From Candidatus Methylomirabilota bacterium (GTDB lineage: Bacteria > Methylomirabilota > Methylomirabilia > Rokubacteriales > CSP1-6), in NCBI GenBank assembly GCA_035936835.1, contig DASYVT010000231.1, positions 1 to 33,668 on the forward strand: a stretch of DNA of 33,668 nt, in the 5' to 3' direction. The position numbers and the translations under genes are program-made. The notes under the pieces were generated by a model, which saw only the letters and a program-made list of their open reading frames with translations, did no database searches and had not been told where the DNA came from. Of the stretch, positions 1 to 33,668 are shown piece by piece (position 1 is the first letter of the stretch; every line of letters begins with the position of its first letter).

Positions 1-1559
1 CCGGCGAGACCGGCGAAAAAACCCGCGACGACGAAGGCGGTCCACTGGAGCGCGCGGATGTTGATCCCGACGGCCTCCGCTCGCCTGGCGTGGTCCCGGA
101 CGGCCCGGAGCGCCAAGCCAAAGGGCGAGGCTGCGACGATCCTCAGCAGCACGACGCCCGCGCCCGCGAAGACGAGCGCCCAGTAGTAGTAACGCGTCGG
201 GGACTTGAGCCACGGCGGCGGCCAGACGGACAGGACGCCGTTGTCGCCGCCCGTCACTTCGTCCCACTGGTGGGCGACGGCGAAGACGATCTGGGCGAAG
301 GCGAGCGTCAGCATGGCGAAGTAGATGCTCGTGAGCCTCACGCTGAAGTACCCGAAGACGGCGGCGGCGACCGCCGCGACTACGGGCGCGGCGAGAAAGG
401 CGAGCGGCATCGGCCAGCCCGCCCACCTGAGCAGCAGCGCCGCACCGTAGGCGCCGAGGCCGAAGTAGGCGGCGTGCCCGAAGGACACCATGCCGCCCTG
501 GCCCATCAGAAGGTGCAGGCTCGCCGCGAAGAGAGCGAAGACGAAGATCTCGACCGCCATCCACACCCAGAAGGTCGGCAGGAGCAGCGGCAGCGCCAGC
601 AGGACCAGGCCGGCCGCGGCGAGCCAGGCCGGATGCCACGGAGCGCCGCGCTCCCCGGTGACGGCGCCGCCCGCCGCGCGAAGCTGGATCTCCGGCCGGC
701 CGAGGAGCCCCCACGGCCGGACGATGAGCACCACGGCCATCACGACGAACATGAGGACGATGGAGGCCTTGGGCAGAACCAGGACGCCGTAGGCGTTGAG
801 CACGCCGATCAGGAGGGACGCGAGGAGAGCGCCCCACACCGAGCCCATGCCGCCGATCACGACGACCACAAAGGCCTCGACGATGACGGTGGTGTCCATC
901 ACCGTCGTGAGCGCGAGGCGGGGCACCTGGAGCGCGCCCCCAAGCCCCGCGAGGAACGAGCCCAGGACGAAGACTCCCGTGAAAAGTCGCCTCTGGTCCA
1001 CGCCGAGGGCCGCGACCATCTCCCGGTCCTGCGTCGCCGCGCGAATCAGGATGCCCCAGCGCGTCCGGTGGAAGACGAGCCAGAGCCCGAGCGCCACGAG
1101 GGGACCAAAGATGATCACCGCGAGGTCGTAGCTCGGAAAGAGCTGGCCGGCGATGGGCACCGAGCCCGCGAGTCCCGGCGCAACGGGGCCCGTCTTGTTG
1201 TCCGCGCCCCAGAAGAACCGCACGGCGTCGGCGACGACCAGGACCAGCGCGAAGGTCAGGAGGAGCTGGTAGAGCTCGGGCGCGCGGTAGACGCGGCGGA
1301 GCAGGAGCACCTCGACGAGCCCGCCGAGCGCGGCGACCAGGAGCGCCGCGAGGAACGCGGCCGCGTAGAAGGCGGCAGGACCCAGGGGCAGCGCCGCGGA
1401 GAGCGAGTACGTGAAGTAGGCCGCCAGCATGTAGAAGGAGCCGTGGGCGAAGTTGACGATGCGCGTGACACCGAAGATGAGCGACAGCCCAGACGCGATG
1501 AGGAAGAGGAACATCGCGTTGGCGAGCCCGCTCAGCAGCTGGACGAGGAGGAGGGACAT
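1..1559 (-). CDS. Fused LivH-LivM branched-chain amino acid-type ABC permease, 3' end cut by window
   Basis: One uninterrupted minus-strand frame of 519 codons runs from ATG at 1559 off the left edge. Residues 1 to about 285 are a LivH-type permease: the N-terminal part has the typical GLSLIFGVTRIVNFAHG run, and the unit ends with RPWGLLGRPE, which normally lies at the end of LivH proteins. The frame then continues into a LivM-type permease, with MGQGGMVSFGHAAYFGLGAY around residue 357. I checked codon phase at 1559, 800, 560, 491 and 44 and found no stop or shift, so this looks like a true fusion. Separate LivH and LivM proteins are the usual arrangement; fused forms are known. It would form both halves of the inner-membrane channel of a HAAT-family importer. 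It lies 48 bases downstream of the livK-like gene and after a strong hairpin. LivG and LivF ATPases would be expected beyond the window. Confidence 0.9.
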   Translation of the reverse strand, partial: MSLLLVQLLSGLANAMFLFLIASGLSLIFGVTRIVNFAHGSFYMLAAYFTYSLSAALPLGPAAFYAAAFLAALLVAALGGLVEVLLLRRVYRAPELYQLLLTFALVLVVADAVRFFWGADNKTGPVAPGLAGSVPIAGQLFPSYDLAVIIFGPLVALGLWLVFHRTRWGILIRAATQDREMVAALGVDQRRLFTGVFVLGSFLAGLGGALQVPRLALTTVMDTTVIVEAFVVVVIGGMGSVWGALLASLLIGVLNAYGVLVLPKASIVLMFVVMAVVLIVRPWGLLGRPEIQLRAAGGAVTGERGAPWHPAWLAAAGLVLLALPLLLPTFWVWMAVEIFVFALFAASLHLLMGQGGMVSFGHAAYFGLGAYGAALLLRWAGWPMPLAFLAAPVVAAVAAAVFGYFSVRLTSIYFAMLTLAFAQIVFAVAHQWDEVTGGDNGVLSVWPPPWLKSPTRYYYWALVFAGAGVVLLRIVAASPFGLALRAVRDHARRAEAVGINIRALQWTAFVVAGFFAGLA

Positions 1560-1567
1560 GCGAGACG

Positions 1568-1599
1568 GGTGCCTCCGCCTCACCCGAGGCGGAGGCACC
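1568..1599 (-). terminator. Perfect 14-bp stem-loop between livK-like gene and permease fusion
   Basis: Bases 1568-1581 pair perfectly with 1586-1599 around a four-base loop (1582-1585). The hairpin fills most of the 48-base gap between the binding-protein stop and the permease start. No T-tract follows it on the minus strand. Such hairpins after binding-protein genes commonly stabilise the upstream message or reduce read-through, giving more binding protein than permease; that role here is inferred. Confidence 0.75.
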
Positions 1600-1607
1600 T
1601 GCCGAGT

Positions 1608-2822
1608 CTAGTTGCCCGGGCGGAGCTTCTTCACTTCGTCGTCGGAGGGCAGCACCTTCTCGCCGGGGATGTACTCGTAGTTGACCATGATCCCGACGCC
1701 CCGCACGGGATCGATCTTGGTCGTGCCCACCCACGCGCCCATCGTGGATTGGCCGTCCACCGCGCGGAAGGTGATGGGCCCGATCGGCGTCTCGACCTTG
1801 AGCCCCTTGAAGGCGGCGACGAGCTTGGCCGTGTCGGTGCTCCCGGCCTTCCTGATGGCCTCGGCGATGGACTGGTAGGTGACGTAGCCGATCAGCGAGC
1901 CGAGCACCGGCGGTTTGTCACCGCGCTTCGTATAGCGGGCGACCCACTCCTGGTGGCCTCCGCTCTTGATGTCGTACCACGGATAGCCCGTCACGAGCAT
2001 GCCCTCCGGCGCCTCGAGCTTGAGCGGGTCGATATACTCGGGCTCGCCGAGCAGGATGCCTACCACGAACATCTTTTGGAAGAGCCCTCGCTTCTGCGCC
2101 TCGCGAACGAACGCGAGCCAGTCGCTTCCGAACAGCGACACGTAGAGCGCGTCCGGATTTTGGCTCATGATCGCCGTGACGAGCGGGCCGGGCTCGATCT
2201 TGCCGAGCGTCGGCCAGTGCTCACCGACCACCTGCATCTCTGGCTTCTGCTCCTTTATGCGGTCGCGGAAGGTCTCCCACGCGCGCTTGCCGTACTCGTA
2301 GTTGGGGCCGATCGTCGCCCACTTGACGTACTTCATCTTGCCGGCCTTGTCGGCGAGCATCCGCCCCTGCTCGTAGGTGTTCGGGCGCAGCCGGACAGCG
2401 TAGTCGTGCCCCTTCGACCACGTGATCGCCTCGGTCAAGGCCTCTGCCACGACGAACATAGTCTTGTTCTGCTTGGCCCAGTCCGAGACGGCCAGGCCGA
2501 CGTTCGAGAGGAAACCGCCCGCGATCAGCGCGACCTTCTCGGATTCGACCAGCTCCTGGGCGTGCTTCACGGCCTCGGCCGGCTGCCCCTTGTCGTCGCG
2601 GAAGACCACCTCGAGCTTGCGCCCGAGCACGCCGCCCTTGGCGTTGACCTCCTCGACGGCCATCTCCACGCCGGCGCGGTACGGCCCGGTGAATGGCGCA
2701 CCGATGCCGCTGTATGAGTTGATGTCACCGAGCTTGATGGGAGTCTGCGCTGCCGCCGGCCCGGCCGAGAGCAGAGGAGCCAGGCAGGCCGCCAGGATGA
2801 ACAGGAGTCGTCGTGATCGCAT
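1608..2822 (-). CDS. LivK-type ABC transporter substrate-binding protein (Peripla_BP_6 family)
   Basis: 404 residues, the usual length of the family. Residues 1-26 form a Sec signal peptide (RSRR, hydrophobic core, cleavage after AAAQ). The mature start, PIKLGDINSYSGIGAPFTGPYRAG, followed by VEEVNAKGGVLGRKLEVVFRDD, is the standard opening of type-I periplasmic binding proteins for branched-chain amino acids, amides, urea or aromatic acids. It should capture its ligand in the periplasm and hand it to the LivHM fusion encoded next. The ATG at 2822 has AGGAGG at 2829-2834, six bases upstream. The cyclase gene ends 33 bases before it, so the three genes probably share one transcript from the promoter at 3591-3620. 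The ligand cannot be read from sequence; the cyclase neighbour hints at an amide or aromatic compound, which is speculative. Confidence 0.9.
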   Translation of the reverse strand: MRSRRLLFILAACLAPLLSAGPAAAQTPIKLGDINSYSGIGAPFTGPYRAGVEMAVEEVNAKGGVLGRKLEVVFRDDKGQPAEAVKHAQELVESEKVALIAGGFLSNVGLAVSDWAKQNKTMFVVAEALTEAITWSKGHDYAVRLRPNTYEQGRMLADKAGKMKYVKWATIGPNYEYGKRAWETFRDRIKEQKPEMQVVGEHWPTLGKIEPGPLVTAIMSQNPDALYVSLFGSDWLAFVREAQKRGLFQKMFVVGILLGEPEYIDPLKLEAPEGMLVTGYPWYDIKSGGHQEWVARYTKRGDKPPVLGSLIGYVTYQSIAEAIRKAGSTDTAKLVAAFKGLKVETPIGPITFRAVDGQSTMGAWVGTTKIDPVRGVGIMVNYEYIPGEKVLPSDDEVKKLRPGN

Positions 2823-2855
2823 CGGGATCCTCCTCAGGGGGTTCGCGTTACCCTT

Positions 2856-3557
2856 CTACTCGTCCAGGAGCGCGATCACGCGGGCCGGCGCAGACTCCGT
2901 CCGCCACTTGGCCGGCAGGGCGATCACCTTCACCTTGGACGGGATCTGGTCCAGGTTGACGAGGTTCTCGATCTGGAACGTGATCTTCGGCAAGATCGTC
3001 CGGTGCACCCGCATCCCGCTCGTCAGGATCTCGCCGGCCGTCGCGTAGTCGGCGCCCTTCTCCTCCTGCGCGAAGTCATAGCCCAGCACAGACGGGCGGC
3101 GCGCCACGAGCCACTCGGCCGCGGCATTGGTGAGACAGGGCGAGTCATCCCACCACTTAGGATCCATGGTGTTGTGGCCCTTGGGCCAGTCCGTTCGCAG
3201 GAAGAGCATGCCTCCCGGCTGGATCGTGATGCCCTGGGCCTTGAGGGCGGCCTCGGCTCTGTCCATGTCTTCGGGCGTGATCCTTGCGTTCGGAGTGCCC
3301 TTGAACGTGAGGTCGAGCACGACGGCCTCACCCATCATCGACTCGAGCGGCAGCTTCTCGATATTGGGCATGTCGCGGAAGAAGTGGTGCGGTGAATCGA
3401 TATGCGTACCCGCGTGCACGGTCATCTCGACCATGTTCGAGACGAAGCCCTTTTCCTCCCACTTCACGATGGGCTTGAGCTTGAAGTAGTACTCGTCCTT
3501 CGCGAAGGGCGCGGAGTCGCACTCCTCCACGGTCATGCTCAGGTCCACGATGCGCAT
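2856..3557 (-). CDS. Cyclase family protein (kynurenine formamidase-like metal hydrolase)
   Basis: 233 residues from ATG at 3557. The HxGTHxDxPxH metal-binding signature of the cyclase family (PF04199) is intact at residues 48-58 (HAGTHIDSPHH). This family includes bacterial kynurenine formamidase, isatin hydrolase and polyketide cyclases, all Mn/Zn-dependent amide or lactam hydrolases acting in the cytoplasm. The reading frame stays open further upstream, but the start chosen gives the expected N-terminus (MRIVDLSM) and has AGGAGG at 3568-3573 with a ten-base spacer. It is the first gene of the cyclase-livK-livHM unit, so the imported compound may be its substrate; this is inferred from position only. 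No signal peptide is visible. Confidence 0.88.
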   Translation of the reverse strand: MRIVDLSMTVEECDSAPFAKDEYYFKLKPIVKWEEKGFVSNMVEMTVHAGTHIDSPHHFFRDMPNIEKLPLESMMGEAVVLDLTFKGTPNARITPEDMDRAEAALKAQGITIQPGGMLFLRTDWPKGHNTMDPKWWDDSPCLTNAAAEWLVARRPSVLGYDFAQEEKGADYATAGEILTSGMRVHRTILPKITFQIENLVNLDQIPSKVKVIALPAKWRTESAPARVIALLDE

Positions 3558-3590
3558 GGCGTCAGATCCTCCTAGTGTCGGCAGTGCCTG

Positions 3591-3620
3591 ACAGTAGACG
3601 CGACCGCCGCGCTGTGTCAA
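3591..3620 (-). promoter_or_regulatory. Predicted sigma70-type promoter of the cyclase-livK-livHM unit
   Basis: On the minus strand TTGACA (3620-3615) is followed after 18 bases by TACTGT (3596-3591). It lies 34 bases upstream of the cyclase start. The -35 is perfect and the -10 is weak, the same pattern as five other promoters proposed in this window. Confidence 0.5.
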
Positions 3621-3671
3621 CGAGTTCCCGCCCGCGTGTCCGCGCGGCGGGGTAGTCTCGCCAGAAGCCGC

Positions 3672-3725
3672 TTGACAGGAGGCGGCGCCCTGTCCCACAG
3701 TGGGCGCCACTTCCGACCGGAAGTG
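3672..3725 (+). promoter_or_regulatory. dppA leader: possible promoter overlaid by nested inverted repeats
   Basis: TTGACA at 3672-3677 is followed 18 bases later by CACAGT (3696-3701), a poor -10. Three inverted repeats are packed here: GGCGCCC/GGGCGCC (3684-3690 with 3702-3708), CCCAC/GTGGG around one base (3694-3704), and CACTTCC/GGAAGTG (3708-3714 with 3719-3725). They cover the spacer, the presumed -10 and the start of the transcript, which fits a repressor operator or a structured leader. The function is inferred. Confidence 0.4.
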
Positions 3726-3758
3726 CCCGTCACTCAGCATATTAAAGGAGGGGTGGCC

Positions 3759-5417
3759 ATGGACGCCTACACGCCTTCGAAGCCGTCTCTGAGCCGACGT
3801 GACCTGCTGAAGTGGGGCGGCGCCGGCTTGGCCGCTGCCGCCGCAGCGCCCGTCGTTTGGTCTCCGGCGCACGCACAGTCGCCAAAGCGCGGCGGGACGC
3901 TATCGCTCCGCCTCTGGGACCCGCCGCACTTCGACCCGCACCTGACCATCTCCTACAAGACCCACATCGTCTACACCTTCAGCCACAGCCGGCTGCTCAA
4001 GCCCAAAGCGGGTCCCGGCGTCGTGCCAGGCACCTTCCCGCTCGAAGGCGATCTGGCCGAGTCCTGGACCCAGCCGAATGAGACCACCTACGTCTTCAAG
4101 CTGCGCAAAGGTGTCCGCTGGCACAACAAGCCGCCGGTCAACGGGCGCGAGCTGACGGCGGAGGACATCGTCTACAGCGTGGAGCGCTTCCGGACGGTCA
4201 AGGGCAATGCCAACGCCTATATGCTGGCGTCCCTGGACAAGGTGGAAGCGCCCGACAAGTACACGGTCAAGTTCACGCTGAAGGAGCCCTATGTCTGGTT
4301 CCTCGACATGGTGGCCAACCCGATGGCGGTCGCTATCGTCCCGAAAGAATGCGTGGAGAAGTTCGGGGACCTCAAGAAGCCGAAAAGCGTCGTGGGCACC
4401 GGGCCCTGGATGCTCGACAGCTACCGGCCGAACGTCGGGTACACGCTGGTGCGAAACCCCAACTACTTCGTCCCCGGCCTGCCGTACATCGACCGGGTCG
4501 AGGCGACGGTGGACGAGGACAATGCTTCCCGCATGGCGGCGTTCATCGTGGGCAAGTACGACCTCGGCTGGGAGTTCCCGGGGCAGATCAATCGGACCGA
4601 CTGGGTCCAGATCAAGGACACGCTCAAGCAGAAGCGCCCGCGGCTCCAAACCGCCGAGTTCACCGGCAACGTGATGTCGCACATCTCGATGCGTACCGAC
4701 CAGAAACCGTTCAGCGACCCCCGCGTCCGCCAGGCGATGTCTCTCGCCATCGACCGCCAGGGGATTCTCGACGCCACCGCCGAGGGCGTGGGCGTGTTCA
4801 ATTCACCGGTGCCGGCGGCGCTCACGGAATGGTCGCTGCCGGTTGCCCAGCTCGGGGAGGGCGCCAAGTACTACAAGTACGATCCCAAGGAGGCCAAGCG
4901 GCTGCTGGGTGAAGCCGGTTACCCCAACGGCTTCCCGGCCTCGATCTGCTTCACGACGTACGGCTCCACCGTGCTGGTGGACTCGGCGCAGCTCATCCTG
5001 AAGTACCTCAAGGACGTGGGGATCGACTCCAAGCTCGATCAGAAAGAGTACGGCGCCTACATCTCGTCCTGCTTCTACGGGAAGTTCGACTCCCTGACCT
5101 ACGGGCCCCAGACGCCCTTCCTCGAGCCTGACAACTTCCTCTTCGGTCAGTACTACCCGGGGGAGACGAAGAACCAGAGTCATATCAACGACCCCGTGGT
5201 GGCCGATATGCTGATCCGCCAGCGGCGCACCGTGGATGTCGCCAAGCGCCGCGAGGTCATCCACGACATCCAACGCTATCTGGCCAAGCAGCAGTACTAC
5301 GTGCAGATCGCGTCGGGCGTCTACGTCGCGGTCTGGGACGGCGCACTCAAGAACTACGGCCCGAACCTCGGCTACGACTACGGTGGGCGCCTCATGGCGG
5401 CATGGCTCGACCGCTGA
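3759..5417 (+). CDS. Peptide/oligosaccharide ABC transporter substrate-binding protein (SBP_bac_5), Tat-exported
   Basis: 552 residues from ATG at 3759, with AAAGGAGG at 3744-3751 seven bases upstream. The N-terminus carries a twin-arginine signal (SRRDLLKW, arginines 13-14, then an Ala-rich core and AHAQ at 37-40). The mature protein begins with the family hallmark KRGGTLSLRLWDPPHFDPH and shows FKLRKGVRWHNKPPVNGRE, the usual SBP_bac_5 (DppA/OppA) block. It binds peptides, nickel chelates or small glycans in the periplasm for the DppB/DppC channel encoded next. It is divergent from the cyclase gene across a 201-base control region. The exact ligand cannot be assigned. An upstream in-frame extension exists but lacks a ribosome site and would displace the Tat signal. 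Confidence 0.9.
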   Translation: MDAYTPSKPSLSRRDLLKWGGAGLAAAAAAPVVWSPAHAQSPKRGGTLSLRLWDPPHFDPHLTISYKTHIVYTFSHSRLLKPKAGPGVVPGTFPLEGDLAESWTQPNETTYVFKLRKGVRWHNKPPVNGRELTAEDIVYSVERFRTVKGNANAYMLASLDKVEAPDKYTVKFTLKEPYVWFLDMVANPMAVAIVPKECVEKFGDLKKPKSVVGTGPWMLDSYRPNVGYTLVRNPNYFVPGLPYIDRVEATVDEDNASRMAAFIVGKYDLGWEFPGQINRTDWVQIKDTLKQKRPRLQTAEFTGNVMSHISMRTDQKPFSDPRVRQAMSLAIDRQGILDATAEGVGVFNSPVPAALTEWSLPVAQLGEGAKYYKYDPKEAKRLLGEAGYPNGFPASICFTTYGSTVLVDSAQLILKYLKDVGIDSKLDQKEYGAYISSCFYGKFDSLTYGPQTPFLEPDNFLFGQYYPGETKNQSHINDPVVADMLIRQRRTVDVAKRREVIHDIQRYLAKQQYYVQIASGVYVAVWDGALKNYGPNLGYDYGGRLMAAWLDR

Positions 5418-5421
5418 TCTC

Positions 5422-6369
5422 GTGCTGAGGCGCTACCTCTTCAAGCGTCTCCTCGTCGCGATCCCGTCGCTGGTGATCGCCTCGCTCATCGTCTTCACCC
5501 TGCCGCGTCTCCTCCCGGGCGACGCGGTCCAGCTCATGATGGAGGAGAAGGCCTACGGCAAGGACGTGGACGACCTCCGGCACAAGCTGGGGCTCGACCG
5601 CCCGATCTACATCCAGTACTTCACGTGGGTCGGCGACGTCGTCCGCGGCAATCTGGGCGAGTCACTCTGGACCAAGCGGACCGTGGCAGAGGAGCTGGCC
5701 ATGCGGCTCCCCATCACGCTGCTCCTCGGCGGCCTGGCCATCTTCTTCGCCATCATCATCGCCATCCCCATCGGCGTGCTGTCCGCGGTGCGGGCGGACA
5801 CCATGCGGGACTACGTCGCGCGGAGCGCGGCCATCATTGGCTTATCGGTCCCGAGCTTCTGGATCGCCACGCTCGTCATTGTCCTGCCGGCCATCTGGTG
5901 GGGGTGGACGCCGCATCTCGGCTTCACCGAGTTCAGCAAATCGCCCACGGCCCACGTGCTCCAGTTCCTCTTGCCGGCGTTCATCCTGGGGGTGGCCTCG
6001 GCGGCGGGGATCATGCGGCTCACGCGGGCCATGCTGCTCGAGGTGCTGCGCCAGGACTACGTCCGCACGGCGTGGGCCAAGGGGCTGCGCGAGGGCGTGG
6101 TCGTGCTCAAGCACAGCCTCAAGAACGCCCTGATCCCGGTCGTGACGATCCTCGGCATCCAGCTCGCGCAGATCTTCAGCGGCACCGTCATCATCGAGTC
6201 CATCTTCCAGCTGCCGGGCATGGGGCGCTTCCTCTTCGACGCCATCAACCAGCGGGACTACCCGGTCATCCAGGGCATCAACCTGCTCGTCGTGTCCATC
6301 ATCGTGCTGATGAACCTCGCCGTGGATCTTCTCTACGCGGTGCTGGACCCGAGGATCCGCTACTCGTAA
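5422..6369 (+). CDS. DppB-type ABC transporter permease
   Basis: 315 residues from GTG at 5422, four bases after the dppA stop and without a clear ribosome site, so translational coupling is likely. The N-terminus RRYLFKRLLVAIPSLVIASL and the following LPGD are typical of DppB/GsiC permeases. The cytoplasmic coupling loop (DYVRTAWAKGL, residues 212-222) that contacts the ATPase is intact, as is the C-terminal DPRIRYS. It forms one half of the inner-membrane channel. The stop and the next start share a base (TAATG). No DppD or DppF ATPase follows. Confidence 0.92.
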   Translation: MLRRYLFKRLLVAIPSLVIASLIVFTLPRLLPGDAVQLMMEEKAYGKDVDDLRHKLGLDRPIYIQYFTWVGDVVRGNLGESLWTKRTVAEELAMRLPITLLLGGLAIFFAIIIAIPIGVLSAVRADTMRDYVARSAAIIGLSVPSFWIATLVIVLPAIWWGWTPHLGFTEFSKSPTAHVLQFLLPAFILGVASAAGIMRLTRAMLLEVLRQDYVRTAWAKGLREGVVVLKHSLKNALIPVVTILGIQLAQIFSGTVIIESIFQLPGMGRFLFDAINQRDYPVIQGINLLVVSIIVLMNLAVDLLYAVLDPRIRYS

Positions 6370-7292
6370 TGGCCAGGTACATCGACGCCGTCGCAACGGT
6401 CGAGCCCGCGCGCGAAATCTGGGCGCTCCCCCGGCGGGCCCGGGCGCTGCTGCTCTTCTGCCGGCGCAAGCCCCTGGGCGCCCTTGGCGGCTTCCTCGTG
6501 CTGGTCATGCTCGTCATGGCCGTGGGCGCGCCGCTCATCGCCCACTACGCGTACGACGAGAGCATCCCGGGGTCGAGGATGAAAGCGCCCGGCGCCCAGT
6601 TCTGGATGGGCACGGACAATCTCTCCCGCGACATGTGGAGCAGGGTCGTCTACGGCGCACGCGTCTCGGTCACCGTGGGCTTCATCACGATCGCGCTTGC
6701 TACCCTGGTCGCAACGGCCGTGGGAGTCTCGAGCGCCTACATCGGCGGCATCTACGACATAGCCGTGCAGCGCGTGGTGGACGCCTGGATGTCCTTCCCC
6801 TATCTCGTGATCATCCTCTCGCTGATGGCCGTGCTCGGGCCCGGACTCATGAACCTGATCCTGTCCCTGTCCGTCCTGGTCGCGGCAACCAGCGCGCGCG
6901 TGATACGCGGCGCGGCGCTCAGCGTCATGGAGAACCCGTACATCGAGTCCGCGCGGGCCATGGGCACCGGGCATCTCCGCATCGTGCTTCGCCACGTGGT
7001 GCCCAACGTCATGGCCACGGTCATCATCGTCGCGACCATCGGGCTCGGCGGCGTCATCCTGGCCGAGTCTTCCCTCTCCTTCCTCGGCCTTGGTGTCCCG
7101 CCGCCGCAGCCTTCCTGGGGCGCCATGCTGGCCGGCTCGGGCCGCTCCTACATGCAGCGCGCGCCCTGGATGGCCATCTTCCCCGGCCTGGCGATCTCGC
7201 TGGCGGTCTTCGGCTTCAACATGCTCGGCGACGCGCTCCGCGACGTCCTCGACCCAAGATTACGCGGCACTGGCACCGGCCCGGCTCGGTAG
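6369..7292 (+). CDS. DppC-type ABC transporter permease
   Basis: 307 residues. ATG at 6369 overlaps the dppB TAA by one base. A cytoplasmic N-terminal tail precedes the first membrane segment (about 38-58). GTDNLSRDMWSR at 81-92 matches the conserved GTDxxGRDxxSR block of DppC/GsiD proteins, and PYIESARAMGTG at 190-201 is the ATPase-coupling loop. The end, DVLDPRLRG, is typical of the family. It would pair with DppB. The operon seems to end here: a palindromic repeat begins within ten bases of the stop and the next gene, kdsB, is unrelated. ATPases for this importer must be encoded elsewhere. Confidence 0.92.
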   Translation: MARYIDAVATVEPAREIWALPRRARALLLFCRRKPLGALGGFLVLVMLVMAVGAPLIAHYAYDESIPGSRMKAPGAQFWMGTDNLSRDMWSRVVYGARVSVTVGFITIALATLVATAVGVSSAYIGGIYDIAVQRVVDAWMSFPYLVIILSLMAVLGPGLMNLILSLSVLVAATSARVIRGAALSVMENPYIESARAMGTGHLRIVLRHVVPNVMATVIIVATIGLGGVILAESSLSFLGLGVPPPQPSWGAMLAGSGRSYMQRAPWMAIFPGLAISLAVFGFNMLGDALRDVLDPRLRGTGTGPAR

Positions 7293-7301
7293 TAGGCGGT
7301 C

Positions 7302-7408
7302 GAGAAGGGTCCAGATGCGAGGCGGCGCCCGAAGGTCGCGGGCGAGGCGTACCCCTGGTACGTTGAGCCCGCGACCGAGGGCGCCAACGAAGCAGATGGG
7401 CCCTTATC
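7302..7408. repeat. Long nested palindromic repeat, copy 1 (full form)
   Basis: A nested imperfect palindrome fills the gap between dppC and kdsB. Outer arms 7305-7318 and 7392-7405 pair with one wobble and a tandem G/A mismatch. Next, GGCGCCC (7324-7330) pairs with GGGCGCC (7379-7385), a ten-base arm (7334-7343) pairs perfectly with 7367-7376, and GTACC (7349-7353) pairs with GGTAC (7357-7361) at the tip. A second copy lacking the inner 58 bases lies in the opposite orientation at 23185-23254. Strand is not defined. It could be a REP/MITE-like mobile palindrome, a transcription end, or both. Confidence 0.8.
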
Positions 7409-7431
7409 GGCTGCCGTCTTTCTGGTAGCCT

Positions 7432-8169
7432 ATGGCGGTGAATATCCTCGGTGTTATTCCGGCGCGGCTGCATTCGACCCGCCTGCCGCGCAAGGTCCTC
7501 CGCGAGATCGCGGGCGTGCCCATGGTGGTCTACGTCTTCAGGCGCGCCCAGGGCTGCCGGCTCCTCTCCGACCTCCTCGTCGCAACCGACAGCGAAGAGG
7601 TCGTCGAGGCCTGCCACGCTCATCACGTGCCCGCCGTGATGACCTCGGCCTCGCACCACTCCGGAACGGACCGGCTCTGGGAGGTCTCGCGCGCGCGAGT
7701 GGCCGACGTTTACGTCAACGTCCAGGGCGACGAGCCGCTGGTCACCACGGGGCACATCGAGACGCTGGTCCGGCCCTTTCTCAACGAGCCCGAGGTCCAG
7801 GTCACCACGCTCAAGATCCGCGCGACCCCCGACGAAGTCGCCAGCCGCACGGCCAACAAGGTGGTGACGGACCGCCACGGTAATGCGCTGTACTTCTCGC
7901 GGCTGCCGATCCCCTTCGATCGCGACAATGTCGGCGGCATCATGTACTGGAAGCACATCGGCATGTACGCCTATCGGCGCTCGGTCCTGGAGATGTACCA
8001 TTCGCTGCCGCCATCAGCCCTGGAGAGGGCGGAACAGCTCGAGCAGCTCCGCCTCCTGGAGCACGGCATCCCGATCCGCGTTCTCGAGACCCGCGAGGCG
8101 ACCATCGGCGTGGACACCGAGGAGGATCTCAAAGCGGTCGCCGCGCTCGTCGCATCCCGCCCGTTGTGA
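7432..8169 (+). CDS. kdsB: 3-deoxy-manno-octulosonate cytidylyltransferase (CMP-KDO synthetase)
   Basis: 245 residues, the normal KdsB length. It activates KDO with CTP to give CMP-KDO and pyrophosphate in the cytoplasm, for attachment to lipid A. The nucleotide-binding start VIPARLHSTRLPRK (residues 8-21), SGTDR (77-81), the Mg-binding QGDEP (98-102) and KHIGMYAYRR are all present. ATG at 7432 has no obvious Shine-Dalgarno. No other LPS gene is near: upstream is the palindromic repeat and downstream are MFS transporters. Its stop codon lies within a short tandem repeat. It is the clearest sign in the window that the cell makes LPS. Confidence 0.95.
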   Translation: MAVNILGVIPARLHSTRLPRKVLREIAGVPMVVYVFRRAQGCRLLSDLLVATDSEEVVEACHAHHVPAVMTSASHHSGTDRLWEVSRARVADVYVNVQGDEPLVTTGHIETLVRPFLNEPEVQVTTLKIRATPDEVASRTANKVVTDRHGNALYFSRLPIPFDRDNVGGIMYWKHIGMYAYRRSVLEMYHSLPPSALERAEQLEQLRLLEHGIPIRVLETREATIGVDTEEDLKAVAALVASRPL

Positions 8170-8201
8170 AACACGCGTGGCGTGAAACACGCCTGGCGTG
8201 A
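8166..8201 (+). repeat. Tandem 16-bp direct repeat spanning kdsB stop and MFS start
   Basis: Two 16-base units, 8166-8181 and 8182-8197, differ at one base, and a third unit begins at 8198 with GTGA. The first unit supplies the kdsB TGA; the truncated third supplies the GTG start of the MFS gene. Duplication by slippage may have separated genes that originally overlapped as GTGA. Confidence 0.7.
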
Positions 8202-9391
8202 CTAATCGCTGGGCCATCCTCGCGTTGATCATGGCCGCCCAAACCATGGCCAACGTCGCCCCGCTCGGCATCCCATCCATCGCGCCCTTGATCCGCGAGG
8301 ACCTGGGACTCAGCCTGGCGCAGGCGGGCTCCTTTCTCTCCGCCTACTACGTCGGAGCCTCACTCATGTCCCTGCCCGCCGGCTGGATGGCCGACCGGTG
8401 GGGCGTCATGATGACCATGGTGCTGGGGCAGGCCGTCATCGCCGCCGGCCTCTACGCCGTCGCGGGCACGGGCTCCTTCTCCCTGCTCATGATCGTCATG
8501 ATCTGCGCCGGCGTGGGCTACGGCATGCTCAACCCGACGACGGCCAAGGCGGTCATGGCATGGTTCCCCCGCCGCCAGCGCGCCACCGTCGTCGGCCTCA
8601 AGCAGGTCGGCCTGCCGCTGGGCGGCGCGATCGGCGCCTCGATCATGCCGCCGCTCGCCCTCTGGCTCGGTTGGCGACCGGCGGTCGCGCTACCGGCCTC
8701 GCTGATCGCGGTCCTGGGCGCGCTGACGTGGCTCCTCTACCGCGACCCGCCCGCCGCCGCCGACGCCGGAGGGACGCCGGCGGGAGTCGCGAGCCTCCGG
8801 AGCGTCCTCGGCAACCGCGACCTCTGGCTCGTCTCGGGCGCCACGCTGATCTTCGCGGGCATGCAGACGGTCTGGATGTCCTTCCTCGTCCTCTACCTGA
8901 CGGAGGTGCTGCGCATCTCGCTGGTCCACGCGGGACGCTATCTCGTGATGGCCCAGGCGACCGGCATTGCCGGCCGCGTGATCTTCGGCATGCTCTCCGA
9001 CCGGCTCTTCGGCGGGCGCCGGCGCATCGTGCTCGTCATCGCCGGCGTTGGCTCGACGGCCTGCTCGCTCGTGATGGCGGGAACAGGGCCCGGCACGAGC
9101 GCGTGGGTGCTGGCGCCGCTCGCGCTCGCCTTCGGCTTCTTCGGCATCGGCTGGAACGGCGTCCAGCACACGCTCATGGCAGAGCTGGTCGGCCCGCGCA
9201 GCGCGGGCACGGCCATCGGGCTCGGGCTCGCCATCTCGTCCTTCGGCGTCACCATCTGCCCGCCGATTTTCGGCCTGGCCGCGGAGCGCCTGGGCGGCTT
9301 CGGCGTGCCCTGGGCGGGGCTCGGCCTCGTCATGGCCGCAACCTTGTGCCTCCTGATCCCGGTGCGGGAAGGAAGGATGGAGACCCCGTGA
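8198..9391 (+). CDS. MFS transporter
   Basis: 397 residues rich in hydrophobic segments, consistent with 12 membrane helices of the major facilitator superfamily. The motif-A loop between helices 2 and 3 is visible (AGWMADRWG), with a related AGRVIFGMLSDRLFGGRRR loop in the second half. It is an inner-membrane secondary transporter, probably proton-coupled; the substrate is unknown. The GTG start at 8198 has no good ribosome site and lies in a tandem repeat; the other nearby GTG (8182) is out of frame. Its stop overlaps the start of the next MFS gene (GTGA), so the two are co-translated. Confidence 0.88.
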   Translation: MTNRWAILALIMAAQTMANVAPLGIPSIAPLIREDLGLSLAQAGSFLSAYYVGASLMSLPAGWMADRWGVMMTMVLGQAVIAAGLYAVAGTGSFSLLMIVMICAGVGYGMLNPTTAKAVMAWFPRRQRATVVGLKQVGLPLGGAIGASIMPPLALWLGWRPAVALPASLIAVLGALTWLLYRDPPAAADAGGTPAGVASLRSVLGNRDLWLVSGATLIFAGMQTVWMSFLVLYLTEVLRISLVHAGRYLVMAQATGIAGRVIFGMLSDRLFGGRRRIVLVIAGVGSTACSLVMAGTGPGTSAWVLAPLALAFGFFGIGWNGVQHTLMAELVGPRSAGTAIGLGLAISSFGVTICPPIFGLAAERLGGFGVPWAGLGLVMAATLCLLIPVREGRMETP

Positions 9392-10584
9392 GCGATCGCT
9401 CGTCCTACGGCTGGGTCGTGCTTGGCGCCGCCTTCGTCATCATCACCATGGCCGTCGGCACGCTCTTCTCGCTGGCCGTCTTCCTCAAGCCGCTCGAGGA
9501 CTCCGTCGGCTGGGCGCGCTCGAGCGTCAGCGCCATCGCGCTCCTCAACTGGATCGCCATGGGCCTGGGCTCCTTCCTCGCGGGGTATCTCTCCGACCGT
9601 TTCGGCGCGCGCCCGGTGGTGGTCGGCGGCGGCGTGCTGCTCGGAGCGGGCCTGATCCTCTCCGGACGGACGGAGGCGCTCTGGCAGTTCTACGTCACCT
9701 TCGGCGTCCTGGTCGGCTTCGGCGTGAGCTGCTTCTACGTGCCGCTTACCGTGACGGTCATCCGCTGGTTCGATCACCGGCGCGGGTTGGCAGCGTCTAT
9801 CGTCTCCTCGGGCAACGGCCTCGGCACGTTGGCCCTCGCCCCGCTCACCCGTTGGCTCATCAACAACTATGACTGGCGCACGGCCTTCCTGATTCTGGGC
9901 GAGCTCGCGCTGGTCGTCGTCCTCCCCGCAGCGCTCCTGCTGAGGCGGGCGCCCGCTGCCGCGCTCCCGGCGTCGCAGCCGGCGCCGGAGCCGGGGCTGA
10001 CGGCCCGACGACTCTGGACCTTCTGGCCTTTCTGGGCCATCGCGCTGACCCACTTCGCCTGCTGCGCGGCTCATTCGGGACCGATCTTCCACATGGTTTC
10101 CCACGCCATAGACCAGGGCGTGCCGGCCCTGGCCGCGGCGGGGGCGCTGGGGATCTCGGGGCTGACCTCGATCATCGGGCGCGTGGGCACCGGCATGGTC
10201 GCCGACCGCGTCGGCGCCAAGCCCACCCTGATCGTCGGCCTGATCCTCCAAGCCATGACCATCTTCCTGTACGTCTTCGCCGGCAACGCGGGCACGCTCT
10301 ACGCGCTGGCCATGGTCTTCGGGGTCGCCTATGGCAGCGTCATGCCGCTCTACGCCGTCGTCACTCGCGAGTACTTCGGCGACCGGGCCATGGGCACGGC
10401 CTATGGCGGCGTCTTCTTCATCTCCTGCATCGGCATGGGAGTAGGCTCCTACGCAGGAGGCATCATCCACGATGTGCTGGGATCCTACCTCTGGCTCTTC
10501 CTCGGCTCCGGTGCCATTGCCACCATGGCCATCGTGCTGGCCTTGACGCTCCGGCCGCCCAGGACCGCCCTGCGCCCGGCGTGA
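9388..10584 (+). CDS. MFS transporter (monocarboxylate/oxalate-formate antiporter-like)
   Basis: 398 residues. GTG at 9388 overlaps the preceding TGA; GGATGGAG lies just upstream. The N-terminus YGWVVLGAAFVIITMAVGT, AGYLSDRFGARPVV (motif A) and FDHRRGLAASIVSSGNGLG resemble the monocarboxylate and oxalate/formate branch of the MFS. Twelve helices are expected, with a polar linker near residues 190-205. Substrate specificity cannot be read; an organic acid is the best guess. It is a different subfamily from its partner, so the pair may move two solutes or form a functional couple. The promoter of the next operon starts 22 bases after the stop. Confidence 0.87.
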   Translation: MSDRSSYGWVVLGAAFVIITMAVGTLFSLAVFLKPLEDSVGWARSSVSAIALLNWIAMGLGSFLAGYLSDRFGARPVVVGGGVLLGAGLILSGRTEALWQFYVTFGVLVGFGVSCFYVPLTVTVIRWFDHRRGLAASIVSSGNGLGTLALAPLTRWLINNYDWRTAFLILGELALVVVLPAALLLRRAPAAALPASQPAPEPGLTARRLWTFWPFWAIALTHFACCAAHSGPIFHMVSHAIDQGVPALAAAGALGISGLTSIIGRVGTGMVADRVGAKPTLIVGLILQAMTIFLYVFAGNAGTLYALAMVFGVAYGSVMPLYAVVTREYFGDRAMGTAYGGVFFISCIGMGVGSYAGGIIHDVLGSYLWLFLGSGAIATMAIVLALTLRPPRTALRPA

Positions 10585-10606
10585 CGCACAGCGGCGCTTT
10601 TCCCCG

Positions 10607-10636
10607 TTGACACGCGAGGCTGTTTCTTGCTAAGAA
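10607..10636 (+). promoter_or_regulatory. Predicted promoter of the 12-kb transport operon
   Basis: TTGACA (10607-10612), an 18-base spacer and TAAGAA (10631-10636) lie in the 224-base gap after the second MFS gene. The distance to the first start codon is about 170 bases, leaving a long leader. That leader contains a small CGGGGC/GCCCCG hairpin and a good ribosome site (AAGGAG, 10794-10799); I see no known riboswitch in it. Confidence 0.55.
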
Positions 10637-10808
10637 TGCGCCACGATTTCGCGTGATTGCTCACCACTTCAGGAACCTGTGACTGCCTTCGCGAGCGTTG
10701 ATCCTCACGGCCGGGGCTGGCCCCGCCGCACGGAGCCTGCTCACCCGAACCTGGAAGGGAACGGCTGCACACCACAGACGGTTCACCAAGAGTAAGGAGA
10801 CCGAGTCA

Positions 10809-12167
10809 ATGACGACAGAGAAGCGCGAGGACGGAGCGTCGAACAGCCCGCAGGTGGACCGCCGGACCTTCATCAAAACCACGGGCGTGGCCGCGGGTGT
10901 GGCGGGCGGCCTCGAGGGCATCCTGGCCGCGCGCCGCGCGCCGGCCTTCGCCCAGGGCACGAAGCTGCACTGGGTGCGCTGGGTGGACTTCATCCCGGAG
11001 TCGGACGTGGAGCTGAAGCGCCAGATGCCCGAGGCATCCAAGGCGCTGGGCGCCGAGTGCGTGCTCGAGACCATCAATGCCAACGACCTCCAGGCCCGCA
11101 TCACCGCGGCCATCCAGTCGGGCGCCGGCGCCGACATCTTCAACTTCCAGTACAACTGGCCCCACCTGTACCAGAACGCCGTCGCGGACGTGTCCGATGT
11201 CGCCGGCGAGCTGGGCAAGGCCGAGGGCGGCTTCTACGAAATCTTCCCGCCCTCCTGCCAGGTCAACGGCAAGTGGCTGGCCCTGCCTCACTCGATCGTC
11301 GGGAACGCCGTCGCCTACCGGAAGTCCTGGCTGAAGGAGGCCGGAGCGAGCGAGTACCCCAAGACCTGGGACGCGGCGCTCAAGCTCTTCCCGGAGCTGA
11401 AGAAGAAGGGCAAGCCATACGGCCAGACGCTCGGCCACACATTCGGCGACGCGCCGACCTTTACGTACACGATGCTCTGGGCCTTCGGCGGCGCCGAGAC
11501 GGACAAGACAGGAAAGAAGGTCGTGCTCAACAGCAAGGGAGCGGTCGACTCGGTCAAGTTCATGCAGTCGTTCTGGAAGGACTCCTGCGATGAGGGCGGG
11601 CTTGCCTGGGACGACACGAACAACAACCGCGCCTTCCACGCGGGCGAGATCTCTGCCACGCTCAACGGCGCCAGCATCTACATCGTGGCCAAGCGGCAGA
11701 AGGAGAAGATCAAGGACGAGAAGGGCGAGCCGATGTATCTCGACATCGGGCACGCGCCGCTGCCGGCCGGCCCGTCGGGCGCCTACCTCCTCTTCCTCAA
11801 CCAGTCGAACGCGCTCATGAAGTACTCGAAGAACCCGAAGCTCGCGAAGGACTTCCTCCGCTGGATCCACAAGTCGGACAACTACGGCAAATGGTTCACG
11901 ACGCAGGAGGGCTACAGCGTCGGCGGCACCAAGGTCTGGGAGAACAACCCCATGTGGGCCAAGCTCGACGAGCCGCTCAAGATGTTCCGGACCGCGGCGC
12001 GCAACACGCGCCTCTTCGGCTACGCCGGCCCGTCCACGGCCAAGGCGACCGAGGCCTTCACGAAGTACATCGTGACGGACATGTACGCCAAGGCCGTCCA
12101 GGGCATGAAGGCCGAGGACGCCGTGAAGTGGGCCGAAGGCGAGCTCAAGAAGGTCTACGAGGCCTAG
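10809..12167 (+). CDS. ABC sugar-type substrate-binding protein 1 of tandem triplet (SBP_bac_1), Tat-exported
   Basis: 452 residues from ATG at 10809, nine bases after AAGGAG. A twin-arginine signal is clear (DRRTFIKT, arginines 18-19, cleavage near AFAQ 46-49). The mature part begins LHWVRWVDFIPESD and contains the WDDTNNNRAF block shared by all five CUT1-type binding proteins here. Length and layout match the extracellular solute-binding family 1 (UgpB/MalE-like). It should deliver a sugar, glycerophosphodiester or related polyol to the MalF/MalG pair downstream. It is the first gene of the operon. A 76-base stretch near its 3' end (12077-12152) is identical to the second copy, so duplication or gene conversion is recent there. 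The ligand is unknown. Confidence 0.9.
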   Translation: MTTEKREDGASNSPQVDRRTFIKTTGVAAGVAGGLEGILAARRAPAFAQGTKLHWVRWVDFIPESDVELKRQMPEASKALGAECVLETINANDLQARITAAIQSGAGADIFNFQYNWPHLYQNAVADVSDVAGELGKAEGGFYEIFPPSCQVNGKWLALPHSIVGNAVAYRKSWLKEAGASEYPKTWDAALKLFPELKKKGKPYGQTLGHTFGDAPTFTYTMLWAFGGAETDKTGKKVVLNSKGAVDSVKFMQSFWKDSCDEGGLAWDDTNNNRAFHAGEISATLNGASIYIVAKRQKEKIKDEKGEPMYLDIGHAPLPAGPSGAYLLFLNQSNALMKYSKNPKLAKDFLRWIHKSDNYGKWFTTQEGYSVGGTKVWENNPMWAKLDEPLKMFRTAARNTRLFGYAGPSTAKATEAFTKYIVTDMYAKAVQGMKAEDAVKWAEGELKKVYEA

Positions 12168-12195
12168 TCACCGATCCGACATGACGGAGGGGTCT

Positions 12196-13560
12196 ATGAC
12201 GACTCCAATAGCTGACACCGCGACCACGGGACGGACAACCGTAGACCGCAGGACGTTTCTCACGACCGCCGCCGCCGCGGGTCTGACCGCGGCGGCAGGC
12301 ATCGAGGGAATCCTGGCCGCCGGCCGGGCGCCGGCCTTCGCCCAGGGCACCAAGCTTCACATCGTCCGGTGGGTGGACTTCATCCCCGAGGCCGACCTCG
12401 AGCTGAAGCGCCAGGCGCCCGAGGCCTCCAAGGCTCTCGGCGCCGAGGTCACCTTCGAGTTCATCAACGCCAACGATCTCCAGGCACGGATCACCGCCGC
12501 CATCCAGTCCGGCAGCGGCGCCGACATCATCCAGATGCTCTGGAACTGGCCGCAGCTCTACGCCAATGGCCTGGTGGACGTGTCCGACGTCGCCGAGCCC
12601 ATCGGCAAAGCCCAGGGCGGCTACTACGACGTGTTCAACAATACCGCGAGGGTCGGCGGGCGGTGGCTGGCGGTCCCGCACGGCACCGGCGGGAATGCCA
12701 TCGCCTACCGTCGGTCGTGGCACGCGGAGATCGGGGTCAAGGAGTTCCCGAATACCTGGGACGAGTGGCGCGAGGTGGGCAAAAAGCTCAAGGCCAAGGG
12801 CAAGCCGGTGGGCCAGGCGCTCGGCCACAGCTTCGGCGACCCGCCGACCTTCGCGTATCCGCTCCTCTGGGACTTCGGCGGCGCCGAGGTTGACACGACC
12901 GGAAAGAAGGTCGTGATCAACAGCAAGGGCGCCATCGAATCGGTGAAGTTCATGCAGGCCTTCTGGAAGGACGCCTGCGACGAGGGCGGGCTTGCCTGGG
13001 ACGATACCAACAACAACCGCGCCTTCCACTCCGGCGACATCTCGGCGACACTCAATGGCGCCTCCATCTACATCGTGGCCAAGCGACAGAAGGACAAGCT
13101 CAAGGACGAGAAGGGCGAGCCCCTCTTCCAGGACATCGAGCACGCGGCCCTGCTCCCGAAGGGACCGGCCGGGCAGTTCGCCCTCTACGGCGCCTTTCAG
13201 CACTCCGTCATGAAGTACTCGAAGAACCAGAAGCTCGCCAAGGATCTCCTCAGGTGGATGCACCAGAAGGAAAACTACGGGAAGTGGTTCGAGGTCAACG
13301 AGGGGTATACCGTCGGCGCCACCAAGGTCTGGGAGGAGGACCCGATGTGGAGCCGGATCGACAAGCCCCTGCAGATCTTCCGGCAGGCGGCGCGCCAGAC
13401 GCGGATGTTGGGCTATCCAGGCCCGGCATCGGCCAAGGCCACGGAGTCCTACACGAAGTACATCATCGTGGACATGTACGCCAAGGCCGTCCAGGGCATG
13501 AAGGCCGAGGACGCCGTGAAGTGGGCCGAAGGCGAGCTCAAGAAGATCTACGAGGCCTGA
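12196..13560 (+). CDS. ABC sugar-type substrate-binding protein 2 of tandem triplet (SBP_bac_1), Tat-exported
   Basis: 454 residues from ATG at 12196. An in-frame ATG at 12181 is rejected because the ribosome site GGAGG (12186-12190) lies between the two, and the third copy starts at the matching position. The Tat signal has arginines 18-19 (DRRTFLTT) and cleavage near AFAQ 47-50. The mature protein is clearly homologous to copies 1 and 3 along its whole length, with the shared IPEADLELKRQAPEASKALG and WDDTNNNRAF blocks. It differs in the presumed pocket segment (MLWNWPQLYAN against FQYNWPHLYQN in copy 1), so it may bind a related but different ligand. The gene lies 28 bases after copy 1 and 27 before copy 3. 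Confidence 0.9.
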   Translation: MTTPIADTATTGRTTVDRRTFLTTAAAAGLTAAAGIEGILAAGRAPAFAQGTKLHIVRWVDFIPEADLELKRQAPEASKALGAEVTFEFINANDLQARITAAIQSGSGADIIQMLWNWPQLYANGLVDVSDVAEPIGKAQGGYYDVFNNTARVGGRWLAVPHGTGGNAIAYRRSWHAEIGVKEFPNTWDEWREVGKKLKAKGKPVGQALGHSFGDPPTFAYPLLWDFGGAEVDTTGKKVVINSKGAIESVKFMQAFWKDACDEGGLAWDDTNNNRAFHSGDISATLNGASIYIVAKRQKDKLKDEKGEPLFQDIEHAALLPKGPAGQFALYGAFQHSVMKYSKNQKLAKDLLRWMHQKENYGKWFEVNEGYTVGATKVWEEDPMWSRIDKPLQIFRQAARQTRMLGYPGPASAKATESYTKYIIVDMYAKAVQGMKAEDAVKWAEGELKKIYEA

Positions 13561-13587
13561 TAGCTATCTCTACACTACGGAGGGTCC

Positions 13588-14961
13588 ATGACGACTCCAA
13601 CAGCTGACAACGCAGCCACAGGACGGACGACCGTAGACCGCCGGACATTTATCAAGACGGCGGGCCTCACGGCGTCCGCCGCCGCGGGACTGACCGCGGC
13701 GGCGGGCATCGAGGGCATCCTGGCCGCGCGCCGCGCGCCGGCCTTCGCCCAGGGCACGCGGCTCAACATCCTCCGCTGGGTGGACTTCATCCCGGCCTGC
13801 GACGTGGAGCTGAAGCGCCAGGCGCCCGAGGCCTCCAAGGCGCTCGGCGCCGAGGTGGTTTTCGAGTTCATCAACGGCAACGACCTCCAGCCGCGGATCA
13901 CGGCCGCCATGCAGTCGGGGGCGGGACCGGACATCATCATGATGCTGCACAACTGGCCGCACCTCTACCAGAACGGCCTCGTGGACGTGACCGATCTGGG
14001 TGATTGGCAGGGCAAGGAGCAGGGCGGCTACTACGCCCAGTCCGAGGCGGCTGCCAAGGACGGCAAGCGCTGGCTCGCCCTGCCCCACGGCATCGTGGGG
14101 CTGCAGTTCGCCTACCGGAAGTCGTGGTTCGACGAGGTGGGCCAGACCTCGTGGCCGAAGACCCTCGACGAGCTGCGCCAGGTCGGGATGAAGCTCAAGA
14201 AGAAGGGCCATCCTCTCGGCCAGACGCTCGGCCACACCTTCGGCGACGCTCCGGCCTGGTCCTACCCGCTCACCTGGGGTTTCGGCGGCGCGGAAGTGGA
14301 CAGAACCGGCAAGAAAGTCGTGCTGAACAGCAAGGAGACCGTCGAGGCGGTCAAGTTCATGCAGGCCTACTGGAAGGACGCCTGCGACGAAGGCGGCTTC
14401 GCCTGGGACGACACGAGCAACAATCGCGCGTTCCTCTCGGGCGAAATCGCGGCGACTCTCAACGGCGCGAGCATCTACATCGCGGCCAAGCGGGGCCAGG
14501 ACAAGATCAAGGACGAGAAGGGCGAGGCCATGGTCAAGGACATCCAGCACGGGCCCATCCCGAACGGGCCGGCCGGGACGTGGGCGTACCACGTCGCCTT
14601 CTCGCACGCCGTCATGAAGTACGGGAAGAACCCCAACCTTGCCAAGGACTTGCTCAAGTGGATGCATGGTAAGGACCAGTTCGGCAAGTGGTTCCTCGTC
14701 GCCGACGGCTTCTCGGTCGGCTCGACGAAGTACTGGGAACAGAGTCCGATGTGGAATACCATCGACGCGCCGATGAAGATCTATCGCCAGGCCGCCGCCG
14801 CCTCGCGGATGATCGGCTACGCCGGGCCGCCGTCGGCCAAGGCGACGGAGGTCTACTCGAAGTACATCCTGACCGACATGTACGCCAAGGCCTGCCAGGG
14901 CACCAAGGCCGAGGACGCCGTAGCGTGGGCGTCCGGCGAGCTGGGAAAGATCTACGGATAA
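13588..14961 (+). CDS. ABC sugar-type substrate-binding protein 3 of tandem triplet (SBP_bac_1), Tat-exported
   Basis: 457 residues from ATG at 13588, three bases after GGAGGG. Its first 20 residues nearly match copy 2 at both DNA and protein level, with arginines 18-19 (DRRTFIKT) and a slightly longer Ala-rich signal ending AFAQ 52-55. The shared family block appears as WDDTSNNRAF. The presumed pocket segment reads MLHNWPHLYQN. The C-terminal tail (ASGELGKIYG) has drifted from the almost identical tails of copies 1 and 2. The stop is four bases before the GTG of the MalF permease, so this copy is the one most tightly coupled to the membrane components. Confidence 0.9.
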   Translation: MTTPTADNAATGRTTVDRRTFIKTAGLTASAAAGLTAAAGIEGILAARRAPAFAQGTRLNILRWVDFIPACDVELKRQAPEASKALGAEVVFEFINGNDLQPRITAAMQSGAGPDIIMMLHNWPHLYQNGLVDVTDLGDWQGKEQGGYYAQSEAAAKDGKRWLALPHGIVGLQFAYRKSWFDEVGQTSWPKTLDELRQVGMKLKKKGHPLGQTLGHTFGDAPAWSYPLTWGFGGAEVDRTGKKVVLNSKETVEAVKFMQAYWKDACDEGGFAWDDTSNNRAFLSGEIAATLNGASIYIAAKRGQDKIKDEKGEAMVKDIQHGPIPNGPAGTWAYHVAFSHAVMKYGKNPNLAKDLLKWMHGKDQFGKWFLVADGFSVGSTKYWEQSPMWNTIDAPMKIYRQAAAASRMIGYAGPPSAKATEVYSKYILTDMYAKACQGTKAEDAVAWASGELGKIYG

Positions 14962-14965
14962 CGAA

Positions 14966-15934
14966 GTGAAGAAGCCCATCGCCGGCGGATCGGGCAGCGC
15001 GGCCGGAATCGCGGCCGCGCTGCCCCACGCCGAGGCGTCGCGCCCCGGGCGGATGACCCGGTGGCTCGAGAGCGAGCGCCTCCTGGCGACACTCCTGCTG
15101 GCGCCGGCGGTGCTCCTGCTCGGCCTCTTCATCGCCTACCCGTTCGTGATGGGCGTGTGGCTGTCAATGTCAAACGTCAGCGTGGGCAATCCGGGCGAGT
15201 TCGTCTGGTTCCGCAACTTCATCAAGGCCTGGAACGATTCGATCTTCCGGACCGCATTCGGGAACACGGTCTTCTACACGTTCTGGGCGACCATCTTCAA
15301 GCTGGCGCTCGGGATGTGGCTGGCGCTCCTCCTCAACCGGCACTTCCGGGGCAAGCGGATCGTGCGGGCCGGCATGCTCCTGCCCTTCATCGTGCCGACC
15401 GTGCTCAGCACCTTCGCGTGGCGCTGGATGTTCGACCCGACGTTCAGCGTGCTCAACTGGATGCTCTACCAGGGCGGCTTCATCACCACCAAGCTGCCCT
15501 TCCTCTCCGACGGCACCTACGGCATGTGGTGCGCCATCGTGGTCAACACGTGGCGCGGCATGCCCTTCTTCGCCATCACGCTGCTGGCCGGGCTGCAGAC
15601 CATCAGCCCCGATCTCCAGGAGGCCGCCTCGCTCGACGGGGCCAACGGCTGGTACCGGTTCTGGCACGTCACCTGGCCGCTCCTCAAGCCCGTGACCGTG
15701 GTCGTCGTGGTGTTCTCGATCATTCAGACCTTCTCCGACTTCCAGCTGATCTACGTCCTGACGGGCGGCGGCCCGGCCAACGCCACGCACCTCCTGGCAA
15801 CCTACGCCTACCAGATCGGCATCGCCACGGGGCTCCTGGGCGAGGGCGCCGCGATCTCGCTCTTCATGTTGCCGGTCCTCTTCATCGTGGTCTGGCTGCA
15901 GCTCCGCTACCTCCGCCGCCTGGAAGGGGCGTAG
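14966..15934 (+). CDS. MalF-type sugar ABC permease (pair 1)
   Basis: 322 residues from GTG at 14966. A 35-residue polar N-terminal tail precedes the first membrane segment, LLATLLLAPAVLLLGLFIAYPF. The ATPase-coupling EAA loop is canonical (EAASLDGA, 219-226). TGGGPANATHLLATYAYQIG near the end is typical of UgpA/MalF/LacF proteins. It forms half of the inner-membrane channel with the MalG encoded three bases later. Close homologues occur at 25751-26734 and 31427-32365 in this window. Confidence 0.93.
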   Translation: MKKPIAGGSGSAAGIAAALPHAEASRPGRMTRWLESERLLATLLLAPAVLLLGLFIAYPFVMGVWLSMSNVSVGNPGEFVWFRNFIKAWNDSIFRTAFGNTVFYTFWATIFKLALGMWLALLLNRHFRGKRIVRAGMLLPFIVPTVLSTFAWRWMFDPTFSVLNWMLYQGGFITTKLPFLSDGTYGMWCAIVVNTWRGMPFFAITLLAGLQTISPDLQEAASLDGANGWYRFWHVTWPLLKPVTVVVVVFSIIQTFSDFQLIYVLTGGGPANATHLLATYAYQIGIATGLLGEGAAISLFMLPVLFIVVWLQLRYLRRLEGA

Positions 15935-15937
15935 CGC

Positions 15938-16789
15938 GTGGTCATTGAACGCCGCTGGAAGCGGTGGGTGTACTTCTACATTCCGCTCACGGTCTTCGTG
16001 ATCGGGACGCTCTTCCCCTTCTACTGGATGCTGATCACGGCCATTCGCCCCGATTCCGAACTCTACCGCTCCTGGCGGGCGGTCAACAACGCGCCCTTCT
16101 GGACGCTGCACCCGACGCTCGAGCACTTCCAGGACCTCTTCGCCAAGACCACGTTCCCGCGCTGGCTCTGGAACACGTTCTTCATCGCCTGCGCCTCCAC
16201 GGCCATCTCGCTTTTCTGCGGGCTCCTGGCCGGCTACGCGCTCGGGCGCCTCAAGTTTCCGCTGGCCGGCACGATCGGCACCTCCATCTTCGTCACCTAC
16301 CTCGTGCCGCCGACGCTCCTCTTCATCCCGCTGGCGAACATCATTCGCGCCTTCCAGCTCGGCGACACGCCGTGGGCGCTCATCCTGACCTACCCGACCT
16401 TCCTGATCCCCTTCTGCACCTGGCTGCTCATGGGCTACTTCAAGACCATTCCGAAGGAGCTGGAGGAGTGCGCGCGCATCGACGGCGCGACGCGCTTCGG
16501 GGCCATGATCCGAATCATCTTCCCGATCGCCGTTCCCGGCATCCTCTCGGCGGGGATCTTCGCCTTCACGCTGTCGTGGAACGAGTTCATCTACGCGCTC
16601 GTCTTCCTCTCCTCGCCCGAGAAGAAGACGGTCCCGGTCGGCGTGGTCTCGGAGCTGATCCGCGGGGACATCTACTTTTGGGGCCAGCTCATGGCGGGGG
16701 CCCTGCTGGGCTCCATCCCCGTCGCCGTCGTCTACTCCTTCTTCGTCGAGTACTACGTGACGGGCCTGACCGGCTCCGTCAAGGGGTAG
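15938..16789 (+). CDS. MalG-type sugar ABC permease (pair 1)
   Basis: 283 residues from GTG at 15938, three bases after the MalF stop. Hydrophobic segments follow the MalG pattern, and the EAA loop is canonical (EECARIDGA, 176-184). The C-terminal region has the ELIRGDIYFWGQLMAGALL block, also found in the MalG proteins of pairs 3 and 4 but not in pair 2. It is the last gene before a 171-base gap holding a strong hairpin and the ATPase gene. Confidence 0.93.
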   Translation: MVIERRWKRWVYFYIPLTVFVIGTLFPFYWMLITAIRPDSELYRSWRAVNNAPFWTLHPTLEHFQDLFAKTTFPRWLWNTFFIACASTAISLFCGLLAGYALGRLKFPLAGTIGTSIFVTYLVPPTLLFIPLANIIRAFQLGDTPWALILTYPTFLIPFCTWLLMGYFKTIPKELEECARIDGATRFGAMIRIIFPIAVPGILSAGIFAFTLSWNEFIYALVFLSSPEKKTVPVGVVSELIRGDIYFWGQLMAGALLGSIPVAVVYSFFVEYYVTGLTGSVKG

Positions 16790-16845
16790 CCACCACCCGA
16801 GGGAGGACTCGCAGGGCGCGGCGTCAGGCCCGGTGGGGGGGGCCT

Positions 16846-16873
16846 GGGGGAGGAGCGGCGGTCGCTCCCCCCC
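16846..16873 (+). terminator. Strong GC hairpin before the MalK gene
   Basis: GGGGG (16846-16850), a bulged A and GGAGCG (16852-16857) pair with CGCTCC (16863-16868) and CCCCC (16869-16873) around a five-base loop. An AT-rich patch (16874-16894) follows instead of a T-tract; it holds TATGCT, which could be a -10, but no -35 is seen. The hairpin may reduce read-through from the upstream genes or protect their message. The rest of the 171-base gap shows nothing else I can name. Confidence 0.5.
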
Positions 16874-16960
16874 AGAACATAACTATGCTAGTATCCGCCG
16901 CGCGGGGGGTGTTGGCCTCCCGGGCGGGTGTCCGACTCTCAAGAATGAAAGAGGTCGCCC

Positions 16961-18054
<1,094 letters not shown>

Positions 18055-18055
<1 letters not shown>

Positions 18056-18080
18056 GGATGAGGGCTCCTGCCCTCATCCT
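18055..18080 (+). promoter_or_regulatory. 11-bp perfect hairpin enclosing the start codon of the second LivK gene
   Basis: Bases 18055-18065 pair perfectly with 18070-18080 around a four-base loop. The left arm contains the ATG at 18058 and the last base of the MalK stop. In mRNA the hairpin would hide the start codon unless opened by a ribosome finishing MalK, which suggests translational coupling or dosage control. The control role is inferred. Confidence 0.6.
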
Positions 18081-19239
18081 CATCCTCCTCTTCCTCCTCA
18101 TCCTGACGGCCTCGGTCGCGAGCGCGGCCGAGCCCCTCGTCATCGGTGAGATCAACCCTCTGACGGGCGCGCTGGCGCTCCAGGGAACCAGTGTTCACCA
18201 GGGCATCGCGCTCGCCATCGAGGAGCAGAACGCACGGGGGGGCGTCGGCGGCCGATCGATCGCGCTCCTGTCCCGGGACGACGAGGGCAGGCCGGAACGG
18301 GCCCTCGCGGCCGCCGAGGAGCTGACCGGCCGCCGCGGCGCCGTCGCCCTGGTGGGCGGGTACGTCGACAGCCTCGTCGGGCCCATCGCCGAGGTGGCGG
18401 ATCGCGCGCGCGTCCCCTACCTCGCCACGGCCTCCCTCGACGAGCGCCTCACCGAGCGGGGCAACCGGTACTTCTTCCGGATCTCAAGTCTCTCATCCTA
18501 TGTGCGCGTCACGACCGGCATCACGCTGGACACCCTGAAGGCCGACAACGTCGCCATCCTGTACTCGCACACCCCGGGGGCGTCCCAGCTCGCCCGGCGC
18601 CAGAAGGAGGCGCTCGAGAAGGCGGGCGTTCGAGTGTCTGTCTACGAGCCTTTCGCTCCCGGGCTGTCGGACTTCACTTCCTTCCTGATCCGGATACGTG
18701 AGCAAGGGGCCCAGGTGCTCCTGTCCGATACCTTCTTCGCCGACCACCTGCTCCTTGTGCGCCAGATGGCGCAGGCGGGGATCACGGTGCGGGCGTTCCT
18801 CGGCGCCTTCGGCATGGAGTTCCCCAGCGTGATCCGCGAGCTGGGCTCATCGAGCGAAGGGCTGTACGGCACCACCGCCTGGCAGCTGGGAGTCCACCCG
18901 GGGGCGCAGGATGGCGAATCGCGCGCCTTCATCGATGCCTACGCCCGGCGCTTCGGAGGCGCGCCCGTGCCGCTGTCGATGCACGGCTACGCGGCCGCGC
19001 GCGTGCTGCTGGCCGCCCTCGAGGCGGTGGCGCGCGGCGGCCGGCCGGTCACGGGGGAGACGCTGCGCGATGCGCTGGCCGCTGCCGACGTGACGACGCC
19101 GCTCGGTCGCGTGAAGTTCGACAACAAGGGCGACCCGCTCTACTACGAGCGCGTGGTCGTCCAGATCCAGAACGGCCGGCACGTCGTCGTCTATCCGAAG
19201 ACCCGCGCCACCGCTCCCATCCAGCTCCCCGCGCGCTAG
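18058..19239 (+). CDS. LivK-type substrate-binding protein (Peripla_BP_6) within a sugar-type operon
   Basis: 393 residues. A Sec signal peptide of very hydrophobic character covers residues 1-24 (cleavage near ASAA). The mature protein opens with LVIGEINPLTGALALQG and IEEQNARGGVGGRSIAL, the type-I periplasmic binding fold used by Liv/amide/urea systems. Its neighbours are instead a MalK-type ATPase (two bases upstream) and a MalF/MalG pair (16 bases downstream). LivK proteins normally work with LivH/LivM, so this is a mixed arrangement. It may feed a Liv permease elsewhere (a LivH begins at 33236), sense a ligand, or work with the atypical pair 2 permeases. The start codon is inside a hairpin, and no other start lies in the signal peptide. 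Confidence 0.88.
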   Translation: MRAPALILILLFLLILTASVASAAEPLVIGEINPLTGALALQGTSVHQGIALAIEEQNARGGVGGRSIALLSRDDEGRPERALAAAEELTGRRGAVALVGGYVDSLVGPIAEVADRARVPYLATASLDERLTERGNRYFFRISSLSSYVRVTTGITLDTLKADNVAILYSHTPGASQLARRQKEALEKAGVRVSVYEPFAPGLSDFTSFLIRIREQGAQVLLSDTFFADHLLLVRQMAQAGITVRAFLGAFGMEFPSVIRELGSSSEGLYGTTAWQLGVHPGAQDGESRAFIDAYARRFGGAPVPLSMHGYAAARVLLAALEAVARGGRPVTGETLRDALAAADVTTPLGRVKFDNKGDPLYYERVVVQIQNGRHVVVYPKTRATAPIQLPAR

Positions 19240-19255
19240 AGGTCGGAACTGCGGT

Positions 19256-20158
19256 ATGGTCCGGGTGACCATGAGGCGGACACAACGGCAGCGCGATATC
19301 CGGACCGCGTACCTGCTGCTGTCGCCCGCGGTCCTCCTGCTCCTGACAGTGCTGGCCTATCCCGTGGGGTGGGAGGTCTGGACGAGTCTTACCTCTCTCT
19401 CACCGCTCCAAGAGGGCGCCACGGCGTTCGTCGGGCTGCAGAACTACAGCCAGCACCTCGAGGACCCGCAGTTCTGGCGGACGGCGGCCGTGACCGTCGT
19501 CTACGCCGTGGTCACGATCGCGGCCAAGCTGGCCTTGGGGCTCGGCTTCGCCCTTCTCCTCGCCCGGCCCTTCCGGGGTCGGACCCTCGTGTTCCTGGCA
19601 ATCTTCCTCCCGTGGGCGTACCCCGCGAGCGTGAGCGTGATGGGCTGGTACTGGACGCTCAACCCTCCGATTCCCACCGCCTACGCCGCCTTCATGGGCC
19701 ACGTCAAGTACAGCGTGGACAGCGCGTTCGGCGGCGGCGCCTGGGTATTTGTGTCCGCCACGTTGTTCAACATCTGGCGCGGCAGCTCCTTCATCGGCGT
19801 GCTCCTGCTGGCAGGGATCAACGGGATCCCGCCGGAGCTGTTCGAGTACGCGCTCCTGGAAACGAAGAGTCCCTGGCAGCGCTTCCGGATGGTGACCATG
19901 CCGCTGCTCAAGCCGTTTCTCGCGCTGGGAGCGTTTCTCTCCCTGACGAGCGCGTTCTCGGACATCGCCAACGTCTGGATGCTCACCGCCGGCCGCATTG
20001 TCTTCCCCGTGCTCGGCACCCAGGCCTACTGGCTCGCCATCAACGGCGGACAGTTCGGGCCCGCCTCGGCGTTGTCGCTGCTGCTGGTTCCCTTCCTGCT
20101 CGGCGCCCTCCTGCTGCTGTTCCGGCTCTTCGATTCTCCGGAGCGGGAGGCCGCGTGA
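19256..20158 (+). CDS. MalF-type ABC permease, divergent (pair 2)
   Basis: 300 residues from ATG at 19256 (an ATG at 19271 is possible). Membrane segments follow the MalF layout, beginning TAYLLLSPAVLLLLTVLAYP. The coupling loop is degenerate: it reads EYALLETKSPWQRF (197-210) where the other permeases have EAAxxDGA, so the conserved glycine is a threonine (203) and DGA is absent. The rest of the channel looks complete, including the run to MPLLKP. It would pair with the MalG encoded in overlap (GTGA). It is not closely similar to pairs 1, 3 and 4, so it has a separate history. Confidence 0.88.
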   Translation: MVRVTMRRTQRQRDIRTAYLLLSPAVLLLLTVLAYPVGWEVWTSLTSLSPLQEGATAFVGLQNYSQHLEDPQFWRTAAVTVVYAVVTIAAKLALGLGFALLLARPFRGRTLVFLAIFLPWAYPASVSVMGWYWTLNPPIPTAYAAFMGHVKYSVDSAFGGGAWVFVSATLFNIWRGSSFIGVLLLAGINGIPPELFEYALLETKSPWQRFRMVTMPLLKPFLALGAFLSLTSAFSDIANVWMLTAGRIVFPVLGTQAYWLAINGGQFGPASALSLLLVPFLLGALLLLFRLFDSPEREAA

Positions 20159-21027
20159 ATCCCAGGCCCTGGTGGACGAAGCTCGGTCACCTGAGCCTGA
20201 TACTGCTGGCCACGGTCTACTGTGTCTTTCCGGTCTACTTCATGCTGGTGCAGTCGCTGAAGACGGCCCAGGAGGATGTCTTCGGCAACCCGTTCATCGT
20301 CCTGCATCCGACCTTCGAGAGCTTCGAGGAGCTGTTCGAGGGCCGGGGCGAGGGTCGAGGCGTCATCGGCTCCACGCTCCGCCGCGCATACCCCTTCCTC
20401 GACTGGCTCGAGAACACCCTCTTCGTCTTTGCCGGCACGCTGGCCATCACGCTTTCGGTGAGCCTCGCCGCCGCCTATGCCCTCGGCCGGCTGCGGCCCC
20501 CGGGCTTCCGATGGTGGCGGCGCGCGATCTTCGCCACGTACGTGATTCCGCAGACGATCCTCTTCGTGCCTCTCTATCGGGTGGTGATCGTGCTCGGGCT
20601 GGACGACAGTCTCCTGGCGCTCCTCCTCGTCTACCCGACGATGGCCCTGCCCTTCTGCGTCTGGCTCCTCTCGGCCTACTTCCAGCATCTGCCGCGGGAG
20701 ATCGAGGAATCGGCCCTCATCGAAGGGGCGAGCCGAGCCACGGCCTTCTTCCGGATCATCCTGCCCATGAGCCGCCCGGTCCTCGTCGCCTGCGGCATCT
20801 TTACCCTCGGCACGGCCGCGAGCGACTTCACGATCGCGTCCCTGTTCCTCATGAGCGGGCACAACCAGACCATCCCGGCCGGGCTCGGCACGATGGAGGT
20901 GGCCCTCGACGAGCTGGCGGCGGTGGCGGGGATCAATCTGATGGCTCTGCCGGTGATCCTGATCTGCGCCCTGTTCGCGCGGGGCTACGTGCGCGGCCTT
21001 ACGGCAGCGATGGTCGAAGGGGTCTGA
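20155..21027 (+). CDS. MalG-type ABC permease, divergent (pair 2)
   Basis: 290 residues from GTG at 20155, overlapping the TGA of the preceding gene. Its coupling loop is normal (EESALIEGA, 184-192), unlike that of its MalF partner. Compared with the other MalG proteins here it has an insertion near residues 60-85 (an acidic, glycine- and arginine-rich stretch) before the second membrane segment, and it lacks the C-terminal LIRGDIYFWG block. It forms the second half of the pair 2 channel. The TonB receptor gene starts seven bases after its stop, which places outer- and inner-membrane components in one transcript. Confidence 0.9.
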   Translation: MNPRPWWTKLGHLSLILLATVYCVFPVYFMLVQSLKTAQEDVFGNPFIVLHPTFESFEELFEGRGEGRGVIGSTLRRAYPFLDWLENTLFVFAGTLAITLSVSLAAAYALGRLRPPGFRWWRRAIFATYVIPQTILFVPLYRVVIVLGLDDSLLALLLVYPTMALPFCVWLLSAYFQHLPREIEESALIEGASRATAFFRIILPMSRPVLVACGIFTLGTAASDFTIASLFLMSGHNQTIPAGLGTMEVALDELAAVAGINLMALPVILICALFARGYVRGLTAAMVEGV

Positions 21028-21034
21028 GCCCCGA

Positions 21035-23173
21035 ATGATCAGGGGCCCGATCCAATCGGTCCTCGTTCTTCTCTTCCTCGCCCCCGCGGCGTTCGGCCAG
21101 CAGAGGGAGCCGCCGGGACAGCAGGACCCGGCCATCGTCAGGTTGCCCCCTGTGCAGGTGACGACGCCGGCGCCGGATCTGCTGCCGCGCTCGGCGACCC
21201 CGGCCCACGTCGACACGCTCACTCCGAGCGACCTCGACCGCGCCCAATCCACGGTCCTGCCCGATGCCCTCGAGCGCCTCCCCGGGGTGACGCTCCAGAA
21301 CGAGCAGGGCACACCCTTTCAACCCACCCTCACGCTGCGGGGGTTCGTGGCGTCGCCCGTGACAGGCTTGCCGCAGGGGGTGAGCGTGTTCCTCGATGGA
21401 GTTCGGTTGAACGAGCCGACCGTCGAGGAGGTGAACTTCGACCTCATTCCCCTCGAGGCCATCGACCGAGTGGAGATCATTCGCGGACCGTCGGTCCTCT
21501 TCGGGCGTAACACGCTGGGCGGCGCCGTCAACCTCCTCACCCGGCGCGGCGAGGAGGTCCGGGAGATCATCCCCCAGCTGTCGGCCGGCAGCTTCGGGCG
21601 CGTGGACACGCGCTTCCGGCTCGGCGGCACGGCGCGTCCTTTCGACTATTTCCTCTCATTCACGCGGACCGCCGAAGACGGCTATCGCGACTTCACCGCG
21701 GCTACGGTGAACCGCGTCTTCGGGAAGCTTGGCTTCGAGCGCGGCGGCACCGACGTCACGGTCTCCTATCAGTGGAGCCAGGACAAGCTCAAGCAGGCGG
21801 GGTCGCTGCCCGAGAGCGAGCTCACGCGCGACCGCCGCGCGAACTTCACGGCCGGAGACTACTTCAAGCCCGAGCTGAACTTCGCGATCATCAATGCCGA
21901 GCACAGCTTCGGCGACAGCCTGACCGCGAACCTGAACGCCTTCGTGCGGGCGCTTTCCGTCACGCAGTTCAACGTGAACCTCATCACGTCGAATACGAAA
22001 CTCGAGAACAACACGCTATCGACCGGAGGAGGGCTGCAGCTGAAGTACCGGAGCACGATCGCCGGCCTCCCGAGCCTCCTCGTAGGCGGCGTCGAGTACA
22101 CGTGGAACCGGGTCACGAGCAAGACGCTCCAGGAGACGTCCGGCACATTCGAGACAGCGGCGGATCTTGCGGACACCCAGAATGCCTTCGCGATATACGC
22201 GCAGCATGCCCTCACGTTCTTCCGCGAGTTCGCCGGGCCCAAGTCGAGCGTCATCCTAACGATCAGCGGGCGCTACGACTGGCTGCAGCACGCCATCGAC
22301 GATCGCCTGGGCGGGCCCAGCGGCAGCACGGACACGTTCTCGCGGGTCAACCCTCGCGTCGGCGTCAACGTAAACTTTGCCGAGGGCGTGGGCGCCTACG
22401 CGGCCTACGCCCAGGGATTCCGCGCGCCCGCCTTCCTCGAATTGACCTGCGCCGGTCCTGGCGCGGTCTGTCCCGGGCTGCAGGTGGGCGTCGCGCCGGA
22501 CCCGCCATTGAAGGCGGTCAAGGCCCAGAGCTTCGAGGTCGGCGCCCATGCCCGCGTCGCCTCCTGGCTTCGGGCGGAGATCTCCGGGTACTGGACAGAC
22601 CTTACGGATGAGATCTTCGCCGTCACACCCACCGGCACGACGGGCGTCTTCTTCCAGAACGTGGCCGCCACGCGGCGGCAAGGCGTGGAACTGGATCTCC
22701 GTGGACGGTTCGGCGGCGTCCTGGAGCCGCGCCTGAACTACGCCTTCACCCGCGCGACCTTCCAGAGCCGTGCCGAGCTCGCGACTCCGGTCCCGCCCGG
22801 CACGGAGACTGTTCAGCCGGGCGACCGGCTCCCGCTGGTTCCGGAGCACCGCATCAACCTCGGCGTAGACTATCGCCCGTGGCCGTGGCTCCAACTGACA
22901 GTCGGCGCGGGGTGGGTCAGCTCGCAGTTCCTGCGCGGCGACGAGAGCAATCGGCAGCGACCGCTCGATCCGTACTGGTTCACCCACGGCGGCGCCTCCA
23001 TCCGGTGGCGCGGCCTGGAAGGGTTCGTCCAGATCAACAACGTGGCCAACGCGAAGTACGAAACGTTCGGCACGTTCGCACCCAACGGACGCGAGCCCGG
23101 GAATCCGGTGGAGCGCTTCCTGACGCCGGCGCCACCGATCAACGTCCTGGCCGGCCTCCACTACGTCTTCTAA
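21035..23173 (+). CDS. TonB-dependent outer-membrane receptor
   Basis: 712 residues, normal for the family. A signal peptide covers residues 1-21. The plug domain follows, with LPDALERLPGVTLQ, TLRGF, VFLDGVRLNEP and the hallmark IDRVEIIRGPSVLFGRNTLGG just before the barrel. The remaining 540 or so residues alternate as expected of a 22-strand barrel, including the NPRVGVNVNFAEGVGAYAAY and GFRAPAFLE blocks, and the protein ends in the aromatic Phe required for BAM assembly. It imports a scarce ligand across the outer membrane using TonB energy. Its position directly after an ABC permease pair suggests that ligand is passed to those permeases. Siderophore, cobalamin, carbohydrate or aromatic ligands are all possible. 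No TonB/ExbB/ExbD genes are present. Confidence 0.94.
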   Translation: MIRGPIQSVLVLLFLAPAAFGQQREPPGQQDPAIVRLPPVQVTTPAPDLLPRSATPAHVDTLTPSDLDRAQSTVLPDALERLPGVTLQNEQGTPFQPTLTLRGFVASPVTGLPQGVSVFLDGVRLNEPTVEEVNFDLIPLEAIDRVEIIRGPSVLFGRNTLGGAVNLLTRRGEEVREIIPQLSAGSFGRVDTRFRLGGTARPFDYFLSFTRTAEDGYRDFTAATVNRVFGKLGFERGGTDVTVSYQWSQDKLKQAGSLPESELTRDRRANFTAGDYFKPELNFAIINAEHSFGDSLTANLNAFVRALSVTQFNVNLITSNTKLENNTLSTGGGLQLKYRSTIAGLPSLLVGGVEYTWNRVTSKTLQETSGTFETAADLADTQNAFAIYAQHALTFFREFAGPKSSVILTISGRYDWLQHAIDDRLGGPSGSTDTFSRVNPRVGVNVNFAEGVGAYAAYAQGFRAPAFLELTCAGPGAVCPGLQVGVAPDPPLKAVKAQSFEVGAHARVASWLRAEISGYWTDLTDEIFAVTPTGTTGVFFQNVAATRRQGVELDLRGRFGGVLEPRLNYAFTRATFQSRAELATPVPPGTETVQPGDRLPLVPEHRINLGVDYRPWPWLQLTVGAGWVSSQFLRGDESNRQRPLDPYWFTHGGASIRWRGLEGFVQINNVANAKYETFGTFAPNGREPGNPVERFLTPAPPINVLAGLHYVF

Positions 23174-23184
23174 GGTCGGCCGCC

Positions 23185-23254
23185 GATAAGGGCCCATCTG
23201 CTTCGTTGGCGCCCTCGCATCTGGACCCTTCTCGCCGCCCGATAGGCCCTTATC
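23185..23254. repeat. Palindromic repeat, copy 2 (short form, inverted relative to copy 1)
   Basis: 70 bases bounded by perfect ten-base inverted ends, GATAAGGGCC (23185-23194) and GGCCCTTATC (23245-23254). Inside, 23188-23201 pairs with 23217-23230 exactly as the outer arms of copy 1 do. The copies match in the arms and in the 14-base end GGGCCCTTATCGGC, but copy 2 lacks the inner 58 bases (7322-7379 in copy 1). It fills the gap between two convergent genes, and its right end overlaps the stop codon of the beta-propeller gene, so it may serve as a two-way terminator. Confidence 0.8.
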
Positions 23255-24371
23255 AGCGCCCGGAGATGCGGATGATTCTGTGCAGCGCGGTCTCCGCGAC
23301 ATAGAGCCTGCCCGCGCGGTCGAACACGATACCGCCGGGATCACCCAGCTCGCTCGCGACAGTGCTGACCTCTCCCGCCGGCGAGATCCGGAAGATCTGG
23401 CGGATCTGAAACCCGCCACAGACGAAGACGCTGCCGTCGGGTCCCATCGCCAGGCTTGTTCGATGGTAGTGCCCGGCGGGCAGCCGGGTGATGAAGCGAA
23501 GCTCGCCATCGGGCCCGAGCCTGAACACTTCCCCGACGGCATTCAGGACGATGAGATCGTCGCCAGCCGGCGTCACGCCGATCAGCCGCCACAGCGGCTC
23601 CCGGCCCGCACGGGGCGTTCCAATCTGCGGAAGGATCGGCGAGAGCAGATCGGCGCGCCGTGGAAGTGGCCCCTCCTCGTGGACATCCACGCGGAACACC
23701 ACGGGGCCTCGATATCCCTCTTCCGTCAGCCAGCTGAGCGAGGGCGCCCGGGGCGTCTCGGACCGGAGATGCGTCTCCGGGCTCGCGTAGTCGAGGAAGA
23801 CCAGCCGCCCGCGCGAGTCGAGGGCGATCGTGCTCCCCCCGAGGAGATGGTCCAGCCCCACCGCCATCGCATGCAGCCGCTGGTCCGCGCCGAGCCGATA
23901 GATACGGTTGCCGTTCTCCTCACCGAGGAAGAGATCCCCGCTCCTGGGATCCACCACGAGACTCCCGAACGCCGTCTTCCGCGGCTCGCCGGCGAAAGGA
24001 ATCACGACCCGGGGTGCCCGCGTCGCGTCCACCGGCGTGGATCCGCGCAGGTCGATGCGGTAGATCTCGGCCGCGGCATCTCCCCGCCACCCTTGGCTCA
24101 GCACCACGAGCGCTCCCTGGGCGTCGAGGGCGAGCTGGATCGGCCGCGGAATCCCGGTCACCACGACCTCGACACGGAATCCCGCCGACACGTCGGCGCC
24201 CGCCGCCTGGCGGGGGCTCACGGCAGGCAGCCAGCCGAGACCCGCGAGGATGAGCGACACTCCCCAGGCGGCCCGCGACAAACGGCTTCTGAGCCTTGAC
24301 AGAGGCGAAGAGCCTCTGCTAGCCTCCGCGTGACCCGAGGGAACGACTTGAACCGGCAACCTGCAGCTCAC
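23253..24371 (-). CDS. Secreted beta-propeller protein (NHL/ScyD-like)
   Basis: Up to 372 residues. The mature part opens with GFRVEVVVTGIPRPIQLALDAQGALVVLSQG, and related blade-like repeats recur to the end (LFLGEENGNRIYRLG, VFVCGGFQIRQIFRISPAGEV, LYVAETALHRIIRISG). This suggests a five- or six-bladed propeller of the NHL/SMP-30/ScyD type. No catalytic residues can be assigned; such proteins bind ligands or act as lactonases or dehydrogenases. The start is uncertain. GTG at 24371 has AGGAG five bases upstream but gives a 37-residue tail before the hydrophobic signal. GTG 24260 or TTG 24281 would place the signal peptide first and free the intergenic space for the cupin promoter. It is convergent with the TonB gene. 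Confidence 0.7.
   Translation of the reverse strand: MSCRLPVQVVPSGHAEASRGSSPLSRLRSRLSRAAWGVSLILAGLGWLPAVSPRQAAGADVSAGFRVEVVVTGIPRPIQLALDAQGALVVLSQGWRGDAAAEIYRIDLRGSTPVDATRAPRVVIPFAGEPRKTAFGSLVVDPRSGDLFLGEENGNRIYRLGADQRLHAMAVGLDHLLGGSTIALDSRGRLVFLDYASPETHLRSETPRAPSLSWLTEEGYRGPVVFRVDVHEEGPLPRRADLLSPILPQIGTPRAGREPLWRLIGVTPAGDDLIVLNAVGEVFRLGPDGELRFITRLPAGHYHRTSLAMGPDGSVFVCGGFQIRQIFRISPAGEVSTVASELGDPGGIVFDRAGRLYVAETALHRIIRISGR
24296..24325 (+). promoter_or_regulatory. Predicted cupin promoter with palindrome in the spacer
   Basis: TTGACA (24296-24301), an 18-base spacer and TAGCCT (24320-24325) precede the cupin gene by about 70 bases. A seven-base inverted repeat, CAGAGGC/GCCTCTG (24300-24306 and 24312-24318), occupies nearly the whole spacer, as expected for a MerR-like activator site or a repressor operator. 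It overlaps the 5' part of the beta-propeller gene if that gene starts at 24371. Confidence 0.45.
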
Positions 24372-24394
24372 ACTTTCTCCTGGGGAGCGCGCCG

Positions 24395-24856
24395 ATGATC
24401 ATGAAGGTTTCCATCGCTGCCGCAGCAAGCCTGCTCGTTGTCGGCCTCGCGAGCCTTCCCGCGGAAGCCCAGGCCCAAAAGCCCCCGGAGCCGAAGGGGG
24501 TCACGGTCACGGGACTGGTCAGCTCGCTCGGGGGATTCTCCGAGAGGGTGAACACGCCGCTCCTCATCACGGGAGCGACCGTGGAGCTTGAGCCGAGTGG
24601 CCAGACGGGGAGGCAGCAGTTTCGAGTGCCGACATACATCTACATCCTCGAGGGCGTGCTCACCACTGACTATGATGAGGGTCCGGCTGGCACCAAGGGG
24701 GCTCAGTACCACGCCGCGGGACAGTCCTTCATGGACAACGGTGGATGGTGGCACAATCACCTGAACAACTCGAACAAGCCGGCCAAGTACTTGATGCTCC
24801 ACCTCGGCTACCCCGGTCGCCCCGATCCGATCCAGAAGCCCAGCAAGGACGAGTAG
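24395..24856 (+). CDS. Secreted small cupin-domain protein
   Basis: 153 residues from ATG at 24395, seven bases after GGGGAG. A signal peptide covers residues 1-27 (cleavage near AEAQA). The rest is one cupin barrel: TPLLITGATVELEPSGQ, then YIYILEGVLTT, then AAGQSFMDNGGWWHNHLNN with the second-motif histidines (120 and 122) and Asn 124. The histidines expected in cupin motif 1 are missing (QQFRVPTYIYILEG), so metal binding may be weak or different. It is a periplasmic or extracytoplasmic protein of unknown substrate, possibly a sugar-binding or isomerase-like cupin. It is divergent from the beta-propeller gene and convergent with the third permease set. Confidence 0.82.
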   Translation: MIMKVSIAAAASLLVVGLASLPAEAQAQKPPEPKGVTVTGLVSSLGGFSERVNTPLLITGATVELEPSGQTGRQQFRVPTYIYILEGVLTTDYDEGPAGTKGAQYHAAGQSFMDNGGWWHNHLNNSNKPAKYLMLHLGYPGRPDPIQKPSKDE

Positions 24857-24863
24857 GCGGGCG

Positions 24864-24889
24864 AGGTGGGGCCGGCGTCGGCCCCGCCT
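24864..24889. terminator. Bidirectional hairpin between cupin and MalG gene
   Basis: Bases 24864-24874 pair with 24879-24889 (11 pairs, one T-G) around a four-base loop. It fills the 31-base gap between convergent genes, and the right arm enters the stop codon of the minus-strand MalG. There is no T-run; a terminator acting in both directions is inferred from position. Confidence 0.6.
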
Positions 24890-25754
24890 ACTTCCCGGCC
24901 CCGCCGGTGATACCCTGGATGAACTTGTCCAGGAAGAAGTTGTAGAGGATCGCTACCGGCAGTCCCACGAGCAGCGCCGCCGCCATCAGTGAGCCCCAGA
25001 AAAACACGTCCCCGCGGATCAACTCCGTCGGCACGCCCACCGGGACCGGCTTCTGGTCGCCCGGAGCGACGAAAGCGAGCCCGTACAGGAAGTCCTGCAT
25101 CGAGAGCGTGAAGGCGAAGATCACCGACGTGAGGACACCCGGCAGGCTCACCGGGAGGACCACGCGGATGAGCGCGCTGAGCTGGCCGCAGCCGTCGACG
25201 CGCGCGGCCTCCTCCACCTCCATCGGCACCGTCTTGAAGAAGCCCATCATGAGCCACGTGCAGAACGGGATGGTGAAGGTCGGGTAGACGACCACGAGCG
25301 CCCACCAGGAATCCTGTAAGCCGAGCGACGCCACCACCCGCGAGAGCGGGAGGAACAGGATGATCCCCGGCACCAGATACGTCATGAAGATGGCGATCCC
25401 GATGTTCTCGGCGCCGGGCAGCCTGAGTCGCGCGAGGGCGTATCCCGCCGGCACGGCGGTCAGAAGGGTGATGAGCGCGACCCACGCTGAGATCGTCAAG
25501 GTGTTGACGATCCAGTGGCCGTAGTTCGTCTGGTAGAACAGGATCTCGAAGTTCTTCAGCGTCGGCGGCAGGTTGAACCAGAAGGGGATGTTGTCCATCC
25601 GGTAGAGGTCGGACTCGTGCTTGAACGCCGTGATCGCCATCCAGTAGATGGGAAAGACGGCGATGAAGAGGAACGGCGTCATGCCCGCGTAGAGGAGCAG
25701 GTGGCGCCGGATCTCCTTCTGTCGATGCGTGCGGGTCTCGGCCGCGGTCCTCAC
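24888..25754 (-). CDS. MalG-type sugar ABC permease (pair 3)
   Basis: 288 residues from GTG at 25754, which overlaps the TGA of the MalF gene in the GTGA form used elsewhere here; TTG at 25757 is the alternative. The EAA loop is normal (EEAARVDGC, 181-189), and the C-terminal ELIRGDVFFWGSLM block groups it with the MalG proteins of pairs 1 and 4. It forms half of the inner-membrane channel for the binding protein at 26731-28065. It is the last gene of this three-gene unit; no ATPase follows. Confidence 0.92.
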   Translation of the reverse strand: MRTAAETRTHRQKEIRRHLLLYAGMTPFLFIAVFPIYWMAITAFKHESDLYRMDNIPFWFNLPPTLKNFEILFYQTNYGHWIVNTLTISAWVALITLLTAVPAGYALARLRLPGAENIGIAIFMTYLVPGIILFLPLSRVVASLGLQDSWWALVVVYPTFTIPFCTWLMMGFFKTVPMEVEEAARVDGCGQLSALIRVVLPVSLPGVLTSVIFAFTLSMQDFLYGLAFVAPGDQKPVPVGVPTELIRGDVFFWGSLMAAALLVGLPVAILYNFFLDKFIQGITGGAGK

Positions 25755-26734
25755 CAATCCCTCCGCTTCAGGTTCCGGAGCATCAGGAAGAGCGCGGGGA
25801 AGAGCAGCGGCACCAGGACGAGCGCGATCGCCGCGCCCCGGCCGAGGGCGCCCGCCTGGATGCCGATCTGGTAGGCGAGCACCGGCAGGATCTGGGTCGC
25901 GCTGCCGGGACCGCCCTGGGTCAGGAGGTACACGACGCTCAGGTCGGACAGCGTGAAGACCGTGTCAAACAGGAAGCCGATGATCAGGATCGGGAAGATC
26001 ATCGGCGCGACAACGTGTCGGAACCGCTGGAAAAAGGTGCAGCCGTCGACCCTGGCGGCGTCGAGCACCTCCGTCGGCACCGAGGTGAACCCCGCGAGGA
26101 GGACGATCGCCCCGAAGGGGAAAGACCGCCAGACGTTGACGCCGATGCAGGCGAGGAGTGCTAACTGTGGCTGGCCGAGCCAGATGGGCCAGCTCTCCGA
26201 TCCGTAGGGACCGATGAGCCCCACCCTGTGCAAGCCCCAGTTGATCACGCTGAACTGCGAGTCGTACATCCACTTCCACGACAGCACGCTGACCGAGATG
26301 GGGAGCGTGAACGGGATGACGACGAGCGCACGCACGACCTTCTTCCCGCTGAAGTTCTGGAGCAGGAGGAAGGCGAGGCTCGTGCCCAGGAGGCTCTTGA
26401 AGACGGCCGCGACGACCAGGAACACGATGCTGTTGCGGAGGGCGTCCCAGAACGTGTCCATCTCCATGGCGGCGCGGAAGTTCTCGAAGCCAACGAAGCG
26501 GGCCACGGGATCGCCCACGTTGGCGTCGCTCAAGGCCAGATAGAGCGAGAAGAGGAAGGGGATGCCGACAAGGAGCAGGACGTAGAGGACCGCGGGAGCC
26601 AGCAGCATGTAGCCGAAGGCCAGGCGCCGGCTGGTGTTCGTCCGCCAACGGGCGGCGATGCTGCTCCGCCAGGAGACGGGCTGGGCGGCGGCCCTCGTCG
26701 TCGACTCCGAGCCGCCGCCCAGCGAGACCGTCAT
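25751..26734 (-). CDS. MalF-type sugar ABC permease (pair 3)
   Basis: 327 residues from ATG at 26734, which overlaps the stop of the binding-protein gene (ATGA). A polar N-terminal tail of about 38 residues leads into FGYMLLAPAVLYVLLLVGIPF. The coupling loop is LDAARVDGC (224-232), slightly altered but with the glycine kept, and TQGGPGSATQILPVLAYQIG is the usual C-terminal block. It pairs with the overlapping MalG. The reading frame stays open far upstream in the shadow of the binding-protein gene; that part is not coding. Confidence 0.92.
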   Translation of the reverse strand: MTVSLGGGSESTTRAAAQPVSWRSSIAARWRTNTSRRLAFGYMLLAPAVLYVLLLVGIPFLFSLYLALSDANVGDPVARFVGFENFRAAMEMDTFWDALRNSIVFLVVAAVFKSLLGTSLAFLLLQNFSGKKVVRALVVIPFTLPISVSVLSWKWMYDSQFSVINWGLHRVGLIGPYGSESWPIWLGQPQLALLACIGVNVWRSFPFGAIVLLAGFTSVPTEVLDAARVDGCTFFQRFRHVVAPMIFPILIIGFLFDTVFTLSDLSVVYLLTQGGPGSATQILPVLAYQIGIQAGALGRGAAIALVLVPLLFPALFLMLRNLKRRDW

Positions 26735-28065
26735 GCGCGCTTGTGTTTGGCGAAGATCCGGCGGTACTCGCCGACCCCCCACTTCACCGCGTCGTCGGCC
26801 GACGTCCCGCGCGCGACCCGGGTGAAGATGTCGGGGAGCACGAACAGACTGGCCACCTCCTGGATCTGAGGCGAGTACGGCCCGGGATACCCGAAGAAGG
26901 CGATGATCTTCGGGAAGTCCTGGAGAACCTGCATCTTCGGGTCCGTACCGAGGATCGGCATCGGCTTCTTGGCGTTGTCGTTCAGGAAGGGCATGTTGTA
27001 GCCGGTGCTCTGGATCATGCCCTCCTTGTCGTTGTCCACGAGGTGGACCATGAACTCCTTGGCCGCCTGCTGATTCTTCGAGAATTTCCAGCCCAGGAAA
27101 ACGATCGGCGCGCAGACGCTCACGCGCTTGCCGCCCGGCCCGGCCGGCTCTAGCGCGAGGTAGGTGTTCTTGAAGACGGCCGGGTTCGTGGACTCGGTCG
27201 TGCGGTAGGCTGAGATGGCGTCGAGGATCCAGCAGGCGATGCCGGAGGCAAGGAAGCGGTTGTCCGAGGCGTCGTCCCAGGAGAAGACCTCCGGCGTCAT
27301 GCCCTCGTCGAACATCGCCTTGGCGAAGCGGAGGGCCTCGCGCATCTCTTTCGAGTCGATGGTGGGATTGTCCCCGGAGGGGTCGGTCTCTGTCGCTCCG
27401 AAGCTGAACATCAACGAACGCCAGTTGAGGTTCGCGTCGTTGCAGTGGGAGAACGCCATGCCGGTCGGGTTGCCCTTGGCCTTGAGCGTGCGCCCCGCCA
27501 CCCGCGCCAGCTCCCAGGTGTCGGGCGGCTTCAGACCGCTCGCCTCGAACAGGTCCTTCCGCCAGATCATGGGGAGCAGGATGTAGTACATCGGGATACC
27601 GTAGATCCGGCCGTCCACCTCGATGGGCGACTTCGCTGCCGGTATCCACCCCCCGTACTTCTTGCCGAGCTGATCGAAGATGTCCGTCATGTCGACCAGC
27701 GACTTGTAGTAGAGCCTGGCAAGGATGGTCGAGTTGTTGAGGATGAGGTCGTGCCCGGAGCCCGCGGCGTATTCGGCGGCCATCCGCGCCGGGATCTCGA
27801 GGTGGGGAATGTGGTCCACGCGCACCTTGACACCGTTCTGGTCACCCCACTGGGCGGCGAACTTGTCGAACCAGACGTCATAGGCGGGGATGTAATGGCT
27901 CCAGGTGAGAATGCGCAGCGTGCTGCCCTTGATCTGCGCGGGCGCCTTGCGCGCGTCGAGCATGGTCAGGAGCGAGCCTCCCGCCACGCCGGCCCCGGCG
28001 ACCTTGAGGAAGCGGCGGCGGCTGGCCGAGGCGGGGTCCGTCTGGGTTGGTCGTAGGTCACTCAT
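26731..28065 (-). CDS. ABC sugar-type substrate-binding protein (SBP_bac_1), set 3, Tat-exported
   Basis: 444 residues from ATG at 28065, with AAGGAGGT (28079-28072) six bases upstream, the strongest ribosome site in the window. The twin-arginine signal is SRRRFLKV (arginines 16-18), with cleavage near APAQ (41-44). The mature part starts LRILTWSHYIPAYD and carries FSWDDASDNRF, the block common to the five CUT1-type binding proteins here, but it is clearly more distant from the tandem triplet than the triplet members are from each other. It heads a binding protein-MalF-MalG unit on the minus strand, transcribed from the promoter at 28180-28209. The ligand is unknown. Confidence 0.9.
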   Translation of the reverse strand: MSDLRPTQTDPASASRRRFLKVAGAGVAGGSLLTMLDARKAPAQIKGSTLRILTWSHYIPAYDVWFDKFAAQWGDQNGVKVRVDHIPHLEIPARMAAEYAAGSGHDLILNNSTILARLYYKSLVDMTDIFDQLGKKYGGWIPAAKSPIEVDGRIYGIPMYYILLPMIWRKDLFEASGLKPPDTWELARVAGRTLKAKGNPTGMAFSHCNDANLNWRSLMFSFGATETDPSGDNPTIDSKEMREALRFAKAMFDEGMTPEVFSWDDASDNRFLASGIACWILDAISAYRTTESTNPAVFKNTYLALEPAGPGGKRVSVCAPIVFLGWKFSKNQQAAKEFMVHLVDNDKEGMIQSTGYNMPFLNDNAKKPMPILGTDPKMQVLQDFPKIIAFFGYPGPYSPQIQEVASLFVLPDIFTRVARGTSADDAVKWGVGEYRRIFAKHKRA

Positions 28066-28179
28066 CGCTTGACCTCCTTAAAAAGGGGCGGGAATGGACC
28101 GCTGGTATCTCTTGGCGCATCGCGTAGAGCCCAGGCTTCTCCGTGTGAGCAGCTGCGGACAGCGTACAGCCATGAGCGC

Positions 28180-28209
28180 CTAATAGCGCCCTCGCCGTGC
28201 TCTTGTCAA
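28180..28209 (-). promoter_or_regulatory. Predicted promoter of transporter set 3
   Basis: TTGACA (28209-28204, minus strand) is followed by an 18-base spacer and TATTAG (28185-28180). The transcript leader to the binding-protein start is about 110 bases. The rest of the 249-base gap (28066-28314) holds an eight-base hairpin (28267-28274 with 28282-28289) upstream of the next plus-strand gene; nothing else is recognised there. Confidence 0.55.
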
Positions 28210-28314
28210 GGCGGATTTGGGACCGGGGGTCCGCGAGCACCCCTCGGCTGAGACCTGCGTCCCCGCCAGCCGGCGGGTGGCGCCGGCTGCGCCGGGTTCA
28301 GGTAGGGTAAGATC

Positions 28315-28641
28315 GTGAGCGCCGACGGCGGATCCCGGAGCAGTCTTGTGCGAGTAGACGGCTGCGATCTCTGCCGCGCCGCCCGCCTGACCCCCTGGTA
28401 CCACGAGGACGAGATCTGCTGGATCGCCGAGTGCGAGATCTGCGAGGTGCCTATGGTTGTTTGGCGCTACCACGGCTTAGCACCTCCCGACGGGCACCTG
28501 GCGCACATGCAGGAGCGCCTGCGGGAGGTCGCGACCGCCGAGCTGGGCGAGTTCTACTTGGACGACCACATGCGGAACATCCCCGACCACTGGCACGCCC
28601 ACGCGCGTCCAAAGGGAGGCTTCTTCGGCCGCGGCCGGTAA
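28315..28641 (+). CDS. Small HIT-like protein with Cys pairs and His triad
   Basis: 108 residues from GTG at 28315, with AGGTAGGG just upstream. It has two cysteine pairs, C17-x2-C20 and C40-x2-C43, and a histidine triad HWHAHARP at 92-99, which fits the HxHxHxx signature of the HIT (histidine triad) superfamily. The order CxxC, then IAECEICEVPMVVWRYHG, a helix rich in Glu and Arg, and the triad near the C-terminus matches a compact HIT fold with a possible zinc site. HIT proteins are nucleotide hydrolases or transferases. No signal peptide is seen, so it is probably cytoplasmic. It stands alone between divergent and convergent neighbours, and the assignment rests on motifs only. Confidence 0.6.
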   Translation: MSADGGSRSSLVRVDGCDLCRAARLTPWYHEDEICWIAECEICEVPMVVWRYHGLAPPDGHLAHMQERLREVATAELGEFYLDDHMRNIPDHWHAHARPKGGFFGRGR

Positions 28642-28673
28642 CGGCGGCGCCAGCGGGGAGGCTGACGCCGCCG
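28642..28673. terminator. Bidirectional hairpin between convergent genes
   Basis: CGGCGGCG (28642-28649) plus CAGC (28651-28654) pairs with GCTG (28661-28664) and CGCCGCCG (28666-28673); one C-A mismatch splits the stem and the loop is six bases. It begins right after the stop of the HIT-like gene and fills most of the gap to the convergent YncE-like gene. Confidence 0.6.
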
Positions 28674-28689
28674 GAGGGACGCGCGGGCG

Positions 28690-29859
28690 TTACTTGTCGG
28701 CGGTCCGGATGGCGACCGGGCCGCCGTTCATCTTGACGCGCTGGCCGGTGGCGCGCAGCCTCGAGCCGTTCCACTCGAAGACCCAGTAGTCCTTCTCGAC
28801 CATGTTGCCGACCAGGATCGTCTTGCCGTCGGTCGAGAACACCGCGCCCTGCGGCCAGTGGCCGATGGGAGCCTCGGCCACGCGCGACAGGGTCTTGCCC
28901 GTCACGCGGACCATGACGAGCTTGCCGGCGTCGTTGTAGAAGGGCGACTCCTTGGCCCGGTTGCTCCCGTTTTGGACGACGACGGCAACGACGGAGCCGT
29001 CCGGAGAGATCTTGAGACCCTCGGCGGTCGATCCGAGGACGCCGATGGTGTCAACGACGCGCGGGGGCTTCGCGGTCAGGTCGATGAGGCTGACGCTGTC
29101 GTTGTCGCCGGTGGCCGACCCCGCGAGGCTGCCGACAACGGCAAAGTCGCCGCTGGAGACGATGTCGAGCACGATGGGGCGGACGCCAGCGATCATGTCG
29201 CGCTTGGTGTACTCGACCTTGGTCCCGTCGATCGACAGGATCGAGATGCGGTTGTCATTGCTGCGCGAGACGAGGGCGGTCTTGCCGTCGGGCGTGATCG
29301 CCACCATGCCGCCGCCGGCCTTCTCGCCGCCGACCTCGACGGTCCCGACCGGCGTCACCCGCTTGCCTTGGATCGCGAAGACGGACACGGTGCCGTCGAC
29401 GATATTCGAGACGAGGGCGAGCGTCCCCTGCCGGTTGATCGCGATCCCCGCCGCGGCCTTGCCGGCCTCCAGCGTGGCGATGACCCTGGGCGGGCTCGCC
29501 TTGAGATCGATGACCGACAGCCGGTTGTCCGGGACCTGCTTGGTGGGGTCGCTCGGGTCGACCTTGTTCGAGGCGGTGACCAGCGCCAGGCTCTCGTCCG
29601 GCGTGATCGCCACGCTGAGCGGCGGGCCCACGACACTGTTCGGCGCCTGGACCTCGGCGATGACCCGGGGCGGGCTGGCGTTGAGGTCGATGATCGCCAC
29701 CGTGTCGGGCGGCGGGTTCGGCACGACCTTCACGGTGCCGTTGACGTTGACGACCTTGTTGTCGTTGGCCGAGACGGCGATCTGCGCCTCGGCCGCGGGC
29801 GCAAGCCCGACTCCGACCACGAGCGCGGCGGCGGCGGCGACGCCTTTCAGACGTGTCAT
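28690..29859 (-). CDS. Secreted YncE-like beta-propeller protein
   Basis: 389 residues from ATG at 29859, with GGGAGG close upstream. A signal peptide covers residues 1-26 (cleavage after AEAQ). The protein is built of repeats of the form VAIxDLxASPPRVIA...VAITPDxxLALVT, seen at least five times, for example SVAITPDESLALVT, MVAITPDGKTALVS and GLKISPDGSVVAVV. This is the seven-bladed YncE/surface-layer propeller style. It has no visible catalytic site; such proteins bind ligands, peptides or DNA outside the cytoplasm. It is divergent from the set 4 transporter, and the two promoters are about 50 bases apart. Confidence 0.85.
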   Translation of the reverse strand: MTRLKGVAAAAALVVGVGLAPAAEAQIAVSANDNKVVNVNGTVKVVPNPPPDTVAIIDLNASPPRVIAEVQAPNSVVGPPLSVAITPDESLALVTASNKVDPSDPTKQVPDNRLSVIDLKASPPRVIATLEAGKAAAGIAINRQGTLALVSNIVDGTVSVFAIQGKRVTPVGTVEVGGEKAGGGMVAITPDGKTALVSRSNDNRISILSIDGTKVEYTKRDMIAGVRPIVLDIVSSGDFAVVGSLAGSATGDNDSVSLIDLTAKPPRVVDTIGVLGSTAEGLKISPDGSVVAVVVQNGSNRAKESPFYNDAGKLVMVRVTGKTLSRVAEAPIGHWPQGAVFSTDGKTILVGNMVEKDYWVFEWNGSRLRATGQRVKMNGGPVAIRTADK

Positions 29860-29905
29860 GGTGCCCTCCCCTGTGTGTAAAGGACCGACTTGAGCGGGTG
29901 CGCTG

Positions 29906-29935
29906 CGTGTAGCACGCGTCGGCGCGAAGTGTCAA
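29906..29935 (-). promoter_or_regulatory. Predicted promoter of the YncE-like gene
   Basis: TTGACA (29935-29930, minus strand) is followed by an 18-base spacer and TACACG (29911-29906), 47 bases upstream of the start codon. The -10 is weak, as in the other promoters here. Confidence 0.5.
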
Positions 29936-29983
29936 TGCTCAGTGCGGCAGAGCCCTGCCGGCACGCGGTGGGGAATGCGGCCC

Positions 29984-30012
29984 TTGACAAGCACCCCGGG
30001 GGACGATACAAG
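29984..30012 (+). promoter_or_regulatory. Predicted promoter of transporter set 4
   Basis: TTGACA (29984-29989), a 17-base spacer and TACAAG (30007-30012) lie 100 bases upstream of the binding-protein start. Divergent from the promoter at 29906-29935, with about 48 bases between the two -35 boxes; a shared regulator is possible. The rest of the 252-base gap shows nothing recognisable. Confidence 0.55.
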
Positions 30013-30111
30013 TGCGCCACCATTCCACCGCTTTGGAGGGGGTGAGAGACGCTACTGGCCTGGTTCTCACGCTGCCGACCCGATCTCCCAATGCCACAAG
30101 GGGGGCCCCGG

Positions 30112-31425
30112 ATGAAGACGACCGATCGACGTGTCCCGACCCGACGCCAGTTCCTCGCCACGACCGCCGGCGCGACCGCCGGGATGGCCTCCTGGCTCGC
30201 CCTCGGCAAGGCGCCTGCCCACGCCCAGAAGCGCGAGCTGACCTTCCTCTCCTGGAACCACTTCGTCCCGGCCTCCGACGATGAGCTCCGCAAGCAGGCG
30301 GAGGCCTTCGGCAAGGCCAACAACTGCACCGTGCGGGTGGATACCATGGCGCATCTGCAGATGCCATCCAAGATCGCGGCCGAGGCCCAGTCCCAATCGG
30401 GCCACGATATGTACAGGACTGCCAGCGCCGACCCCTTCCTCTACGAGAATCTCCTCATCACCATGGACGATGTGGTCGAGAAGGTCGGCAAGCAGGGCGG
30501 CGGCTGGTACAGCTTCGCGGCGGAGAGCTGCCAGACCAAGTCCGGCTGGAAGGCCATCCCCTGGTTCTGGGTCTCGTTCCCGGGCACCTACAACATGGCC
30601 CACTTCAAAAAGGCCGGGTTCGAGCATCCCCCGAAAACATGGGACGAGCTTCTCAAGCAGGGCAAGGTGCTCAAGAAGCAGGGCAACCCGGTCGGTATCC
30701 CCATCAGCCATTGCTCTGACGCGCACTCCACGTACTGGTCCGTCGCGTGGTCCCAGGGCGCCAAGGTGCTCGAAGCGGACGGCAAGACGCCCGGCATCGT
30801 CTCCGACAAGACCGCGCAGGTCATCGAGTGGTACAAGGATCTCTATACGAATGCGATGGAGCCGGAGGTTCTCTCCTGGGACGATGCCGGCAACAACCGC
30901 TTCATCCTCTCCGGCAAGGGCTCGTGGATCCACAACCCGATCAGCCCGTACAATGCCGCGCTCGCCAACAAGCAGCCCATCGCCGACGACATCAACCACC
31001 ACAACAGCCCCGGGGGGCCGGCGGGCATCCACTCGGCGCCGCCGAACCTGAGCATGGGCATCTGGAAGTTCTCGAAGAACCAGGAGCTGGCCAAGGAGTT
31101 CATCGTCTACCTCTTCCAGAAGCAGAACTTCGATGCGTGGATCGTGGCGTCGAACGCCTTCAACCACCCGCCGCTCAAGAACCTCGCCGACCATCCGATC
31201 TGGGCGCGGAATCCCAAGTTCGCCATGCTGCCCAAGGAGGCCGAGTACGCGCACCCGCGCGGCTGGCCGGCCAAGCCCAGCGAGGCCGTGCAGCGCATCG
31301 ACGACAACTACATCATGGCCGACATGGTCGCCAAGGCGGTCAACGGCATGCCGACCAAGCGCGCCATGGACTGGGCGCAGGAGCAAATCGCGCTCGCCGT
31401 CAAGGGACAGCTCAAGGTCCAGTAG
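30112..31425 (+). CDS. ABC sugar-type substrate-binding protein (SBP_bac_1), set 4, Tat-exported
   Basis: 437 residues from ATG at 30112, chosen over the in-frame ATG at 30091 because AAGGGGGG (30099-30105) lies between them. The twin-arginine signal is TRRQFLAT (arginines 11-12), with cleavage near AHAQ (36-39). The mature part starts ELTFLSWNHFVPASDDELRK and contains LSWDDAGNNRF, the block shared with the other four CUT1-type binding proteins here. It heads a tight unit with MalF (one-base gap) and MalG, followed by LivH. The ligand is unknown; a C-terminal region rich in Pro and His (FNHPPLKNLADHPIW) sets it apart from the triplet. Confidence 0.9.
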   Translation: MKTTDRRVPTRRQFLATTAGATAGMASWLALGKAPAHAQKRELTFLSWNHFVPASDDELRKQAEAFGKANNCTVRVDTMAHLQMPSKIAAEAQSQSGHDMYRTASADPFLYENLLITMDDVVEKVGKQGGGWYSFAAESCQTKSGWKAIPWFWVSFPGTYNMAHFKKAGFEHPPKTWDELLKQGKVLKKQGNPVGIPISHCSDAHSTYWSVAWSQGAKVLEADGKTPGIVSDKTAQVIEWYKDLYTNAMEPEVLSWDDAGNNRFILSGKGSWIHNPISPYNAALANKQPIADDINHHNSPGGPAGIHSAPPNLSMGIWKFSKNQELAKEFIVYLFQKQNFDAWIVASNAFNHPPLKNLADHPIWARNPKFAMLPKEAEYAHPRGWPAKPSEAVQRIDDNYIMADMVAKAVNGMPTKRAMDWAQEQIALAVKGQLKVQ

Positions 31426-31426
31426 C

Positions 31427-32365
31427 ATGGCCGTTGGTCCCCGCGTTCTGGAGGCGGCCGGGCTCCGGGAGCCCGGCCGTCGCACCCGTCTCCGCGAGTG
31501 GTGGGAGCAGGAGCACATCTTCGGCTACGGCCTCATCGTTCCGGCGATCGTGCTGCTGGTCACGCTCGTTGGCTTCCCGTTCGGGATGGCGATATGGTTC
31601 AGCCTCTCGGACTACTGGGTCGGGTCGCCCGGCGGCTTCGTGGGCCTCACGAACTACCGGGACATCCTCGGCAACGAGACCTTCCGCCAGACCGTCCAGA
31701 ACTCCTTCGTGTTCACGGGCATCGCCCTCACGCTCAAGATAGTTCTGGGCGTCTGGCTCGCAATGCTCCTGGCTCGCAACCTCAGTTTCAAGCGCGTGAT
31801 CCGCGGCATCGTGCTGCTGCCGTTCGTCATCCCCACGGCGCTCTCGACGCTGGCGTGGCTGTGGATGTTCGACTCGCTCTACAGCGTCGTCAACTGGACC
31901 GCCATCCGGCTGCACCTGATCAGCGCGCCGGGGCCCAACTGGCTCGGGCAGTCGGCGTACGCCATGGCGGCCGTCATCACCGTCAATGTCTGGCGAGGTC
32001 TGCCCTTCTTCGCGATCGTCGTGCTGGCGGGCCTGATGACCGTGCCCCGCGAGTACCTCGAAGCCGCCGAGGTGGATGGCGCAAGCTCGTGGGGGCGCTT
32101 CTGGCATGTGACGCTGCCCCTGATCAGGCCCGTGCTCGCCGTCGTCATCCTCTTCTCGACGATCTTCACCTTCGCGGACTTCAATATCGTCCAGGTGCTG
32201 ACGCGCGGCGGTCCGATCAACACGACCCACCTCTTCGCCACCCTCGCGTACCAGGTGGGCCTCCAGGGCGGGAACCTCGGCCAGGGCGCGGCGATCTCTC
32301 TCTTCATCTTCCCGCTGCTGGCGCTGGTTGTGTTCTTCCAGCTTCGCTACGTCCGCGAGGAATAG
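31427..32365 (+). CDS. MalF-type sugar ABC permease (pair 4)
   Basis: 312 residues from ATG at 31427, one base after the binding-protein stop. The polar tail of about 30 residues leads into FGYGLIVPAIVLLVTLVGFPF. The EAA loop is canonical (EAAEVDGA, 212-219), and TRGGPINTTHLFATLAYQVG is the usual C-terminal block. It resembles the pair 1 MalF closely, including the VNVWRGLPFFAI and RFWHVTLPLIRP stretches, which supports derivation of sets 1 and 4 from a common ancestor. It pairs with the MalG two bases downstream. Confidence 0.93.
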   Translation: MAVGPRVLEAAGLREPGRRTRLREWWEQEHIFGYGLIVPAIVLLVTLVGFPFGMAIWFSLSDYWVGSPGGFVGLTNYRDILGNETFRQTVQNSFVFTGIALTLKIVLGVWLAMLLARNLSFKRVIRGIVLLPFVIPTALSTLAWLWMFDSLYSVVNWTAIRLHLISAPGPNWLGQSAYAMAAVITVNVWRGLPFFAIVVLAGLMTVPREYLEAAEVDGASSWGRFWHVTLPLIRPVLAVVILFSTIFTFADFNIVQVLTRGGPINTTHLFATLAYQVGLQGGNLGQGAAISLFIFPLLALVVFFQLRYVREE

Positions 32366-32367
32366 CC

Positions 32368-33225
32368 ATGGCCCTGGCCGGGAGCCGCGGCGCTCGCATC
32401 CGCTCGAATATCTTCGCGTACGCCAACCTGGCGCCGTACATCTTCTTCGTGCTGTTCCCCTTCTACTTCATGGTGGTGACGTCGTTCAAGTCGAACGCCG
32501 AGCTCTACAACCTCAAGTCCATCCCCTTCTGGATCCAGAGCGGAGTGATTACGGATCACTACGCTCTCCTGTTCCAAAAGACCGACTTCGTCGCCTGGAT
32601 GAAGAACAGCCTGCTGGTCGCCACCGTGGCGACGACCGTCTCCCTGGTCATCTCGATCCTGGCCGGCTACAGCCTGGCGCGCCTGCGCTTCCGCGGCGCT
32701 GCCTCCTTCGGGACCGCCATCTTCATCACGTACCTGATCCCGCCCACCCTGCTCTTCCTTCCGCTGTCGCAGGTCGTAGTATGGCTCGGTGTCGCCGACT
32801 CCATCTCCGGGCTCATGCTCATCTACCCGACCTTCCTGGTGCCGTTCTGCACCTGGCTCCTGATGGGCTACTTCCGCACCATCCCGCGAGAGGTCGAGGA
32901 GTGCGCGCTGGTGGACGGCGCCACGCGCATGCAGACGCTGTCGAAGATCGTGCTGCCGATGGCCGTGCCCGGAATCATCTGCGCCGCGCTCTTCAGCTTC
33001 ACGCTCTGCTGGAACGAATTCACGTACGCCCTGACTTTCATCTCCCAGTCGGCGAACAAGACGGCTGTGGTGGGCGTCACGTCGGACCTGATCCGCGGCG
33101 ACATCTACTTCTGGGGCTCGCTCATGGCGGGGGCGCTGCTCGCGAGCATCCCGATCGTGATCGTCTACGTCCTCTTCCTCGACTACTACGTCTCCGGGCT
33201 CACGGCCGGCGCCGTGAAGGGGTAG
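32368..33225 (+). CDS. MalG-type sugar ABC permease (pair 4)
   Basis: 285 residues from ATG at 32368, two bases after the MalF stop. The EAA loop is canonical (EECALVDGA, 177-185), and DLIRGDIYFWGSLMAGALL near the C-terminus matches the pair 1 MalG almost exactly. The end, YYVSGLTAGAVKG, also parallels YYVTGLTGSVKG of pair 1. This level of similarity suggests both pairs could dock the same ATPase. A LivH-type gene follows within ten bases. Confidence 0.93.
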   Translation: MALAGSRGARIRSNIFAYANLAPYIFFVLFPFYFMVVTSFKSNAELYNLKSIPFWIQSGVITDHYALLFQKTDFVAWMKNSLLVATVATTVSLVISILAGYSLARLRFRGAASFGTAIFITYLIPPTLLFLPLSQVVVWLGVADSISGLMLIYPTFLVPFCTWLLMGYFRTIPREVEECALVDGATRMQTLSKIVLPMAVPGIICAALFSFTLCWNEFTYALTFISQSANKTAVVGVTSDLIRGDIYFWGSLMAGALLASIPIVIVYVLFLDYYVSGLTAGAVKG

Positions 33226-33235
33226 AGCGCCCGTC

Positions 33236-33668
33236 CTGTCCTCGTCGTCCTTCCTCCAGGCCGCGGTCTCCGGCGCCCTCCTCGGCTGCTTCTACGCGCT
33301 CGTGGCGTCGGGCTTCGCGCTCACGCTGGGGGTCACGCGGGCGCTGAACCTGGCCCACGGCGAGATGATCGTCGTGGGCGGCTATCTCGGCTACTGGCTC
33401 TGGGCGGGCTCCGGGCTCGGGCCGCTGTGGCTCATGCCCGTGGCCGCGACCGCCCTCCTGCCGATGGGTTGGGGCATCCACGCGCTGCTCCGCAGGCTGC
33501 CCGAACCCCGGGAGCTCACGAGCCTGGCGGCGGGCTTCGCCGTGGCGCTCCTGCTCCAGGATGGGATGCGCGCGCTCTGGGGCAGCGACTACCGGCTGAT
33601 CGCCGACTCTCCGTTGACCGCGAGCCTCCGTCTCGGCCCCGTCACTCTGAACCGGGGCCGTCTCGCGG
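33236..33668 (+). CDS. LivH-type branched-chain amino acid ABC permease, 3' end cut by window
   Basis: 144 codons run to the window end. The protein begins SSSFLQAAVSGALLGCFYAL and has LTLGVTRALNLAHGEMIVVGGYL, the first-segment signature of LivH. No ATG, GTG or TTG lies between the upstream in-frame stop (33215-33217) and this conserved region, so CTG at 33236 is the likely start, with AAGGGG 13 bases upstream. The only in-frame GTG nearby would remove the first conserved segment. It follows a CUT1-type MalG at once, with no LivK between. It may be a fused LivHM like the one at the left edge; the window ends too early to tell. Confidence 0.82.
   Translation, partial: MSSSSFLQAAVSGALLGCFYALVASGFALTLGVTRALNLAHGEMIVVGGYLGYWLWAGSGLGPLWLMPVAATALLPMGWGIHALLRRLPEPRELTSLAAGFAVALLLQDGMRALWGSDYRLIADSPLTASLRLGPVTLNRGRLA

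Follow-up and report, generated by a model that had tools for sequence, protein, structure and literature searches.

Tandem binding proteins before a permease pair in Rokubacteria: a candidate multi-binding-protein CUT1 importer

Three homologous substrate-binding proteins, here called S1, S2, and S3, are encoded in tandem directly upstream of a MalF/MalG-type permease pair in a contig of a Candidatus Methylomirabilota bacterium (Rokubacteriales; DASYVT010000231.1), the whole 33,668 nt of which were analysed and are referred to below as the window. With moderate confidence, the locus is taken to be a multi-binding-protein CUT1 importer, in which tandem S proteins of long standing serve a shared F-G-K translocator; such an array would probably enable a single importer to handle several related nutrients. 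The data agree nearly as well with different affinities for one ligand as with different ligands.

The S1-S2-S3 array and its predicted translocator

Positions 10809-14961 are filled by three complete ORFs on the + strand, followed in the same gene run by those for two permease pairs, an ATPase, and a further binding protein:

S1, 10809-12167, + strand: Tat-type CUT1 substrate-binding protein, clade S1 (452-aa ORF; Pfam SBP_bac_1, 93.9 bits)
S2, 12181-13560, + strand: Tat-type CUT1 substrate-binding protein, clade S2 (459-aa ORF; SBP_bac_1, 98.5 bits)
S3, 13588-14961, + strand: Tat-type CUT1 substrate-binding protein, clade S3 (457-aa ORF; SBP_bac_8, 88.7 bits)
F, 14966-15934, + strand: MalF/UgpA-type permease subunit (NCBIfam UgpA, E 3.5e-33, below the equivalog cut-off)
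G, 15938-16789, + strand: MalG/GlcU-type permease subunit (NCBIfam GlcU 1.3e-31 and MalG 2.7e-27, below cut-offs)
K, 16961-18055, + strand: MalK/UgpC-type ATPase (PRK11650, 513 bits, cut-off 432; ABC_tran, OB_MalK, TOBE_2)
Liv-type binding protein between K and F2, 18058-19239, + strand: Peripla_BP_6 (PF13458, 208.9 bits)
F2, 19256-20158, + strand: second MalF-type permease subunit (by homology)
G2, 20155-21027, + strand: second MalG-type permease subunit (from its translation and homologous matches in relatives)

The gaps are 13 bp between S1 and S2, 27 bp between S2 and S3, 4 bp between S3 and F, and 3 bp between F and G, with K starting 171 bp 3' of G; S2 could also start at the ATG at 12196. 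Pairwise identities are 68.5% (S1/S2), 69.0% (S2/S3), and 62.5% (S1/S3). All three proteins score above the Pfam cut-offs (SBP_bac_1 88-98.5 bits, cut-off 26; SBP_bac_8 85-89 bits, cut-off 27), and G+C content by codon position is patterned as in real genes. This confirms the reading in an earlier note, made from this DNA alone, of three intact homologous binding proteins before a MalF/MalG pair. The note had also spoken of a single such pair; that holds for F-G, which directly follows S3, but the second pair, F2-G2, lies beyond K in the same gene run. Among named records, those closest to the S1-S3 proteins are from Candidatus Rokuibacteriota, and the same operon is found in genomes of the same family. 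A promoter scan found no sigma-70-like sites. One source on Rokubacteria, PMC5103831, uses neither the term "ABC transporter" nor "binding protein" in its accessible main text.

Each of the three proteins starts with a twin-arginine-type signal (VDRRTF[IL]) followed by a hydrophobic stretch and an A-x-A type end, the signal region closing at AFAQ in every case; among 25 relatives, 90% or more keep R18 and R19. These features suggest that S1, S2, and S3 are exported by Tat, as the earlier note had them.

F fits the UgpA/MalF models and G the GlcU/MalG models, with E values from 9e-26 to 3.5e-33; with a MalK-type ATPase carrying an OB/TOBE domain, they make up a CUT1 importer. F scores 115.7 against an equivalog cut-off of 335 and G 110.3 against 340; the Ugp, Mal, Gan, and Ngc equivalogs give at most 25.7 bits with S1-S3, with cut-offs of at least 291; and only K scores above a cut-off, that of the UgpC subfamily (PRK11650). 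Assignment of a substrate from a family name was rejected, since none of S1-S3, F, or G reaches an equivalog cut-off.

Elsewhere in the window there are two more CUT1 binding proteins, S4 and S5, just 26-31% identical to S1-S3 and each adjoining its own permease pair; genome-wide, SBP_bac_1 has 24 matches. Upstream of the array, genes for a cytidylyltransferase (PF02348) and an MFS transporter (7432-9391) keep their position in many relatives. A TonB-dependent receptor (21035-23173) lies a few bases 3' of G2; none was recognised there in the relatives examined. With four CUT1-type permease pairs, the contig gives a single ABC ATPase domain match, K, which may therefore be common to several of them.

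Copy number in other loci

Multiple copies recur in orthologous loci, whose survey the earlier note had proposed. Among 40 Rokubacterial loci (those whose F is at least 60% identical, with 16 duplicates removed), one S-type copy lies 5' of F in 20, two in 15, three in four (the window, L014, L020, and L085), and four in one (L022:6138-11224), where the tandem proteins before F are S1, one copy whose placement in S1 or S2 is unsure, S2, and S3. At least two paralogous binding proteins thus occur in the transporter gene run in 20 of the 40 loci; in the other 20 a single one suffices, which counts against reading the array as a panel. L017, a contig-end locus with three copies, falls outside this count together with L036 and L041, as F is not on the contig. 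The natural sets seen are S1 alone, S2 alone, S1+S3, S2+S3, S2+S2, S1+S2+S3, and the set of four.

The 27 alpha- and betaproteobacterial loci with F mostly (21) have one upstream copy, but in some the copies are placed 3' of K instead: three in L061, an alphaproteobacterial locus where they are in tandem beyond F-G-K (L061:7001-14117), and two each in L067 and L068. The copies in L061 and L067 form a separate branch of the binding-protein tree, so amplification has occurred more than once. These counts follow a distance rule, by which L060 is scored as having none and L056 as having one; two copies are nevertheless found some 0.9 kb past K in L060, and a second one 1.4 kb upstream in L056.

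Age and turnover of the binding proteins

In a tree of 76 binding-protein rows, repeated with 84, the Rokubacterial members form three clades (S1, S2, and S3), each with many genera, and S1 and S2 are sisters. Support is 93/99 for 17 S3 rows, among them the long ones of L018 and L033, 99/93 for S2, and 100/99 for 22 S1 rows. The 76-row tree excludes L017 copies 1 and 3 and L076, which are short, and in the clade counts L022 copy 2 and L033 were placed with the outgroup; just eight alpha- and betaproteobacterial loci are in this tree, and four in that of F. The window's S1 groups with L083, its S2 with L017 and L078, and its S3 with L078. In multi-copy loci S1 comes first wherever it is present and S3 last, with the single exception of L020 (S1, S3, S2).

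Between the window genes and their closest orthologues dN/dS is 0.10-0.17 for S1, S2, and S3, indicating purifying selection; it is higher for more distant pairs (0.34 for S1 and its counterpart in genome G001, 0.29 for S3 and that in G006). Although dN reaches dS in segments of S1-S3 (0.48/0.44, 0.56/0.50), positive selection is not inferred, because third positions are about 91-94% G+C and dS is therefore unreliable. A recent tandem copy or an assembly error was rejected on the depth of the three clades, their conservation by selection, and the independent loci with three and four copies.

The sets themselves have changed while the permease has hardly done so. G001 matches the window at 95.3% identity in F, 96.8% in G, and 97.8% in K, but its single binding protein, from another branch of S1, at 73.2%. 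G002, with F 94.1% identical, has S2 and S3 (91-92%) and lacks S1 in the run. On the F tree, changes in presence number at least six for S1, nine for S2, and three for S3. As close relatives keep the permease (94-95%) yet carry different sets, the binding proteins form the exchangeable module, and this turnover is the strongest support for regarding them as the tunable part of the importer. Old, separately conserved paralogues before a shared translocator, with sets that turn over at constant permease, are what one would expect if several binding proteins use one channel. To this extent the earlier note's proposal of one channel with several specificities is supported; the pocket, where divergence is not significantly concentrated, does not add to it.

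Fold and pocket

AlphaFold models of S1 and S3 (mean pLDDT 84.9 for each) have an oligosaccharide-type Venus-flytrap fold as predicted. The S3 model superimposes on MalE3 of Thermotoga maritima (6dtq) with Z 41.1 and rmsd 2.6 over 379 residues, and on CbpB of C. thermocellum with Z 40.5; MalE3 is also the best Foldseek match of the S1 model (6dtq, E 1.5e-21). Structure prediction had been put forward in the earlier note as a check on the pockets, and it bears out the fold; the pocket comparison itself, made by alignment to MalE, shows no significant enrichment of divergence.

The pocket map comes from a profile alignment to MalE at 23% identity and comprises 26 mapped positions. One segment had been singled out in the earlier note as the presumed pocket, and its three versions are present as quoted in S1, S2, and S3. 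In S3 it is:

DIIMMLHNWPHLYQN, 13930-13974, + strand: S3 pocket-loop segment, residues 115-129, aligned with MalE 58-72 in the ligand-loop region

MalE contacts its ligand through W62, D65, and R66, whose counterparts in S3 are residues 119, 122, and 123. The segment falls on a pocket loop of MalE. Of its residues, only 121 (S3 numbering throughout) tells the three clades apart cleanly, being Y in 20 of 22 S1 rows, W in 18 of 22 S2 rows, and H in 16 of 16 S3 rows, but its neighbours N122 and W123 are invariant across all three. Other clade-specific loop positions are 70 (E/E/A in S1/S2/S3), 221 (A/P/A), and 223 (T/T/A), and, less strictly, 172 (N/L, S3 against the rest) and 224 (F/W); D66, D220, P222, and S295 are invariant mapped pocket positions like N122 and W123.

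Overall, clade divergence is not significantly raised at the 26 mapped positions (mean 0.381 vs 0.298 elsewhere; circular-shift fraction 0.14), and of the 20 most divergent positions one is in the mapped pocket, where 1.3 would be expected. A high-divergence stretch at S3 331-339 may also face the cleft; it was noticed after the enrichment test and not counted. The pocket segment is a sensible hint of a ligand difference, short of evidence for different ligands.

CbpB, the beta-glycoside-binding protein of T. thermophilus, and MalE3 share the fold of the array proteins (Z about 40) at about 20% identity. W67 of the T. thermophilus protein, the counterpart of the invariant W123 in the alignment, was mutated by its crystallographers (W67A). 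The stacking residues of CbpB, W90 and W296, seem from the alignment and the numbering of its record to be without a tryptophan counterpart in the S proteins.

The second permease pair and alternative readings

That the copies stem from recent tandem duplication and supply dosage only, with no functional difference, is very improbable: they do stand in tandem and S1 and S3 have the same predicted fold, but at 62-69% identity, in clades of many genera each held by purifying selection, this reading was already disfavoured. It is appreciably likelier, if still doubtful, that S1-S3 bind one and the same ligand with differing affinity or under differing conditions, as the three PstS homologues of Synechococcus WH8102 do; in the available text on these (PMC10846223), all three bind phosphate with a roughly 10-fold difference in affinity ascribed to one residue. 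That precedent, the invariant core of the mapped pocket (N122, W123, P222, S295), and the lack of pocket enrichment among the clade differences all speak for an affinity series. Against it, loop positions 70, 121, 221, 223, and 224 are nearly fixed by clade, with 172 setting S3 apart, in keeping with a changed ligand periphery, and sister genomes with the same permease carry different sets.

The shared docking of all three proteins on F-G is made uncertain by the second permease pair. The gene run includes K in 24 loci, and 18 of them have F2-G2 beyond it. Nothing recognised intervenes in 14 of the 18, where K and F2 are up to 583 bp apart; a Liv-type binding protein is found between them in the window, L082, and L098, and an S5-F-G set in L083. 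Where F2-G2 has no binding protein of its own, it could be supplied by the S proteins or by an unlinked protein. The S proteins might be divided between F-G and F2-G2, with K shared and neither pair taking all three. Where K is visible, nearly all multi-copy loci have F2 (16 of 17; L022 ends at a contig edge), as against two of seven single-copy loci, in keeping with such a division; on the F tree, however, this association comes down to two independent pairs (sign test, p 0.5), L098 and L099 combine F2-G2 with one S-type protein (L098 with a Liv-type protein as well), and in the window the Liv-type gene is just before F2. Divided service is rated as unlikely, and F2-G2 is not put forward as the reason for the extra binding proteins.

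The Liv-type gene of the window begins 2 bp after K and ends 16 bp before F2. Liv-type (Peripla_BP_6) binding proteins usually partner LivHM permeases. The same K-Liv neighbourhood is seen in L030, L037, L082, L095, L098, L108, and L112. With low probability, the whole could be a many-to-many importer: one to four swappable S proteins and, in some genomes, a Liv-type protein from a different structural class would together serve two permease pairs with a common ATPase, and lineages would retune uptake by exchanging binding proteins against fixed channel genes.

Comparison with known systems

Several binding proteins on one translocator is an established kind of arrangement, and the Rokubacterial array adds a well-conserved and strikingly modular member; the systems below are described from the available portions of their sources. 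Among the closest are the enterobacterial pairs HisJ/ArgT and ArtJ/ArtI, in which homologous binding proteins of one cluster serve one translocator. HisJ and ArgT, 70% identical and encoded in the same cluster, have different, overlapping ligands, and their association with HisQMP is reported, while that of ArtJ and ArtI with ArtQMP is supposed (PMC6640053, PMC10846223). These are amino-acid importers, however, not CUT1, and have two binding proteins. CbcX, CaiX, and BetX of Pseudomonas are likewise three, with distinct ligands and recruited by one translocator, CbcWV, but they handle quaternary amines and are also not CUT1.

The HMO cluster of B. infantis is a looser parallel, with Family 1 (CUT1-type) binding proteins as in the array. 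It encodes six closely related ones, of which the two tested share a core glycan (PMC3057974); it has several ABC transporter genes together with glycosyl hydrolases, whereas in Rokubacteria the binding proteins form a single tandem array immediately 5' of F-G.

Proposed mechanism and implications

In the multi-binding-protein importer favoured here, S1, S2, and S3 would each be exported by Tat, fold as an oligosaccharide-type Venus flytrap, capture a ligand of its own in the periplasm, and deliver it to the shared F-G-K, perhaps also to F2-G2. The invariant pocket positions D66, N122, W123, D220, P222, and S295 would keep one class of ligand, presumably sugar-like, and the clade differences E70/A, Y/W/H121, N172/L, A221/P, T223/A, and F224/W would tune the choice of ligand within that class or the tightness of binding. 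Lineages would then gain, lose, and swap S proteins while the translocator is kept.

On this view, a single-substrate name for such an operon would be wrong. The locus also supplies natural combinations for studying several binding proteins on one translocator. If the proposal is right, the permease alone does not reveal the importer's range, and the uptake range in this uncultured soil phylum would evolve by adding, losing, and replacing binding proteins around a nearly constant channel.
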